Positions 1 to 64,000 of a stretch of DNA of 64,000 nucleotides are shown in pieces. The stretch spans positions 2,598,501-2,662,500 of the forward strand of contig NZ_CP021112.1 in NCBI RefSeq assembly GCF_002119765.1, read 5' to 3'. The first letter of the stretch is position 1. Each line of letters begins with the position of its first letter. The position numbers were made by a program, and so were the translations under genes. Below the pieces are notes generated by a model, which was not told where the DNA came from, did no database searches, and saw only the letters and a program-made list of their open reading frames with translations. Source of the DNA: Pseudorhodoplanes sinuspersici. GTDB lineage: Bacteria > Pseudomonadota > Alphaproteobacteria > Rhizobiales > Xanthobacteraceae.

Positions 1-1
1 G

Positions 2-1399
2 CGCTATGACGGCGCCTGGGATGAGGCCTCGTTCTATGACGCGATGCTCGGCCGGCTCGGCCATCGTGTGCGCGCTGCTGCACTCGATTTTGCGAGCTGG
101 GCGCCATCGACCGGCGCGCTGCTGCTGCTCGCGACCGTCGTGGCGGTGCTTTTGACCAACTCACCGCTGGGTCACGCGCTCGAGGAATTCTGGGAGCGTC
201 CGTTCGGCCTCAGTTTCGGCGATGCCAACTTCTCGATGTCGCTACGGCACTGGATCAACGACGCGCTGCTCAGCGTGTTCTTTCTGGTTGTGGGGCTTGA
301 GATCAAACGAGAATTCACGGTCGGCCGGCTCGTCAGCCGCCGCTCGGCCGCTTTGCCGATTGCGGGCGCCATCGGCGGCATGGCCGCGCCGGCGCTACTC
401 TATCTTCTCATTGTCCCGCAGGGGCCATGGTCGCACGGCTGGGGCGTGCCGATGGCGACCGACACCGCTTTTGCCGTCGCTTTGATCGCGATGCTTGGCG
501 CGCGCGTGCCGATTGAATTGCGAATCTTTCTCACCGCAGCGGCGATTGTCGACGATATCGGCGCGATCATCGTCGTCGCGATCTTCTATTCGAGCAAGCT
601 GGACTTCGCATGGCTCGCACTCGCCGTGATCGTTTTCGGCGCGTTGTTTGCCCTCAACCGCGCCGGTGTTTACCGTACTCTTCCCTATATGGTCCTTGGC
701 ACGATCCTGTGGATCTCCGTTCATGCTGGCGGCCTGCATGCGACGCTCGCGGGCGTGCTCCTTGCTTTCGTAATCCCGACGCTACCGCCCGCCGACCTCA
801 AGGCGCTGATGGCGCAGGCAACAGCCATCATCAATGTGGAGTCACAGCGCGCACATGAAGCAATGCATCACGGCCCCTCTTCACTCGCCTTGCGCGGACT
901 CGATGCCATTCACGACCGGCTTGAGTCACCCGCCGATCGGCTGCTGCGCCATGTCGAGCCGTGGTCCAGTTACGTCGTCCTGCCGCTGTTCGCGCTTGCC
1001 AATGCCGGCGTGATCATTTCAACGAGCGTGCTAGGCGGCGGCCATGAGTATCTGATGCTGGCGATCATCGCGGGTCTCTCAATCGGCAAGCCGCTCGGGA
1101 TGACGCTGCTCTGCGCGCTCGCGGTATGGGTCGGCGTGGCCCGGAAACCGAAAGAGTATTCCTGGACGCATCTTGCCGGCGCCGGTGCGCTGGCTGGCAT
1201 CGGCTTCACGATGTCGCTGTTCATCGCCGGCCAGGCCTTCGCCTTGCCGGCTGATTTCGCTGCGGCCAAGATCGCGGTCTTTGCCGCCTCGGTGCTGTCG
1301 GCGATCATCGGCATTGCAATTCTTCTGGCGGCTCCTGCCCAGGACAACGGGGCCGATGAAGAGTCAGGTGATAAACCGAGCAATGTCACCCCCGTATGA
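2..1399 (+). CDS. nhaA: Na+/H+ antiporter NhaA, 5' end outside the window
   Basis: Inner-membrane sodium/proton antiporter. Counting from the ATG at 44, the family residues are present: Asp140 in ATDTAFAV (E. coli Asp133), the pair Asp170-Asp171 in IVDDIGAI (E. coli Asp163/164), and the lysine in SIGKPLGM (E. coli Lys300). About 11-12 hydrophobic segments follow. The frame stays open upstream of 44 to the window edge and reads RYDGAWDEASFYDA, which resembles the last helix of the DsbA/thioredoxin-like domain that some bacterial NhaA proteins carry at the N terminus. I therefore treat the gene as 5'-truncated by the window, with 44 as an internal Met or alternative start. The antiporter identity is firm; the fused domain is an inference from 14 residues. 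Confidence 0.9.
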   Translation, partial: RYDGAWDEASFYDAMLGRLGHRVRAAALDFASWAPSTGALLLLATVVAVLLTNSPLGHALEEFWERPFGLSFGDANFSMSLRHWINDALLSVFFLVVGLEIKREFTVGRLVSRRSAALPIAGAIGGMAAPALLYLLIVPQGPWSHGWGVPMATDTAFAVALIAMLGARVPIELRIFLTAAAIVDDIGAIIVVAIFYSSKLDFAWLALAVIVFGALFALNRAGVYRTLPYMVLGTILWISVHAGGLHATLAGVLLAFVIPTLPPADLKALMAQATAIINVESQRAHEAMHHGPSSLALRGLDAIHDRLESPADRLLRHVEPWSSYVVLPLFALANAGVIISTSVLGGGHEYLMLAIIAGLSIGKPLGMTLLCALAVWVGVARKPKEYSWTHLAGAGALAGIGFTMSLFIAGQAFALPADFAAAKIAVFAASVLSAIIGIAILLAAPAQDNGADEESGDKPSNVTPV

Positions 1400-1701
1400 T
1401 GGAAGCGCCTCGATAGAAGAAAGTAGCCGTACACAGCGATGACGAGAGCGCGCCTTCACCAGCCCAGAGGACGAACGGAACCTAGGCACCGAACGTTGGT
1501 GTGAAAATGGACCTTGTATTCAGCTTTCGCCCGCCTCAGATGACGATTTGTCGCTTGCGACCGTACCTTCTGCTCGCAGCGGCGAATGTCCGGATAGGAT
1601 TCTGTTAGCGATAGTAGCGAAAAAGCCAATTCAGATCTTGGAAGTGCGAAGCAAGATTGGTTTGGTCCGATCGGACGGTAAAGGGGTGGCAACCGACAAA
1701 A
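1400..1701. other. intergenic, nothing recognised
   Basis: The stretch between nhaA and the GGDEF-EAL gene is lower in GC than its neighbours. Short open frames on both strands have no ribosome site or family resemblance. It presumably holds the promoter of the downstream gene. Confidence 0.4.
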
Positions 1702-3486
1702 ATGAGAACCGGGATGCGAAGCGACCCCAAGCATCAAAAAAATGCTGACACAGCGGCTCATTCGCCAGATTTGGCGGCCAGACTGAATTCACTTCGACCG
1801 TCTCCGCTGACGTCTGCCAGTTCAATGCAGGCCATCATCAATGCGATGCCAAATCCAGTTATGTTAAAAGACCGATTTCATAGGTTAGTTCTTGTAAATG
1901 ATGCTTTTTGCGAACTTCTGAATCAAACCCGGGAGGATCTTCTAGGCGAGGAAGGTGAGAAAATTCCCGATGACCAAAGGGATGTCTTCTGGGAAATTGA
2001 TGACGAGGTCTTTAGAACCGGATTGCCGAACGAGAATGAGGAGGTTCTAACCGACGGTACAGGCTCGCTTAGGGTCGTTTTGACGAGGAAATGTCTGGTT
2101 ACTTTGCCGACGCAGTCCGGTCAGCAGCAATTTCTGCTTGGAGTCATTACCGATGTGACCCGCTTTCGAGAGTCCGAAGCGCGGGCCCAATATTTGGCTG
2201 AACATGACGCGCTGACGGGACTGGCCAATCGCGCTCAGTTAAATGATCGGCTGGAAGCGGAGATAAAGGCGGCAGGCGGTACGGACAACAAACTCGCGCT
2301 GCTGTTGCTTGACCTCGACGGATTTAAAGAGGTCAACGATACGCAAGGGCATCACGTCGGCGATGAGTTGCTCAAGATAATTGCCAAGCGGCTTGCTGGG
2401 TTGGTTCGTGCGGGAGACGTCGTCGCACGATATGGAGGCGATGAATTCTGCATTTTGCAGACAAGCGCCGCGAGATCGGCTGACTTGGCCGAGAAGATCA
2501 TCACGACGGTTGGTCGGCCCGTTTCCGTCAACGGCCGTCAACTTTGCGTAACGGCGTCGGTTGGTATTGCCATATTTCCCGAGGACGGGACCACGAGTGA
2601 TGAATTGTTGCAGAGCGCGGATTCTGCACTTTACCACGTAAAACGATCGGGTCGCGCTGGCTTCTACAAATATCAGCCTGAGGTTCATCTTGATCAGTCG
2701 CAGCGCTGGAATGTTGAGCACGAGCTTCGCGAGGCGCTGGGTACCGATCAGCTTTCTTTGGAATTTCAGCCGCTCGCATCCGCACAAGATGGACAACTGC
2801 GCGGCTTTGAAGCGCTGTGCCGATGGCAACATCCAGTGTATGGCGAAATTTCACCCGACGTGTTCATTCCGGTCGCCGAAGCGACAGGGCTCATAAAAGA
2901 GCTTGGCGCTTGGGTCCTGCGAGAGGCCTGCCGTCAAGCAGCGCGTTGGGAGTGGCCGGTTCAAGTGGCCGTCAACGTATCGCCCTGTCAGCTCGAAGAC
3001 CACAATTTCCCTGATATGGTATTCGACGCATTGAGAGAGGCAAATCTGCCGCCCCATCGTCTGGAGCTTGAGGTCACTGAAAGTGCATTGATCGGCCAAT
3101 CGGATACCACCACAGAGGCATTGTCAGTTCTGCGGGCCAAGGGCATCGGCTTCGCGCTTGATGATTTTGGCGCTGGCTGGTCGTCGCTATCGACGCTACG
3201 CAAATTCAAATTTGATCGGCTGAAGATCGATAAGAGCTTTATCTGGCAGATCGAGTCCGATCCGCGGTCGGTTGCCATCGTGCGCGCCGTTCTCGGTCTG
3301 GCCAAGTCGCTCGGCGTTCCCGTCACAGCCGAGGGCATAGAGGACCAGGCTCAATTACTGGCACTCAGGAATATGGGATGCACCGAAGTCCAAGGGTTTC
3401 ATCTCGGGCGACCCAACTCCGTCGCCAGCTTGCCGGCGCAGGAGCCTTGGCAAGCTATTAACGAGACAAACGAAAAGCCAAGTTGA
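1702..3486 (+). CDS. PAS-GGDEF-EAL cyclic-di-GMP enzyme
   Basis: Predicted cytosolic c-di-GMP signalling protein. From the ATG at 1702 a PAS domain covers about residues 40-155, GGDEF about 165-325 and EAL about 340-585. The cyclase signature RYGGDEF is intact, with an RAGD inhibitory I-site five residues before it. The EAL domain has EALCRW, NVSPCQL, the EVTES glutamate, DDFGAGWSSL, LKIDKSF and AEGIED, so both activities look possible. There is no membrane segment; the PAS domain is the likely input. The frame also extends to a TTG at 1657, and an ATG at 1714 is possible. None has an ideal ribosome site, so the start is uncertain by about 15 codons. The gene stands alone. Confidence 0.88.
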   Translation: MRTGMRSDPKHQKNADTAAHSPDLAARLNSLRPSPLTSASSMQAIINAMPNPVMLKDRFHRLVLVNDAFCELLNQTREDLLGEEGEKIPDDQRDVFWEIDDEVFRTGLPNENEEVLTDGTGSLRVVLTRKCLVTLPTQSGQQQFLLGVITDVTRFRESEARAQYLAEHDALTGLANRAQLNDRLEAEIKAAGGTDNKLALLLLDLDGFKEVNDTQGHHVGDELLKIIAKRLAGLVRAGDVVARYGGDEFCILQTSAARSADLAEKIITTVGRPVSVNGRQLCVTASVGIAIFPEDGTTSDELLQSADSALYHVKRSGRAGFYKYQPEVHLDQSQRWNVEHELREALGTDQLSLEFQPLASAQDGQLRGFEALCRWQHPVYGEISPDVFIPVAEATGLIKELGAWVLREACRQAARWEWPVQVAVNVSPCQLEDHNFPDMVFDALREANLPPHRLELEVTESALIGQSDTTTEALSVLRAKGIGFALDDFGAGWSSLSTLRKFKFDRLKIDKSFIWQIESDPRSVAIVRAVLGLAKSLGVPVTAEGIEDQAQLLALRNMGCTEVQGFHLGRPNSVASLPAQEPWQAINETNEKPS

Positions 3487-3602
3487 GACGTCTTGTTTCC
3501 GCGACAAATCCATCGTTGGTTGCCCCCCTGAGTGCAGTGTCTGCGCAACGGGTGCGCAATAGTGAATATACCGAATTTAGACCGCTAACTGGTCCCGAGC
3601 GA

Positions 3603-4568
3603 TCATATCGGCATTCCCGGTTGCTGGATCGGGCCGGAGTCTGGTCCGCAACGGTCTCGCGCCGCTGCGGCAAGTCCGTCCGGTGTCAAGATGTTCGGGG
3701 CCCAGCCCAGGCGTACGAGACTGGACGGATCGGCGACGAGCGGGTTAGCGAGCAGTCGGTAAAGATCCGAGCGGCCAGCGACACCAAAAGCCAGTTCTAA
3801 AATGACCTTGGGTACCGGGATGAGGGAAGGTCGGCGACCAAGCCCCCGTCGCATCGCGGCAACCATCTGCGGAACCGTCAGTGGCTGCGGTTCGGCGACG
3901 ATGAGAGGGCGTTGCAACGGCCCCGGTGCGGAAAGCACACACTCGACGGCCCCAACCAAGTTGTCGAGCGATAAAAGTGAACGCCGTGCCCGCAACCCGC
4001 CGAGCGGCAGCGGATAGGGCGAGCGAGCGAGCTCAATAAGCCGCGCCATGTTTCCCTTCACCCCGGAGCCGTAGACGAGTGCGAGACGGAGTGCGACCCA
4101 ATCCAGATCGAGCTTCGCGAGTTCTTCTTCCGCTGCTCGTTTCGATCGTCCATAGGCGTCAGTCGGTTTCGGCTCCGAGTCTTCGGTCAAAATCTGCAGG
4201 GCTGTTGGACCTGATTGTGCCCGGACCGAAGACATGAAGATAAACCGTCTGACGCCGGCTCGTTGTGCAGCTCGGGCAAGGGCGGCGGTCGCCGTGGTGT
4301 TGAGGAGGCGAAAGTCGCTTTCGGGGGCTCCAGACATGGTGGGCAGAAGAGCCGCCGAGTGGATCACTGTATCGACCCCGGATAGAGCCGCCGCCATGTT
4401 GATCGGTCGAGCAAGATCACCAATGACCGCACTCGCACAATTGATCGGAAGAGCATGTGGGCGGCGCAGCAGGACACGGATTCGATAACCGCGCCTCGAA
4501 AGCTCGCGGAGCAAGTATTGCCCGATGAAGCCGGTCGCGCCAGTAAGAGCAATGACAGATTCGTTCAT
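3603..4568 (-). CDS. NAD(P)-dependent epimerase/dehydratase (extended SDR)
   Basis: 321-residue Rossmann-fold sugar-nucleotide-type reductase. The N terminus has the extended-SDR dinucleotide motif GATGFIGQYL; the middle has the catalytic pair YGRSK (Tyr-x-x-x-Lys) preceded by a serine-rich FMSSVRA strand. Length fits the family. The C-terminal part, which sets substrate, is not diagnostic, so the substrate is unknown. It is convergent with the upstream GGDEF-EAL gene and not in an obvious operon. The start is the ATG at 4568. Confidence 0.85.
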   Translation of the reverse strand: MNESVIALTGATGFIGQYLLRELSRRGYRIRVLLRRPHALPINCASAVIGDLARPINMAAALSGVDTVIHSAALLPTMSGAPESDFRLLNTTATAALARAAQRAGVRRFIFMSSVRAQSGPTALQILTEDSEPKPTDAYGRSKRAAEEELAKLDLDWVALRLALVYGSGVKGNMARLIELARSPYPLPLGGLRARRSLLSLDNLVGAVECVLSAPGPLQRPLIVAEPQPLTVPQMVAAMRRGLGRRPSLIPVPKVILELAFGVAGRSDLYRLLANPLVADPSSLVRLGWAPNILTPDGLAAAARDRCGPDSGPIQQPGMPI

Positions 4569-4870
4569 AAGTCAAACTACCACGCGAATGTCGGCCATTT
4601 CGAGGACATGGTGACGCTGCGCTCGAACTCAATGCGTTTCGCGCCGGGATGCGCATGCGCGGATGACGGAGGAATGCTACGCAACCGTGCATCTAAGTCG
4701 CGAACAGGTGAAGAGAGTCCTCCACGCTGCCGAGTGGATGCGCAAGTTGTGCCATGGCCGAATCGTGTTCAATGTGTTGCTTGCGGTTCAGCGATATGCC
4801 GGGGAAGAGACCCGCTGCGTTCGAACATTCTCCATTTTGGATGCATGAAAGTGTATTGGAAGATGTCCGG
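4569..4870. other. intergenic, no supported gene
   Basis: About 300 bases between two minus-strand genes. A plus-strand frame at 4663-4848 (61 codons) has a plausible helical composition (it includes REQVKRVLHAAEWMRKL) but no ribosome site and no relative I recognise, so I do not call it. The promoter of the epimerase gene should lie at the left end. Confidence 0.35.
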
Positions 4871-5368
4871 TCAGTCTTTGACCGCTGTGTCCCGATGTAT
4901 CGGGTCAATCCAAAATACCTGCTCCGGTTTCTCAACCGGCTCTATATCCAGATTGATGGCGACCGCTTCCCCATCGCTGCGCACGAGAACGCATTCCAGA
5001 ACCTCGTTCTGGCTTGCATTGATCTCTTGGTGCGGTACGTATGGCGGTACGAAGATAAAATCGCCGGGGCCAGCCTCTGCGACGTATTGGAGCTGCTCGC
5101 CCCAGCGCATGCGGGCATTTCCGCGCACGACATAGATGACGCTTTCGAGATGACCGTGATGGTGTGCGCCGGTCTTGGCGTTCGGCCTGATGGTTACTGT
5201 GCCAGCCCAGAGCTTTTGTGCGCCGACGCGCGCAAAGTTAATCGCCGCCTTGCGATCCATGCCAGGTGTTGAAGGCACATTAGGATCGAGCTGGTTCGCA
5301 GGGATGACTCTGACACCGTCATGTTTCCATCGATCGTCGTGATCGTGCGAATGGTCATGATCAGTCAT
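4871..5368 (-). CDS. cupin-domain protein with His/Asp-rich N terminus
   Basis: 165-residue single-domain cupin. Cupin motif 1 is seen as GAHHHGHLESVIYVVRG (metal-ligand His cluster plus Glu) and motif 2 as PGDFIFVPPYVPHQE (the last ligand His). The first 14 residues (MTDHDHSHDHDD) are a metal-binding-like His/Asp string not part of the fold. Cupins of this size can be sensors, isomerases or dioxygenases; nothing here fixes the reaction. No operon partner is evident. Confidence 0.8.
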   Translation of the reverse strand: MTDHDHSHDHDDRWKHDGVRVIPANQLDPNVPSTPGMDRKAAINFARVGAQKLWAGTVTIRPNAKTGAHHHGHLESVIYVVRGNARMRWGEQLQYVAEAGPGDFIFVPPYVPHQEINASQNEVLECVLVRSDGEAVAINLDIEPVEKPEQVFWIDPIHRDTAVKD

Positions 5369-5696
5369 GGACTCACCGCTATCGCATGCCTATGAAGATT
5401 GGCTGAGGCATAAAGCAATTGAAGCGATGCCGCAATGTTTTGCCCGGACGGCTGCGGTGCACAGAACTGTGCTTTTTGGCGCTTCCGAAATCGAAGGATG
5501 AGCGCTTGTTGCAGCCGCTGAACATTATTATTGTCGGCGATGGATGAGGCTTTTCTTGTTTCAATCGGCGCCGTATTTCGCTGTCTTGAAGAAGCGGTTC
5601 CATCCTCCGGTCTGCGGCGAAGAGGGTAAGCCGTATTTCCACGGGACCGGCATTGGTTTAGGGGATTTCAGTTAGCGCGGAGAAGGGGCTATTGCG
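5369..5696. other. intergenic between divergent cupin and LysM genes
   Basis: 328 bases. No frame with a convincing start or composition was found. It should contain the divergent promoters of the cupin gene (minus) and the LysM gene (plus). No clear inverted repeat was seen. Confidence 0.35.
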
Positions 5697-7037
5697 ATGA
5701 GGGAAATGTTTGCCGTCCGGAACATGCTTGTTCTGCTCGCCGTCATGGCAGGGGGCGTTGCAGCCCTTGTCTGGTGGCTGTTCGCTTTTGGCTATCCCGG
5801 TGCGCCCTCTGTTTCTGCGAACCGCGAGAAGCCGGTGGTCGAGGCAGAGAGTCGTGAACCCGTAGCTGAAAAGTCCGCTCCTCCGGCGGTTGCGGCAGCA
5901 ACTGAGGCCATTAAAGGGCTTGCTGACCAGCTTGGCGCTTTGAAACCTGAAGAGGCAGACGCTGCCCCCAAATTTGATGTCGCGCGCATTGAATCGAATG
6001 GTGAGGCCGTGATCGCGGGCCGCGCTGCGCCTGGGGCATCCGTGGAGCTCCTTCAGGATGGAAAGGTCCATGATCGAACTGTGGCGGATTCCTCAGGTGC
6101 GTTCGTGTTCATTCCTAAGCCGCTTCCCCTTGGACGTTACGATCTTACACTGCGCACAGTGGGGCCAGACGGCAAGGCGACAATGTCGAAGGGGGCGGTT
6201 GCCGTAAACCTGGGCTCCACCAAGGAAGAAAAGCAGGCTGCTGCGCCAGTTGCGCCGGCAGTGCCTCCTGTTGTGCTGTCAAAGCCAGCGGAAGACCCCG
6301 ACGGGCGCTTTCAAGTTGAGGCGGTGGAGGCAGAAGATGGGGGCAGGCTCCACGTCTCTGGCCGTTCTGTGCCGGGCTCGATTGTGCGACTCTACCTGAA
6401 TGATGCCTACATTGCGACTGGTACGGCTTCGGCAGATGGGCGTGTTCAATTTTCCATTCGCGGTGGCGTTAAACCCGGCGAGTATCGGGTCCGGCTGGAC
6501 CACATGAATGCGGCGGGTAACGTGTTGTCACGCGCCGAGAAAGTATTCAATGCCTCGACGACATTGGCGGACGCAAAGCCTTCTGCGTCGTCTCCGGAAG
6601 TGGTAGGCACGCTGCCCAGTTTGGGCTCCGCACCACGATCCCCGACTTCGACCGAAGCGCAGACATCCCTGCGTGCCGTAAGCGGGGCTGGTCAGCAGAT
6701 TTCAACGTCGCAGCGTGAGAATGCAATCGCGCCGATCAGTCAGACATCTCCGCGATTGCCCGTGACGGGTAAAGACGCAGCGCAGCCGCGCCCGATTCAA
6801 GAGACCAATCCATTGGTCGCGACTGGCTCGACGGATCAGCGCAGTATCGTCGTTGTGCCAAGAATCGATACAAGAGTGGTCGTTCGCGGCGACAGTCTCT
6901 GGCGCATCAGCCAGGCTACATATGGCCACGGCAAGCGCTACACCGAGATTTTCACGGCCAACCGCAGTCAAATCCGCAATCCCAACCTTATTTATCCGGA
7001 TCAGATATTCGTTTTGCCAAACGCCTTGCCGAAATAG
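5697..7037 (+). CDS. membrane-anchored LysM peptidoglycan-binding protein
   Basis: 446 residues. An N-terminal hydrophobic segment (about residues 8-30) anchors or exports it. A low-complexity Ala/Pro/Glu linker follows, then two Ig-like or carboxypeptidase-regulatory-like modules (about 95-160 and 200-290; the second has the GSIVRLYLNDAYIATG type of strand). A second Ser/Thr/Pro linker leads to a C-terminal LysM domain at about 395-443 (VVRGDSLWRIS ... NPNLIYPDQIFVLP). The likely site of action is the periplasm, bound to peptidoglycan. The exact role is unknown. It ends at a large hairpin shared with the convergent metal-efflux operon. Confidence 0.85.
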   Translation: MREMFAVRNMLVLLAVMAGGVAALVWWLFAFGYPGAPSVSANREKPVVEAESREPVAEKSAPPAVAAATEAIKGLADQLGALKPEEADAAPKFDVARIESNGEAVIAGRAAPGASVELLQDGKVHDRTVADSSGAFVFIPKPLPLGRYDLTLRTVGPDGKATMSKGAVAVNLGSTKEEKQAAAPVAPAVPPVVLSKPAEDPDGRFQVEAVEAEDGGRLHVSGRSVPGSIVRLYLNDAYIATGTASADGRVQFSIRGGVKPGEYRVRLDHMNAAGNVLSRAEKVFNASTTLADAKPSASSPEVVGTLPSLGSAPRSPTSTEAQTSLRAVSGAGQQISTSQRENAIAPISQTSPRLPVTGKDAAQPRPIQETNPLVATGSTDQRSIVVVPRIDTRVVVRGDSLWRISQATYGHGKRYTEIFTANRSQIRNPNLIYPDQIFVLPNALPK

Positions 7038-7073
7038 TTGGTCGGCAAGCGACATGTGATCCGTTTACGCGGA

Positions 7074-7119
7074 ACCGGCCTTCGCCGGACGAAGCCGGCC
7101 ATGGCCGGCGAAGGCCGGT
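7074..7119. terminator. 15-bp-stem hairpin between convergent genes
   Basis: The arms ACCGGCCTTCGCCGG (7074-7088) and its exact complement (7105-7119) enclose a 16-base loop that itself contains a short GGCC palindrome. It lies between the LysM gene stop (7037) and the convergent stop at 7200. There is no clear T run, so it may be a bidirectional terminator or a REP-like repeat. Confidence 0.55.
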
Positions 7120-7199
7120 ACCTACTCCGCTCGAAAACGCTTTAGCGGTCCGTTCGATCATCGTTCGAGCGTGCATCGAATTTCACCCCTTGAGCGGGT

Positions 7200-7568
7200 T
7201 CAGAACCGCGCCTGCACGGTTTTGCCGTTGGGCGGGCTGATCTGCAGCACGCCTTTGGCGTCGGCCGGCAAGGCACCTTCGGCCTTGCCGCTGAGGCGCG
7301 ATGGTTCGGCCGGCTCCAGCACAATACGCTGGCTCTTACCCTGAACGGACAGGATCACGAGTCCCTTGTAGCCTTTTGTCGGCTGCGGCTTGTTGTCGTG
7401 GTCCATGACATTGACATCGATCGCGCCGTCGCGCGTGAACAGCTCGATGTGATAGTCACCGGCTTCAACCAGTCGTCCACCATTGGGACCCTTTTCGCCA
7501 TGCTTGTGCTGGGCGTAAGCGCCGGTTGCAAGCGTCAACGAAACAAGCACCAAAAGAGCTCTGAGCAT
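7200..7568 (-). CDS. small periplasmic protein of the metal-efflux operon
   Basis: 122 residues. A signal peptide (about 1-19, ending AYA) is followed by a His-rich start HKHGEKGPNGGRLVEAG. The rest resembles the small beta-sandwich domain found beside or inside CzcB-type adaptors (GGRL..GDYHIELF). It is the last gene of the minus-strand operon, 20 bases after the RND pump gene. It probably binds or senses metal in the periplasm, like CusF/CzcE in role though not visibly in sequence. Function is inferred from position and the His-rich head. Confidence 0.75.
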   Translation of the reverse strand: MLRALLVLVSLTLATGAYAQHKHGEKGPNGGRLVEAGDYHIELFTRDGAIDVNVMDHDNKPQPTKGYKGLVILSVQGKSQRIVLEPAEPSRLSGKAEGALPADAKGVLQISPPNGKTVQARF

Positions 7569-7588
7569 TTCATTCTCCGTTCAGTTGA

Positions 7589-10500
7589 TCAGTAGGATTG
7601 GCTTGCTGAAGCAGGCGCATCCGGCGTCCCGGCTTCAGTGGCTGTGACCGTGCGCAGGCGCTCAACGGCCTTGCGGCCGAAGGCGAGCACCAGCAGTGGC
7701 GTCACAAAGGCATCAAGCAAGGTCGCGCTGATCAGCCCGCCGAAAATCGTCACTGCGACCGGATGCAGGATTTCCTTGCCCGGGCTTGCGGCGTCGATCA
7801 TCAGCGGCACCAGGGCAACGCCTGCCGAAAGCGCGGTCATCAGAACCGGCGTCATGCGCTCAAGGCAACCGCGTGTCACCAGATCGCGGCCCCATGGGAT
7901 TTTTTCATGCAGATGAAGGTTGATGATGTGGCTGATCTTCAGGATGCCATTACGCGCGGCGATGCCGGTCAAGGTGATGAAGCCGACCATGCTTGCAACC
8001 GACAAGGGCTGCCCGACGATCCACAATGCGGCCACCGATCCGATCAGCGCCAGCGGCACGCTGCCGATGATAATGAACGACAGCACGGCGGATCGGTAAC
8101 GGCTGTAGAGAATCGAGAAGATCAGAAGCAGCGACACGATCGAAAGAAGACCGATTGTCCGGGCTGCCTGCTCCTGGGCCTGGAACGTGCCTTCAAGGCT
8201 CACGAAATAGCCTTCCGGCATTCTCGTTTCAGCGATCACGGTGCGGATCTGTTCTACCAGTTTCGCCATATCGGCACGCCCATCGCCGTTGGCGAGCACC
8301 ACAAGGCGCCGCCGCCCGTTCTCGCGCAGGATCTGGTTTGGCCCCGTTGTTTCCTTGATCTCGGCGACCTGTCGGGCGGGAATCCAGCCGGTCGGCGTTT
8401 CAATCAGAAGATCGCCGAGTCCCTGCGTGGTGCGAAGGGTCTCCGGCAGACGCATCACAACATCGAAGCGGCGATAGCCATCGACGACACGCGAGACCAC
8501 CCGGCCATTCGAGAGCCGGCTGATTTGATCCACCACGGCGGCGGGCTGCACGCCGTAAAGCGCGGCTCTGCCGTAATCGACCCTGATTTCGAGCTGCGGG
8601 ATACGCACCTGCTTTTCGATTTGCAGATCGGTCAGGCTTGGAATCGCGGCCAGCCTGGCTCGCAACTCTTCGGCTTTTGCACGCATGAGATCGAGATCGT
8701 CGCCGAAGATCTTCAATGCGATTTCCGATCGAATACCGGACAGCATGTGATCGAGCCGGTGCGCAATCGGCTGGCCGACATTGACCGATAGCGGCAACAT
8801 CGACAATCGCGACCGGATATCGGCGACGATTTCGGGCTTCGAGCGGGCGGAAGGAGCAAGGCTCACTTCGAATTCGCTGACGTGGATGCCCTCGGCGTGC
8901 TCGTCAAGTTCGGCGCGGCCGGTCCGTCGCCCGACGGATTTCACTTCCGGCACTTGCATGATCAACTTTTCGGCGACGGTGCCGACGCGGTTGGATTCCG
9001 CGAGCGAGACACCGGGATTGAAGTTGACCATGATGTTGAACGTGCCCTCGTTAAACGGAGGCAGGAACGAACGCGGCAGCGCGAGCGCAGCAGCACCAGC
9101 CACAATCACCATCAGAATCGTAGCGCCGAAGATCAGGCCGGTATGGCCATAAGCGCGCGAAAGGGCCGCGCCATACCATCGCTTCAGGACGCGGACGAGA
9201 CCGCTTTCATGCTCGTTCAGGCTCTTTAGGCCCGGCAGCATGAAGTAGGACATCACCGGCGTGAGCGTGACCGAGACCAGAAGGCTCGCCAGGATCGACA
9301 CAATGTAGGCGATGCCCAGCGGCGCGAACAGGCGCCCCTCGATGCCGCCCAGCGCAAACAGCGGCACAAACACAAGGACGACGATCGCCGTTGCATAGAC
9401 AATGCCGGACCGCACCTCCTGCGACGCACTGACCACCACGTCGGATACCGAACGCGGATTGCCAAGCAGCCGGTTTTCGCGCAGGCGGCGGAAGATATTC
9501 TCGACATCGACAACGGCATCATCGACCAGTTCGCCGATCGCAATCGCGATGCCGCCGAGCGTCATGGTGTTGATCGAGAGGCCCGCGAAATAGAACACCA
9601 CCGCAGTAATGAGAATCGAGGCCGGGATCGCGGTCAGCGAGATCGCCGTTGTCCGCCAGTTCAGAAGGAACAGAAACAGGATGACTGCGACGACGGCAAA
9701 GGCCTCCAGCAGCACGATCTGTACGTTCCTGATCGACGTCTCAATGAAGTTCGCCTGCCTGAAAACGAGGTTGTCCGCCTTGATATTGTGCGGAAGCCCG
9801 GCATTCAGCTCCTTGAGGGCCTGTTCGATGTTCCGCGTCAGCGTGATGGTGTCGACATGCGGCTGCTTCTCGACCGAGACCAGCACCGCCGGCGCGCCCA
9901 TATAGCCGCTGTCACCGCGTTTGGTCCGAGCGGCGAATTCGACGGTCGCAACCTGATGCAGGAAGACCGGCCGACCGTCGACCTTTGCCACCACCATATT
10001 GCGCAAGTCATCGAGGTTCGTGGTGCGGCCGATATTGCGGATCAGGTATTCGCGCGCGTTCAGATCGGTAAAACCGCCGCCGGCATTGGTGCCAAAGGAG
10101 GCGAGCGCCTTCTCGATCTGCTCATAATTGACACCGAGCGCGCGCAGGGCCGGCGGTTGCGGCGACACGCGATATTGCCGCACCTCACCGCCCATCGGGA
10201 TGACTTGCGCGACACCGGGTATGCTGAGCAACCGCGGCCGGATGGTGAAATCCGCCGTTTCCCGCAGCTCCATCGGTGTGGCGCGATCGCTAGTGACGGC
10301 GACCATAATGATCTGCCCCATGATCGAGCCGATCGGCCCCATCATCGGCGTGACATTCGCCGGCAATTGCTCGCGCATGAGGTTCAATCGCTCGGCTACG
10401 AGTTGCCGGTTGCGGTAAATGTCGGCGCTGTTCCAGTCGAACTCGACATAGACGAAGGACAATCCGACGCCCGATACCGAGCGAACGCGCGTGACGCCCG

Positions 10501-10729
10501 GGACGCCGTTCATCTGCGTCTCGATCGGGAATGTCACCAGCAATTCGACTTCGGGCGGCGCGAGGCCTTCAGCCTCGGTCATAATCGTAACGACCTGCTT
10601 GTTGAGGTCGGGCAGAACATCGACCGGCAATCGCGTGATGCTGAAGGCTCCGAGGGCCATGAGTGCGGCGCTCAGCGCCAGGACCAGCATCCGGTTGCGG
10701 ACCGATTGGCTGACGAGGAAAGTGAACAT
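7589..10729 (-). CDS. CzcA/CusA-type heavy-metal efflux RND pump
   Basis: 1046-residue inner-membrane proton-driven pump of the HME-RND family, with the usual 12-helix, two-large-loop layout. The helix-4 proton-relay region reads AIGELVDDAVVDVEN instead of the DFG..DGAV..EN of CzcA, so it belongs to a different HME subgroup and the exported ion (Zn/Co/Cd, Ni or Cu/Ag) cannot be read from sequence alone. It sits 11 bases after the adaptor gene and 20 bases before the small periplasmic gene, all on the minus strand. No TolC/CzcC-type outer-membrane channel is in the operon, so the channel must be encoded elsewhere. Confidence 0.93.
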   Translation of the reverse strand: MFTFLVSQSVRNRMLVLALSAALMALGAFSITRLPVDVLPDLNKQVVTIMTEAEGLAPPEVELLVTFPIETQMNGVPGVTRVRSVSGVGLSFVYVEFDWNSADIYRNRQLVAERLNLMREQLPANVTPMMGPIGSIMGQIIMVAVTSDRATPMELRETADFTIRPRLLSIPGVAQVIPMGGEVRQYRVSPQPPALRALGVNYEQIEKALASFGTNAGGGFTDLNAREYLIRNIGRTTNLDDLRNMVVAKVDGRPVFLHQVATVEFAARTKRGDSGYMGAPAVLVSVEKQPHVDTITLTRNIEQALKELNAGLPHNIKADNLVFRQANFIETSIRNVQIVLLEAFAVVAVILFLFLLNWRTTAISLTAIPASILITAVVFYFAGLSINTMTLGGIAIAIGELVDDAVVDVENIFRRLRENRLLGNPRSVSDVVVSASQEVRSGIVYATAIVVLVFVPLFALGGIEGRLFAPLGIAYIVSILASLLVSVTLTPVMSYFMLPGLKSLNEHESGLVRVLKRWYGAALSRAYGHTGLIFGATILMVIVAGAAALALPRSFLPPFNEGTFNIMVNFNPGVSLAESNRVGTVAEKLIMQVPEVKSVGRRTGRAELDEHAEGIHVSEFEVSLAPSARSKPEIVADIRSRLSMLPLSVNVGQPIAHRLDHMLSGIRSEIALKIFGDDLDLMRAKAEELRARLAAIPSLTDLQIEKQVRIPQLEIRVDYGRAALYGVQPAAVVDQISRLSNGRVVSRVVDGYRRFDVVMRLPETLRTTQGLGDLLIETPTGWIPARQVAEIKETTGPNQILRENGRRRLVVLANGDGRADMAKLVEQIRTVIAETRMPEGYFVSLEGTFQAQEQAARTIGLLSIVSLLLIFSILYSRYRSAVLSFIIIGSVPLALIGSVAALWIVGQPLSVASMVGFITLTGIAARNGILKISHIINLHLHEKIPWGRDLVTRGCLERMTPVLMTALSAGVALVPLMIDAASPGKEILHPVAVTIFGGLISATLLDAFVTPLLVLAFGRKAVERLRTVTATEAGTPDAPASASQSY

Positions 10730-10740
10730 CGGCTCGTTCC

Positions 10741-12405
10741 TCAGCGCACGTGATCGAGCAATTCGGCGCCCTGGACGACAAGCCGCTTGCCGGTCTCAAG
10801 TCCTGCAGCGATGAGAACGCGATCGGCATCCAAAGGCTCGATCCGCACCGGCCGCGGCTCGAAGCGCTCCGCATTCGTATGCTCGAAGACAAAGTCTTGA
10901 CCGTTAGCGGTGCGCACGACGGCACTGCGAGGGGCGGCGATGCCGCTGCGCTTCTCGCCGGTTTCGGCAAATACGGTCACGAACTGGCCGACACGCAGAT
11001 GGGTGCCTGCATCGCTGATCGAAAAATGCACCGGGACCGACTGGCTGCGATCGGCCAGACCCGAACCGCGGAAAGCGAGCCGCAGCGACTGGCCGTTGCT
11101 CGTCTTTGCAGAGGCTGAGCCGATGCCGGGAAGAACATCGAAGCTCAATGCCTCGACCCACAACTTGCCGGGCGTGACGATGTGAAAGACGATGGCATTG
11201 CTCTGGGCGATCTGACCGTTGACCGGCGTACCGTCAGCGATGACGCCGGAGACCGGCGCGATCAGCGGCACTGGCTCGCGCCGCACCGTCTCCAGTCCCG
11301 ATCTGCGGTCGCGCAAGCCTTCAAGCTCGAGCTTCGTCTCCTCGACCTGCGCGCGCGCCACTGCACCGGTCGTGACCAGGCTTTCCTGCCGTGCGAGCCG
11401 CCGCTGCACGATCGCAATCTGCTGATCGAGCTCGCCCTGTTTCTGACGCATGTCGGAGACATCGATCGCCTGCAGAGGCGGTGTGACATAAGCCAGCACA
11501 TCGCCCTGCTTCACGGTCGTTCCGAGGCGCGGAAAGCCGCCGCGCGGTGGCGACAGCATGCCGCCAAGAGCGGTTTGCACATAGCCGCTGGCATTTGGAT
11601 CGGGGATGACGCGTCCCGGCAACTCGGTTGAGCGCTGGAACATGCCTTCCCGCGTCCGGATTGTGCGCAATCCGAAGATCCGCTGGATTGGTTTCGGCAC
11701 GAAGACAGCGCCATCTGGCTGGCGCTGCGCGCGTTCTTCACTGGCCACGATTGTTGCAGGCTGTTCCTCGCCATGGCCCTCATGGGCTTGCGCATCATTT
11801 ACCGCGAGCGACGCCAATCCGATGATGAGCAGGGCACCAGCCTTGCCCCTGCTGAAACGAAACACCGAAACAACAATTGCACCCAACACAAAGCCAAGCA
11901 GTGCAGCAAACAATGGCGATTGCGGCAAAGGCCCAAACACACCTGCCAACACTCCGGTCCTGGATACGGCGTTGTCCGGACCCGATATCGATGGTGAAGG
12001 AATATCGATAGTCACCGGCAATATCTCGCTGTTGCCGTTGGCGCTTACGGTGGCGATGAGATCGAGATGTCCCCCCTTGGCGATGAAGGGAGCATCGAGG
12101 CGATAAGCACCATCACCCAGCGGCTTTGCCGTCATCGGACCATCGGGTGTTTCGATTTCAATCGTAGCATCGTTGATCGGCGCATTGCTTGCGTAAGCAT
12201 CGACATAGAACAGCAGCGCATTGCCCTGTGCCACGGCGACAAGCTCGATATTGTCCGAATGGGCCTCGCCGCGCGGCGATATGCTCGCGGGCGCCGCCGG
12301 CGTTTCCGGTCCGTGGTCATGGCCTTCGTGTGCCCGGACCGAAGGCGTGGCAGAAATAACGGCCAGCGTCGCTGCAATGAGCGCGCCTGTGATAGTGCGG
12401 AACAT
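10741..12405 (-). CDS. CzcB-type periplasmic adaptor with extra N-terminal membrane module
   Basis: Membrane-fusion protein partner of the RND pump, 554 residues from the ATG at 12405. The frame extends 23 codons further to 12474, but the Met at 12405 starts a typical signal peptide and has an AAGGA upstream. Order: signal peptide; a beta-rich domain with HEGHDHGP at its head (about 25-160); two hydrophobic helices (about 165-215); a second HEGHGEE; then the canonical adaptor with barrel-sandwich halves around a coiled-coil hairpin (about 330-395). The length, about 150-200 residues over a simple CzcB, comes from this N-terminal module, which is likely metal-binding. It is the second gene of the operon. 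Confidence 0.88.
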   Translation of the reverse strand: MFRTITGALIAATLAVISATPSVRAHEGHDHGPETPAAPASISPRGEAHSDNIELVAVAQGNALLFYVDAYASNAPINDATIEIETPDGPMTAKPLGDGAYRLDAPFIAKGGHLDLIATVSANGNSEILPVTIDIPSPSISGPDNAVSRTGVLAGVFGPLPQSPLFAALLGFVLGAIVVSVFRFSRGKAGALLIIGLASLAVNDAQAHEGHGEEQPATIVASEERAQRQPDGAVFVPKPIQRIFGLRTIRTREGMFQRSTELPGRVIPDPNASGYVQTALGGMLSPPRGGFPRLGTTVKQGDVLAYVTPPLQAIDVSDMRQKQGELDQQIAIVQRRLARQESLVTTGAVARAQVEETKLELEGLRDRRSGLETVRREPVPLIAPVSGVIADGTPVNGQIAQSNAIVFHIVTPGKLWVEALSFDVLPGIGSASAKTSNGQSLRLAFRGSGLADRSQSVPVHFSISDAGTHLRVGQFVTVFAETGEKRSGIAAPRSAVVRTANGQDFVFEHTNAERFEPRPVRIEPLDADRVLIAAGLETGKRLVVQGAELLDHVR

Positions 12406-12511
12406 GGAACGAAATATCCTTCGCCAATGAACGGGAGAGCCTCTGCCTGCGCGGCATCGACCGCGACCGGACAAGGCAGGACGATATCCGCGTCAAAGAC
12501 GCGGGTCAGGT

Positions 12512-12922
12512 TCAGGCGATGGATTTCGGAGGCCGCGGGGGACCACTGGTGGCAAGACTGATCGGAGGCGCGGCGTTGCGATGGCGTTCAAGCGATGCCT
12601 TTGCCATTCCGAAAACGGCAAACCACGCTGGCGCAATGACACCGCAGAAGCTTCCACAATGGCCATTGGCACAGCAGCCGCCACCGTCAGAGTGGCTGGC
12701 ATGGTCGGCGCCGAGCGGAACTTGTGCGGCCGAGACCTCGAGCACCGGCTTCTGAGCGGATGACGTTGCATCAGAAACAGCCGGCGCATCGACATGGATC
12801 ACCGCCGACGGGTGCACATGGCTCATATGGGCCGAAGCGTTTGCCGGGGCGAACGCTATCAGCACAGCCATGCCAAGGACCGCCAAAACGATGCGGGCCG
12901 AGATGTTGGACCAATAATCCAT
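12512..12922 (-). CDS. small Cys/His-rich exported or membrane protein
   Basis: 136 residues. One hydrophobic N-terminal segment (about 10-30, signal peptide ending NASA or anchor), then AHMSHVHP and a central cysteine cluster, GGGCCANGHCGSFCG, followed by a second weakly hydrophobic segment. It lies about 105 bases upstream of the adaptor gene on the same strand, so it is probably the first gene of the efflux operon. The Cys/His content suggests metal binding. I do not recognise the family. It is a credible gene because of the signal peptide, the metal-type residues and its position. Confidence 0.6.
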   Translation of the reverse strand: MDYWSNISARIVLAVLGMAVLIAFAPANASAHMSHVHPSAVIHVDAPAVSDATSSAQKPVLEVSAAQVPLGADHASHSDGGGCCANGHCGSFCGVIAPAWFAVFGMAKASLERHRNAAPPISLATSGPPRPPKSIA

Positions 12923-13219
12923 GCCGGCTTCTACACCGGGCCGGCCGGATTGGAAACCCGCCGGCCGCTGGAAATTTTACGAGACGAATGGTCAAGTGTG
13001 ATCGAAATATGGTTATCGACGTCGGTGGATACTGGAACTGGCGATGGACCCGGCCATGCGCCAGTGCCTCTTCCGCCGCAGGCCGATAGGGGCTGGGGAT
13101 GCAATGAAGGTCATGCCGACCGGAAAAAAACCACGTGGGCGCGGTTCGCACCGAACAGGACAAAACTGCACATGTTCGTCGCCATAGACCGTACCTAGAA
13201 GTTCGCCTTGTAGAGCTTG

Positions 13220-14302
13220 ATGACATCTTCATTCCCCAACGTCTCTCCCGCCTATCGCGACTTCCTCGCCGCCTTGCCCAAGGCCGAGCTGCATCTGCAT
13301 ATCGAAGGCACGCTGACGCCGGAGATGAAATGGCAGCTCGCCGGGCGCAACGGCGTGTCGCTGCCTTATGCCTCTATTGATGAGATGCGCGCGGCGCAGA
13401 ATTTCGAAGCGCCGGATGCTCCCGGCTATCTGAAAAAGTTCATCCAGCATTATAACGAGGGCATGTTGGTGCTGCGCACCGAGCGGGATTTCTACGACAT
13501 CACGCTGTCGCATCTCGCCCGCTGCCGCGATGAGACTGTGCGCTATGTCGAGATCATGTTCGACCCGCAGCCGCATCTGATGCGCGGTGTGCCGTTCGAG
13601 GCATTCTTTGCCGGCATGGATGAGGCGCGCCGTGTCGGCGCGCGCGATTATGGCGTCGAAAGCAACTTCATCCTGTGCATCAATCGCGATCTGCCGCTCG
13701 ACACCGCGCATCAGGCACTCGGTGCGGCGGCGCCGTTCCGCGATCGCATTGTCGGTTTCGGTTTGGATTCAGTTGAGGACGGCAATCCGCCGGCGAAGTT
13801 CACAGGTCTCTACGATCGGGCGCGGTCGGAAGGCTATCGGCTGACGGCGCATTGCGATGTCGATCAGCGCGATGCCGTCGGGCATATCCACGATTGCCTG
13901 AATCTCCTGAAGGTCGAGCGCATCGATCACGGCATCAACTGTATCGAGGATCCGGCGCTGGTGGATGTCCTACGCGAGCGGAAGATCTGCCTGACGGCAT
14001 GTCCGACATGGCGACCGATCGATGCAATGCCGCGCCGTGTCGATCGCATTCGCACGATGTATGACCTTGGTCTGAAGGTGACGTTGAATACGGACGATCC
14101 CGGCCTGTTCTTAAGCGGTACTTTGGGCACGCTGCTGCCGCCCGTCGCCGCCACCGGCAACTTCGCGCCGGCCGACATGGCCGCCTTCATGATCAACGCC
14201 TTCGAGGCCGCCTGGCTCCCGGCTGATCGGCGCACGCGTTATGTGGAGGAGGTGCGGATGTTTGCCGACTCACAGGCTTCGTCATTAAGTTCACTGTCGT
14301 AA
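13220..14302 (+). CDS. adenosine/adenine deaminase family hydrolase
   Basis: 360-residue TIM-barrel metal hydrolase of the adenosine deaminase family. The N-terminal metal motif is in LPKAELHLHIEGTL, which is closer to the bacterial/fungal adenine deaminase branch than to mammalian-type ADA. VERIDHGINCIED carries the catalytic His-Asp-His region and LNTDDP the last metal-ligand Asp. The usual HAGE segment, whose Glu is the proton donor, reads TAHCDVDQRDAV, so that Glu is missing. Substrate (adenine, adenosine or another N6-substituted purine) cannot be assigned. A TTG start at 13217 is adjacent to the ATG at 13220. Confidence 0.85.
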   Translation: MTSSFPNVSPAYRDFLAALPKAELHLHIEGTLTPEMKWQLAGRNGVSLPYASIDEMRAAQNFEAPDAPGYLKKFIQHYNEGMLVLRTERDFYDITLSHLARCRDETVRYVEIMFDPQPHLMRGVPFEAFFAGMDEARRVGARDYGVESNFILCINRDLPLDTAHQALGAAAPFRDRIVGFGLDSVEDGNPPAKFTGLYDRARSEGYRLTAHCDVDQRDAVGHIHDCLNLLKVERIDHGINCIEDPALVDVLRERKICLTACPTWRPIDAMPRRVDRIRTMYDLGLKVTLNTDDPGLFLSGTLGTLLPPVAATGNFAPADMAAFMINAFEAAWLPADRRTRYVEEVRMFADSQASSLSSLS

Positions 14303-14313
14303 CTGTAATCTCC

Positions 14314-14348
14314 GTCATGGCCGGGCTTGTCCCGGCCATCCACGTCTT
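14314..14348 (+). repeat. 35-bp palindromic repeat, copy 1
   Basis: The core ATGGCCGGG-CTTGT-CCCGGCCAT forms a 9-bp-stem hairpin. The whole 35-base unit is present again as an exact reverse complement at 14692-14726. Repeats of this GGCCGGGC..GCCCGGCC type are abundant in Bradyrhizobium-like genomes. The two copies bracket a decayed GIY-YIG nuclease gene. Confidence 0.85.
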
Positions 14349-14387
14349 CACTTCTTGTCATGAGACGTTGGATAGCGGCCGGAATTT

Positions 14388-14677
14388 TTAAAACAGCGAT
14401 TCATACAAATCGTCCCAATCGGGATTTTCTGCATGAATCAATCTTACTTTCCACGCACGCGGCCAATGCTTGATTGTCTTCTCACGCTGGATCGTCGAGC
14501 CAACGCCACCGTGCTTTCAAAGCATACAAGACGCTTTAATCCATATCGCTTCGTAAAGCCGTCAACCAAACTGGTTCGCTGTTCGTAAAGACGTTTCGGC
14601 TAATCGTTCGTGACGCCGACGTAAAGAATACTGTCGCGCCTGTTGGACATTATGTAAATGAAGCCAGATCGTTCCAT
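14388..14677 (-). pseudogene. GIY-YIG endonuclease pseudogene
   Basis: Reading the minus strand from the ATG at 14677 gives MERSGFIYIMSNRRDS, then ILYVGVTND, the start of a small single-domain GIY-YIG nuclease (COG2827 type). A TAG at 14600-14602 (codon 26) replaces the usual Leu after TND. The frame then gives YEQRTSLVDGFTKRYGLKRL, matching the family. A frameshift follows; in another frame it continues REKTIKHWPRAWKVRLIHAE and NPDWDDLYESLF to the TAA at 14388. One nonsense and one frameshift mutation therefore inactivate it. Total length (about 95 codons) equals the intact family. It lies between two inverted 35-bp repeats, 14 bases from one and 39 from the other. Confidence 0.85.
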
Positions 14678-14691
14678 CCAGCGAGTAAAGC

Positions 14692-14726
14692 AAGACGTGG
14701 ATGGCCGGGACAAGCCCGGCCATGAC
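14692..14726 (-). repeat. 35-bp palindromic repeat, copy 2 (inverted)
   Basis: Exact reverse complement of 14314-14348 across all 35 bases. It ends 14 bases upstream of the start codon of the GIY-YIG pseudogene. Confidence 0.85.
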
Positions 14727-14766
14727 GAAACAGAAATAGCTCGGACATCAAACCGGGCGGCCGGCA

Positions 14767-15084
14767 TTACCCTTCAAGCTCCCGATACACATCCATCTGC
14801 ACATTCGGCACCATCGCGCGCCACACCTGAAAATACGCCTGTACGCGCGGATCGGATGCAAGCGATTGCCGGTTCGCCTCGATCGATTCCGGCGCGTCGT
14901 ATTCGACGATCTGGATGATCTTCGTCGGGTCGTCGGCATTCTGCAGAAAGCGCACACGCATCTCGCCGAAGATGGTGGAATAGGGCGCAGTGTTCTTCAT
15001 CATGGCAAACAATTGCGCCGTGTCGGCGGAGGGCAATGTGAATCTGAAATGCAGGTAGCGGCGGACGGTCTTTTCGTCGGGCAT
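14767..15084 (-). CDS. small dimeric alpha/beta-barrel-like protein, function unknown
   Basis: 105 residues from the ATG at 15084. The frame extends to 15186, but that part has poor composition, and MPDEKTVRRYLHFRF looks like a natural N terminus. The pattern of an N-terminal strand, helix, then FLQNADDPTKIIQIVEYDAPESIEA and a final VPNVQMDVYREL strand resembles the ABM/ferredoxin-like small-protein fold. No catalytic residues can be named. Probably a single-gene unit. Confidence 0.65.
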   Translation of the reverse strand: MPDEKTVRRYLHFRFTLPSADTAQLFAMMKNTAPYSTIFGEMRVRFLQNADDPTKIIQIVEYDAPESIEANRQSLASDPRVQAYFQVWRAMVPNVQMDVYRELEG

Positions 15085-15785
15085 TGTTCTTGTCACTCCA
15101 GGGCGTAGCGCGCAGGCGTGAATGGGCGCACCAGCCGGGCACCAGCTTAGCCGCCGCAAGCCTGCCGCCAAGCCATCGCTTGACATTTTTTAAATATATG
15201 ACTATAGTCCTAACGCTTGATCCATGAGGGGCGCTTCGCGAGGCGTTCGCAGAGTGGGATCAGGCGCGGCGCCTGCGGGCGTGGTTCGCAGCCACGCGCT
15301 CGGGCGGCGCCGGGGCTCCGCCCGGGGTTACTAAGGACCCCCGCCAGGAGCTGGCTGACACGCGTCTGCTTTTGATGGCAGCGCGCGCGAAGCGCGGCCC
15401 GGCGCTGTATGAACGCCGCTGATGGCGCGCCGGAAGGCGGCGCGTGTCGCAGCCTCGTTTGCGCAATTTGCGCGGGCGGTCTGTGGTGCGCGCGATATTC
15501 AGGAATGACCTGCGCCGTCCGGCGCGTCATCTCCCCTCGCACGCGGAGGGAACAAGGCGTGAAAGGCGCACCCCGCGCCTCAAACAACAGGGGCGCTTTT
15601 GCACGTCCTGAGTGCGGTGTTGCGCTTTTCACAGCTGTGTTGCGGGAAATGAGCCATGTGGCGCGCACGCGATACCATCTGCAAATTTTGTTAACCTTAT
15701 CCCCGCACCGCACCGAAGCCCTTATACTTGCTATGAACTCCGTAACCGGGCGCCGCTTAGGGTGGGCGGCAGGGGGACTATGGAA
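15085..15785. other. 700-base non-coding stretch, hairpin-dense
   Basis: From about 15215 to 15600 the sequence is very GC-rich and full of short inverted repeats, for example GGGCGG/CCGCCC around 15301-15330 and GCGCGCGCGAAGCGCGG near 15385. The open frames on both strands here (up to 167 codons on the minus strand) are Arg/Pro/Ala-rich and lack ribosome sites, so I call them spurious. A short AT-rich segment at 15680-15730 before the MipA-family gene is the likely promoter area. Confidence 0.5.
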
Positions 15786-16604
15786 ATGAAATCAATGCGT
15801 TTGGGTCTGATTGCGCTCTCTGCCACGATGGTGTCGGGAGCCGCGCTGGCCGCCGATATTCCGCCGCGCACCACACCCGCCTATGTTGCGCCGGCCAATC
15901 CGTACGACATCATTCTCGAAATCGGCGCCGGGGCGCAGGTTGCACCGGCTTATGAAGGCGCGAGCGTCAACCAGGCCCAGCCCTTCCCGGTGTTCAAGCT
16001 GCATTATCTGGCGATTCCGGGTTTCGCCCCGATCACCAACAGCCGCTTCGACCAGGGTTTTTCGTTCTCGCCATCGTTTCGTTATATCTCTAAACGCAAG
16101 GCGTCGGACTATTCGCAGCTTGCCGGCCTGAACGATGTCGACGCAACCTTCGAACTCGGCGGCAAGTTCGCCTACACCTTCGGCATCATCCGCCCATGGG
16201 TGGCGGTGCGTCAGGGCTTCGGCGGATCGGACGGCGTTGTCGGCGAAACCGGCCTCGATTTCATCTGGCGGCCCGATCCGGTGATGGAATTGACCCTCGG
16301 TCCACGCGCCAGCTTCGCCACCAGCGCTTACATGGAAGCTTATTTCGGCGTGACGCCTGCGGAGGCTGCACGGTCGCCGTTCTTGACGGCCTATTCGCCG
16401 GGCGGCGGCTTCAAGGGCGTCGGCGCTGAATTGAGTGCCCGATACGAAGTTTCGTCGGAATGGGCCGTGGTCGGCAAGCTGGCTTACGAGAAGCTGATCG
16501 GCGATGCCGCCGATTCGCCAATCGTGAAAGTCGGCGACGAGAACCAGTGGACCGCGCAGGTCGGCCTCAGCTACAAATTCGGGATGAGGCTGTTCGGGAA
16601 TTAA
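15786..16604 (+). CDS. MipA/OmpV family outer-membrane protein
   Basis: 272 residues from the ATG at 15786, which is 9 bases after AGGGGG; an ATG at 15780 is an alternative. It has a signal peptide (MKSMRLGLIALSATMVSGAALAA-like, about 1-22) and then alternating amphipathic strands typical of the OmpV/MipA beta-barrel. It ends in VGLSYKFGMRLFGN, with the beta-signal shifted from the very end. Members act as scaffolds for murein enzymes or as outer-membrane porin-like proteins; neither role is provable here. It overlaps the end of the convergent iron permease gene by 4 bases. Confidence 0.82.
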   Translation: MKSMRLGLIALSATMVSGAALAADIPPRTTPAYVAPANPYDIILEIGAGAQVAPAYEGASVNQAQPFPVFKLHYLAIPGFAPITNSRFDQGFSFSPSFRYISKRKASDYSQLAGLNDVDATFELGGKFAYTFGIIRPWVAVRQGFGGSDGVVGETGLDFIWRPDPVMELTLGPRASFATSAYMEAYFGVTPAEAARSPFLTAYSPGGGFKGVGAELSARYEVSSEWAVVGKLAYEKLIGDAADSPIVKVGDENQWTAQVGLSYKFGMRLFGN

Positions 16605-18307
16605 CGCTCCGAACTGGACGGCACTGGCGCCGGCGCGATTTCGGAAAATCGCGTCAGGCGGATCACCGGCAGGATCCCCACGGCGACGATCAGCAACGCG
16701 GCGAGTGCGCCCTCCTCGAAGCTGCCGCGCGTCGCGTACTGGTAGATGTAGGTCGACAGCGTCTCGACATTGAGCGGACGCAACAGCAGCGTCGCCGGCA
16801 ACTCCTTCAGGCAATCGACGAACACGAGCAGCGCAGCGCCGCCCAGTGCCGGCCGTGCCAACGGGATGTGGATCAGCCAGGCGATCCCGGCCGGCCGGAC
16901 GCCGAGGGTGCGGGCGACGTCATCGATTTCGGTCGCAATCCGCGCCAGTCCGGCCTGCGCCGAGCCGGTCGCGATCGCGAGAAAGCGCGTCACATACGCG
17001 ATCACCAGGGCCGCACTCGACCCGGCGATGACGAGGCCCAGATGCGGGCCACCGAAAAATGCAGATATCGCATTGAGGACGTTATCGGTGCCGACGAGCG
17101 GCGAGAGCAGACCGAGCGCCAGCACCGTACCGGGAATCGCGTAGCCCATGCCGGCAATCGTCAGACAGGCGAAAGCGAGCTTGCCGCGGATCAACCGGAC
17201 CGCGAGCGCGGCGGCGAGGCCAAGCGTGATGGCGATCGCCGTCGCTATTGCCGCCAGCGTCACGGTGGTGATGGTGTGGCGGATGAGGTCGTGATCAAAA
17301 CCGATCAGCAGCCCGCGCTGAACCACTTCGTAGGCGAGAAAGAACAAGGGAAAGAAAAAGCCGAGCGCCACAGGTAGCAGGCAGATGGCGAGCGATACAT
17401 AGGCCGGGCGGCCCTTCAGCGGAATGCGCGGTACGTAACGCTGCCGCCGCAGCGAGACGATGAAGCGGCGGTGACGCCTGCCGTAACGCTCCAGTGCCAT
17501 CAGCGCGATCACGATCACCAGCATCACGCAGGCGATCTGCGCCGCCCCCGGCAGGCTCGACCGGTTGATCCAGGTGGTGAAGATAGACAGCGTCAGCGTC
17601 TGCACACCGAGATATTCGCTGGCGCCGATATCGTTCAACGCTTCGAGGAGAGCGAGTGAAAGCCCCACCGCAAGTGCCGGGCGTGCAAGGGGCAAGGCCA
17701 CATGCCGCGCCAGCATAATCCGGGTCGCGCCCAGCGTGCGTGCGACTTCGATCAGAGACGCGCTTTGCGTCTGAAACATCGCGCGGGCCGCGAGATAGAC
17801 GTAAGGGTAGAGCACGAGGCTCATCACGAGGATCGCGCCCGGCAGCGAGCGGATCTGCGGAAACCAGTATTCGGCGGCGGTGCGGAAACCGAACATATAG
17901 CGGAATGCCGATTGCACCGGGCCTGCTGCATCGAAAATGTCAGCATAGACATAGGCGACGATATACGTCGGGAAGGCGAGCGGCAGCGGCAGCAGCCAAC
18001 TCAAGGTCGCGCGGCCGGGAAAATCGTAAGCGGTCACGATCCAGGCGGCGCCGATGCCGATGATAGCCGTGAGCACCGCCACGCCGGCGAGCAGGCCCGC
18101 CGTGTCGATCGCCGCATTGGGCACCACATAAGTCCAAAGATGATGCCAAATCTCATCATCGCCCTGCCAGGCAATGGCGATCAGCGTGATCAGCGGCGCA
18201 ATGACAGCGGCGGCAAGGAGCAGGAGGAAGATGCGCGCAAAGACGTGACGTGGCCAGTGCAACCAATGCGACAAGTCTGGAAGATCGCTTACGCTTGCAT
18301 GCGCCAT
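16601..18307 (-). CDS. ferric-iron ABC transporter permease (FbpB type)
   Basis: 568 residues made of two fused copies of the binding-protein-dependent permease domain, about 12 membrane helices in total, as in FbpB/SfuB. EAA-loop-like segments occur in both halves (LLEALNDIGASEYLG in the first and FVDCLKELPATLLLRPLN in the second). It pairs with the binding protein gene 68 bases upstream on the same strand. No ATP-binding subunit gene is next to it, so the ATPase must be elsewhere. A hairpin lies between the two genes. Confidence 0.9.
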   Translation of the reverse strand: MAHASVSDLPDLSHWLHWPRHVFARIFLLLLAAAVIAPLITLIAIAWQGDDEIWHHLWTYVVPNAAIDTAGLLAGVAVLTAIIGIGAAWIVTAYDFPGRATLSWLLPLPLAFPTYIVAYVYADIFDAAGPVQSAFRYMFGFRTAAEYWFPQIRSLPGAILVMSLVLYPYVYLAARAMFQTQSASLIEVARTLGATRIMLARHVALPLARPALAVGLSLALLEALNDIGASEYLGVQTLTLSIFTTWINRSSLPGAAQIACVMLVIVIALMALERYGRRHRRFIVSLRRQRYVPRIPLKGRPAYVSLAICLLPVALGFFFPLFFLAYEVVQRGLLIGFDHDLIRHTITTVTLAAIATAIAITLGLAAALAVRLIRGKLAFACLTIAGMGYAIPGTVLALGLLSPLVGTDNVLNAISAFFGGPHLGLVIAGSSAALVIAYVTRFLAIATGSAQAGLARIATEIDDVARTLGVRPAGIAWLIHIPLARPALGGAALLVFVDCLKELPATLLLRPLNVETLSTYIYQYATRGSFEEGALAALLIVAVGILPVIRLTRFSEIAPAPVPSSSER

Positions 18308-18326
18308 CTTGAACCTAAATCACCGA

Positions 18327-18356
18327 GCGCCGTCTCCGCGGTTGCAGAGACGGCGC
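18327..18356 (-). terminator. intercistronic hairpin between iron binding protein and permease genes
   Basis: The arms GCGCCGTCTC and GAGACGGCGC are perfectly complementary with a 10-base loop. It has no T run after it on the minus strand. Its place between the binding protein gene and the permease gene suits mRNA stabilisation or attenuation that favours the binding protein. Confidence 0.6.
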
Positions 18357-18375
18357 CGTTGTTATGTCGACGGTA

Positions 18376-19404
18376 TCAATTGTCGAAGCCGACCTTGTCG
18401 ACCAGATTGGCGGCGGCTTTCTTGTATTCGGCGATCTTCGCCAGCGGCAGCGTGTCAGGCTTGAGCGGCCCATAACCGGCAATGATGTCGTTGACCTTGA
18501 TGCCGGTTTTCACCGGATACTCGTAATTGGTGTCAGCGTACATATGCTGTGCCGTATCGCCAGCCAGCCACTCGATCAGCTTCATGGCGTTGGCTTTGTT
18601 CGGCGCGTTTTTGGCCAGCACGACACCGGAGACATTCACATGGGTGCCGCCATCGGCGAAGGTCGGCAGGATCACGCGGGTGGCTTCCGCCCAATCCTTC
18701 TGGTTGGCACTGTTTTTCATCAGCGCCCAGTAATAGGTGTTGCCGATGCCGATGTCGCACTTGCCGGCCGCGACGTCGCGCGCCTGCTCACGATCGCCGC
18801 CCGACGGCTTCTGCGCCAGATTGGCTTTCACGCCGCGCAGCCATTCCTCGGCTTTCGCTTCGCCGTGCTTGGCGATCATCGCGGCAATCAGCGCATTGTT
18901 GTAGATGTGCTGACCGGAGCGGATGCAGATCTTGCCTTTCCACTTCGGATCGGCGAGTTCTTCATAGGTGATCGCGTCCTGCTTCACGCGATCCTTCGAC
19001 GCATACACCACGCGTGCACGCGTTGACACCCCGACCCAGTGGCCTTCCGGATCGCGATATTGCGCCGGCACGGTTTTGTCGACGACGGCAGACTTGATCG
19101 GTTGCGTGATGCCGGCTTGCACCGCATCTTCAAGGCGGCCAATGTCGACAGTCAGCAGAACATCGGCGGGGCTGTTCGCGCCTTCGGTCTTGATGCGCTG
19201 CTCGAGGCCGGAGGATGCCGAGACCACATTCACCTTGATGCCGGTGTCCTTGGTGAAGGCATCGAACAGCGGCTGGATCAGCTTCTGCTCGCGATAGGTG
19301 TAGACATTCACTTCGCCCTGAGCGGACGCGAGCGAAGGAGCGCAGAAAGCGATCAAGCTTGCGCCAAGGGCTGACGCCAGCAGGCGGGCCTTATTCGACG
19401 GCAT
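18376..19404 (-). CDS. ferric-iron ABC transporter substrate-binding protein (FutA/FbpA type)
   Basis: 342 residues, with a signal peptide at about 1-28 (ASA/Q cleavage). The mature start VNVYTYREQKLIQPLFDAF is characteristic of FutA-type Fe(III)-binding proteins, with conserved Tyr residues. A further Tyr pair appears in GIGNTYYWALM, where family members bind Fe(III). It works in the periplasm and delivers iron to the permease encoded downstream. Expression may be iron-controlled (see 19488-19519). Confidence 0.9.
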   Translation of the reverse strand: MPSNKARLLASALGASLIAFCAPSLASAQGEVNVYTYREQKLIQPLFDAFTKDTGIKVNVVSASSGLEQRIKTEGANSPADVLLTVDIGRLEDAVQAGITQPIKSAVVDKTVPAQYRDPEGHWVGVSTRARVVYASKDRVKQDAITYEELADPKWKGKICIRSGQHIYNNALIAAMIAKHGEAKAEEWLRGVKANLAQKPSGGDREQARDVAAGKCDIGIGNTYYWALMKNSANQKDWAEATRVILPTFADGGTHVNVSGVVLAKNAPNKANAMKLIEWLAGDTAQHMYADTNYEYPVKTGIKVNDIIAGYGPLKPDTLPLAKIAEYKKAAANLVDKVGFDN

Positions 19405-19487
19405 GGTGTTCTCCCGGTTTGGATTGCAGCACCTAATGAACGGGGAACAGCAATGGTCAAGGCAAATTCCGTTTGAATTTCAATATA

Positions 19488-19519
19488 TTAGAATTATTCC
19501 AGGCTGACTTTGTCTGGAA
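19488..19519 (-). promoter_or_regulatory. candidate iron-control element (Irr/ICE-like) upstream of fbpA-type gene
   Basis: TTAGAATTATTCCAG (19488-19502) resembles the rhizobial ICE pattern TTAGAA-N3-TTCTAA, with the second half imperfect. It overlaps an inverted repeat, ATTCCAG (19496-19502) with CTGGAAT (19513-19519). It lies about 85-115 bases upstream of the ferric-binding-protein gene. Tentative. Confidence 0.35.
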
Positions 19520-19613
19520 TGAGTCCAAATAAAGGGCTTTCCTTTTGAAGGGACAGAAGATTGCGCGGGGTTACGATTCCGAGGGCTGGATTGAACGGCT
19601 GCAGCCAAATGTC

Positions 19614-20360
19614 TCACCTGGTCGCGGCGAGCCTGTTCACTGGTGTTTTGGGCGCCAAGGCGATTTCCGCGATCAACTTGCCGATCAAAGCCTGCCCAAA
19701 GGACTGGAAATTCTCGGCGACGGCGACGAATGCACCGGGACCGCCAATGACATTGTCCTGAAAATATTTGGCGAGGCCGCCCGGGGGATTGGTGTGTTCG
19801 GGGTTCCAGGCGAGCGGCCGGTCGCTGAGAATGACAAGTCCGTTGATGGTGACGCCCAGCGCCAGAGCATCTTCCCGGGCCGAGAGCAGCCCGCGTCCAG
19901 AATTGTGCGTGCCGTCGCCCGAGATGTCGATTGTGCGGCGCTGCGATTGAAAGGGTGCGCGCGCGAGTTGTTCGACAGAGAAATCGATCGCGCCGCTGAT
20001 CGAGGTACGGTCGGCAAACGGCCGCGGCGCTTCGACCAATGCGTCGGAAAATTTGCGCGCCGCATTGGCGCCGTCGATCAGCGTCCAATCAATGATGACC
20101 TTCTGTGCGGTGGCGCCGGACCACTCGACAAAACAAATTGCGATCCGCCGGTTGGCGCCGGACATGATGGCATCAAGCACCCGTGGGTCCTTGAGCGCTG
20201 ACGCATAGCCGTCTCGCTGAAGCTGGAACTTCGGTTCGTCGATGCTGCGGGACACATCGGCTGCCAGCACCAGCAGCAGGTCGACAATTTCGGCACCGCG
20301 CGCGGCCGGAGCTGCGCTTACGAATATGAAAGCGGTGAGAAGGGCGCGGAGGAAGGCCAT
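19614..20360 (-). CDS. secreted von Willebrand-A-like protein (DUF1194)
   Basis: 248 residues from the ATG at 20360, 10 bases after GAGG; the frame also has a TTG one codon earlier. It has a signal peptide (about 1-22), then a strand ending DVSRSID, which is the D-x-S-x-S part of a MIDAS metal site, and later TIDISGDGTHN, which supplies the Thr/Asp type of ligands. This matches the DUF1194 family of periplasmic vWA-fold proteins of unknown function. Stand-alone gene. Confidence 0.85.
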   Translation of the reverse strand: MAFLRALLTAFIFVSAAPAARGAEIVDLLLVLAADVSRSIDEPKFQLQRDGYASALKDPRVLDAIMSGANRRIAICFVEWSGATAQKVIIDWTLIDGANAARKFSDALVEAPRPFADRTSISGAIDFSVEQLARAPFQSQRRTIDISGDGTHNSGRGLLSAREDALALGVTINGLVILSDRPLAWNPEHTNPPGGLAKYFQDNVIGGPGAFVAVAENFQSFGQALIGKLIAEIALAPKTPVNRLAATR

Positions 20361-20508
20361 CAAATGCTTGCCTCGCAGAACTTGGAACCGACCGGCAACC
20401 TCATCCTAGCGTATGATCCGTCAACGTGAAATCACGCCGCCGACAGATCGTGTGCCTAAGCAAATACATAAGTCTGCAACGGAGGCGCAGCGTCTTAGGC
20501 CTGCAGGC

Positions 20509-23505
20509 CTATTTCGCCAAAACGCGCGCGGCGGGGAAGACGATTTCGACCATCGTGCCGGAATTCACCGCGCTTTTGATTGAAAACTGTGCGCGATTGG
20601 CCTCGGTCAGCGCCTTCGTCAATGGAAGGCCAAGACCGGTACCGCCGGATTTTGCGGATGTGGCGAGTTGTCGAAACGGCTGCAGCGCTGTTTCGATATC
20701 CTGCTCGCTCATGCCGATACCGGTGTCGCGGACGCGTAACATCACATCACCGCGATCGGTCGCCGCCGTCGACACGATCACTTGTCCGCCGGCGCTTGTG
20801 AACTTGATCGAGTTCGACAGCAGGTTGAGAATGATCTGACGCACTGAACGCGGGTCGGCGACGATGCCGGGCACGTTCATCGACAGGGCGGTGCGGATGA
20901 TGACGCGGGCGCGATTGGCTTGTGCCTGCATGATCGCAACGGATTGCTGGGTCAGATCGTTGAGGTTCACCCGTTCGAAACTCAGCTCCATCTTGCCGGC
21001 TTCGATTTTCGACAGATCGAGCAGGTCGTTCAGCAGAGAAACAAGGTGTGATCCGGAAGCCTTGATGTCTTTCAGATAGTCACGATAGCGATCGTTACCG
21101 ATTGGACCAAAGCGCTCTTCCGTCATCACGTCGGAAAAGCCGATGATGGCGTTGAGCGGCGTTCGCATTTCATGGCTGATCCTGGCCAGGAATTCGGATT
21201 TCGCGGATGAGGCTTTTTCCGCCTGCTGCCGTGCCGTGGTCAAATCTTTCTCAGCGTTCTTCCAGCGCGTGATGTCACGAAAAATGGCGCAAAAGCGTGC
21301 GCTATTCTGATCGACGCGCGCCAGCAGCACGTTGAGAAACAGAAGGCTGCCATGCCGTCGCCGGCCGATGAATTCACGGCCATCATCGATCGGCCCGGCG
21401 CTACCACCCTTAGTCAGTCGCTCGAGGCTTGCGCTGGCGGCGCGTTCGTTGTCCGGTGCGAACAGGCTGGTGAAGGAGTGTCCGGGCAGTTCCTCCTTGT
21501 CATAACCAAACAACCGTGCAGCCCCCGCATTGGCTTCGAGAATCTGCCCGTTGCGGTCGATCACGACAACGCCGTCTGTTGCGATGTCGAGAAGTGACGA
21601 CAAGCTAGTTGTCGCATCTGCACCGGTCGTCGGCCGCCAAGCCGCATTGGGAAACAGCACCAGCGCCATTGCGTCTTCGTCGTCGATTGGAAGCGTCACA
21701 AGTCGTCCATCCATCGACGTGTGACTCGCGGGCGCGGCGATGCGCAGCGACTGTCCGTTGTCGCGATCAGACGACGCAGTCTCGACTGTTTCGATGAAGA
21801 GAGAGTCGAGGCCGCCGGCTTGTGCAAAATCGCCGATGGATGCGTAGCCCGTCAGCTTCAAGAATGCCGGGTTTGCATAAATGAAGCTGTTGAGGCGATA
21901 GATCAGTAAGCCGACGGGAAGACGATCAAGGATAGGTGTCTGCAGCGAGAGATCGTTTTCCGAACGCCACAGATCGCGCGCGGTCTGTTCATTTGGGTAG
22001 ATATCGGTCAGTGTGACATCCGATAAAGAAAACTGCTCTATCGTGACTTTTTCGATCTGACCGCGCGCAAGCTCATCGGCGCCTTTGAGGCGCATCGCCA
22101 GGCGGCTTGTCAGTTCCTGAAAAGCGGTTTGTTCGGCGACCGCCGGGACGAGGACGGGCGCGTCCTGTCCGATCGCGCGGAAGGGGACGACGTTTTCGGG
22201 TGTTGCGGCGACATCTTCCGGCTCGGTTTCAACAGGCAACGCGACCCGCTCTTCAACCTTCGGTACCAGAGAATGGATATCTGCCGCCGTTTCGGCATGG
22301 GCGGGCGCAGGCTGTACGCTGACATCTGCAGGATTGGCGTTATCTGCATGATCTGCCAGGGGCTGATCGCGCCACACACCCCATCCCCGATAGCCGCAGA
22401 ACAAGCGTTCTTGATCAAGGGCAGGAATGCCGCAAAGCTCGATTTTGATGCGCTGGCCCTCTTTCGTCGGCCAGTCGACATCGATTCCGCTCCAGGTGTC
22501 GCGTGACACCATCGCGTGAGCGATACGTCCTTCCGGATCTAGCGCAAGCTTGGCGGAAACCTCGTTCCAGAAGCGGCCCATGAGACCCGCCGTGCGCGGT
22601 CCTGCAATGCAGAGGAAATCGTGATCTGTGATCGTGAATCTGTTTTCGGCGTCAGTTTCCCAGACGAAACGCAGGGGATGACGTCGCTGATGGCGATCGC
22701 TTTTCTGTTCGGCAGACTGTTGCGAACCAGGCGCGATCGCATCTTCGGCGTCAGATTGGACTACATCCTTGTGCCGCGGCGCATCGACGTGTTGCGAGGG
22801 GTCATGCGAAGGGTGGTCCACAGTCATTGCCGCCATGGCGTCGGCAATGGGAGACAGATCGACCGTGTTTTCGGCTGTCGCGTCGCTAATGGATATATTG
22901 GCTTCTTGCGACTGCCGGCTATTTTCGTCGGAGAGCAGCAAGAGGGTAACGGCATCTGCGCCTTCGCCTACGTACAGGGTTTCATCCCGTCCATGGACAT
23001 CCGCAAGCAACGTTGCGCCAGCAAGATACCTCGCAGCGGATGGCGTGGCGTGAAGGAGATTGCCGTCCGGATCGAAGGCGGCAATGGCTTCGTCACTTTC
23101 GATCAAACGGCGCGCACGCTCGAACAATGTCAGGCAGAGATTGCAGGGTTCTGCAGCAGCGACGAGGATTGCGGTTGCGGATGCAACAGTCATTTTTGAG
23201 CACGCACAGATCAGCGGCCGGCCAAAGGGCATGCCCATCCCGCGCAATCGTTCAAGGCGCGGAGTGCCGTCCTGCCGAAGCGTCGCCGCGCTGCGGGCGA
23301 CCTGTCTCGCGATGTCGGTGTTCTCGAAGGATGCCGCCATGGCGGCGCTGCTCGATGCGAATCCGAACAGGGCTGCGCCGGCGGGATTTGCAAACAGCAG
23401 CTTTGTACCGGAGGGGTCAAACAGCCAGATCGGCAGCCCGCTTGTCGCATGCACGGCCAATCTCGGGTCGCGCAGGATATCCAGCTGAGCTGATCGATGA
23501 CGCAT
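20509..23505 (-). CDS. multi-PAS sensor histidine kinase, PdhS/DivJ/PleC-like
   Basis: 998 residues with no membrane segment. Degenerate PAS-like regions lie at the N terminus (about 15-130) and around 530-640, a clear PAS at about 645-745, and HisKA plus HATPase_c at about 765-995. The H-box is ISHEMRTPLNAIIGFSDVM; kinase boxes are NLLSNSIKF (N), DTGIGM (G1), PFRQL (F) and GTGLGLPL (G2), so it looks active. The segment ERFGPIGNDRYRDYLKDI after the H-box is typical of the alphaproteobacterial PdhS/DivJ/PleC group acting on DivK/PleD. No response regulator is adjacent. Confidence 0.87.
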   Translation of the reverse strand: MRHRSAQLDILRDPRLAVHATSGLPIWLFDPSGTKLLFANPAGAALFGFASSSAAMAASFENTDIARQVARSAATLRQDGTPRLERLRGMGMPFGRPLICACSKMTVASATAILVAAAEPCNLCLTLFERARRLIESDEAIAAFDPDGNLLHATPSAARYLAGATLLADVHGRDETLYVGEGADAVTLLLLSDENSRQSQEANISISDATAENTVDLSPIADAMAAMTVDHPSHDPSQHVDAPRHKDVVQSDAEDAIAPGSQQSAEQKSDRHQRRHPLRFVWETDAENRFTITDHDFLCIAGPRTAGLMGRFWNEVSAKLALDPEGRIAHAMVSRDTWSGIDVDWPTKEGQRIKIELCGIPALDQERLFCGYRGWGVWRDQPLADHADNANPADVSVQPAPAHAETAADIHSLVPKVEERVALPVETEPEDVAATPENVVPFRAIGQDAPVLVPAVAEQTAFQELTSRLAMRLKGADELARGQIEKVTIEQFSLSDVTLTDIYPNEQTARDLWRSENDLSLQTPILDRLPVGLLIYRLNSFIYANPAFLKLTGYASIGDFAQAGGLDSLFIETVETASSDRDNGQSLRIAAPASHTSMDGRLVTLPIDDEDAMALVLFPNAAWRPTTGADATTSLSSLLDIATDGVVVIDRNGQILEANAGAARLFGYDKEELPGHSFTSLFAPDNERAASASLERLTKGGSAGPIDDGREFIGRRRHGSLLFLNVLLARVDQNSARFCAIFRDITRWKNAEKDLTTARQQAEKASSAKSEFLARISHEMRTPLNAIIGFSDVMTEERFGPIGNDRYRDYLKDIKASGSHLVSLLNDLLDLSKIEAGKMELSFERVNLNDLTQQSVAIMQAQANRARVIIRTALSMNVPGIVADPRSVRQIILNLLSNSIKFTSAGGQVIVSTAATDRGDVMLRVRDTGIGMSEQDIETALQPFRQLATSAKSGGTGLGLPLTKALTEANRAQFSIKSAVNSGTMVEIVFPAARVLAK

Positions 23506-23725
23506 CCAGTAAGACCTCGATCTCGCGGCGATTCGCTTGGAAAGACAGTATTTTAATGGATTGTTAATAGTCGCCGTCGCCGTGCCCGTCCATCCAGCGG
23601 GGATACCGCCCCGCGAATAACCTTAACCGTCGTAAATTTTTCGATGGCTTTGACGAAACTGTGTCACGAAAACAAGGTTAGAATACCGATTACATTCGCC
23701 ATTTCACCGCGAAATCGAGGACGTG

Positions 23726-24103
23726 ATGGATACGACAAAGCCGTTTGAAATTCCGGCCGACATGCGCAAGTTCGCGGAGCAGAGCATGGAGCAGGCCCGC
23801 AAGGCCTTCGATAATTTCGTCACCGCAGCCCAGCAGGCGATGAGCGATCTGGAAGGGCGCGCTCAGACGGCCCGTTCGGGGGCGATCGATGTCAGTGGAC
23901 GGGCCATGACCTTCGCCGAGCGCAACATGGCGGCATCTTTCGAGTTCGCCCAGAACCTGGTGCGTGCCAGGACGGCCGAAGACGTTCTCCGCCTGCAAAC
24001 CGAATATGTAAAAGCGCAAATTCAGGCGCTGAATGAACAGACCAAAGAACTGGCGGAGGCGACTGCCAAAGTCGCAAAGGACACGACCCAGCCTCGCTCT
24101 TAG
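23726..24103 (+). CDS. phasin family protein (short)
   Basis: 125 residues, all helical, with the phasin signature EQARKAFDNFVTAAQQAM and heptad-like FAERNMAASFEFAQNL. The start is the ATG at 23726, 5 bases after GAGG. Phasins coat polyhydroxyalkanoate granules. The partner phasin gene follows 144 bases downstream with its own leader, so the two may be separately controlled. Confidence 0.88.
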   Translation: MDTTKPFEIPADMRKFAEQSMEQARKAFDNFVTAAQQAMSDLEGRAQTARSGAIDVSGRAMTFAERNMAASFEFAQNLVRARTAEDVLRLQTEYVKAQIQALNEQTKELAEATAKVAKDTTQPRS

Positions 24104-24158
24104 GTTTGGGGTGCCATGAAACCTTTTGTCTTAAGTCCTAGAAAAATCTATGGAATTT

Positions 24159-24169
24159 TTGCATCGCAA
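24159..24169. promoter_or_regulatory. candidate PhaR-type operator before second phasin gene
   Basis: TTGCATCGCAA is a perfect TTGC-N3-GCAA inverted repeat, followed by further TTGCGTTGCA at 24178-24187, about 60-80 bases before the phasin start. PhaR/AniA regulators of PHA genes recognise TGC-rich dyads; the assignment here is a guess from motif and position. Confidence 0.4.
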
Positions 24170-24247
24170 TATCTTTGTTGCGTTGCACCATAACGTGTGC
24201 TACTAAAGTTATGCAGCCAGCAACCGCAAACTCCAAAGGATACGCCC

Positions 24248-24724
24248 ATGACTGAGGCGACCACAATGAAGAAGCCGGCAACGGTGTTCGATACGCCGGC
24301 GCTGGAATTTCCCACTTTCGAAATGCCCAAGATGGAAATCCCGGCCGCTTTCCGCGAATTCGCTGAAAAGAGCGTTTCGCAGGCCAAGGACAATTGGGAA
24401 AAGATGAAGGCGGTCACCGAAGAGGCGACCGACATGATCGAGACCAGCTATTCGACCGCCTCCAAGGGTGCTGCGGATTATGGGCTTGCCGTGATCGACG
24501 CGGCGCGCGCCAACACCAACGCGGCGTTCGACTTCTACAGTCAAGCCATGACCGTGAAGTCGCTGTCCGAAATGATCGAATTGTCAACCTCGCACGCCCG
24601 CAAGCAATTCGAGACCGTTGCTGCGCAGTCGAAAGATCTGACGGCGCTGGCGCAGAAGGTTGCTGCCGAGTCGATCGAGCCGCTCAAGTCGGGTATGACC
24701 ACGGCGTTCAACAAGGCCTCCTGA
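24248..24724 (+). CDS. phasin family protein
   Basis: 158 residues from the ATG at 24248, 6 bases after AAGGA; the frame extends upstream to 24197 without a better start. It is helical, with the phasin-2 pattern PAAFREFAEKSVSQAKDNWEKMK at about 35-57 and FDFYSQAMTVKSLSEMIEL later. Predicted PHA-granule-associated protein. It ends before a strong intrinsic terminator. Confidence 0.9.
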   Translation: MTEATTMKKPATVFDTPALEFPTFEMPKMEIPAAFREFAEKSVSQAKDNWEKMKAVTEEATDMIETSYSTASKGAADYGLAVIDAARANTNAAFDFYSQAMTVKSLSEMIELSTSHARKQFETVAAQSKDLTALAQKVAAESIEPLKSGMTTAFNKAS

Positions 24725-24748
24725 CCCGGCCTTTCTTGTGGAAATCCG

Positions 24749-24778
24749 AGGTCCGGGCCGCCTGGTCCGGACCTTTTT
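24749..24778 (+). terminator. intrinsic terminator of phasin gene
   Basis: AGGTCCGG (24749-24756) pairs with CCGGACCT (24767-24774) around a 10-base loop, followed by TTTTT. Classical rho-independent form. Confidence 0.85.
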
Positions 24779-24895
24779 CTTTGGTGGCTGAGGTGTCGAA
24801 GCTTGCTTGCCAAAGCGGCCTCGACCCCCTAGTTTCCGCCCGTCTTCACTGGCCGGAGCGTCGGTCAAAGACGCCCGGCGGTATGACGTCGGTGT

Positions 24896-24972
24896 GCAGC
24901 TGTAGCTCAGTTGGTTAGAGCGCCTGACTGTGGATCAGGAGGTCGGAGGTTCAAGTCCCCCCAGCTGTACCA
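24896..24972 (+). tRNA. tRNA-His (anticodon GTG), A73 / G1-U72 type
   Basis: 77 bases including an encoded CCA (24970-24972). Acceptor stem GCAGCTG pairs with CAGCTGT, so position 1-72 is a G-U pair and the discriminator base is A. The D arm TAGCTCAGTTGGTTAGAGC, anticodon stem CCTGA/TCAGG with loop CTGTGGA, and T loop TTCAAGT are standard. The T stem GGAGG/CCCCC has one A-C mismatch. The usual extra G-1 opposite C73 of bacterial tRNA-His is absent, as known for many alphaproteobacteria. Confidence 0.93.
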
Positions 24973-25145
24973 GCAAAATCATGTGTCCGGCCCGGACACA
25001 TCGGCAACAGACCGTACCTAAGACCTAGGTGACAACCTCGTGCCGAACGGGTTGTCGGTGGGTCGCAAGGTTTTCTGCTCCAGATCGAAATATCCCAGGT
25101 CGTAACGCATACAGGCGGGCGACGAACCGAACGGATGTTCATTCC

Positions 25146-25856
25146 TCATGCCGCGTCAAAACTGACGGAGACGCGGCCAATCGGATGGAGGGTCCAGGCC
25201 AACTGGCGATCAGACGCTTCCAGAAATTGCGGCGCTGTAACCGATCCGGCGATGATGAGATCGCCCGCTTGCAGTCTTCGGCCAAAAGCGCCCAGCGTTC
25301 GCGCGACCTGCGTTACAATAATCCTGAGCGATCCCGTATTCGCTTCAAGGTCATCTGGAACATCGATTTCCCTGGCTGAGCGAACAAGATGTCCTTTGAC
25401 TCCGTCCAGACGAGCGCCTGCGCGAGAGGTGTCACGCGGGCCAAATATCACATGGCGCTGAAAGATATCGCCTGCGAGGATGGCCTCCACGTCGTCCACA
25501 GGACCGTCAACATCGGCGAGTTCGATCGCAGGACCGATTGCTGCGATCGCGTCCACGATGTCGCGTTCGCTTGCGTCCGGCGCGACGTCACGGCCGATTT
25601 CAATGGCGATTTCCGGTTCGGCTGCTGGTTTGGTCCATGATGCAATCGAAACAGCCGCCCCGCTATCGAGAACAGCGCTGTCCAGGAGAAACCCGACCAG
25701 AGGGGCGGTAATGCCAAGTTTTTCCATGGCGGCTGGTGCGCCGAAGCCGACTTTCCAGCCGATGCGCCGCGCGCCGGAGCGCTCCCGTTCTTGAAGCAAT
25801 GCGAATTGCCGGCGCATCCCCTGCGCGATTCTGGGATCGTCCAATATTGCTGTCAT
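25146..25856 (-). CDS. 2-keto-4-pentenoate hydratase / FAH-family protein
   Basis: 236 residues of the MhpD-type fold. Seen: RIGWKVGFGAP near residue 30 (conserved Lys), PAAEPEIAIEIGRDV (metal-ligand Glu pair ExE) near 80, and AGSVTAPQFLE near the end, where MhpD-type enzymes have GSLTGP. It is the last gene of the LacI-regulated operon; its ATG overlaps the cupin stop (ATGA at 25853-25856). The probable reaction is water addition to, or decarboxylation of, a 2-keto-enoate, but the substrate is unknown. Confidence 0.83.
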   Translation of the reverse strand: MTAILDDPRIAQGMRRQFALLQERERSGARRIGWKVGFGAPAAMEKLGITAPLVGFLLDSAVLDSGAAVSIASWTKPAAEPEIAIEIGRDVAPDASERDIVDAIAAIGPAIELADVDGPVDDVEAILAGDIFQRHVIFGPRDTSRAGARLDGVKGHLVRSAREIDVPDDLEANTGSLRIIVTQVARTLGAFGRRLQAGDLIIAGSVTAPQFLEASDRQLAWTLHPIGRVSVSFDAA

Positions 25857-26263
25857 GAATGGCTCTTTGGGTCGACCTCATAACCGGAGGCTTCGATTGA
25901 GCCGGCGCCCATCCAGCCCCAGACCAGAACAACATCCTCACTCGAAGTGTTGTTGAAGCCGTGCCAGCATCCGCGCGGTGAATAAACCACATCGCCCTTA
26001 TGGGACGGTTTGTCACCCTCCTCGGTATAGATGTGACCGCTTCCCTGCAGAACGATGAAGAACTCGTCGCAGTGATGATGGCGATGACTTTCATGCCTTG
26101 CGCCCGGCTTCAGCACGGTCCAGCCAACAACATGATCGGCGCCAGCGGACTTCTTGTCGACCAGGAACTGCACCTGCATGTCGACCCAGCCATCCTTTCG
26201 AGAAAGGCCTTCGACTTTCGGGACATTGTTGAGATTGGTTCGGAAGAGCTTTGGTGCAGTCAT
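25853..26263 (-). CDS. cupin-domain protein in LacI operon
   Basis: 136 residues from the ATG at 26263, 9 bases after GGAGG; longer frames to 26341 lie inside the upstream gene. Cupin motif 1 is seen as ESHRHHHCDEFFIVLQG and motif 2 as GDVVYSPRGCWHGFNN, so a mononuclear metal site is likely. Its start overlaps the dehydrogenase stop and its stop overlaps the hydratase start (ATGA both times), indicating translational coupling. It may be a small isomerase or dioxygenase in the same catabolic route. Confidence 0.83.
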   Translation of the reverse strand: MTAPKLFRTNLNNVPKVEGLSRKDGWVDMQVQFLVDKKSAGADHVVGWTVLKPGARHESHRHHHCDEFFIVLQGSGHIYTEEGDKPSHKGDVVYSPRGCWHGFNNTSSEDVVLVWGWMGAGSIEASGYEVDPKSHS

Positions 26264-27144
26264 CGCGATTGTCCTCCGAGACGCCGGTAAACTTCGTGGG
26301 CGGTTACAAAATCGTTGTGATCGATGCCGAGCCCACGGCATGCATTCATCATTTCGTTCGCTGCCGCCGCCAAGGGCACAGGGCTGCCGAGCTTGCGACC
26401 CATATCCAAAGCGAGGATCATATCTTTTTGCTGAAGGGTTACGTCTGCCAGCGGCACCGCCGGCATTTTCCCTTCGAGAATGAAGGGGCCCCGATATCCA
26501 AGAACCGGGGAGGCTGCGACACTCTTCAGGATGGCGTCGAGCGCTGCTTCGCGCGATACACCGCCCTTTTCTGCGAGCGCCACTGCTTCGCCAAAGGCAA
26601 TCACCTCGACCATCAAAAGCAGGTTCACGGCGATTTTCATTTTTACCGCGAGCCCACTGGCGCCGATGTGGGTGACCTTCGGTCCGATCGCGAGAAGGAT
26701 CGGCTTTACTTTCTCGAATGCATCCTTGTCGCCGCCCACCATGACTGACGCGTTGCCTTGCGCCAAAGTGACGGGCGAGCCGGAAATTGGGGCATCCAGC
26801 ATAACGAGATTTCGTTTTGCGAATTCGTCTGCAACCTGTCGCGTCACGTCCGGCGAAATCGTACTCATGTCGATGTAGATACTGCCGGGTTTCAGTCCGG
26901 AGATGATGCCGTCAGGCCCAAGCGCGACGCTGCGGACGGCGTCACCATCCGTTACAACAGAGAATACAACATCGGATGCTTCCGCGACGGCGCGAGGGCT
27001 ATCCGCCCATGCCATGCCGCTTTCGATGAGAGCTTTTGCTTTGTCCTTTGTGCGGTTCCAGCCTGTGACATGGAAACCTGCCGCCTGTAGCCGGGGCACC
27101 ATGCCGAGGCCCATGATGCCGAGGCCCACAAATCCTACTTTCAC
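26260..27144 (-). CDS. beta-hydroxyacid dehydrogenase (3-hydroxyisobutyrate dehydrogenase family)
   Basis: 294 residues. N-terminal NAD(P) Rossmann motif GFVGLGIMGLGM, substrate-site segment DAPISGSPVTLAQG at about 120, and the catalytic-lysine segment GASGLAVKMKIAVN at about 165-178 (Lys followed by Asn four residues later) are all intact. It oxidises or reduces a short beta-hydroxy or tartronate-like acid. The start is GTG at 27144, overlapping the LacI stop as GTGA. Second gene of the operon. Confidence 0.88.
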   Translation of the reverse strand: MKVGFVGLGIMGLGMVPRLQAAGFHVTGWNRTKDKAKALIESGMAWADSPRAVAEASDVVFSVVTDGDAVRSVALGPDGIISGLKPGSIYIDMSTISPDVTRQVADEFAKRNLVMLDAPISGSPVTLAQGNASVMVGGDKDAFEKVKPILLAIGPKVTHIGASGLAVKMKIAVNLLLMVEVIAFGEAVALAEKGGVSREAALDAILKSVAASPVLGYRGPFILEGKMPAVPLADVTLQQKDMILALDMGRKLGSPVPLAAAANEMMNACRGLGIDHNDFVTAHEVYRRLGGQSR

Positions 27145-28226
27145 ACTTCCTCTCCTGCTGCTTTTTTCTGTTCTGCGATCGACACGCGAAATCGTTTCGT
27201 TGAATTGCGAACAATCATTTCGACTGGCAGCAACACATGACTTGCCAACGCACTGGGGGTCTCGATTTTTTCAACCATGACCTCAGCGGCCTCGAATCCT
27301 GCCTTGTAGTGTTGCACGCGCACGGTTGTCAGGGCGGGCGACAGCCGGTCGGCCAACGGCATGTCGTTAAAGCCCGTGACCGAGACGCCTTCGGGGCATT
27401 CGATATGATGGCGTCGAAACGAAGCGATCGCGCCAATGGCGAGTCTATCGTTTGCGCACAAGACCGCAGTGAAAGGATGCCCGCTGACCAGAAGCTCCTC
27501 TGCGCAACGCTCGCCTTCCATTTCATTGAAGGCCTTGGCGAAGGAGACGAGAGATGGGCGAGCCTGCAATCCGATATTTTCCTTGTGCCGAATATAAGCA
27601 TGGTAACGATTGGCGCCGGTCGAGACCGTTTGCGGGCCGGCGATACACGCGATATCGCGATGGCCGAGGGAGACGAGGTGAGTGAGTAACTGACCAATTC
27701 CATCGTCCTCGTCGTGCACGACCGAGGAGAAACGCAGGTCGTCAGTGCGGCGGCTGACGGTGACCACCGGTATCCCCGCCGATAGTTGCGACACCATTTT
27801 GTCGCTCTGCAGAACGCTGGCGAGAATTAACCCATCCACGCCCCGCGTGCGCATGATCTCGAGGATTTTCATGTGCCGACGGGAATTGCCATCAGTGTTG
27901 GCGAGCATGGCGACATAACCGTGCTGGCTCAGTCCGTCTTCGATACCGCGAATGATGGGAGGGAAAACGGGGTCAGTGATATCCGGAACGACGACACCGA
28001 TCGTTCGGGACCGGTTCGTTTTCAGATGATAGGCGGCCGTATTCTGCTGATATCCCAGCCGTTTGCTGGCCTTTTGTATTTTCTTGGTGAGATCGGCTGC
28101 GACAGGGTGTCGGCTATGCGGGTCAAGGGCGCGCGATACGGTCGACACATGAACGCCGACTTCGCGCGCAAGATCCTTCAGGCTGACCCGCGCTTTTCGT
28201 GGCGGCTTTGTTGGATTGCCCGGCAT
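27141..28226 (-). CDS. LacI family transcriptional regulator
   Basis: 361 residues from the ATG at 28226; the frame extends to 28271 but that part lies in a palindrome. The helix-turn-helix is RVSLKDLAREVGVHVSTVSRAL, about residues 13-35, followed by a hinge and a periplasmic-binding-like sensor domain (RTIGVVVPDITDPVF, then FTAVLCANDRLAIGAI and GFNDMPLADRLSP). It is the first gene of the operon it probably controls. Candidate operators are the palindrome at 28246-28271 and the CpG-centred site at 29646-29659. The inducer is unknown. Confidence 0.9.
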   Translation of the reverse strand: MPGNPTKPPRKARVSLKDLAREVGVHVSTVSRALDPHSRHPVAADLTKKIQKASKRLGYQQNTAAYHLKTNRSRTIGVVVPDITDPVFPPIIRGIEDGLSQHGYVAMLANTDGNSRRHMKILEIMRTRGVDGLILASVLQSDKMVSQLSAGIPVVTVSRRTDDLRFSSVVHDEDDGIGQLLTHLVSLGHRDIACIAGPQTVSTGANRYHAYIRHKENIGLQARPSLVSFAKAFNEMEGERCAEELLVSGHPFTAVLCANDRLAIGAIASFRRHHIECPEGVSVTGFNDMPLADRLSPALTTVRVQHYKAGFEAAEVMVEKIETPSALASHVLLPVEMIVRNSTKRFRVSIAEQKKAAGEEV

Positions 28227-28245
28227 TATTCTTCGCACCCTGTCC

Positions 28246-28271
28246 ATGCAAGCCGGATATCCGGCTTGCAT
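28246..28271. promoter_or_regulatory. perfect 26-bp palindrome upstream of LacI gene
   Basis: The half ATGCAAGCCGGAT (28246-28258) is followed at once by its exact complement to 28271, with no loop. It lies 19 bases upstream of the lacI-type start codon. A loop-less perfect dyad suits a repressor dimer better than an RNA hairpin, and no T run follows. Confidence 0.65.
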
Positions 28272-28305
28272 TCGCTCTTGTCATCGAACCTGGATTGCAC
28301 CGCTT

Positions 28306-29580
28306 TCACTTTGTCGCTTTCTCATAGGGATAGATAAGGTCATCCGCCTTGAACTCGGAAGGATAGACCACGACCTGCCGCGACCAGTCTCTGAACTGCC
28401 CGAGTTCATTCCCGGTAATGCCTTTGAACTGGATGCAGATGATGCGCGGGGTCTTCCACTCTCCGTCCGCGCCAAAGGATATCGGTCCAATGATGGTATC
28501 GAAGGTGTTGTCACGCAGATACTTGGCGAGGGTCTCGTCGTTCAGCGATTTCGTTTCGGCCACGGCCTTTGCCAGAATCTGGCCGGCTGCATAGGCATAG
28601 GGTGGATAGGTATATCCGAGAGGATCAATTCCGAGACCGGTTGCGCGTTTCTCATACTCATCCATCATTTGCTTGGTGCCCGCGAATTGCAGGCTGGGTG
28701 CCGGGATATAGAACTCGTTGCTGATATAGCCGTTGATCATCGGGCCGAGCTGCTGCTTGATGCCCGTGACGAGCAGCCCCAGCATGGCACCGCCAATCAT
28801 CTTTGGTCTGAATTGTATTTCCTGCGCGGCACGAATGATCCCGGCGGTATCGATCGGAAGCGTCGCCGCAAAAACGATATCGGGATTGGCCGCCTGCATG
28901 GCGCGGACCACAGACGTAAACTCAGTCGTTGACGGCGGGTAGGTCCGGTCGAAAACAACCTCCATACCATGCTTTTTGGCGTTCTCACGTGCGCCATCCA
29001 GCGCGTTTCGCGAGTATTCGACATCGGCCCCCACCAAAGCCACTCGCGTCGGCTTTGGCGTCTGCTGTGCTGCGAGGTCAAAGACACATTTGGAATAATT
29101 TGCGGGCGAGGGGCCCTGCGAATTCATCGAGAAGTATCGAGGGTACTTGAATTCCTTGTTGGCGCCGAGGCCGAATATGCCGATTGTCGCGCGATTGCTC
29201 TGTATGATCGTCGGCATGGCTGCGGCGATCACGTTCGTGCTGTAAGGCCCGATCAAGAGATCGACTTTGTCGACGCTGATCAGCTTTGCGTAGATGCCGG
29301 GTGCATTGGCCGGGTTTCCTTGATCGTCGTAATAGACAAACTCCACTGGCCGGCCCAGCAATCCTCCTTTTGCATTGACATCGCTGCGCCAGATTTCAAG
29401 CCCGGCCAAGACCTGCTTGCCGGCGGGTGATGTTGGGCCGGTTGCGCTGATGCTGAAGCCGATGCGAAGGGGCTCGGCGGCGCTAACGGCAAACGCTGAA
29501 AATCCCAGTATGGCCAGCGCCCAGACAAACACGCGAGGCCTGGAAATTGCTGGTGGGCAAAGACATTTCCTGATGAGCAT
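28306..29580 (-). CDS. branched-chain-type ABC transporter substrate-binding protein
   Basis: 424 residues from the ATG at 29580, which follows GGGAGG; the frame runs on to 29694 through promoter-like DNA. Signal peptide to about residue 33 (VSAAEP). The mature part starts PLRIGFSISATGPTSPAGKQ, the type-1 periplasmic-binding fold of LivK/HAAT family proteins, with GLLGRPVEFVYYDDQGNP. Permease and ATPase genes are absent here, so it is an orphan binding protein. It shares the strand with the LacI operon 79 bases downstream and is divergent from the MetE-like gene, so it probably serves the same pathway. Confidence 0.88.
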   Translation of the reverse strand: MLIRKCLCPPAISRPRVFVWALAILGFSAFAVSAAEPLRIGFSISATGPTSPAGKQVLAGLEIWRSDVNAKGGLLGRPVEFVYYDDQGNPANAPGIYAKLISVDKVDLLIGPYSTNVIAAAMPTIIQSNRATIGIFGLGANKEFKYPRYFSMNSQGPSPANYSKCVFDLAAQQTPKPTRVALVGADVEYSRNALDGARENAKKHGMEVVFDRTYPPSTTEFTSVVRAMQAANPDIVFAATLPIDTAGIIRAAQEIQFRPKMIGGAMLGLLVTGIKQQLGPMINGYISNEFYIPAPSLQFAGTKQMMDEYEKRATGLGIDPLGYTYPPYAYAAGQILAKAVAETKSLNDETLAKYLRDNTFDTIIGPISFGADGEWKTPRIICIQFKGITGNELGQFRDWSRQVVVYPSEFKADDLIYPYEKATK

Positions 29581-29645
29581 CTCGTCCTCCCGGTGGCCTT
29601 GTTTTATTGACCTTGATTGGCACCTTAGCTGGCGTGGCAAAACTT

Positions 29646-29659
29646 GGCAATCGTTTGCC
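29646..29659. promoter_or_regulatory. candidate LacI-family operator in divergent promoter
   Basis: GGCAATCGTTTGCC has a central CpG and GGCAA/TTGCC arms, matching the AANCGNTT core of many LacI-family sites. It lies 66 bases before the binding-protein gene and 90 bases before the MetE-like gene, so one site could control both. Confidence 0.5.
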
Positions 29660-29679
29660 GTGATGCTAGCGTTTCGGCA

Positions 29680-29693
29680 TGGCACGCTTGCCA
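29680..29693. promoter_or_regulatory. second, weaker inverted repeat in the same divergent promoter
   Basis: TGGCACGCTTGCCA is a 6-of-7 inverted repeat with arms like those of the site at 29646-29659, centred 34 bases away. The centre is GC, not CG. Possibly a second operator for the same regulator. Confidence 0.35.
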
Positions 29694-29748
29694 AAAGGAC
29701 GATCGCGTTTTTGCGATTGAAGAAACCGAAAGTCAGGGAGAGTTGGCG

Positions 29749-30930
29749 ATGTTCAAGGCTTCAGCTGATGTCATGCTTCCGACATCGATCATCGGTTCGT
29801 TGCCTCGACCGTCCTGGTACACCGCCAGTTTGGGCTCAACGCCTTTTCTCGAGGCGATGGTCAATTCGCGCTACCGCGAACAGTATGAGGACGCCGTTTC
29901 CTGCTTTCTGAGAGCGCAGGAAGTGGCGGGACTCGATATCGTCACGGACGGCGATGCGCATTACGACGAGCAAGTCGGCGGCATGAGCTGGCAGAGCTAT
30001 CCGCTGACGCACATGTCTGGATTCTCTCAAACCGCCAGTCCCGCGATCTATAATGTCGGCGCTGTGGCTTATCCGCGCGGACATATCCTGCACGATTTTC
30101 TCGAGGCGCGCGTGTTTCCACGTATCGTGGGGCCGGTTGGCCGCGGTAATCTGCAATACAAGGCGATGTGGAAAGTTGCGCAACGGATGACAGCGAAGCC
30201 GGTGAAGGTTGGGACGATCCTGCCGGAATTGCTCGCTGCCTCATGTGAAGACGATTACTACAAAGATCCGATTGAGCGGACCTGGGCACTCAGCGATGCC
30301 GTCAATGAGGAGTTGAACGATCTGGCGGATGCCGGCTGTCCGGTGCTGCAGATGGAAGAGCCGCAGATTCACATGGTGCCGGTGCGTGGCAAAGCTTTCG
30401 GCAAGCTCGATGTTGGCGATCTGGTGAAAGTGTTCAACAACACCGTCAAGGGTTTGCGCAGCAAGACAGAAGTGTGGTGCCACACATGCTGGGGCAATCC
30501 GTCCCAGCAAAGGATTTTCAAGGAGCCGCAGAGCTATCAGCCGACGCTGGAGGCACTGAATCAAGTCGAAGCGGATGCGCTGACTTTTGAGACCTGCTCT
30601 TCGGGGCCGGGCGACCTCAAGGCCATCGGCGAGATCATCAAGGACAAGAAAATTGTGATCGGCGTGATCGACCATCATACCTTGCAGATCGAGCGACCCG
30701 ATGAGGTCGCGGCGCTCATTCGCGAAGCGTTGAAACACATTCCGGCCGAACGGCTGATCATCTCATCGGATTGCGGTATGGGCCGTGAAGGGATGGGGCG
30801 GCGCCATGCCGCTTACAAGATGGTTTCGATGGTGCTTGGGACGAATATCGTCCGAGCGGAGCTGGGGCTTCCACAGGCCGAATGTCTTGCTGCCGACGAA
30901 CGCTACTCGCTGACCGTCGCCAAGAGTTGA
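29749..30930 (+). CDS. MetE C-terminal-domain-like zinc protein (cobalamin-independent methionine synthase family)
   Basis: 393 residues from the ATG at 29749, 8 bases after AGGGAG. Single TIM-barrel of the MetE C-terminal type, without the N-terminal half of real MetE (about 750 residues). The zinc ligands are all visible: His and Cys in WCHTCWGNP, Glu in TFETCSSG, Cys in SSDCGMGRE. It should activate a thiol for methyl or alkyl transfer, as in MetE or epoxyalkane:CoM transferase. It is divergent from the orphan ABC binding protein and near a LacI-type operator, so a catabolic demethylase or transferase role is more likely than methionine synthesis. Confidence 0.85.
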   Translation: MFKASADVMLPTSIIGSLPRPSWYTASLGSTPFLEAMVNSRYREQYEDAVSCFLRAQEVAGLDIVTDGDAHYDEQVGGMSWQSYPLTHMSGFSQTASPAIYNVGAVAYPRGHILHDFLEARVFPRIVGPVGRGNLQYKAMWKVAQRMTAKPVKVGTILPELLAASCEDDYYKDPIERTWALSDAVNEELNDLADAGCPVLQMEEPQIHMVPVRGKAFGKLDVGDLVKVFNNTVKGLRSKTEVWCHTCWGNPSQQRIFKEPQSYQPTLEALNQVEADALTFETCSSGPGDLKAIGEIIKDKKIVIGVIDHHTLQIERPDEVAALIREALKHIPAERLIISSDCGMGREGMGRRHAAYKMVSMVLGTNIVRAELGLPQAECLAADERYSLTVAKS

Positions 30931-30980
30931 CGTCGAACGGGCACACGATCGGGATCCGATCCATCGATTAAGCGCACGTA

Positions 30981-31229
30981 TCAATTCCTCCTCTGGCATG
31001 ACTTGGACGTTGAGCGATGACGGTTCCGGCGGCCAACCAATCTTAAGACGTGCATGGGAACGGCATCGAAGCCGGGCTGCGCGCCGCATTCGATCCCTCG
31101 CCTCAGAATGGTAGTGACCACGTCGCTGATTTCCTCGGGCGATAAGACACCTTTGCGGACGAGCAACTGGAGGATTTCTGTCAATATCGCCGTTTGACCA
31201 TCCAAACAAGCGATTGTTCTCTGATCCAC
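30981..31229 (-). CDS. small hypothetical protein, GTG start
   Basis: 82 residues beginning at GTG 31229, with GGAG 9 bases upstream. The helical sequence LTEILQLLVRKGVLSPEEISDVV looks like genuine protein, followed by a basic C-terminal tail. I do not recognise a family. The next MBOAT-cluster gene ends about 137 bases away on the same strand. Confidence 0.55.
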   Translation of the reverse strand: MDQRTIACLDGQTAILTEILQLLVRKGVLSPEEISDVVTTILRRGIECGAQPGFDAVPMHVLRLVGRRNRHRSTSKSCQRRN

Positions 31230-31366
31230 GCTAGAGGACTCCTTTTGCGAAAGGAATTCCCGTGAGGATGCGATGACTCTGATATCCCTCTAGAGCGCTG
31301 GGAAAGTTGATAAAACTCAATAATCGATGCGTTAAATTGCCCACGGATCGGGGTGAACTAATCGAT

Positions 31367-33325
31367 TCACTTCGTCGACTGAGACCTGCAGTAGGCCGAT
31401 GAATCATTCAGGCGACGTGTTGTTGTTGTAGCTACCGCCCTCTCGAGAAGGGACGGCGGCGGATTGGCCTGCAGGCGAGAGTTGTCCCACGAATAGAACC
31501 GCAAAGTCTTCCACTGCGTCGAAAGCTCAATCCAGTTGCTCATGCCGGCTCCGGGGTTGTTGGCAAAACCCTCTACATATTCCGCGATTGGATCACGCCA
31601 CCAGTCCGCACCGACGTTGGCAACGTATGTCATGGTCGGGTCGGTCACTCTCATGTCCATTTGCACGTAAACGCCATCCACGCTGTCGGCATCGAATTCG
31701 CCACGTCCATATGGCCAGAAATGGGAGTTGTAGCCGGGTGGCGGACTTCCGATCGCAACGACGTTATCCGGCTTGTGCCCAAGCTTCATTTGGATGCCTG
31801 GCTGGGTTGCAAAGTCGGCGATGAAATGCGAGCCGGCCATCCGCAGATGCGCCTGATCCTGCACCGCCACCCACCTGCTTTGCGTTTTCAGATAAACATA
31901 GGTTTTGGCGTTTGCGATTTCGATGGCGCCTTCAATACTTGGAAGAACGGGCGCACCAAGTTTGGGATACACCGCGCCCCACGCGGTTACTGAGGTGAAA
32001 CCGGCCGGCGGCGCAGTGCGATTGGGCGGTTTGTATGATCCGGCACACCAGGAGTAACCACGAGGCACGCCTGCGGCGAAAGCCTCGCTGTAGCCAGGTG
32101 TATTCTGGCTAACGGCATCGACGAAAGGTGTGTTTATGATCAGCTCTTCTGGCGAGGCGCCAATGTCCATGGATATCCATTTATGCGGACGAGAACGGAG
32201 CAAAGAGGCGGTTACACGAGTGGGCCCGTCCTCGGTTGCCGGTCGATAGTTCACGAGATGACCCCAGCGGTCGTTGTTTGACCCGATCCGGTGTGGACTG
32301 TCAGAATTCTTCGGTCCGATCGGAGAGAGCGTTGCGCCAAGTTGCAAGGCACTCCGCCAAACAAAGCGGGTGAAATCCGCTGTCTCAGGCCACTGAAGAT
32401 GCGCCGGGTCGACAAAAGCTGCGTCGGGCACATGCCATCCTGTCACCCCGTCAACCAGGATTGCTTTCGTTCCTGATAGCGCATTTTCAATATCCAGCTT
32501 GAAGTTTGTCTGGGTTATCCCTCGCGCGTCGTGACGATCCGACCAGGCCCGCATGACCGGGAAAGTCGCGACGATGAGTTGCACTCCCTTTGCATCAAGA
32601 GATTTCGCCAGCTCCGTCAGCTCGAAATAGCAACCAGGCTCGGGTTTAAAAGCGCGGCCGGTATCCAGCGTCGTGCCGATGAGAGGACCAGAGCCAAATG
32701 GATCGAACTTCAGAATGGCTCGGCGTTCGTGGACGTTGAGCGCATAATTAAAGATGTCGTTCAGGCGAAGGTTACGAAGATAAAGCCACCATCCGAAGCC
32801 GGCGCTATCGATATATCGATCCGCGATGCTTGGTTCAAAAAAAGCAGTGCGATTTCGGGAGCAGCCCTCGAAGTCCCGGGGTGCCAAAACAGTCAAGACT
32901 GTCCTGGCTGCCGCGGCTCGACCCAAAATATATTCAGTGAGGTAGCGCGTTTGATTCATCGTGAGGAAACAGGGAGCGAAATTGAAAACGCCCTGCTTCT
33001 TCGTTTCCGCCGATGTCACTTCGAAATCAAGATTTCGCCAGGTGACCGATGAGCCGACGGCGATGATTCTAGCATCTTTCCATTGTGGTGTTCGTTTCAT
33101 CCACGCAAAACGGCTGTCGATACACCACGTCCCGGAGACCGGCGGCGAAGGCAGCCGGTCGAACGCCGAGAGAGCGATGATCAACCCCCAAAGCAGGCTC
33201 ACCGCGATAATCGATCCGGCCACGAACGCGATGAGGTAAAGAGGCGCACGGTTATGGGGCCGGTCCGTCCTTTGGCCGATATTCCCGGCGACGGCATGGC
33301 GCCGCAGAATAAGCTGTCCATTCAT
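31367..33325 (-). CDS. SGNH-fold O-acetylation partner with extra C-terminal domain
   Basis: 652 residues from the ATG at 33325, two bases after the MBOAT stop; the frame extends another 168 codons inside the MBOAT gene and that part is spurious. One membrane helix at about 30-54 anchors it. An SGNH-hydrolase-like domain follows: GSSVTW near residues 91-96 (nucleophile block) and VDPAHL near 305-310 (Asp-x-x-His). This pairing with MBOAT is typical of polysaccharide O-acetylation (AlgJ/AlgX-like roles in the periplasm). Residues about 350-652 are beta-rich, with many Trp, Tyr and Gly, and resemble nothing I can name. Confidence 0.75.
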   Translation of the reverse strand: MNGQLILRRHAVAGNIGQRTDRPHNRAPLYLIAFVAGSIIAVSLLWGLIIALSAFDRLPSPPVSGTWCIDSRFAWMKRTPQWKDARIIAVGSSVTWRNLDFEVTSAETKKQGVFNFAPCFLTMNQTRYLTEYILGRAAAARTVLTVLAPRDFEGCSRNRTAFFEPSIADRYIDSAGFGWWLYLRNLRLNDIFNYALNVHERRAILKFDPFGSGPLIGTTLDTGRAFKPEPGCYFELTELAKSLDAKGVQLIVATFPVMRAWSDRHDARGITQTNFKLDIENALSGTKAILVDGVTGWHVPDAAFVDPAHLQWPETADFTRFVWRSALQLGATLSPIGPKNSDSPHRIGSNNDRWGHLVNYRPATEDGPTRVTASLLRSRPHKWISMDIGASPEELIINTPFVDAVSQNTPGYSEAFAAGVPRGYSWCAGSYKPPNRTAPPAGFTSVTAWGAVYPKLGAPVLPSIEGAIEIANAKTYVYLKTQSRWVAVQDQAHLRMAGSHFIADFATQPGIQMKLGHKPDNVVAIGSPPPGYNSHFWPYGRGEFDADSVDGVYVQMDMRVTDPTMTYVANVGADWWRDPIAEYVEGFANNPGAGMSNWIELSTQWKTLRFYSWDNSRLQANPPPSLLERAVATTTTRRLNDSSAYCRSQSTK

Positions 33326-33327
33326 GA

Positions 33328-34806
33328 TCAAAACTGAAAATAGAGGAACGATTGAACGGCGGACATTTGTGTCAAAGTCAATGTGAAGAGGACGCCGAGT
33401 GCGAGACCATGCAGCGGGTAGGCTGCCAACCGCGTACTCCAGGAAAACTCTTGCTCGGCCGGGCGATCGGGATCGTATCCGAGCCATTGCTGGGAATTTG
33501 GTGCAAACAACGCAACGCCCAAAAGGATGGCGATCGTCGCCAATGTCGTCAGGGTCGTCAGCAAGCGGTCGGAATTCACGCTGAGGTCGAAACCATTCAA
33601 GCCTGCCATGGTGCTGATCATTTTCCCGGCGGAGCCCATGGAGTCGGCCCTGAACAACACCCAGCCGAAAACGACGAATAGCAGCGTCAGTGTGCGCGCG
33701 ACGATCAGACCAAATGGCGTAGCCAAAGACGTCGCATTGCCAAACAGTCTTGTCCAGAAATGACATACGGCAAGGCCGAACCCGTGAAACGCGCCCCAGC
33801 AGACGAAGGTCCAGCCCGCTCCGTGCCACAACCCGCCAATCAGCATGGTGATGATGAGATTCGTATACCGCCGTGGCTCGCCGTGACGGCTGCCGCCCAA
33901 TGGCACATAAAGATAATCACGCAGGAATGCCGAAAGCGTCATATGCCAGCGGCGCCAGAAATCGACGATGCTGGTCGCCTGGTAGGGAGAATTGAAATTC
34001 AGGGGCAGACGAATGCCGAAAAGAAGGCCCAGCCCGATAGCCATGTCTGAATAGCCGGAAAAGTCGAAGTAGAGCTGAAGCGTATATGCGAGCGCTCCAA
34101 TCCAGGCATCCGCAAAGCTTGGTGATATTCCGCCTGCAACGCTGTCAAAGACGAGATTGGCGTGCGGCGCCATATTGTCCGCGAGCAGAACTTTTTTCGA
34201 TAATCCAAAAACGAAAAGTCCGATGCCAAGCGCAAATGTCTGAGTGCTGATGTTTAATGCGGTCGGGCTCATGAATTGCCGCATCAAGATACGATGGTTG
34301 ACGATAGGGCCGGCGATCAGATGAGGAAAAAATGTCACCATCAAAAGATAGTCTTTGAAGCGATAACCATACGTCGTGCCGCGCGATGAATCGATCAAAT
34401 AAGCGATTTCCTGAAATGTAAAAAACGAGATCGCCAGCGGCAGTACGAGTTCGAGAACGGGAATATTCGTCCCGAAAGCTGCGTTCAGATTGGTTGCAAA
34501 GAAGCCGGCGTATTTGAAGTAACCAATCAGGCCGACATTGAACAGTATTCCGACGGTGAGCAGCGCTCCTGTCGGTTTATGATCGCGGGCGCGCTCGGAA
34601 AGAAGGGTGCCGCAAGCGAAGTTGAAGCCAATGCTGGAAAAAAGCACCAACAGATTCCACGCATCCCAATATGCGTAGAAAGCCACGGAAACAAAAATCA
34701 GCCAGAGTAAGGTTACGGATTTTTCGGCGAAAAGGCGCAGTGCGAAGTATCCAGCCAACGCCACTGGCAGAAACACAAGAATGAACTCGTAAGAACTAAA
34801 AAGCAC
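33328..34806 (-). CDS. MBOAT-family polysaccharide O-acyltransferase
   Basis: 492 residues, about 11 membrane helices. It begins MLFSSYEFILVFLPVALAGY, typical of AlgI-like proteins. Conserved features: SPYQATSIVDFWRRWHMTLS followed by LYVPLGG, and GLWHGAGWTFVCWGAFHG with the invariant MBOAT histidine. It should move acetyl groups across the inner membrane for modification of an exopolysaccharide. It is immediately upstream of, and coupled to, the SGNH protein gene. No alginate or cellulose synthesis genes are nearby. Confidence 0.92.
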   Translation of the reverse strand: MLFSSYEFILVFLPVALAGYFALRLFAEKSVTLLWLIFVSVAFYAYWDAWNLLVLFSSIGFNFACGTLLSERARDHKPTGALLTVGILFNVGLIGYFKYAGFFATNLNAAFGTNIPVLELVLPLAISFFTFQEIAYLIDSSRGTTYGYRFKDYLLMVTFFPHLIAGPIVNHRILMRQFMSPTALNISTQTFALGIGLFVFGLSKKVLLADNMAPHANLVFDSVAGGISPSFADAWIGALAYTLQLYFDFSGYSDMAIGLGLLFGIRLPLNFNSPYQATSIVDFWRRWHMTLSAFLRDYLYVPLGGSRHGEPRRYTNLIITMLIGGLWHGAGWTFVCWGAFHGFGLAVCHFWTRLFGNATSLATPFGLIVARTLTLLFVVFGWVLFRADSMGSAGKMISTMAGLNGFDLSVNSDRLLTTLTTLATIAILLGVALFAPNSQQWLGYDPDRPAEQEFSWSTRLAAYPLHGLALGVLFTLTLTQMSAVQSFLYFQF

Positions 34807-35005
34807 AGACCACCCATGCCAAAGAGAGTCACCCGGAATGCCCGCATTGACTGCCTATAACGTCCAAGGGTAGTTGTGCGTCCGCAAAATTAAATTGACG
34901 GTTGTCAAGAACGCCCGGCCCCTGTGCTGCCGGACGCCCGCGCGAGGCAGGCGCTGTGCGCGGCGAGTCGCCATTCGGGATCAGTGCGGCATCACGCTGG
35001 CGGCA

Positions 35006-36100
35006 TCATTGCTTGAATTCGGGCAGCCGATCGAGAATGTCGGCAATCGGATCGACGGTCCAGGCCTGCGTGACATAATCGCGATGCGAATCTTCGGGGT
35101 GGCCCGGAATGAACACCACGCTGCCGGGTTTGAGATCGCCGTCGAGTGACATCGAATACGGAATTTTCTTTTCGGCAAGATCGCGCTGCAATTCGAGATT
35201 GCGCGCCCGTGTCGATCCGAGATAGCCGCTGATGAAGAAGCCGCGGCGGTTGTTGACGATCCAGTCCCGGAAGCGATCGGTTTCGCCATACAGCGAATCC
35301 ATCAGCACGATGCCGCGCAGGCGGTCCTTGATATGACCAAGCCGCATCGCCCAGGCGGTCGGCACGAAGCCGCCGCTATAGCTGATGAAGATGATCGGCA
35401 TCTTGAAGAAGGTGCGGAAGGCGCGCGGCTGTCCCAGCATGATGGCGAGCTGTTCGCTTGCTTCGCTGAGAAACTCATCGAAGAAGCCGGGTTCCCAAAA
35501 TGCGCCTGGCGCTGAATCTGCGGCATCGACGGCGAATTGCGGCGCCACGATCACCGCATTGGAATCCGAGCGTGTGATCTGCGCCGCGACCTGCTGACGA
35601 TCGCGCACGTCGCGATCGATCTTCGCGCCGTGGCCATGGAAAAATACCACCATCACCGCAGGCTTGCGGATGTCGAAGCCTTTGGGAATGTGAAGCAACA
35701 CGCGCGGATCGGTGTAAGTCTCGTTCTCCCAATAGACATGCCCGCGCGCGCCTCGGCGGCCAAAACGGCCATCGTAGAACACATCGAAAAACGGCTTGCC
35801 TGTCGCGGGGTTTTTGCCGTCATACGGAAACGGCGCTGACTCGAATTCCATCACTTCGGTCTTGCCGGGAAAGCTCGACAGCCGTGGACGCGGCACGCGC
35901 ATCGTCGGCCGCGGGCGAGGCAACGGGATATTAACGTCTGTCGCGTGCACTGTCGTGATGATGCCGTGATCCATCGGCACCGTTGCCGTGGCAATCAGAA
36001 TCGCGGCGCTCAATCCTGTCAATGCGTTCAGGCCGATGGCTCTCACGCACGCTCCGAGGCTAAAAAATGGGCTCCCGGTCCGGAACGAACTCTTGCGCAA
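35006..36100 (-). CDS. exported alpha/beta-hydrolase-like protein
   Basis: 364 residues. An N-terminal hydrophobic segment (about 18-45) is followed by a Pro/Arg linker (NIPLPRPRPTMRVPRPR). The fold is suggested by VMVVFFHGHGAK (oxyanion-hole strand) and IIFISYSGGFVPTAW, a nucleophile elbow S-Y-S-G-G in place of the usual G-x-S-x-G. A C-terminal GHPEDSHRDYV can supply the catalytic His. Probably an envelope esterase or peptidase-like enzyme; the substrate is unknown. It is separated from the MBOAT pair by about 200 bases and shares the strand. Confidence 0.7.
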   Translation of the reverse strand: MRKSSFRTGSPFFSLGACVRAIGLNALTGLSAAILIATATVPMDHGIITTVHATDVNIPLPRPRPTMRVPRPRLSSFPGKTEVMEFESAPFPYDGKNPATGKPFFDVFYDGRFGRRGARGHVYWENETYTDPRVLLHIPKGFDIRKPAVMVVFFHGHGAKIDRDVRDRQQVAAQITRSDSNAVIVAPQFAVDAADSAPGAFWEPGFFDEFLSEASEQLAIMLGQPRAFRTFFKMPIIFISYSGGFVPTAWAMRLGHIKDRLRGIVLMDSLYGETDRFRDWIVNNRRGFFISGYLGSTRARNLELQRDLAEKKIPYSMSLDGDLKPGSVVFIPGHPEDSHRDYVTQAWTVDPIADILDRLPEFKQ

Positions 36101-36137
36101 GACCGGCTAGGGCTCGATGCTGGACGAATCGAATCAA

Positions 36138-36216
36138 ACTAGTGCACCGTTTTCGAAGTTCGTGCTGTATCTGCGGCAATCTCTTACACGAATTTCGGAA
36201 ACAAAGGTGCACTAGT
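36138..36216. repeat. 79-bp inverted-repeat element A
   Basis: The ends are ACTAGTGCACC and its exact complement GGTGCACTAGT. The arms continue imperfectly inward (CGAAGTTCGTG against CACGAATTTCG) around a loop of about 20 bases. It carries no gene. With element B it forms a tandem of two MITE-like units that share CTAGTGC ends. Confidence 0.75.
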
Positions 36217-36228
36217 AAGTCTATGATT

Positions 36229-36306
36229 CTAGTGCCGCTTTGATTTTGAAGTTCCCGACAAGAGGTTGCTGCAAATGGTGCGGGAACTTCAAAATCGCGG
36301 CACTAG
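36229..36306. repeat. 78-bp inverted-repeat element B
   Basis: Left arm 36229-36257 and right arm 36281-36306 pair over 26 positions with a single 3-base bulge (CTAGTGCCGC, then GATTTTGAAGTTCCCG). The loop is 23 bases. It begins 12 bases after element A and has the same CTAGTGC ends but different inner sequence. The remaining bases of the 36101-36462 gap hold no gene. Confidence 0.8.
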
Positions 36307-36462
36307 GCAACCCCCTAAGTTTGAATCACGACCGGAACATGGTCACGAGCACGAGATGGTAAATCGCGATTTTCAGGCGATTTTCAACGGCCGGCTCCGG
36401 CCCCTCCATTCCGGCATCGTTTGTGGTTCGGGCAGCCCGCTCCTCCATAGGTTTCCAATCCC

Positions 36463-37569
36463 ATGCTGAATATGCCAACGCTGAAATCCGCCCTGCTGGT
36501 CGGAAGTTTGCTACTGACGGCCGTTTCCAACACGGTTGCGTCGGACAAACCCAGCGTTAACGACACCGCGCGTTATCTCGCCGGCATGGCGCTGGCCGAG
36601 ACCTCGCCGCTGGCGAAGCTGACGAAGGATCCGGCATGGCAGCAGCATGCCCGCTCGCTTGATGGCTCCTGGAAGGAATTGGAGGGGCGGCGCCTGTCGA
36701 AGATCCGCGCATGGTCCGCCGAGAATCTCAAGGATCGCCGCGATCCGCTATTCTACATGTTTAGCGGACCGGATTTTCTCTACGCCAATGCATTCTACCC
36801 GCAAGCATCGACCTATCTGCTCAGCGGTCTCGAGCCGGTCGGCCGCGTTCCGGATATTAGCGAGCGCACGCGGCGGGCGTTGAGCAATCTGCGCTCGTCG
36901 ATGGGTTCGTCGATCTCGCTCAGTTTCTTCATTACCAAGAAAATGAAGAACCAGTTGCGCGAGACGGAGCTGTCGGGGACCTTGCCGATCCTGCTTGTCT
37001 ATGCGGCGCGTTCAGGCAAGACGATCAAGGAGGTCAGCCTTGTTTCATTGGACAACGAAGGCAAGTTGACAACGGTCGAAGGCAAGGCGCCCCAAAAAGG
37101 TGTACAGGGCGCCAAGATCGTCTTCACGAGTGGTGACGCCGGACCACAGCAGACGCTGTATTATTTCAGTACCGATGTTTCCAATTCCGGGATCAAGAAT
37201 TCGGGCTTCCTGAAATTCGCCGACACACTTGGCGCAGGCGACGCGATGTTCAAGAGCGCGTCCTATCTGCCGCACAGCGGTTCGTTCTCGGACGTGCGTG
37301 ATTTCGTTTTGCGAAAGAGTCAGTACATCGTACAGGACGATTCCGGCATTCCGGTCACATATTTCAAGCCGGACCAATGGCAATTGTTTCCTTTTGGCCG
37401 TTATCTCGGACCGATCGCGATCTTCCCTGGCCGCAATCAGACGAAGCTGGCAGAGATCTACCGGAAGGGTTCGGCCAAGCCGCTCGATTTCGGCATGGGC
37501 TATCGTTGGCGTCCGAATGAGTCCAATGTATTGCTGGCCGTGCGGAAAAACGTCAGCGCCGCCCAATAG
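36463..37569 (+). CDS. secreted protein of unknown function
   Basis: 368 residues with a signal peptide (about 1-26, VAS/DK). Internal landmarks are SGPDFLYANAFYPQASTYLLSGLEPVG at about 100-126 (an acidic/aromatic block that looks conserved) and YGARS-like strands later, ending in MGYRWRPNESNVLLAVRK. I recognise no catalytic motif or named family. The composition (soluble, mixed alpha/beta) suggests a periplasmic protein. It is followed 65 bases later by the VOC gene on the same strand, but the two need not be functionally linked. Confidence 0.75.
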   Translation: MLNMPTLKSALLVGSLLLTAVSNTVASDKPSVNDTARYLAGMALAETSPLAKLTKDPAWQQHARSLDGSWKELEGRRLSKIRAWSAENLKDRRDPLFYMFSGPDFLYANAFYPQASTYLLSGLEPVGRVPDISERTRRALSNLRSSMGSSISLSFFITKKMKNQLRETELSGTLPILLVYAARSGKTIKEVSLVSLDNEGKLTTVEGKAPQKGVQGAKIVFTSGDAGPQQTLYYFSTDVSNSGIKNSGFLKFADTLGAGDAMFKSASYLPHSGSFSDVRDFVLRKSQYIVQDDSGIPVTYFKPDQWQLFPFGRYLGPIAIFPGRNQTKLAEIYRKGSAKPLDFGMGYRWRPNESNVLLAVRKNVSAAQ

Positions 37570-37634
37570 CGCAATTCTCTGGACCGCGCTGACAACCGAC
37601 GGCATGATCCTCGCGCGATGAACGCGAGGTTTGC

Positions 37635-38516
37635 ATGACGCATCTTATTCGGCAGATGGGGTATGTGGTCATTGCGACACCGGACCCTGAAGGGGCGGCA
37701 CTCGATTTGTCCGAGGTGACGGGTGTTCGCATCACCCATAAAGCCGCTGATGCTGTCTATGTGTCGTCGAATGCAAGGGGCTGCGATGTCGCTTATTTGC
37801 GTGACGAACGGCGCGGTGTTCGTGCCGTTGGCCTCGAAGCGATGGATGAAGCGGCGATCGATGAGGTTTATCGGCGCGCCAAATCCGAAAACCTGACTAT
37901 TCTCGGCGACACGCCGCTGGTGTCGAACGTGAAGCGAGCCGTGCGCATCGCGACACCTTTCGGTCCGATCATCGAAGTGCACACACCTGTCGCGCGGCAG
38001 GATGTCGGACCGACTATTGCCAACGGCAAAAGAGTGCGGCGTCTGGAGCACGTCAATATGCGGGCGACTGATCCGCGGGCATTCCACGATTTTGTCACGG
38101 GCATGCTCGGCATGAAATTGTCAGACCGTACGACCAATTACGAGCGTGCCTGGTATCGCGCCGCCGATGGTTTTCATCACACCGTTGCAGCAGGTCCGGG
38201 CAATGGTCTGCATCACTATGCGTTCGATGCGCATGCGCTCAGCGATCTTGCCGGTGTCGCCGATGCATTGGTGACGAAGGGGCGCAGCTTGTTGTGGGGG
38301 CTCGGCCGTCACGGTCCGGGCAACAACCTGTTCTCTTATTATCTCGATCCGAATGGCTGCGTCGTTGAAGTGTCGTCCGGTCTCGAACGCATTGATAACG
38401 ACGATCTCTATCAGCCCGGCAATTGGGCGTTCGATTCGTCGAGCAATGTGCTCGACCGTTGGGGGTCGAACCCGCCGGAAGCTTACGGCAACGCAATCAC
38501 GCCGTTCGTCGTCTGA
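37635..38516 (+). CDS. VOC-family (extradiol-dioxygenase-like) protein
   Basis: 293 residues made of two vicinal-oxygen-chelate modules. The second module has RLEHVNMRATDPRAFHDFV (metal His), HHTVAAGPGNGLHHYAFDA (second His) and VVEVSSGLE (metal Glu), the ligand set of type-I extradiol dioxygenases such as BphC. The N-terminal module lacks these ligands, as usual. It may cleave a catechol-like ring or be a related lyase. It precedes the TctCBA-oxalate block on the same strand but is 327 bases from it. Confidence 0.85.
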   Translation: MTHLIRQMGYVVIATPDPEGAALDLSEVTGVRITHKAADAVYVSSNARGCDVAYLRDERRGVRAVGLEAMDEAAIDEVYRRAKSENLTILGDTPLVSNVKRAVRIATPFGPIIEVHTPVARQDVGPTIANGKRVRRLEHVNMRATDPRAFHDFVTGMLGMKLSDRTTNYERAWYRAADGFHHTVAAGPGNGLHHYAFDAHALSDLAGVADALVTKGRSLLWGLGRHGPGNNLFSYYLDPNGCVVEVSSGLERIDNDDLYQPGNWAFDSSSNVLDRWGSNPPEAYGNAITPFVV

Positions 38517-38843
38517 GCGCACCAACGAATTGCTTCGCAACAGCGAACGGCGTTCTTGTCCTTGTCATCATTGATGTTTTGACAGCGAGTGACAAATTTG
38601 CGTGTCGTGCACTGCAACGCAGCACCCATTGTTGCGTTGCGATGTTACCCAAAATTTCTGTCGTACCGTCGACGTTATTATGAATAATTCTCTTTTCAAA
38701 CAGCGACCGATGTGACTACGCTGTCGATCTACGGGAGCAGGGCAATGCAGGCGAATATGTCGCATGGTTGCCAAAGCTGCTTGTGGCAACGCTGTGAAGC
38801 CGGCGACAGACCGGCAAAACAGTTGATACGGGAGAAAACGCAT
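38517..38843. other. leader/promoter region of the TctC gene
   Basis: 327 bases without a supported gene. It includes an AT-rich dyad TTATT-ATG-AATAA (38675-38687) and a hairpin GTTGCCA/TGGCAAC (38767-38790), then GGGAG before the tctC start. The dyad is a possible regulator site; the hairpin lies in the presumed 5' leader. Confidence 0.4.
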
Positions 38844-39854
38844 ATGACTTTTTTTGCCAAACAATTTGCGTGTGGGGCGCTCGCGGCTCTATGCGCAAGC
38901 GGCATTGCCTTGCCGGCGAATGCTGCGTGGGAGCCCACACGTCCGGTTGAATTCATTATCCCAGCGGGTACCGGCGGTGGCGCAGATCAGATGGCGCGCA
39001 CGATTCAGGGCATCGTGACCAAGCACAATCTGATGAAGCAGCCGATGGTCGTGATCAACAAGGCTGGCGGTGCGGGCGGCGAAGGTTTTCTCGATGTGAA
39101 ATCTTCTGCCGGCAATCCGCATAAAATCATCATTACGCTTTCGAATCTTTTCACGACCCCGCTTGCGACCGGCATCCCGTTCAACTGGAAAGACCTGACG
39201 CCGGTGGCGATGCTGGCCCTCGATGAATTCGTGCTCTGGGTGAATGCCGATAAGCCGTACAAGAACGTGAAGGATTATGTGGCTGCGCTCAAAGCGGCGC
39301 CTCCCGGTTCGATGAAAATGGGCGGAACCGGATCGAAGCAGGAAGACCAGATTATCACCGTCGCGGTTGAAAAGGCGACCGGCGGCAAATTCACCTACAT
39401 CCCGTTCAGGGGCGGCGGCGAGGTCGCTGTGCAGCTTGTCGGCAATCACGTCGACTCGACGGTGAACAATCCGATCGAGGCGGTTGCTCAGTGGCGTGGC
39501 GGCAAGGTGCGTCCGCTCTGCGTGTTCGATGGGCAGTCGATGGCCTACAAGGACGCGATCGCCGATGGCAAGAGCTGGGCCGATATTCCGACCTGCAAGT
39601 CGCAAGGGCTGGATATGGAATATCTGATGCTGCGTGGCATCTTCATGACGCCGAAGGCCACCAAGGATCAAGTCGCCTACTATGTCGAGTTGTTCAAGAA
39701 AGTGCGCGATACTCCCGAATGGAAGGATTTCATGAAGAGCGGTGCATTCAACACCACCTTCATGACCGGCGACGAATACGCCAAATGGGTCGGTACTGAA
39801 GAGCAGCGGCACAAGCAGCTGATGCAAGAGGCCGGCTTCCTCGCCGGCAACTAA
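38844..39854 (+). CDS. tctC: tripartite tricarboxylate transporter substrate-binding protein (TctC/Bug)
   Basis: 336 residues from the ATG at 38844, 9 bases after GGAG; the longer frame from 38712 is leader sequence. Signal peptide to about residue 27 (ANAAWE). The Bug-type ligand site PTRPVEFIIPAGTGGGADQMAR is near the mature N terminus, and a second binding loop is GTGSKQEDQI. It captures a carboxylate in the periplasm and delivers it to TctB-TctA, encoded directly downstream. Substrate is not given by sequence; the neighbours suggest oxalate or a related acid. Confidence 0.9.
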   Translation: MTFFAKQFACGALAALCASGIALPANAAWEPTRPVEFIIPAGTGGGADQMARTIQGIVTKHNLMKQPMVVINKAGGAGGEGFLDVKSSAGNPHKIIITLSNLFTTPLATGIPFNWKDLTPVAMLALDEFVLWVNADKPYKNVKDYVAALKAAPPGSMKMGGTGSKQEDQIITVAVEKATGGKFTYIPFRGGGEVAVQLVGNHVDSTVNNPIEAVAQWRGGKVRPLCVFDGQSMAYKDAIADGKSWADIPTCKSQGLDMEYLMLRGIFMTPKATKDQVAYYVELFKKVRDTPEWKDFMKSGAFNTTFMTGDEYAKWVGTEEQRHKQLMQEAGFLAGN

Positions 39855-39966
39855 GAACTGCGTGTCGAAGACAACCGGCGGGTGCATGGCATCCGCCGGA
39901 CGGTCCCTTGCGGACTGATTTTGCCGGAATACGGGTCAGAGAGCAGAGTCCAGGAACAAAAATTCC

Positions 39967-40470
39967 ATGAGCACACAAGATACAGGCAGCAGTACGGGAC
40001 CTTCATATCGCTCCGTCGAAGTGGGCCTGGCCATTTTGATCATGGCCTTCGGCGCCCTTGTCGTCGCCGGCAGCATCAGCGCGGGCATTCGCTGGGGCGC
40101 GGAGGGCCCGAAGGCCGGGTTCTTTCCGTTCTATATCGGACTCGCGATCATCATCTCCGGCGCGATCAATCTCTGGAGCGGCATCAAGCCAGATAGTCAG
40201 GGGGGACTCTTCGCTGAATGGGGTCAGCTGCGGCAGGTGCTGAGCGTCGTCATCCCGACTGCGATCTACGTCGGCTCGATGCCATTCATCGGCCTTTATG
40301 TCGCATCGATTGTCTTCATCGGCTGGTTCATGCGCTGGCTCGGCAAATATAGCTGGCCCATGGTGGCAGCCGTCGCGATCGGCATGCCGGTGTTCACCTA
40401 CATCATCTTCGAAAAATATTTCCTGGTCCCGCTGCCGAAGGGGCCGATCGAAGAGTGGCTTAACCTCTAA
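39967..40470 (+). CDS. tctB: tripartite tricarboxylate transporter small permease (TctB)
   Basis: 167 residues with four membrane helices (about 20-42, 55-73, 90-120 and 125-145), the TctB size and layout. The loop GAEGPKAGFFPFYIGL is typical. The gene lies 112 bases after tctC and 45 bases before tctA on the same strand. Confidence 0.9.
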   Translation: MSTQDTGSSTGPSYRSVEVGLAILIMAFGALVVAGSISAGIRWGAEGPKAGFFPFYIGLAIIISGAINLWSGIKPDSQGGLFAEWGQLRQVLSVVIPTAIYVGSMPFIGLYVASIVFIGWFMRWLGKYSWPMVAAVAIGMPVFTYIIFEKYFLVPLPKGPIEEWLNL

Positions 40471-40515
40471 TCACTCGCTCACACGCGTCGCAGGGTTGGT
40501 TCAAGGGCTATAACG

Positions 40516-42018
40516 ATGGAAGAAATTGCAAATCTGTTCCACGGCTTCGCGGTTACGCTTGAGCCATTCAATATCATGGTGATGGTGATCGGCATCGTGC
40601 TCGGTGTCATCATCGGGGTATTGCCGGGTCTCGGCGGCGCCAACGGTGTTGCCATTCTGCTGCCGCTGACTTTCAGCATGCCGCCCACATCGGCAATCAT
40701 CATGCTGTCGTGTATCTACTGGGGCGCTCTGTTCGGCGGTGCCGTTACGTCAGTCTTGTTCAACATACCGGGCGAGCCGTGGTCGGTTGCAACGACTTTC
40801 GACGGCTATCCGATGGCGCAGCAAGGCAAGGCTGGCGAAGCGCTGACCGCCGCTTTCACCTCGTCTTTCGTCGGCGCGCTGTTCGCGGTCATCATGATCA
40901 CGCTGGTGGCGCCGCTGGTCGCGAGTTTCGCACTCAGATTTGGACCAGCGGAAAAGTTCGCGGTCTATTTCCTCGCCTTCTGCAGTTTCGTCGGTCTCAG
41001 CAAGGAGCCGCCATTCAAGACCATTGCGTCGATGATGATCGGCTTTGCGCTGGCGGCGGTCGGTCTCGATTCGATCACGGGCCAGTTGCGGTTGACCTTC
41101 GGTTATACCGAGTTGCTGAACGGCTTCGACTTCCTGATCGCAGTGATCGGTCTGTTCGGCATCGGCGAAATCCTGCTGACCATGGAAGAGGGCCTTGCCT
41201 TCCGCGGCGGCAACGCGAAGATCGACCTGAAGGTCGTGCTACGCACCTGGATGAGTTTGCCGCGCTACTGGATGACGTCCTTGCGCTCGTGCGTGATCGG
41301 CTGCTGGATGGGCATCACGCCCGCCGGTGCAACGCCCGCATCATTCATGAGCTATGGCATCGCCAAGCGTATCTCCAAGAACGGGCGAAACTTCGGGAAA
41401 GGCGAGATTGAGGGCATCGTAGCGCCCGAAACCGCCGCGCATGCGGCGGGCACGGCGGCGCTGTTGCCGATGCTGTCGCTCGGCGTGCCCGGTTCGCCGA
41501 CCGCTGCTGTGCTGCTTGGTGGCCTGTTGATCTGGGGCCTGCAGCCCGGACCGATGCTGTTCGTCGAACAGAAAGAGTTCGTTTGGGGTCTGATCGCCTC
41601 TATGTATCTCGGCAATCTCGTCGGCCTTCTCATCGTGCTGACCTGCGTGCCGCTGCTGGCCGCGATCCTGCGGATTCCGTTCAGCATCATCGCGCCGGTC
41701 ATTCTCGTGCTCTGTGCGATCGGCGCGTATTCCGTCAACAACTCCACCTTCGACGTCGCGATGATGCTGGTCTTTGGCGTGCTGGGTTACGTGCTGAAGA
41801 AGTGCAATTACCCGCTGGCGCCGCTGGTCCTGGCCATTGTGCTCGGGGACAAGGCGGAGGAAGCGTTCCGGCAGTCGCTGCTCTCGTCGCAGGGCAATCT
41901 CGGCGTCTTCTTCTCCAACGGCCTCGTCTCCTCGATCATGGTCCTCGGTCTGATCGCGCTGTTCTGGTCGCTGATCCAGGAAGGGTTCACCCGGTTGCGG
42001 GCACGGCCGGCCCTCTAA
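40516..42018 (+). CDS. tctA: tripartite tricarboxylate transporter large permease (TctA)
   Basis: 500 residues, about 12 membrane helices. Family hallmarks: VLPGLGGANGVAILLPLTF near residue 37, WGALFGGAVTSVLFNIPGEP near 75, and LPMLSLGVPGSPTAAVLLGG in the second half, the duplicated Gly/Pro re-entrant motifs. It is the cation-coupled membrane component of the TctCBA system. It ends 69 bases before the palindrome that precedes the GntR gene. Confidence 0.93.
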   Translation: MEEIANLFHGFAVTLEPFNIMVMVIGIVLGVIIGVLPGLGGANGVAILLPLTFSMPPTSAIIMLSCIYWGALFGGAVTSVLFNIPGEPWSVATTFDGYPMAQQGKAGEALTAAFTSSFVGALFAVIMITLVAPLVASFALRFGPAEKFAVYFLAFCSFVGLSKEPPFKTIASMMIGFALAAVGLDSITGQLRLTFGYTELLNGFDFLIAVIGLFGIGEILLTMEEGLAFRGGNAKIDLKVVLRTWMSLPRYWMTSLRSCVIGCWMGITPAGATPASFMSYGIAKRISKNGRNFGKGEIEGIVAPETAAHAAGTAALLPMLSLGVPGSPTAAVLLGGLLIWGLQPGPMLFVEQKEFVWGLIASMYLGNLVGLLIVLTCVPLLAAILRIPFSIIAPVILVLCAIGAYSVNNSTFDVAMMLVFGVLGYVLKKCNYPLAPLVLAIVLGDKAEEAFRQSLLSSQGNLGVFFSNGLVSSIMVLGLIALFWSLIQEGFTRLRARPAL

Positions 42019-42087
42019 GCGGGGGACAACCTGGGCGATGGGCAAGGATGCCCGGACCAAAAGCGGTCGGCGGCATTGCATGAAGAT

Positions 42088-42116
42088 ACGGTCTGGAATA
42101 TTGTATTCCAGACCGT
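42088..42116. promoter_or_regulatory. perfect 13-bp inverted repeat before the GntR-oxc-frc genes
   Basis: ACGGTCTGGAATA, a 3-base TTG spacer, then the exact complement TATTCCAGACCGT. It ends 17 bases before the GntR start codon and follows the tctA stop by 69 bases. Most likely the operator of the adjacent FCD-type GntR regulator; a terminator for tctA is the alternative, but no T run follows. Confidence 0.65.
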
Positions 42117-42133
42117 GAGACGGTGGCGACAGA

Positions 42134-42877
42134 ATGAGTTCGGATACGACCAAAGTCCTAGGGATGCCCCGGCCACGCGGGCCGGAGGACGCGCATCGGC
42201 TCGCTATCGAGCCGATCGACACCTCGTTCAGCTTCAAGAACAAGGCGTATGCGGCCCTGAAGAACGTCATCGTCTCGATGGATATCTATCGTAGCCGCGC
42301 CGATATCCGCCTTGATGAGCGGCAGCTGGCGCAGGATTTCGGCATCAGCCGCACACCGGTGCGCGAGGCGATGGCCCAGCTCGAGCGGGAGGGGTTCGTC
42401 CGCTCGGTTCCGCGCCGCGGCGTCTATGTCGTGCGCAAGACCAAGAAAGAAGTGATCGAGCTGATTACAGCTTGGGCGGCGCTGGAAAGTATGGCTGCGC
42501 GCCTCATCACCGAGAAATCTGCCAGTGACAGTGAGATTGCGTCGCTGCGCCAGATGTTCGCGACCTTCGAAGATGGTCAGTTGCGCGCGCATCTGGACGA
42601 ATATTCCGAGGTGAATATCGAGTTTCACCAGAGCATCATCCGCATGAGCGGCAACGGCGTGCTGATCGATCTCGCCGAAAACCTGTTCACGCATATGCGC
42701 ATGATCCGCCGCAAGACCATCGTGGAAAAGGATCGCGCAGACAAATCGATCCGCGATCACATGAACATCATCGAGGCGCTTGAGGCACACGACACCGCAC
42801 GCGCCGAAACTCTCGTGCGCGATCATGCGCTCGGCCTTGCCGACCATGTCGCGAAATACGCCGATTATCTGGATTGA
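42134..42877 (+). CDS. GntR family (FadR/FCD) transcriptional regulator
   Basis: 247 residues. An N-terminal winged helix at about 50-105 contains DERQLAQDFGISRTPVREAM, followed by an FCD ligand-binding domain (about 110-240) with metal-ligand-type histidines (EFHQSIIRMSG and ARAETLVRDHALGL). It stands between tctA and oxc, 21 bases before oxc, so it is co-transcribed with oxalate genes and probably senses oxalate or a CoA product. The palindrome just upstream is the likely binding site. Confidence 0.9.
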   Translation: MSSDTTKVLGMPRPRGPEDAHRLAIEPIDTSFSFKNKAYAALKNVIVSMDIYRSRADIRLDERQLAQDFGISRTPVREAMAQLEREGFVRSVPRRGVYVVRKTKKEVIELITAWAALESMAARLITEKSASDSEIASLRQMFATFEDGQLRAHLDEYSEVNIEFHQSIIRMSGNGVLIDLAENLFTHMRMIRRKTIVEKDRADKSIRDHMNIIEALEAHDTARAETLVRDHALGLADHVAKYADYLD

Positions 42878-42898
42878 GTTCTAGGGAGACGTTTCGTC

Positions 42899-44641
42899 AT
42901 GGCCGACGCTGCGGTCGCAAAAAAAACTGAAACCACCACAGCCGAAGCACACCAGGATCTGACAGATGGATTTCATCTTGTCATCGACGCGCTGAAGCTT
43001 AATGGCGTCAAGACAATCTACGGTGTGCCCGGTATTCCGATCACCGACTTCGGTCGCATGGCGCAGGCGGAAGGCATCCGCGTGATCTCATTCCGGCATG
43101 AGCAACATGCCGGCAATGCTGCGGCGATCGCGGGCTTTCTGACGAAGAAGCCAGGCATCTGCCTCACGGTTTCGGCGCCAGGCTTCCTCAACGGCTTGAC
43201 GGCGCTGGCGAATGCCACGACCAACTGCTTCCCGATGATCCTGATCTCAGGCTCCTCCGAGCGCGAGATCGTCGATCTGCAGCAGGGCGATTATGAAGAG
43301 ATGGACCAGCTCGCCATCGCCAAGCCGCTCTGCAAAGCCGCTTTCCGCATTCTGCATGCGCAGGACATCGGCATCGGCGTCGCACGGGCGATCCGCGCGG
43401 CGGTCTCCGGGCGCCCCGGTGGTGTTTATCTCGATCTGCCAGCCAAGCTGTTTTCGCAGGTGATGACTGCGGACGCTGGCGCGCAGTCGCTGGTCAAGGT
43501 CATCGATCCGGCGCCGGCCCAAATTCCTTCTCCGGACGCGGTCAAACGGGCGCTCGATGTGTTGAAGAGCGCCAAGCGTCCGCTGATCATCCTCGGCAAG
43601 GGCGCAGCTTACGCGCAGGCCGACGATGCGATCCGCGCGCTGGTCGAAAAGAGCGGCATTCCGTTCCTGCCGATGAGCATGGCCAAGGGTCTTCTGCCCG
43701 ACACGCACCCGCAATGCGCGGGCGCGGCGCGCTCGACGGTGCTGAAAGACTCCGACGTCGTGATGCTGATCGGTGCGCGTCTCAACTGGCTGCTCTCGCA
43801 TGGCAAGGGCAAAGCCTGGGGCGACGCGCCGAAGAAGTTCATCCAGATCGACATCGAGCCGAAGGAAATGGACTCCAATGTCGAGATCGCGGCTCCCGTC
43901 GTCGGCGATATCGGCTCCTGCGTTGCGGGGCTTCTGGAAGGCATCGACGGCAAGTGGACGATGCCGCCGGCCGAATGGACGAACGCCGTCAAGGCGAAGA
44001 AAGACGATAATATCGCCAAGATGGCGCCGAAGCTGATGAAGAATTCAGCGCCGATGGATTTCTATGGCGCGCTCGGTGCACTTCGCACCGTCATTAAGGA
44101 ACGGCCGGACGCGATCCTCGTCAATGAAGGCGCCAATACGCTCGATCTCGCCCGCGGCGTCATCGATATGTACAAGCCGCGCAAGCGTCTCGATGTCGGC
44201 ACCTGGGGCGTCATGGGCATCGGCATGGGCTTTGCCGTTGCGGCGGCGATCGAGACCGGCAAGCCGGTGCTGGCCGTCGAAGGCGACAGCGCCTTCGGCT
44301 TCTCCGGCATGGAGATCGAGACGATCTGCCGCTACAAGCTGCCGGTCTGCATCGTCGTCTTCAATAATAACGGCATCTATCGCGGAACAGACGTCAATAC
44401 CGCGGGCTCAGATCCGGCAACGACGGTCTTCGTCAAGGACTCGCGCTACGACATGATGATGGAAGCGTTCGGCGGCGTCGGCGTGCATGCGACAACGCCC
44501 GACGAACTGAAGCGCGCGGTCGACAAGGCGATGGATTCCGGTGTGCCGACCCTGATCAATGCGGCGATCGATCCGACCGCCGGCAGCGAGAGCGGGCGCA
44601 TCGGCAATCTCAATCCGCAAAGCGTGGTGAAGAAGAAATAA
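42899..44641 (+). CDS. oxc: oxalyl-CoA decarboxylase
   Basis: 580 residues, close to the Oxalobacter formigenes enzyme (568). A thiamine-diphosphate enzyme that converts oxalyl-CoA to formyl-CoA and CO2. Seen: [16 protein letters not shown], the catalytic-Glu region [57 protein letters not shown], and the ThDP motif [20 protein letters not shown] with FNNNGIYRG. These are specific enough to separate it from other ThDP decarboxylases. The start is 12 bases after AGGGAG, 21 bases after the GntR stop. It works with Frc, encoded next. Confidence 0.96.
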
Positions 44642-44701
44642 TCGGCGCAGCGTTTCGCGCTGTGCTCGTCAGGACATTGTGACTTAAGGAGATGAATACC
44701 G

Positions 44702-46186
44702 ATGGCCAAGAAGAAGGTCGCAAAGAAATCCAAGACGCGTAAGCCGGTTAAGTCCCGCGCCAGCAAGGCGAGGACGAAACCGGCATCGAAGAAGCCTGCG
44801 GCCAAGCGTTCGTCGGCGAAGGTCGTCAAGTTGAAGACGGCCAGCAAAAGCGGCAAGGCTTCGAAGTCGGCGCTGCCGCGGCCATCGAAGAAGCCGTTTG
44901 GCCAGGACGGCAAGGCGCTCGACGGTGTTCGCATTCTCGACTTCACGCATGTGCAATCGGGACCGACCTGCACGCAGCTCCTCGCCTGGTTCGGCGCCGA
45001 TGTCATCAAGGTTGAGCGCCCGGGTGTCGGCGACATCACCCGCGGTCAGCTCGTCGATGTGAAGGGCGCGGACTCGCTCTACTTCACGATGCTCAATCAC
45101 AACAAGCGTTCGATCACAATCGATTCCAAGCATCCGCAGGGCAAGCGCGTACTGGATGAATTGATCAAGTCCTGCGACGTTCTGGTCGAGAATTTCGCGC
45201 CGGGCGCGCTCGATCGCATGGGGCTGACTTGGGAGCACATCCATAAGCTCAATCCGCGCATGATCGTCGCCTCGGTGAAGGGCTTTGGCCCCGGACCATA
45301 CGAGGACTGCAAGGTTTATGAAAACGTCGCGCAATGCACCGGTGGTGCGGCGTCGACAACCGGCTTTCGCGACGGTCCGCCGCTCGTCACCGGTGCGCAG
45401 ATCGGCGATAGCGGCACTGGTCTTCATCTCGCGCTCGGCATCGTCGCTGCGCTCTATCAGCGCAACCGCACCGGCCGCGGCCAGAAGGTGCTCGCCGCCA
45501 TGCAGGACGGTGTGCTCAACCTCGCCCGCGTGAAATTGCGCGATCAGCAGCGCCTTCAGCACGGTCCGCTGACCGAATACAGCCAGTACGGTGAGGGCGT
45601 CCCGTTTGGCGATGCCACGCCACGCGCCGGCAACGATTCCGGTGGCGGTCAGCCCGGCTGGATCCTGAAATGCAAAGGCTGGGAGGAAGATCCCAATGCC
45701 TACATCTATTTCATCACCCAGGCGCCGGTCTGGGGCGCGATCTGCGATCTGATCGGCGAGCCGACCTGGAAGACCGATCCGGAATACGCAACGCCGAAGG
45801 CGCGTCTGCCGAAGCTGAAGGCCATCTTCGCGCGCATCGAGGAATGGACCATGACCAAGACCAAATTCGAGGTCATGAATCTCTGCAATGAAGTCGATAT
45901 TCCGGTTGGCCCGATCCTGTCGATGAAGGAAATCGCCGAGGATGAATCGCTGCGCAAGACCGGCACAGTGGTTGAGGTCGATCATCCGGTTCGCGGCAAG
46001 TACCTGACCGTAGGCAATCCGATCAAGCTGTCGGACTCGATTTCCGAGGTGAAGCGTTCACCGCTGCTGGGTGAACACACCGACGAAATTCTGACCAAGG
46101 TGCTCGGCCTGGACAAGAAGACCGTTGCCGAGATCAAAGCCTCGGGTGCTTTGTCGGCGCCGGAGAAAGCCGACAAGGCCGCGTAA
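44702..46186 (+). CDS. frc: formyl-CoA:oxalate CoA-transferase with Lys-rich N-terminal tail
   Basis: 494 residues versus 428 for Oxalobacter Frc. The core starts at about residue 71 ([20 protein letters not shown]). The catalytic Asp is in [12 protein letters not shown], the [14 protein letters not shown] block and [20 protein letters not shown] match Frc, and the glycine loop reads SGGGQPGW instead of GGGGQ. Class III CoA-transferase: moves CoA from formyl-CoA to oxalate. The first 68 residues have 21 Lys, 5 Arg and no acidic residue, a histone-H1-like tail. A strong AAGGAG 10 bases before the ATG at 44702 supports translation of that tail. Confidence 0.93.
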
Positions 46187-46199
46187 TCAATCATCAGTC

Positions 46200-46283
46200 G
46201 CCCCCGCGCAGGCGGGGGCCCATAACCGCGAATGGCGGCTATGGATCCCGGCTCGCGCTTGCTTCGCTCGCTTGGCCGGGACG
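46200..46283. repeat. multi-hairpin intergenic repeat (BIME-like)
   Basis: Three consecutive inverted repeats: GCCCCCGC/GCGGGGGC (46200-46219), CCATAACCGC/GCGGCTATGG, and CCCGGC...GCCGGG ending near 46283. Composite palindromes of this form are widespread between genes in Bradyrhizobium-like genomes. It separates frc from the formyltransferase gene. Confidence 0.65.
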
Positions 46284-46304
46284 ACTAAAGGGAGGACTTC
46301 GACT

Positions 46305-47231
46305 ATGCGTATTGTGGTTCACGGCCAGCAGGCGTTCGGTAAGGCCGTTCTTGAAGCGCTGTTGAAGCGCGGCGATGAAGTGATTGCGGTCTATGTCGCG
46401 CCGGAAAAGCCGGGCGCAAAGGCCGACCCGCTGAAGGAAGCGGCTTTGGCTGCGAAACTTCCGGTGTATCAGCCGGATTCCTACAAGAAGCCGGAGGTGT
46501 GGGAAGAGTTCAAGGCGCTCAAGCCCGATCTTCAGGTGATGGCGTTCGTCACGCTGTTCGTGCCGGAAGAATTCCTCAATATCCCGACGCATGGTTCGAT
46601 CCAATATCATCCATCACTGTTGCCGCTCTATCGCGGCGCAAGCGCGATCAACTGGCCGATCATCAAGGGCGAGAACGAGACCGGTCTCTCGATCTTCTGG
46701 CCGGACAACGGTCTCGATACTGGCGACATTCTCATCCAGAAGACGACGCCGATCAGTGACAAGGACACGCTCGGAACCGTTTATTTCGATCGCCTGTTCC
46801 CGATGGGTGTCGATGCGATGCTGGAATCGGTCGATCTGGTGAAGGCTGGCAAGGCCCCACGCATCAAGCAGGACGAATCGAAGGCCACTTACGAAGGTTT
46901 GTGCCGCGCCGAGAATACGCATATCGATTTTGGCAAGCCGTGGGAGCAAATCGATCGGCTGATCCGCGGCGCAAATCCTGCGCCGGGCGCATGGGCAACG
47001 ATCAACGGCGTGAAGCTAAAAATTTTCGACGCGACGCCGTTGCCCGCAAAAGATCCCAAGGGCATTGCCGGAAAGATTGGCGAAGTCGCTGTCGTCGACA
47101 GCGACAGTTTCACAGTTGTCTGCGCCGACGGCCGGATCAAGATCACGCGTGTGCAAGCAGATGGGCCGAAAGTGGGCGCAGGAGAATGGGCCGCTTCGGC
47201 GAAGATCGAAAAAGGTGCACGTTTTTCGTGA
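46305..47231 (+). CDS. free-standing formyltransferase like the 10-formyl-THF hydrolase domain of FDH (ALDH1L1)
   Basis: 308 residues from the ATG at 46305, 9 bases after GGAGG; the frame upstream runs through a repeat. The formyltransferase core has IQYHPSLLPLYRGASAINW (catalytic His; the Asn position is Gln) and FWPDNGLDTGDILIQK (catalytic Asp). The C-terminal part (GKAPRIKQDESKATYEGL, IRGANPAPGAW, then a small OB-like domain) follows ALDH1L1's first domain more than Fmt. It lacks the ACP-like and aldehyde-dehydrogenase domains. Between frc and fhs, it may hydrolyse 10-formyl-THF or shift formyl between THF and another carrier. Methionyl-tRNA formyltransferase is unlikely. Confidence 0.85.
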   Translation: MRIVVHGQQAFGKAVLEALLKRGDEVIAVYVAPEKPGAKADPLKEAALAAKLPVYQPDSYKKPEVWEEFKALKPDLQVMAFVTLFVPEEFLNIPTHGSIQYHPSLLPLYRGASAINWPIIKGENETGLSIFWPDNGLDTGDILIQKTTPISDKDTLGTVYFDRLFPMGVDAMLESVDLVKAGKAPRIKQDESKATYEGLCRAENTHIDFGKPWEQIDRLIRGANPAPGAWATINGVKLKIFDATPLPAKDPKGIAGKIGEVAVVDSDSFTVVCADGRIKITRVQADGPKVGAGEWAASAKIEKGARFS

Positions 47232-47254
47232 TTTCTTTTGTCATCTCTTCGTGT

Positions 47255-47287
47255 CATTCCGAGCGTGATTTCGTCACGCTTGGAATG
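47255..47287. terminator. hairpin between formyltransferase and fhs genes
   Basis: CATTCCGAGCGTGA pairs with TCACGCTTGGAATG (one mismatch) around a 5-base loop; an outer GATTTCTT/AAGAAATC pair extends it. No T run, so it may be a repeat or a weak terminator. Confidence 0.45.
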
Positions 47288-47323
47288 AAGAAATCAAACA
47301 CACCATCCTAGTGGATAGTCATC

Positions 47324-49021
47324 ATGCCTGCCTCGCAACACCAGAATCCAAAATCCGACATTGAAATTTCGCAGGCCGCCGTAAAGCGGCCGATCCTTGA
47401 CGTCGCCAAGGAAAGACTCGGAATCGCAGCCGAGAACCTCGATCCGTATGGCCACTACAAGGCCAAGGTGTCGATGGATTACGTCAAGTCGCTGAAGGAC
47501 AAGAAGAACGGCAAGCTCATTCTTGTCACCGCGATCTCGCCAACGCCGGCGGGCGAAGGCAAGACCACGACGACCGTCGGCCTCACCGACGCGCTGAACC
47601 ATATCGGCAAGAAGGCGATGCTGTGCTTGCGCGAGCCCTCGCTCGGACCTTCGTTCGGTATGAAGGGTGGCGCCGCCGGCGGCGGTTATGCGCAGGTGAT
47701 CCCCATGGAGGATATCAACCTCCACTTCACCGGCGATTTCCACGCCATCACCTCGGCGCACAATCTGCTCTCGGCGCTGATCGACAACCACATCTACTGG
47801 GGCAATGCGCTCGGCATCGATTCGCGCCGCGTCGCTTGGCGCCGTGTGATCGATATGAACGACCGTGCGTTGCGCGAGATCGTCTGCTCGCTCGGCGGCG
47901 TCGCCAACGGTTATCCGCGGGAGGCCGGCTTCGACATCACGGTCGCGTCCGAAGTCATGGCGATCTTCTGCCTGGCCAAGGATCTCGACGATCTCAAGGA
48001 GCGTCTCGGCAACATCATCGTCGCCTATACGCGTGACCGTAAGCCGATCCGCGCCAAGGACCTCAACGCCAACGGCGCGATGACCGCGCTGCTGAAAGAG
48101 GCGATCGCGCCGAACCTCGTGCAGACATTGGAAGGAACGCCGGCGTTCATCCATGGTGGTCCGTTCGCCAACATTGCACATGGCTGCAACTCGGTGGTGG
48201 CGACGACCACCGCGCTGAAACTCGCGGATTACGTCGTGACCGAAGCCGGTTTCGGCGCCGATCTCGGCGCGGAAAAGTTCATCGACATCAAGTGCCGCAA
48301 GGCGGGGATCGCACCGGATTGCGTCGTTGTCGTCGCCACCATTCGCGCGCTCAAGATGCATGGCGGCGTCAAGAAGGAAGATCTGAAGAAGGAAGACCTG
48401 AAGGCGCTCGAAGCCGGCATGTCCAACCTGAAGCGTCACATCGAGAACATCCAGAAGTTCGGTTTGCCGGCGGTCGTGTCGATCAACCGTTTCTCGGCCG
48501 ACACCGATGCCGAAATCGCGCTGGTCAAGGACAAGTGCAAGTCGCTCGGCGTCGAGGCTCTGATGGCCGATCACTGGGCGATGGGTGGCGAAGGCGCCGC
48601 TGATGTCGCCAAGGCGGTGGTCAAGGTCATCGACGAGAAGAAGGGCGCGCTGCAGCCGCTCTATCCCGACGACATGCCGCTGTTCGAAAAGGTGCGCACG
48701 ATCGCCAAGGAGATCTATCGCGCCGACGATGCCACGGCCGACAAGTCGGTCAAGGATCAGCTTAAGGCCTGGGAAGACATGGGCTTTGGCAAGTTGCCGG
48801 TCTGTATCGCCAAGACGCAGTATTCGTTCTCGACCAATCCGGACGCCAAGGGTGCGCCGACCGGCTTCAACATTCCAGTGCGCGAAGTGCGGCTCTCGGC
48901 CGGCGCGGAATTCATCGTCGCGATCTGCGGTGAGATCATGACCATGCCGGGCCTGCCGAAAGTGCCGTCAGCCGACTCCATCGACGTTAACGCAGAAGGC
49001 AAGATCGTCGGGTTGTTCTAA
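47324..49021 (+). CDS. fhs: formate--tetrahydrofolate ligase
   Basis: 565 residues, normal for the family. Makes 10-formyl-THF from formate, ATP and THF. ATP-binding loop [14 protein letters not shown] at about residue 70; [23 protein letters not shown] at about 100-125 and [20 protein letters not shown] follow, all family signatures. It uses formate from oxalate or elsewhere for C1 assimilation and is placed directly after the formyl-CoA genes. It ends with a strong terminator. Confidence 0.96.
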
Positions 49022-49046
49022 GCCGCGAAAGTTGCACGGACAGCTT

Positions 49047-49081
49047 GAAAGGGGCCGGAACGTTCCGGCCCCTTTCATTTT
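49047..49081 (+). terminator. intrinsic terminator after fhs
   Basis: A 14-bp perfect stem (GAAAGGGGCCGGAA with its complement, 2-base CG loop, 49047-49076) is followed by ATTTTA. It closes the oxc-frc-fhs transcription block. Confidence 0.85.
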
Positions 49082-49194
49082 ATGGCCTGTCCGGCGTCGT
49101 CCCCAGCGAAAGCGTCGAGACAGGGTTGCGCGATTCCCGCTTGCACAGGATTGAGCAGAACGGGAAGAAGGTCCCCCCAAGCAGGAGACGTTCC

Positions 49195-49887
49195 ATGCTC
49201 AAATTCTATTACAGCGCTGCGCCAAATCCGACCAAGGTTGCGCTTTTTCTCGAAGAGGCCGGCATTCCCTATGAGGCTGTTCCGGTTGATACCCGCAAGG
49301 GCGAGCAGCACAATCCTGAATTCCTCAAGATCAATCCCAACGCAAAAGTGCCGGTGATTGTCGACGGTGACGTCACGGTGTTCGACAGCAATGCCATCCT
49401 GCTGTATCTCGCCGAGAAGACCGGCAAGTTCCTTCCGGCCAAGTCCGACAAATTGCGCGGTGAATTGCTGTCGTGGCTGATGTTTGTCGCATCAGGTGTT
49501 GGCCCGTATTCAGGACAGTCGGTGCATTTTCGCAATTATGCGCCGGACAAAGACAAGCTCGAATATGCGGTCAACCGCTACGCCTACGAAGCGCAGCGTC
49601 ACTACGGCATTCTCGACGCGCGCCTCGCCAATCAGAAGTATATGGTCGGCGACACTTACACGATTGTCGATATGGATGTGTGGGGCTGGGCGCGGCTGAT
49701 TCCGGTCGCGCTCGGCGAAAGCGCTTGGGTCAAGTTTCCGAACCTGAAACGCCTCATCGATGAGATCAGCGCGCGTCCTGCTGCAAGGATTGCGGCGGCT
49801 CTGAAAGACCGTCACGCATTCAAGACCGAGATGGACGACGAAGCGCGCAAGGTGATGTTCAGGCATTTAAATGAGAAGGTCGCCTGA
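49195..49887 (+). CDS. glutathione S-transferase family protein
   Basis: 230 residues from the ATG at 49195, 7 bases after AGGAG. Thioredoxin-like N-terminal domain (LKFYYSAAPNPTKVALFLEE, then NPNAKVPVI and FDSNAILLYLAEKTG, the GSH-gamma-Glu binding SNAI segment) and an all-helical C-terminal domain ending around residue 215. Resembles the YfcG/YghU-like group, which can act as disulfide reductases. It lies between the fhs terminator and the LysR gene; a link to formyl or formaldehyde chemistry is possible but unproven. Confidence 0.9.
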   Translation: MLKFYYSAAPNPTKVALFLEEAGIPYEAVPVDTRKGEQHNPEFLKINPNAKVPVIVDGDVTVFDSNAILLYLAEKTGKFLPAKSDKLRGELLSWLMFVASGVGPYSGQSVHFRNYAPDKDKLEYAVNRYAYEAQRHYGILDARLANQKYMVGDTYTIVDMDVWGWARLIPVALGESAWVKFPNLKRLIDEISARPAARIAAALKDRHAFKTEMDDEARKVMFRHLNEKVA

Positions 49888-49911
49888 GTTTTTGCAGCAC
49901 TTTCATTATCC

Positions 49912-49943
49912 CCGTTCGTCCCCGCTTTTGTGGGGACGAACGG
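49912..49943. terminator. 12-bp-stem hairpin between convergent GST and LysR genes
   Basis: CCGTTCGTCCCC (49912-49923) and its exact complement (49932-49943) enclose an 8-base loop. It sits between the two convergent stops and is probably a bidirectional terminator. Confidence 0.6.
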
Positions 49944-49958
49944 CCGTAATTGCCTTTG

Positions 49959-50870
49959 TCAGGCCGAGGCCAGTGCCGTTTCATTCATTGTCTTCGCCAC
50001 CTGCTTTGCCTGCGCAACCAGCGCAGCCGTCAATGGCGTCATTGGTTCGCGCGCCGGCACGACAAGGCCAATCGTGTGCACGGCTTCCGGATCGACGATG
50101 GGAATCGCGCGGATCGTGTCCGTGAGGCCGAGCGTTTCCGCGAGTTTTGACGGCATCACCGTCGCCCAGCGGCCGGTGCGCACATGCGCGAACAGCACCA
50201 CGACCGAATTCGACTCCAGTGTCGGCTGCGGATCGCCGCCGGCCGCGCGCAACAATTCATCGATGATGCGCCTGTTCTGCATGTCCGGAGTCAGCAGACA
50301 TAGCGGCACTTTTGCCACTTCCGTCCAGGTCACGCGCTCGCGATTGCCGAGCGGCGCATCGGCCGATGTCAGAAGCTGATATCGTTCCTGATAGAGCGGC
50401 ACTGTGTTGACGCGCCCAAGCGGCTCGTTGTCAAGATAAGTGATGCCCGCATCGATCTCGAGATTTTCAAGCTGCGTCAGCACCTGGATCGAGTTCTGCG
50501 ACAGGATCGTGAAACGTACATCGCGATGGCGTGCGCGATAGGGGGTGGTGATAGCGGCGACCATGGCGAGCGCAGTAGGGATTGCTGCGATCTTCAATCG
50601 GCCGGTGAGACCACGCTTGAGCGCGGAGATTTCCTGGCGCATCGCGCGGCTGTCGCTGACAATCCGGCGCGCCCAATCCAGCGTGCGTTCGCCCTCCGGC
50701 GTGAAACCGATAAAGCGCGATCCGCGTTGGACCAGCAGGACGCCGAGCTGCTCTTCGAGCTGCTTGATGCCTGCCGAAAGAGTGGGCTGCGTCACGCCGC
50801 AGGTCTCGGCGGCCCGGCCGAAATGCCGCTCCCGTGACAAGGCCATCAGATATTCGAGTTTGTCCAACAT
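49959..50870 (-). CDS. LysR family regulator divergent from formate dehydrogenase
   Basis: 303 residues. The helix-turn-helix is at about 15-45 (HFGRAAETCGVTQPTLSAGI), with LysR-substrate domain from about 90. It is transcribed away from the formate dehydrogenase genes and separated by 96 bases, which include LysR-type dyads, so it very likely activates them, perhaps with formate as inducer, as for FdsR-type regulators. Confidence 0.9.
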   Translation of the reverse strand: MLDKLEYLMALSRERHFGRAAETCGVTQPTLSAGIKQLEEQLGVLLVQRGSRFIGFTPEGERTLDWARRIVSDSRAMRQEISALKRGLTGRLKIAAIPTALAMVAAITTPYRARHRDVRFTILSQNSIQVLTQLENLEIDAGITYLDNEPLGRVNTVPLYQERYQLLTSADAPLGNRERVTWTEVAKVPLCLLTPDMQNRRIIDELLRAAGGDPQPTLESNSVVVLFAHVRTGRWATVMPSKLAETLGLTDTIRAIPIVDPEAVHTIGLVVPAREPMTPLTAALVAQAKQVAKTMNETALASA

Positions 50871-50913
50871 GGCAGTTTGGAATCTATCGCATTTTCAATG
50901 GCTTGAAAAGTTC

Positions 50914-50930
50914 GATAGATAATTTCTATC
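50914..50930. promoter_or_regulatory. LysR-type box in the fdh divergent promoter
   Basis: GATAG-N7-CTATC is a perfect dyad containing a T-N11-A LysR motif. A related half, CTATCG, occurs at 50884-50889 and its complement CGATAG at 50913-50918, giving a second overlapping dyad. Position between the divergent LysR and formate dehydrogenase genes fits a control region. Confidence 0.55.
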
Positions 50931-50966
50931 AACGTATCGGGACTTGGGGATTGTTCTAAACTGCAG

Positions 50967-52733
50967 ATGCCGCGATGCTTCACCATGACCACGACAGAAA
51001 CCTTAACCCCTTCAAAACCCAAAGGATTCGACGGCAAAGGCTTCGACGGATCCGGTGGCCGGGGCCGCCGTGCCCGCAAGACGCCAAAAGGCCGTCAGGT
51101 TGAGACCGATGCGCTGGAAGAAATCCAGGCGCTGCTGACCGATCGCCCGCGCCGGCGTGATCTTCTGATTGAGCATCTGCATCTCATTCAGGATAAATAC
51201 GGCCATCTGTCCGCAGCACATCTCACCGCACTTGCGAGCGAGATGAAGATGGCGCTCGCCGAAGTGTACGAGGTCGCGACCTTCTACGCACATTTCGACG
51301 TCGTGAAGGAAGGCGAAACACCGCCGCCGGCGATCACCGTGCGCGTTTGCGATTCATTGTCCTGCTGCATGGTCGGCGCCGAGACATTACTTGCGGAGTT
51401 GCCGGCGAAGCTCGGACCGGATGTGCGCGTCATTCGTGCACCGTGCATGGGCGCTTGCGATGTTGCGCCTGTCGTTGCCGTCGGCCACGTGCAGACATTC
51501 AAAGCCGATGTCGACAATGTTACGAAGGCTGTGAAAGCGCATGAACATGCGCATGCGGCAAGTCCGATCACAAGTTTCGATGTTTATCGGAAGGACGGCG
51601 GCTATTCGCTGCTGAAATCCTGTCTTGATGGTTCGCGCACGCGCGAAGACATGATCAAGGCCGTCGATGATTCCGGTCTGCGTGGCCTCGGCGGCGCTGG
51701 CTTCCCCACCGGCCGCAAATGGACATTGGTGCGTGCGGAAAAGGGGCCACGCCTGATGGCCGTGAACGGCGACGAGGGCGAGCCCGGCACGTTCAAGGAT
51801 CGCTATTATCTTGGCCTCGATCCGCATCGCTTCATTGAAGGCTTGCTACTGGCTGCCTGGGTGGTTGAGGCAAGCCAGGTCTATTTCTATCTGCGCGACG
51901 AATATCCCGAATTGCGACTGATGCTGCTGGAAGAAATCGCCAAAGTGGAAGAGGCGGGGCTGTCGCCGCACACCACGATCAATCTGCGCCGTGGCGCTGG
52001 CGCTTATATCTGCGGCGAAGAATCGGCGATGATCGAATCGATCGAAGGCAAGCGCGGCTTGCCGCGGCATCGTCCGCCTTATGTGGCGCAGGTCGGCGTG
52101 TTTGGTCGTCCGACGCTGGTGCAGAATGTCGAGACGCTTTACTGGATCCGCGACATCGTCGAGAAGGGCGCATCGTGGTTCACCTCGCATGGCCGCAGAG
52201 AGCGCAAGGGCTTGCGGTCGTTCTCCGTTTCGGGCCGCGTGAAAAATCCGGGTGTGAAGCTCGCGCCTGCGGGTGTCACTATCCGCGAATTGATCGAGGA
52301 ATATTCCGGCGGCATGCAGGATGGTCACACGCTGAAGGGCTTTCTGCCCGGCGGCGCATCCGGCGGCGTTTTGCCGGAAAGCATGGCCGACATCCCGCTC
52401 GATTTCGGCACGCTTGAGCCGCATGGCTCCTTCGTCGGTTCGCATGCTGTCGTGATCCTGTCGGATCAGGATGACATGAAAGCGGTTGCGCTCAACCTCA
52501 TGAAATTTTTTGAGGACGAAAGCTGCGGCCAATGCACGCCTTGCCGCGTTGGGACCGAGAAGGCTGTGAAACTGATGCAGCAGGGGCCCTGGAACGAAGG
52601 GCTGCTCAATGAACTGTCAACGGCGATGCGGGATGCTTCGATCTGCGGCCTCGGTCAGGCCGCGCCCAATCCGCTGCAGAGCGTGATGAAGCATTTCCCG
52701 GACGATCTGAAAAAGCCGCTCAAGGGCTGGTGA
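50967..52733 (+). CDS. NAD-dependent formate dehydrogenase beta subunit, NuoE-NuoF fusion
   Basis: 588 residues. An N-terminal NuoE/FdsG-like domain (about 45-190) has the [2Fe-2S] Cys pairs RVCDSLSCCM and RAPCMGACD. A NuoF/FdsB-like domain (about 200-585) has the NADH/FMN region GLRGLGGAGFPTGRKW and NGDEGEPGTFKDR, RRGAGAYICGEE, and the [4Fe-4S] cysteines in SCGQCTPCR. The FdsG-FdsB fusion resembles Methylobacterium extorquens Fdh1B. It transfers electrons from the alpha subunit to NAD+. An ATG at 50985 (MTTTETL) is an alternative start; neither has a clear ribosome site. Confidence 0.92.
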   Translation: MPRCFTMTTTETLTPSKPKGFDGKGFDGSGGRGRRARKTPKGRQVETDALEEIQALLTDRPRRRDLLIEHLHLIQDKYGHLSAAHLTALASEMKMALAEVYEVATFYAHFDVVKEGETPPPAITVRVCDSLSCCMVGAETLLAELPAKLGPDVRVIRAPCMGACDVAPVVAVGHVQTFKADVDNVTKAVKAHEHAHAASPITSFDVYRKDGGYSLLKSCLDGSRTREDMIKAVDDSGLRGLGGAGFPTGRKWTLVRAEKGPRLMAVNGDEGEPGTFKDRYYLGLDPHRFIEGLLLAAWVVEASQVYFYLRDEYPELRLMLLEEIAKVEEAGLSPHTTINLRRGAGAYICGEESAMIESIEGKRGLPRHRPPYVAQVGVFGRPTLVQNVETLYWIRDIVEKGASWFTSHGRRERKGLRSFSVSGRVKNPGVKLAPAGVTIRELIEEYSGGMQDGHTLKGFLPGGASGGVLPESMADIPLDFGTLEPHGSFVGSHAVVILSDQDDMKAVALNLMKFFEDESCGQCTPCRVGTEKAVKLMQQGPWNEGLLNELSTAMRDASICGLGQAAPNPLQSVMKHFPDDLKKPLKGW

Positions 52734-52737
52734 CGAT

Positions 52738-55533
52738 ATGACTGAGATGAAGAAGCATATCCACGGCGAGAAATGCGTGACCTTCACGCTCGACGGTCGT
52801 GAAGTCCACGCGCATGACGGCGAGACGATCTGGCAAGTTGCGCAGCGCGAAGGCGTCGAGATCCCGCATCTATGCTACTCGCCCGAGCCCGGCTATCGCG
52901 CTGATGGTAATTGCCGCGCCTGCATGGTCGAAATCGAAGGCGAGCGTGTGCTGGCGGCAAGCTGCATCCGCAAGCCGGCCGAGGGCATGAAGGTCAACGC
53001 CTCCAATCATCGTGCCGAAACAGCACGCAAGATGGTGTTCGATCTTTTGGTCTCCGACCAGCCAGCGCGCGAGACCTCGCACGATCCCATTTCCAAATTC
53101 TGGAGCTGGGCCGACAAGATGGGGATCGAGACCGGCCGCTTCCCCGAACGGGAGAAGCCCGGCGCCGATCGCAGCCATCCGGCGATGGCGGTCAATCTCG
53201 ATGCCTGTATCCAGTGCAATCTCTGCGTCCGCGCCTGCCGCGAAGTGCAGGTCAATGACGTCATCGGCATGGCCGGACGTGGCCATAACGAAAAGATCGT
53301 CTTCGATTTCGACGATCCGATGGGCAACAGCACTTGCGTCGCCTGCGGTGAATGCGTGCAGGCGTGTCCGACCGGCGCGCTGATGCCATCGTCTCTCGTC
53401 AATGCGGAGAATGTCCGCACCGAATATCCCGACAAGAAGGTGGATTCGGTCTGCCCCTATTGTGGCGTCGGCTGCCAGCTCACCTACAACATCAAGGACG
53501 ACAAGCTCCTTTATGTCGACGGCAAGAACGGCCCCGCGAACGAAAACCGCCTCTGCGTGAAGGGCCGCTTCGGCTTCGACTATGTGCATAACCCTCAGCG
53601 CATCACCAAACCGATGATCCGCAAGGAAGGCGTGCCGAAGATCCCGCATGAATTCATCGATCCGATGAATCCGTGGACGCATTTCCGCGAAGCGACCTGG
53701 GACGAGGCGTTGGACAAGGCGGCGCAGGGCTTCCTGAAAATCCGCGAGCAAAACGGCCCGAAAGGCCTTGCCGGCTTCGGCTCGGCGAAATGTTCGAACG
53801 AGGAAGCGTATCTCTTCCAGAAGCTGGTTCGCACCGGCTTCGGTACCAACAACGTCGACCATTGCACGCGTCTGTGCCACGCCTCTTCAGTGGCTGCTTT
53901 GCTTGAAGGTGTCGGTTCCGCGGCGGTGTCGGCCACCTTCAACGAGGTGAAGAATTCCGACGTCATCATCGTTATCGGCTCGAACCCGACGGAAAATCAT
54001 CCCGTCGCGGCGACTTTCTTCAAGCAGGCGGCCAAGCGCGGCGCCAAGCTGATTATCATGGATCCGCGCGGCACGGCCATGAAGCGCCATGCCTGGAAGC
54101 TGATGCAGTTCAAGAATGGCACCGACGTCGCGATGCTGAATGCGATGCTCAACGTCATTGTCGAGGAGAATCTCTACGACAAGCAATATGTGCAGACTTA
54201 TACGGAAGGCTTCCCGGCCTTTGCCGAGCATGTGAAGCAATTCACGCCGGAAGAGATGGAGCCGATCTGCGGCATCGATGCGGACACGTTGCGTGAGGTC
54301 GCGCGCACCTTCGCACGCGCTGAGAATGCGATCATCTTCTGGGGCATGGGCGTGTCGCAGCACACCCACGGCACCGATAATGCGCGTTGCCTCATCGCGC
54401 TGTCGCTGATCACCGGTCAGATCGGCCGTCCCGGCACCGGCCTGCATCCGCTGCGCGGTCAGAACAACGTGCAGGGCGCGTCCGACGCCGGCCTGATCCC
54501 GATGTTTTTCCCAGACTATAAATCGGTGGAAGATCCGGCAACGCGCGGCGCTTATGAAGCCAAGTGGGGCATCCAGCTTGATCCGAAGCGCGGTTTGACG
54601 GTGGTCGAGATCATGGACGCGATTCATGCCGACACCATCAAGGGCATGTACATCATGGGTGAGAATCCCGCGATGTCGGACCCCGACCTAAACCACGCGC
54701 GCGAGGCGCTGGCGCATCTTGAGCATCTCGTGGTGCAGGACATTTTCCTCACCGAGACGGCGGTCTATGCCGACGTGGTGCTGCCGTCGTCTGCATGGCC
54801 GGAAAAAGACGGCACCGTCACCAATACCAATCGTCAGGTGCAGATGGGCCGCAAGGCGCTGCCGTTGCCGGGCGACGCGAAGGAAGACTGGTGGATCACC
54901 ATCGAGCTTGCCAAGCGCATGGGCCTCAACTGGACCTACGCGCACCCGCGCGATGTCTATCCGGAAATGGCGTCGATGATGCCGGCTTTGGACAACATCT
55001 CGTGGGAGCGTGTCGAGCGCGAGAATGCGGTGACCTATCCGTCCGACGCGCCGGACAAGCCGGGCCGCGATGTTGTGTTCGACAAGGGCTTCCCGCGTCC
55101 GGGCGGATTCGGCAAGCTCGTTGCGGCAAAGCTCACGCCACCGGACGAGACGCCGGATCACGACTTCCCGTTCATTCTCACCACCGGCCGGCAGCTCGAA
55201 CATTGGCACACCGGTTCGATGACCCGCCGCGCTACCGTGCTCGATGCGATCGAGCCGACGGCGATCGCGGCGGTGTCGCGCGGCACCATCGCCAAGCTCG
55301 GCATTCGCCCCGGCGACATGATTCGCGTTTCAACCCGGCGCGGAACGGTCGATCTGCAATCGCGGCAGGACGATGCGGTGCCGGACGGTGTGGTGTTCAT
55401 ACCGTTCGCTTACGTGGAAGCGGCGGCGAACCTCCTCACCAATCCCGCGCTCGATCCGTTCGGGAAAATCCCCGAATTCAAATATTGCGCGGCGAAGGTA
55501 GAGGCGATCCCGATGCGTGAGGCGGCGGAGTAA
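52738..55533 (+). CDS. formate dehydrogenase alpha subunit (Mo/W-bis-PGD)
   Basis: 931 residues. N-terminal plant-type [2Fe-2S] domain (PHLCYSPEPGYRADGNCRAC), two-cluster ferredoxin domain (CIQCNLCVRAC and CVACGECVQACP), then the [4Fe-4S] motif CPYCGVGC and molybdopterin domain. The metal-ligand cysteine is Cys380, next to His381, in CTRLCHASS, so it is a Cys, not selenocysteine, enzyme. C-terminal dinucleotide-binding part at about 800-920. The gene starts 4 bases after the beta-subunit stop. No FdsC/FdhD chaperone or FdsD gene follows. Converts formate to CO2. Mo or W cannot be told. Confidence 0.95.
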   Translation: MTEMKKHIHGEKCVTFTLDGREVHAHDGETIWQVAQREGVEIPHLCYSPEPGYRADGNCRACMVEIEGERVLAASCIRKPAEGMKVNASNHRAETARKMVFDLLVSDQPARETSHDPISKFWSWADKMGIETGRFPEREKPGADRSHPAMAVNLDACIQCNLCVRACREVQVNDVIGMAGRGHNEKIVFDFDDPMGNSTCVACGECVQACPTGALMPSSLVNAENVRTEYPDKKVDSVCPYCGVGCQLTYNIKDDKLLYVDGKNGPANENRLCVKGRFGFDYVHNPQRITKPMIRKEGVPKIPHEFIDPMNPWTHFREATWDEALDKAAQGFLKIREQNGPKGLAGFGSAKCSNEEAYLFQKLVRTGFGTNNVDHCTRLCHASSVAALLEGVGSAAVSATFNEVKNSDVIIVIGSNPTENHPVAATFFKQAAKRGAKLIIMDPRGTAMKRHAWKLMQFKNGTDVAMLNAMLNVIVEENLYDKQYVQTYTEGFPAFAEHVKQFTPEEMEPICGIDADTLREVARTFARAENAIIFWGMGVSQHTHGTDNARCLIALSLITGQIGRPGTGLHPLRGQNNVQGASDAGLIPMFFPDYKSVEDPATRGAYEAKWGIQLDPKRGLTVVEIMDAIHADTIKGMYIMGENPAMSDPDLNHAREALAHLEHLVVQDIFLTETAVYADVVLPSSAWPEKDGTVTNTNRQVQMGRKALPLPGDAKEDWWITIELAKRMGLNWTYAHPRDVYPEMASMMPALDNISWERVERENAVTYPSDAPDKPGRDVVFDKGFPRPGGFGKLVAAKLTPPDETPDHDFPFILTTGRQLEHWHTGSMTRRATVLDAIEPTAIAAVSRGTIAKLGIRPGDMIRVSTRRGTVDLQSRQDDAVPDGVVFIPFAYVEAAANLLTNPALDPFGKIPEFKYCAAKVEAIPMREAAE

Positions 55534-55548
55534 CTCCGCCGCATTCGC

Positions 55549-56469
55549 TCAGCGCGCCATCCGGCGCGATGAAGACTCGGGGTTAAGCGTCTGCTGCACC
55601 ACCTGACGCAGAATGTCGGTGATGCCGTCGGCCAGCAATGTGTGCGGCCGGCGCGCCGCGGTCACGAGCGCGACTGTGCCTTTCAGCGTCGGCCGTGCGA
55701 TCGTCTGCACGACAATGCCGGTGCCCGACATGCCTGCCCGTACGACGTTGTAAGGCACGACCGCGTGGCCATAGCCTTCGCGCACAAGCTGCAGCATGTT
55801 GGAAACGGCGTCGATCTCAAGCGCGATCTTCAGCTTCATGTTGCAGCGAGCAGCTTCGGCTTCCACCATCGAACGAATCGGATGCGGCGCGGCCGGCGAA
55901 ATCAGTTCGTATCGATCCAGCGACCGGAACGGTACCGTTCTCGGCTTCACGCCATGTGCCGCACTGAGGAGGCAAGTCGACTCGGTCAGGATCGGCTCGA
56001 TTTTCAGCAGCGGCGAGGGCGCCGGGTTGTGAATCACCGCAACGTCGATTCGGCCGGCCAATAAGCGTTCCTGCAGCGAGACGCTCAATGCTTCCATGAT
56101 CGTCAGTTCGGCATTGCGATAGCGTTCGCGCACCGCGCGAACTACTGGCACGGTCATCACCTGACCGATCGATGGCGGCAGGCCGATGACGACCTTGCCG
56201 GTCAGATCGGCATCGCTGCCGGTGACGGCGTGGCGAGCGCCATCGAGCTGGTGCAGAATGCCCTTTGCATAGACGAGAAAGCGTTGCCCGGCATCGGTCA
56301 ATTGCGCGCCGCGTCCGTTGCGATGAAAGAGCTGCAACTTGAGTCCGCTCTCCAGCGCTCGTACCTGCCGGCTGATGGCGGGCTGCGTCGTGCGCATCAC
56401 CGCCGATGCGCGGCTGAAGCTGCCAAGCTCGGCGACATTCACGAAATACTCGATCTGCCTGAAATTCAT
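55549..56469 (-). CDS. LysR family regulator
   Basis: 306 residues from the ATG at 56469 (MNFRQIEYFVNVAELGSFSRAS), preceded by GGAAG; the frame extends to 56586 without better support. HTH at about 15-45 (SFSRASAVMRTTQPAISRQV), substrate domain from about 90. Divergent from the Bug binding protein and dioxygenase genes, which it probably controls. Confidence 0.9.
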   Translation of the reverse strand: MNFRQIEYFVNVAELGSFSRASAVMRTTQPAISRQVRALESGLKLQLFHRNGRGAQLTDAGQRFLVYAKGILHQLDGARHAVTGSDADLTGKVVIGLPPSIGQVMTVPVVRAVRERYRNAELTIMEALSVSLQERLLAGRIDVAVIHNPAPSPLLKIEPILTESTCLLSAAHGVKPRTVPFRSLDRYELISPAAPHPIRSMVEAEAARCNMKLKIALEIDAVSNMLQLVREGYGHAVVPYNVVRAGMSGTGIVVQTIARPTLKGTVALVTAARRPHTLLADGITDILRQVVQQTLNPESSSRRMAR

Positions 56470-56547
56470 CGCTTGCTTCCAACGCCGGATATTACTGATC
56501 GGCATATTTGTTAGGTGGAATTGTTGAATTGTATCTACTGCGTTCAG

Positions 56548-56574
56548 TTCGTAAAGTTTCGAAACTGGTACGAA
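56548..56574. promoter_or_regulatory. nested palindrome in the LysR-Bug divergent promoter
   Basis: The 12-base perfect palindrome AGTTTCGAAACT (56555-56566) lies inside outer arms TTCGTA and TACGAA. The 13-mer TTTCGAAACTGGT is repeated exactly at 56623-56635, just inside the Bug gene, 66 bases away. Two binding sites for one regulator are plausible. Confidence 0.45.
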
Positions 56575-56609
56575 GCTTGCCGGCACCGATCAGTGAACGG
56601 AGACCGTCA

Positions 56610-57590
56610 ATGGCTGCCAAGCTTTCGAAACTGGTGCTGACAATTATTGCGTTTGCCTTCGCATTGGGCGGGACGCAGGCGCAGACATCGCATTATCCCG
56701 AACGGCCGATCACAATGGTCGTGACATTCGCGGTCGGCGGGTCATCGGACGTGCTTGCGCGTTCTGTCGCCAATGCGATGTCGCAGGGGCTTGGCAAGCC
56801 TATCGTCGTGGAGAATCGTCCCGGTGCCGGAGGCAATATCGGCGCCGAGGCGGTATCGAAGGCTGCGCCCAATGGCTATACGATTTTGTTTGGTACTAAC
56901 GGCACCCTCGGCATCGGTCCCGCCCTTTACAAGAACTTGCGTTACAACCCGCAGAAGGATCTCGTGCCAGTGGGGCTGTTGCATCAACTTCCGCTGGTGC
57001 TGATCGTCAATCCGCAGGTGCCTGCAAAAAACCTTGGCGAGTTGATTGCCTATGCGAGGAGCAATCCGGGCAAGCTGACATTTGCTTCGGCCGGGATTGG
57101 CTCGGCGTCGCATTTGACGACGGAATTGTTCAAGATCGCCGCCGGCATCGACATCCTGCATGTGCCCTACAAAGGTGGCGGCGCGGCGACGGCCGATCTG
57201 GTTTCCGGGCAAGTGTCGATGATGCTCGAGACCATTCCGAATGCCTTGCCGCTCGTGCGTGGCGGGCAGATGCGTGCACTTGGCGTGACGACGAAAGAGC
57301 GCTCGATTAACGCCCCGGATCTTCCGACCTTCGCCGAATCCGGCTTGCCGAAATTCGATGTCAGTGCATGGACTGGATTGTTTGTGCCCGCCGGAACGCC
57401 GAAAGCGATCATCGACCGGCTGAATGCAGAAACGGTGCGGATCGCGAGCGATCCAGCGTATGTGGCTCAAGTGAAAAGCATGGGCGCGGATGTCGCAAGT
57501 TCGTCGCCGGAGGCCTTCGACACCTTCGTGCGCAAGGATGTCGCGAACTGGACCGAAGCGATCCAGCACTCGGGCGCGCGCGCGGAATAA
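56610..57590 (+). CDS. Bug-family tripartite tricarboxylate transporter binding protein (orphan)
   Basis: 326 residues from the ATG at 56610 after ACGGAG. Signal peptide to about residue 24. Bug-type ligand loops: PERPITMVVTFAVGGSSDVLAR and GTNGTLGIGPALYK, plus FASAGIGSASHLTTELFK. No TctA/TctB follows, so it is an orphan. It is coupled at 44 bases to the dioxygenase gene, suggesting that its ligand is that enzyme's substrate. Confidence 0.9.
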   Translation: MAAKLSKLVLTIIAFAFALGGTQAQTSHYPERPITMVVTFAVGGSSDVLARSVANAMSQGLGKPIVVENRPGAGGNIGAEAVSKAAPNGYTILFGTNGTLGIGPALYKNLRYNPQKDLVPVGLLHQLPLVLIVNPQVPAKNLGELIAYARSNPGKLTFASAGIGSASHLTTELFKIAAGIDILHVPYKGGGAATADLVSGQVSMMLETIPNALPLVRGGQMRALGVTTKERSINAPDLPTFAESGLPKFDVSAWTGLFVPAGTPKAIIDRLNAETVRIASDPAYVAQVKSMGADVASSSPEAFDTFVRKDVANWTEAIQHSGARAE

Positions 57591-57634
57591 CCTGACCATC
57601 GATCACCAAGAAAGAGGCTAAGGGAGAGTGCCGC

Positions 57635-58447
57635 ATGTCCTATGAATCGATCACCGTGACGCCAGTGTCGCCGCATATCGGCGCCGAGATTGGCAATATC
57701 GACCTGACGAAGCCACTGCCGAACAAGCAGGTCGAGGAATTGCACAAGGCATTCGTCCAGTATCAGGTGATCTTCTTTCGGGATCAGAAGATTTCGTTCG
57801 ATGACCAGATCAGGCTTGGCCGCTATTTTGGTCCGCTCGGTTCGCATGTCGGCAAGTCGACGATCAGCAAGACGACCGAGAACCCCTACGTCCGTAAATT
57901 CCACTATGACGAAACATCGAAGCAGATCTCCGGTGAGAATTTTCACAGCGATCAGTCCTGTGCGGAAATCCCGCCGCTCGGCAGCATTCTCTATAATCAC
58001 ACAGTGCCGCCGGATGGCGGCGGCGACACGATGTTTGCGTCGATGTATGCGGCTTACGATGCGCTGTCACCGCGCATGAAGACCTTTCTCGAAGGGCTGA
58101 CCGCGACGCATGATGGCACCCGCGTGTTCGGGCCGGGCACGCCTGTGTCCGTGCATCCGGTCATCATCAGGCATCCGGAGAGCGGCAAGAAAGTGATCTT
58201 CGTCAATACCGACTTCACCGCCAATATCAATGAATTGCCGCGGCTCGAAGGCGAGCGCGTACTGCAATTCCTGATCGATCATTGCAACAAGCCGGAATGG
58301 ACCTGCCGCTTCCGCTGGCGTCCGCACTCGATTGCCTTCTGGGACAATCGCTGCACGCATCACAAGGCGATCTGGGATTACTGGCCGAATGTGCGGTCAG
58401 GTTTCCGTATCCAGATCGAGGGAACAGCGGCGCCGATTGCTGCATAA
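57635..58447 (+). CDS. TauD/TfdA-family 2-oxoglutarate/Fe(II) dioxygenase
   Basis: 270 residues, start after AGGGAG. Metal triad: HSD in ENFHSDQSC (about residue 107) and the distal His in WDNRCTHHKAIWDY (about 235). The 2-oxoglutarate-binding Arg is in VRSGFRIQIEG near the C terminus. The PPLGSILYNHTVPPDGGGDT block is typical of the family. Hydroxylates or cleaves a small acid such as a sulfonate, aryloxyacetate or similar; the substrate is open. Forms a unit with the Bug protein. Confidence 0.92.
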   Translation: MSYESITVTPVSPHIGAEIGNIDLTKPLPNKQVEELHKAFVQYQVIFFRDQKISFDDQIRLGRYFGPLGSHVGKSTISKTTENPYVRKFHYDETSKQISGENFHSDQSCAEIPPLGSILYNHTVPPDGGGDTMFASMYAAYDALSPRMKTFLEGLTATHDGTRVFGPGTPVSVHPVIIRHPESGKKVIFVNTDFTANINELPRLEGERVLQFLIDHCNKPEWTCRFRWRPHSIAFWDNRCTHHKAIWDYWPNVRSGFRIQIEGTAAPIAA

Positions 58448-58649
58448 TTGTGACGCCCGAAGCGATGGGCGATGCTCCCACTGCGTTCTTTGATCCGCAG
58501 CGATGACATTATGGTTTTGCGGTGGCGGACTGACGTTTGGATTGATTCCAGGTCGGTGACGCCACCACGAAAAAGCGTTGCCAGATTGCCGCTTGTATTT
58601 ACGCGGGGCAGCCGATAGCTCTCTGTCTCATTCCTCACAAGGACAGAGA

Positions 58650-59684
58650 ATGCAGCCTGCGTCGCCTGGCCATGCGCGCTTCTATCAAAGAAGCGGGCCC
58701 CATCCTCTGACTTTGGTGACCAAGGCGGCGGGAGGGGTGTCGGAATCGGCACAAGAACTGGTGCTCCATGGTGTAGCGCCTTTGCAGATGGCGGGACCCG
58801 CACAGGTCAGTTTCCTCGACAACAAGCGTTACGCTCCACTTCTGGGTGCAACGCAAGCCGGTGCGGTGATCGTCCACCCGGATATGCGAGCACATGTGCC
58901 GGCGAGCGCAATCGCGATCGTTGCCCAAAATCCCTATGCGGGATGGGCGCGCGTTGCGGCGTTGTTTCACCCTGCGCCGTCGACGTTGCCGGGTGTCCAT
59001 CCGACGGCAATTGTGGATGACGCGGCCTCCGTCGATCCGACGGCGGAGCTTGGTCCCGGATGCGTGATCGAAGCCGACGCCGAAATCGGCCCTGGCTGCC
59101 GGATTGGGCCGTTTGCGGTGATTGGTGCTGGCGTTGTGCTCGGACGCGATTGCCGCGTCGGCGCGCATGCCAGCATCAGTCATGCGTTGCTGGGCGACCG
59201 CGTTTATATCTATCCGGGCGCGCGTATCGGGCAGGAAGGTTTCGGTTTCGCGGTCACCAAGACCGGCTTTTTGACGGTCCCGCAGCTTGGCCGGGTGCTC
59301 CTGCATGATGATGTTGAGGTCGGTGCCAATTCCACGATCGATCGCGGGTCGGCGGGCGATACCATCATCGGTGCCGGCTCACGCCTCGATAATCTTGTGC
59401 AGATCGGACACAACGTCGTCCTGGGTCGCTGCTGCATCATCGTCGCGCAGGTCGGCATTTCCGGTTCGACCAACCTTGGCGATTTCGTGCAGGTCGGCGG
59501 TCAGGCGGCGATGGCCGGACATCTGCGTATCGGCGATGGCGCGCAGATCGGTGCACAAGCCGGAGTTATTTCGGATGTCGAACCGAATGCGAGGATGCTT
59601 GGCAGTCCCGCCCAGCCGAGCCGTGATTTCTTCCGGCAGATCGCGTTGCTGAAGAAATTGATGCCGAAGCGTAGCGGGCCGTGA
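58650..59684 (+). CDS. lpxD: UDP-3-O-acylglucosamine N-acyltransferase homologue (LpxD)
   Basis: 344 residues from the ATG at 58650, 6 bases after AAGGA. N-terminal uridine-binding domain (about 25-105; GPAQVSFLDNKRYAPLL), then a left-handed beta-helix of hexapeptide repeats (about 115-310), with catalytic His in LVQIGHNVVLG and a C-terminal helix (SRDFFRQIALLKKLMPK). Full-length and apparently active. It is outside the usual lpxD-fabZ-lpxA-lpxB cluster, so it may be a second copy for alternative lipid A acylation, or a related sugar N-acyltransferase. Confidence 0.87.
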   Translation: MQPASPGHARFYQRSGPHPLTLVTKAAGGVSESAQELVLHGVAPLQMAGPAQVSFLDNKRYAPLLGATQAGAVIVHPDMRAHVPASAIAIVAQNPYAGWARVAALFHPAPSTLPGVHPTAIVDDAASVDPTAELGPGCVIEADAEIGPGCRIGPFAVIGAGVVLGRDCRVGAHASISHALLGDRVYIYPGARIGQEGFGFAVTKTGFLTVPQLGRVLLHDDVEVGANSTIDRGSAGDTIIGAGSRLDNLVQIGHNVVLGRCCIIVAQVGISGSTNLGDFVQVGGQAAMAGHLRIGDGAQIGAQAGVISDVEPNARMLGSPAQPSRDFFRQIALLKKLMPKRSGP

Positions 59685-59697
59685 CCGCTGCCGCGTC

Positions 59698-59946
59698 TTA
59701 TCCAGCCGGCTTGTCCTTGAAATAGGGCTCAACCTTGCCCTTCAGCTTGATGGTCAGCGGCTTGCCGAAACGATCCTTGGCAGCACCGGCCGCCACGCGG
59801 ATCCAGCCCTCGCTGATGCAATATTCCTCGACATTGGTTTTTTCCTTGCCCTCGAAGCGGATGCCGATGTCGCGCGACAGCAATTCCTCGTTGTAGTGAG
59901 GGCTGTCGGGATCGACGGAGAGGCGGTCGGGAAAGGTGTCGGTCAT
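59698..59946 (-). CDS. DUF3297 family protein
   Basis: 82 residues: MTDTFPDRLSVDPDSPHYNE, then GIRFEGKEKTNVEEYCISE and KLKGKVEPYFKD. The whole sequence fits the small conserved DUF3297 family, whose function is unknown. Convergent with the lpxD homologue, 13 bases apart. Confidence 0.88.
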   Translation of the reverse strand: MTDTFPDRLSVDPDSPHYNEELLSRDIGIRFEGKEKTNVEEYCISEGWIRVAAGAAKDRFGKPLTIKLKGKVEPYFKDKPAG

Positions 59947-60016
59947 GATGGCTCGCAGATGGGTCGTATCAGCGCGCCCGTCCTAAGCCGCCGCGCCGGC
60001 TTATGCAATGCGCGTG

Positions 60017-61099
60017 TCAGTCGAGTGTGAAGGCCTCGTGCACAGCACTCTGGAAACCGCCCCCCATGACAGGGCCGCCGCCGGCGACGTGAATGAAATC
60101 GCCGATCGCGACCGCGCCAAGGCCGTGCCGCGGCGTCATCATCGGTGCATAGGATTCCCAGGTGTCCTTATCGATGTCGTAGGCCTCGTTCTGACCATAG
60201 ACGCGATTGGTGCCTTCCCCGCCCATGACAAAAATCTTGCCGCGGTATAGCACCGCGCCATGTCCGGATCGCGCGGTCGGCAAGGGAGCGCGGGGCTCCC
60301 ATTTGTCGGCTTTCGGATCGTAGGCGTGATGCAGGTTCGAATTGGTGTGGAACGAGTCCACCCGTCCGCCGATGACATGGATCTTGCCATTCACCGCCAG
60401 CGTGCCGGTGTGGTCGCGACCGGTCGGCATCGGCGCGCGAGCTGCCCATTGGTCGATGCGCGGGTCGTAGGCGAGGTGCCAGTCGACCGACTTCTTGGTG
60501 GCGAAGGTGTCGCCAACGGCGCCGCCGATGGCATAGATCATGCCGTTCACGGCCGCGCAGCCAATGGCAGCAAACGGCTTCGGCAACGGCGCGATCGGGC
60601 GCCAGGCCTCGCCTTCGAGCACGAAACACAGATTATCCGGTTTGCGGTTCTGCTCGACGAAGCCGCCAATCGCATACAGCTTTCCATTCGCGACGACGAC
60701 ACCGACATGATTGGCGCCGCGCGGCAGGAACGGGGCGTCCAGCCATTTATCTGAGGTCTGGTCGTAGACGTGATGATAGGGGCGGTCGACGCGCTGCTGG
60801 CCATAGCCGCCGACGACATGCATGCGGTCGTTGAGCGTCGTCGCCCAGGCCATTTCGCTACGGGGCAGGGGGAGCGGCGCCTTGCTGACCCAGCGGCCCT
60901 GCTGCGCGGCCTTCGGCGCCGGGGAATCGAACACCTGCTGCAGTTTCATGGTGTCGAGGGGCGCAGTTTTAACGTTCGGATCGGTCAGGTTCGAATAGAC
61001 CGGGTCGTGGCCGGCATGCTGGGCGAGGGCTTGTTGGGCAAGGGCGGACGAGGCGGCGGCCACACCCAAACTGGCCACGAACGAACGTCTTGAAATCAT
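60017..61099 (-). CDS. Tat-exported Kelch-repeat protein
   Basis: 360 residues. N terminus MISRRSFVASLGVAAASSALA is a twin-arginine signal (SRRSFV), so the protein is exported folded. The rest is a six- or seven-bladed Kelch propeller with repeated VVGGYG, AIGGFVE, AIGGAVG, VIGGRVD and VMGGEG turns about 48 residues apart. Binding partner or enzymatic role unknown; it may bind a cofactor, since it uses the Tat route. Confidence 0.87.
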   Translation of the reverse strand: MISRRSFVASLGVAAASSALAQQALAQHAGHDPVYSNLTDPNVKTAPLDTMKLQQVFDSPAPKAAQQGRWVSKAPLPLPRSEMAWATTLNDRMHVVGGYGQQRVDRPYHHVYDQTSDKWLDAPFLPRGANHVGVVVANGKLYAIGGFVEQNRKPDNLCFVLEGEAWRPIAPLPKPFAAIGCAAVNGMIYAIGGAVGDTFATKKSVDWHLAYDPRIDQWAARAPMPTGRDHTGTLAVNGKIHVIGGRVDSFHTNSNLHHAYDPKADKWEPRAPLPTARSGHGAVLYRGKIFVMGGEGTNRVYGQNEAYDIDKDTWESYAPMMTPRHGLGAVAIGDFIHVAGGGPVMGGGFQSAVHEAFTLD

Positions 61100-61265
61100 C
61101 CTGTTTCCTCCCCCGCGGCCGTTCAGGTCAGCGGCAAGCCGTCGCTATCTTGGCTTGTCGGCGGCACTATGACATGAAGCCATGAGACATACAGCTCAGG
61201 AGGCTACAGGATACCATCCTCCAGAGCATGATGCTGGAAAGTGCGACGCGCCAAGGAAGCACGGA

Positions 61266-62297
61266 ATGACCGTCGGGACCCTCGAAATCACTGCTTTTCC
61301 TCATGCAAAACTGGCGGATTCTCATACGAAACTGGCGGAAACCCGCCACGACTGGACCCGCGCCGAAATCCGCGACCTTTTCGCGCTGCCCTTCCCGGAC
61401 CTGATGTTCCAGGCGCAGGCGGTACACCGCGCCAGTTTCGACCCGACCGAGGTCCAGGTCTCGACCCTGCTCTCGATCAAGACCGGTGGGTGCCCCGAGG
61501 ACTGCGCCTATTGTCCGCAGAGCGCCAAATACGACACTGGCGTCAAGGCCGAGAAACTGATGAGCCTCGACAAGGTGCTGGCCGAGGCGCAGGCGGCCAA
61601 GGATGCGGGCGCCAGCCGTTTCTGCATGGGCGCGGCCTGGCGCGAGCCGAAAGACCGCGACCTCGACAAGGTCTGCGCGATGATCGAAGGCGTGCGGGCG
61701 ATGGGGCTGGAAACCTGCGTCACGCTCGGCATGCTGACGGGACAACAGGCGCAGCGGCTGAAGCAATCCGGCCTCGACTATTACAACCACAATCTCGATA
61801 CCTCGCCGGAATTCTACGGCGACATCATCAGCACCCGGACCTATCAGGACCGGCTCGATACACTGGAGAATGTACGTGATGCCGGCATCCATGTCTGCTG
61901 CGGCGGCATCGTCGGCATGGGCGAGGGCGAAGAAGATCGCGTTGGCATGATCCATGCGCTGGCGACGCTGCCGGTGCACCCGGAAAGCGTGCCGATCAAT
62001 CTCCTCGTGCAAGTGGAAGGCACGCCGCTGGCCAGCGCAGCAAGTGAAAAAAGTGCGGCGCTCGATCCAATCGAATTCGTGCGCACGATTGCCGTCGCAC
62101 GCATCACCATGCCGCGGTCGATGGTGCGTCTGTCCGCTGGCCGCGAGGATATGACCGACGAAATGCAGACGCTGTGTTTTCTCGCCGGCGCCAATTCAAT
62201 CTTCTACGGGCCGAAGCTTTTGACCACGCCCAATCCCGCCGCCGATCGCGACAGGCAATTGATGGATCGTCTCGGCCTGCGCGCGATGCAGGTGTGA
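61266..62297 (+). CDS. bioB: biotin synthase
   Basis: 343 residues from the ATG at 61266; the longer frame from 61182 has no better site. Radical-SAM enzyme converting dethiobiotin to biotin. SAM-cluster motif [13 protein letters not shown] at about residue 77, YYNHNLDTS and the second-cluster Cys region [14 protein letters not shown], with the Arg in SAGRED. Its neighbour bioA follows beyond a repeat element. No BioR-like box was seen upstream. Confidence 0.96.
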
Positions 62298-62321
62298 GAT
62301 AACGACGATCAGAGCCGCCAT

Positions 62322-62492
62322 CTTTACCCTCCCCCTTGTGGGGAGGGTCGATCGACTGAGCATAGCGAAGGAGATCGGGGTGGGGGTGGTTGCAATTGGA
62401 TCGCAGAGATGCCGGGGCCCAAAACCGCTACCCCCACCCCGCCTGCTTCGCTTCACTCAGCGGGCGACCCTCTCCACAAGGGGGAGGGTAAG
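62322..62492. repeat. 171-bp long inverted-repeat element between bioB and bioA
   Basis: Left arm 62322-62388 and right arm 62428-62492 pair over about 65 bases with scattered mismatches (TTACCCTCCCCCTTGTGG at the outer ends; GGGGTGGGGGT against ACCCCCACCCC inside). The 39-base loop contains the ATG at 62409. The form is that of an intergenic repeat common in Hyphomicrobiales; it could also form a strong RNA hairpin between the two biotin genes. Confidence 0.85.
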
Positions 62493-63743
62493 GACTGGTA
62501 CCCCTCCGGCCTCGAGCACATCTGGCTGCCCTATGCACAGATGAAGACGGCGCCATTGCCGCTGCCGGTGGTGCGCACCGAAGGCACGCGCATCTATCTC
62601 GCCGACGGCCGTGAACTGATCGACGGCATCGCGTCGTGGTGGACGGCGTGCCATGGCTACAATCATCCCCACATCCGGCAGGCTGTTCAGAAGCAACTTG
62701 AGGTGATGCCGCATGTGATGTTCGGCGGGCTCGTGCATGAGCAGGCGCTGACGCTGGCAAGTCGTCTCGCGGCGATGCTGCCCGGCGATCTCGATCGCGT
62801 TTTCTTCACCGATTCCGGATCGGTCGCGGTGGAAGTCGCGATGAAGATGGCGATCCAGTACTGGCTCAATGCCGGGCAGGGCAAGCGCGAAACCTTCGTC
62901 TATTTCCGCGGCGGCTATCACGGCGACACGCTGGCGACAATGGCGATTTCGGATGAAACCGGAATGCATCAGGCTTTTGCTGGTTTGCTGCATCGTCATC
63001 TCGTTGCGGATCTGCCGGAGGACGAAGAGAGCGAAGCCGCGCTTGTGACGCTACTGGAGCGTCACGCCGACACGATAGCGGGCATCATTGTCGAACCTCT
63101 GATCCAGGGCGCGGGCGGCATGCGTTTCCATGATCCGTCCGTGCTTACGCGGCTGCGCCGCTTGGCCGATCACTTCGATCTCCTTCTGATCTTCGATGAG
63201 ATCTTCACCGGCTTTGCTCGTACCGGAACGATGTTCGCCTGCGAAAGCGCGGACGTGGTGCCGGACATTATCACGCTGTCGAAAGCGCTCACCGGCGGCA
63301 CCTTGCCGCTCGCGGCGACAGTGGCGCGTAAGAAGGTGTTCAATGCCTTCTGGTCGGATGATCCGATGCACGCCTTGATGCATGGCCCGACCTATATGGC
63401 CAATGCGCTCGGCTGCGCCGCCGCCAATGCCTCGCTGGACTTGTTCGAGGATGGCGGACGGTTGAAGCAGGTCGCTTGTATCGAATCGTCACTCAAACAG
63501 GGGCTGGCAACCTGCCGCGACCTGCCAGGCGTGGTCGATGTGCGTGTGCGTGGCGCCGTCGGCGTCGTCGAGCTGGAGCACATCGAAGACTTGAATGGTT
63601 TGCGAAGTGCTTTTGTCGAGAAGGGGACATTTATCCGGCCGGTCGGCTCGGTGATCTATCTCGCGCCGGCTCTGACGATCGGCCAGGACGACATTGTCAG
63701 GTTAACGCAGGCTATCGCAGATGTTCTGCGCGAGCGGCGCTAG
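62409..63743 (+). CDS. bioA: adenosylmethionine--8-amino-7-oxononanoate aminotransferase
   Basis: 444 residues. PLP aminotransferase forming DAPA in biotin synthesis. GLEHIWLPYAQMKTAPLPLP at about residue 35, SWWTACHGYNHPHI, YHGDTLATMAISDE, IFDEIFTGFARTG and the PLP lysine in LSKALTGGTLPL are all present. The first 28 residues (MPGPKTATPTPPASLHSAGD onward) come from the inverted-repeat element and have no counterpart in other BioA proteins. No other in-frame ATG/GTG/TTG lies between 62409 and the conserved core. Confidence 0.93.
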   Translation: MPGPKTATPTPPASLHSAGDPLHKGEGKDWYPSGLEHIWLPYAQMKTAPLPLPVVRTEGTRIYLADGRELIDGIASWWTACHGYNHPHIRQAVQKQLEVMPHVMFGGLVHEQALTLASRLAAMLPGDLDRVFFTDSGSVAVEVAMKMAIQYWLNAGQGKRETFVYFRGGYHGDTLATMAISDETGMHQAFAGLLHRHLVADLPEDEESEAALVTLLERHADTIAGIIVEPLIQGAGGMRFHDPSVLTRLRRLADHFDLLLIFDEIFTGFARTGTMFACESADVVPDIITLSKALTGGTLPLAATVARKKVFNAFWSDDPMHALMHGPTYMANALGCAAANASLDLFEDGGRLKQVACIESSLKQGLATCRDLPGVVDVRVRGAVGVVELEHIEDLNGLRSAFVEKGTFIRPVGSVIYLAPALTIGQDDIVRLTQAIADVLRERR

Positions 63744-64000
63744 AGCAACCCGGCACTCTTCGCGATCTGTTCGAAGGCCGGATGATCCGCGCCAACCTCA
63801 AGCCGTGGCAGCGCAATCACCTCGATGGCCGGCAGGAATCGCGAAATCGTGGCGACAGTTTCGTAAAGCGGCACATGACTGCCGGCCGTTTCAGAAACGA
63901 CGATCGTTGTGAGGTCGCAATCCTCGCCATCCAAGGCACCGGCCGCCGTCAGTGTATGACTGATGCTGCCGAGATAACTGCCGACGACCATAATCGTCGG
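63740..64000 (-). CDS. bioD: dethiobiotin synthetase, C-terminal part (runs off the window)
   Basis: The last 87 codons are visible. PTIMVVGSYLGSISHTLTA is the BioD segment preceding the nucleotide-base-binding region, and ETVATISRF with VIALPRLE is consistent with its C-terminal helix-strand. The frame continues past 64000, so the start is outside. Its TAG shares CTAG (63740-63743) with the bioA TAG; the genes converge with a 4-base overlap. A Met at 63991 is internal. Confidence 0.85.
   Translation of the reverse strand, partial: PTIMVVGSYLGSISHTLTAAGALDGEDCDLTTIVVSETAGSHVPLYETVATISRFLPAIEVIALPRLEVGADHPAFEQIAKSAGLL

Follow-up and report, generated by a model that had tools for sequence, protein, structure and literature searches.

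In the RAYT/REPtron system, a small gene for a DNA-cutting enzyme, a tyrosine transposase of the HUH/Y1 type, lies within inverted hairpin repeats that carry a GTAG tag (GTAG REPs and REPINs), and the framing repeats are also dispersed as dimers and singlets. A second kind of tagged palindrome, the CGTC REP, occurs mainly in alphaproteobacteria and in five phyla altogether (Di Nocera et al. 2013, PMC3733652). The paper names no dedicated transposase or other enzyme for these repeats and describes no transposase gene flanked by them. It classes dRS3 of Neisseria as a CGTC-1 REP, gives CGTC REPs of families 3 and 4 a 9-bp stem opening A-T, T-A and a loop of 5, and names CGTC-3 as the family of Bradyrhizobium and Rhodopseudomonas. 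A third comparison is with GIY-YIG homing endonucleases of the I-TevI type, which share the catalytic domain (PF01541) of the gene described here and a location inside a possible target; at our locus, in contrast, no intron or intein was seen and the ends are hairpin repeats. The fourth is with Ssn, in which a small GIY-YIG enzyme likewise goes with a sequence repeated in the genome. Chenal et al. are reported to have described, in Nature Communications in 2025, Ssn GIY-YIG nucleases linked to repeats that are cut in single-stranded DNA, with the meningococcal enzyme reportedly cutting single-stranded DNA at such a repeat; the work reportedly concerns cutting and natural transformation, and framing of the gene by repeats may already be reported there. 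Among the open-licence PMC papers that our search listed, none linked GIY-YIG enzymes to REPs.

Here we describe a 415-bp unit in the alphaproteobacterium Pseudorhodoplanes sinuspersici that is like a RAYT/REPtron in having a small gene for a DNA-cutting enzyme within inverted, tagged hairpin repeats, which are also dispersed as dimers and singlets. It differs in that the enzyme is of the GIY-YIG type and the tag is CGTC. Because the framing recurs around related genes, the repeats follow the protein, homology mostly stops at the repeats and unit-less sites exist, we consider it probable that the locus is a dead copy of a RAYT/REPtron-like, mobile-type unit built on a GIY-YIG gene of about 95 codons, with CGTC REPs as its ends and a nuclease that would spread the palindromes.

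A broken GIY-YIG gene lies between inverted hairpin repeats

In the window, by which we mean the whole 64,000-nucleotide stretch analyzed, the unit occupies 14313..14727 and as a whole has no strand. Its left terminal repeat (14313..14348, plus strand) opens with an unpaired CGTC tag (14313-14316), followed by a stem-loop (14317-14339) with a 9-bp stem that starts A-T, T-A, has 0 mismatches and closes on a 5-nt loop. A short CCA tail and an inner extension come next, with the tail pointing towards the gene. The right terminal repeat (14692..14727, minus strand) is the exact reverse complement of the left, with the mirrored tag at 14724-14727 and its tail likewise towards the gene. The arms are thus 36 nt each, 100% complementary in inverted orientation and spaced by 343 nt. 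Folded as DNA, each arm gives a hairpin of -12.6 kcal/mol (z -5.45), which none of 200 shuffles matched, and a search of the window for the 23-nt core, allowing up to 3 mismatches, returned 2 occurrences, both exact (expected 0.00).

Between the arms, on the minus strand, is a GIY-YIG nuclease pseudogene (14388..14677) whose unbroken relatives have about 95 codons. Pfam matches it to GIY-YIG with 26.1 bits, against a cut-off of 22.6, across one internal TAG. Aligned with its relatives, the first part runs in a single frame from the ATG at 14677 to about 14525, with the TAG at 14600-14602, and the second part runs from about 14513 to 14394 in a different frame, placing the frame change between about 14525 and about 14513. 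Between the ATG and the right repeat there are 14 bases, and 39 bases separate the stop (14388-14390) from the left repeat. With a stop and a frameshift, the window copy is a broken gene that does not encode a working enzyme, and in this it differs from Ssn. The first-pass annotation had described a decayed GIY-YIG gene separated by 14 and 39 bases from two exact inverted palindromic repeats, each itself a hairpin, and all of this was borne out, except that its repeat length of 35 nt was one short.

Both neighboring genes are outside the unit. On the left, an adenosine-deaminase-like gene, so named by eye (13217..14302, plus strand), ends 10 bases short of it, and on the right is an ORF at 14767..15186 (minus strand). 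The adenosine-deaminase-like gene has no close counterpart in 118 other genomes of the family: matches at E ≤1e-60 were found in 9 of the 118, at only 39-41% identity.

The arms resemble CGTC REPs

The window arms share the tag, stem, loop, CCA tail and inverted dimers of the CGTC REPs described by Di Nocera et al. 2013 (PMC3733652), and they are probably CGTC REPs of family CGTC-3. Families 3 and 4 are equally compatible with this stem and loop; family 3 is favored because the paper names it for Bradyrhizobium and Rhodopseudomonas. The difference is that no dedicated transposase appears in that paper, whereas here two of the repeats enclose a nuclease gene.

Repeat copies are few in the genome. 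The 21-nt core was found at 12 places in 5.97 Mb with at most 1 mismatch; 6 of these are exact and 2 are the window arms, while a backward control gave 0. Four of the 12 places (L001, L005, L007 and L009) have a close inverted partner, 23-29 nt away by the ends that our script assigned, and the tails of the partners face each other. The window-type repeat is therefore both dispersed and present as inverted dimers, as CGTC REPs are, and the window gene, like RAYT genes, has inverted copies of a dispersed REP on its two sides. This genome also holds solo double-headed palindromes (L010, 1496-1526, and its variant L008, 1497-1526). They have the tag at both ends and no CCA tail, like the solo at a gene-less site on two Sphingobium plasmids described below.

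Inverted repeats frame many small GIY-YIG genes

We surveyed the surroundings of GIY-YIG genes in two sets of loci, counting a gene as flanked if an inverted repeat with a score of at least 18 lay within 250 bp (15 in a looser cut), and using positions of equal size elsewhere in the same stretches as controls. The first set began with 134 GIY-YIG matches in 41 related genomes; 41 matches with open frames of more than 500 residues (UvrC-like) were dropped, leaving 93 loci. Flanking repeats were found at 44 of the 93, as compared with 3 of 3968 controls, and at the looser cut these counts were 52 of 93 and 12 of 3968. The second set was the best 80 of at least 583 named relatives, mostly from alphaproteobacteria, with some from beta- and gammaproteobacteria and a few from elsewhere; it may have a few loci in common with the first, such as those of G004. 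Here 51 of 80 loci were flanked (controls, 11 of 1710). Median unit lengths were 407.5 bp and 398 bp, respectively. The same repeat density around unrelated genes had been set out in the first-pass annotation as a result that would speak against its reading, and the density we measured around the control positions was far lower.

A second result named there as contrary was that intact homologues mostly lack flanking repeats. Framing prevails among relatives defined by the motif GxxYxG[VM][TI] outside the YVGWT clade, 30 of which were flanked among 46 loci (the other 16 score below 18, some of them at contig ends), but not across the superfamily: 49 of the 93 loci, slightly over half, lack a strong pair, and in the YVGWT clade flanking repeats were found at 0 of 16 loci. 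Two loci of UvrC length had repeat scores of 0 and 11. By eye, no clear repeat frame was seen in the 600 bases read around the GIY-YIG gene of a Rhizobium tumorigenes plasmid (L264). Tag orientation varies: both arms have their tags pointing outward in 22 of the 44 and 34 of the 51 flanked units and inward, facing the gene, in 3 and 5, the script having scored 19 of 44 and 12 of 51 units as one-sided or uncalled.

Six GIY-YIG matches come from the window genome itself, one of UvrC length and one (L013) in the unflanked clade. A further one, L014, is a small GIY-YIG gene without a stop that has one copy of an inverted GCGACGAAGCAATCCAT pair on each side. L018 (G000:C1:1421150-1421299) is an apparently frame-shifted gene, its match covering profile positions 26-77 only, and it is flanked by inverted CGTC-1-like hairpins of a type that differs from the window's. 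L017 (G000:C1:1965520-1965669) is a GIY-YIG gene with a stop, and its different, TCATCCTGAGG-type repeat pair is on the 3′ side only.

Repeat type follows protein relatedness

An unbroken relative of the window gene scores 51.1 bits to GIY-YIG, and Pfam finds in it GIY-YIG alone, with no HUH/Y1 transposase domain. PHROGs has no family for this window-type relative, and NCBIfam gave no match above its curated cut-off. Catalytic-type residues, which we presume to be those of the active site, are invariant in 16 aligned relatives. A homologue from Neisseria gonorrhoeae is 51% identical to a window-type relative over 95% of its length, and its gene is framed by dRS3 cores, of which 11 lie within 2.27 kb; this gene is reportedly that of Ssn.

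We placed on a tree the 86 domains of the first set without an internal stop (7 of the 93 have one and were left out; some of the 86 are partial). Neighbors on the tree that come from different genera often carry a like repeat type, inner extension included. The window-type repeat has the form CGTCATGGCCGGGC...CCACGTCTT; other types on the tree are ...CATCCCGCTTAGG, ...CAATCCATGA, CGTCATTCCGGGGC...GGAATCCATAACC, ...CGACCCAGTA, TTCGTCCCCGCGAAGGCGGGGACCCAG and TCATCCTGAGG. A poor match to the repeat of the nearest neighbor was also seen, for example at L098, L106 and L125. In a Mantel test on the 48 loci with a repeat score of at least 15, protein identity correlated with repeat similarity (r 0.53; 0 of 5000 permutations as high, the largest reaching 0.20, in a permutation that ignores shared sites and descent), and the correlation was r 0.52 when restricted to between-genome pairs. 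In another genome, G019, 74 pattern matches belong to one repeat family (GTCATTCCGGG...CCCGGAATCCATA) whose ends are constant and whose inner parts are very variable and, by eye, often self-complementary, as if an enzyme read the ends alone.

Between the number of repeats and the presence of the cognate gene there is only a moderate link. Repeats of type A, the window type, number 7-60 copies in 8 genomes of the family scored as having a clade-A gene, pseudogenes being counted too, versus 0-37 copies in 17 genomes without one (p 0.0025). The same test for type F was weak (p 0.048), and both p-values are optimistic because the genomes are related. One genome, G023, has 37 type-A repeats, yet no clade-A gene was found there.

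These results bear on whether REPs simply accumulate between genes and flank a nuclease gene by accident. Two spacers discussed below, parB-holA and truA-dapE, do collect many repeat kinds, as such a hotspot would. The scarcity of flanking pairs at control positions and in the YVGWT clade, together with a repeat type that tracks protein relatedness, argues the other way. As a general account, chance is ruled out by both control sets (3 of 3968 and 11 of 1710) and the Mantel result, and we regard an explanation by chance or hotspot as extremely improbable.

Homology mostly ends at the repeats

Nine window-type units from eight genomes and six genera were compared, with flanks of 200 bp, except that the contig end cuts one flank of L104 to 47 bp. 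Long alignments among them were 66-82% identical, and those spanning the full unit were mostly bounded within about 10 bases of the repeat ends. At L082 and L104, which come from one genome and are 82% identical, homology runs 15-46 bases further, and at L074 the repeat finder had overshot the ends by about 12 bases. The window unit gave single long alignments with L074, L092 and L124, ending a few bases from 14313 and 14727, and aligned in pieces with the other five units. The neighboring genes differ for most window-type units, L124 and L094 both being located at parB-holA.

Terminal inverted repeats that bound the homology are what an insertion sequence has. We set aside an ordinary insertion sequence, however, because the compared units included no near-identical full copies at separate sites, the closest pair within one genome being L082 and L104, and because no target-site duplication was found, the filled and empty flanks (Azospirillum, Sphingobium) being too diverged or REP-bearing.

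Related sites occur with and without the unit

Unit-less sites in sister strains, for which the first-pass annotation had proposed a search, do exist for relatives of the window unit, whose presence or absence at a single site was seen in Azospirillum (sufB-sufC), Sphingobium (fnrL) and Bradyrhizobium (truA-dapE). In Azospirillum lipoferum, the sufB-sufC spacer contains a REP dimer, the gene and another REP dimer. In five other Azospirillum strains this spacer is about 32-129 bp with no CGTC REP by eye, and in three of the five the flanks are 95-97% identical.

Seven Sphingobium plasmids have a unit between fnrL and a response-regulator gene, and three of these were read in detail. Among other Sphingobium plasmids, two have a solo double-headed palindrome at the unit's exact place, two more have other sequence, and one that is more distant is without a REP. 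In the solo, the outer halves of the left and right repeats are joined to each other. Since the left and right repeats share the direct word ACCCCGGG, slippage out of a unit and insertion into a palindrome would both explain it. For the unit of a Rhizobium CIAT894 plasmid, only the right flank was common to other records (39 listed of 61). Two records labeled as plasmids, L309 (NZ_CP119142.1) and L271 (CP090106.1), are 2.2 and 3.7 Mb long, the size of main chromosomes, and the gene content of L271 also resembles that of a main chromosome.

At truA-dapE we took the best 30 of 78 Bradyrhizobium loci, of which 27 were readable and 3 lacked the right flank. Sorted by pattern, the readable alleles show the gene plus a dimer in 3 cases, a CCACG dimer in 5, a CCAGTA dimer in 12 and a solo in 2, leaving 5 with none or something else; one of these last five, L286, has a dimer by eye. 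In L287 the two dimer halves, which are unequal, are fused into a hybrid solo, and this suggests deletion.

These site states also bear on a scheme in which the palindromes were there before the nuclease gene and spread in some other way, and a homing-type GIY-YIG parasite that cuts solo or dimer REPs was copied into them, using REP halves as its arms. GIY-YIG is a known homing-nuclease fold, and such homing could account for the solos at the exact place of the Sphingobium unit and for the Bradyrhizobium gene alleles, which resemble a REP dimer plus one REP plus the gene. However, slippage out of the unit would leave solos too, the five Azospirillum relatives show no CGTC REP by eye at the site, and at 15-36 bases the arms would be short for copying by homology. 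We regard homing into REPs as unlikely and prefer the reading that the nuclease would spread palindromes of its own.

At parB-holA, where 60 genomes matched, we took the best 30. The stretch lacked parB in 7 of them, which left 23 readable spacers, and the 19 of these up to 800 bp were read. Four hold GIY-YIG genes with, by eye, four different repeat types, L173 holds a dimer and no gene, and ten, 0-224 bp long, show no REP by eye. In one genome (L152, G078; 812-1342) the site holds a gene for a Y1, RAYT-like transposase (Pfam 23.4 bits, cut-off 23). This gene is framed by inverted GTAGGGTGGGCAAAGG-type repeats, which are of the GTAG type, and a CGTC REP adjoins. It lends some color to the idea that CGTC dimers are moved in trans by a RAYT or some other transposase, the nuclease gene being a passenger captured between two REPs. 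Against this, nuclease clade and repeat type go together in a framing survey made up of GIY-YIG loci, and Di Nocera et al. 2013 (PMC3733652) report no transposase gene flanked by CGTC repeats. We find a passenger gene very unlikely, and we return to a GIY-YIG nuclease as the enzyme that would spread the repeats.

The window-type gene in Bradyrhizobium

A search of 79 Bradyrhizobium genomes with a window-type gene, with up to 9 candidates scored in each genome, gave at least 16 matches in at least 14 genomes at E ≤1e-20. All 16 matches are flanked by repeats, with scores of 19-37. Together with six named loci they fall into five site clusters, the largest of which contains 10 of the 16 matches. 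In G184, an 83-bp remnant in this common cluster is 89% identical to an intact gene elsewhere in the same genome, and G177 has two copies about 9 kb apart. The pattern looks like slow movement with long vertical retention and decay. Sharing of sites, both in the cluster of 10 and by L124 and L094 at parB-holA, looks like vertical descent with loss, or else a hotspot.

What appears to be long residence at a single site, the low copy number per genome and the lack of recent copies among the compared units would all suit a nuclease that the host has domesticated, one that controls uptake, recombination or repair of single-stranded DNA at its repeats, as is reported for Neisseria Ssn. Its gene would lie among its sites for regulatory reasons or by descent, and the unit would be immobile. 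Several observations are harder to reconcile with immobility: the same type of unit stands beside different genes in several genera, its homology mostly stopping at the repeats; unit-less sites occur in species whose flanks are 95-97% identical; and the window genome carries a broken gene at the window site and apparently two further broken ones elsewhere. We judge domestication to be rather unlikely and retain the view that these are mobile-type units whose nuclease would spread the palindromes.

Discussion

The first-pass annotation had proposed that nuclease and palindromes form one mobile unit reminiscent of RAYT/REP pairs. As an architecture this is well supported, by the framing of 44 of 93 loci (controls, 3 of 3968) and 51 of 80 (11 of 1710), by a repeat type that tracks protein relatedness, by homology that mostly stops at the repeats and by the unit-less sites. 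As for movement, neither near-identical full copies among the compared units nor target duplications at the compared sites were found. The loci present defined unit ends, a pairing of nuclease clade with palindrome type, sites that lack the unit, and dimers and solos at the same sites. We infer that the palindrome is recognized, nicked and copied, and that its spread is driven by the nuclease. Most likely, a working nuclease would recognize its own palindrome type in single-stranded, hairpin-folded DNA and nick the hairpin. Repair or replication restart at such nicks could occasionally copy the whole unit elsewhere or, alternatively, the unit's two ends alone, giving a REP dimer, and the target could be another intergenic place or an existing REP. 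Slippage between the two palindromes would remove the gene and leave a solo double-headed palindrome. In this scheme, the GIY-YIG enzyme would be to CGTC REPs what RAYT transposases are to GTAG REPs. As the window copy is dead, any movement of its repeat type in this genome today would depend on a different enzyme.

More tentatively, we hypothesize that small GIY-YIG nucleases in general may be the dedicated mobilizers of CGTC REPs, with a clade-specific palindrome code, two inverted copies of the palindrome ending a unit of about 400 bp, and a cycle of gene unit, dimer and solo; we hold this to be possible rather than probable. Beyond the Ssn work as reported, the present analysis adds the unit ends, the alternative states of a site and the identification of the ends as probable CGTC REPs. 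Nuclease clades that track palindrome types provide named candidates, and a direct assay, for the missing enzyme of the CGTC REPs. They also offer many combinations of an enzyme with its hairpin target for work on nucleases that act specifically on single-stranded hairpins. If the hypothesis is true, the REPtron would have been invented a second time, independently, on a homing-type nuclease and not a tyrosine transposase, and bacterial hairpin-repeat populations would have arisen at least twice around unrelated enzymes.
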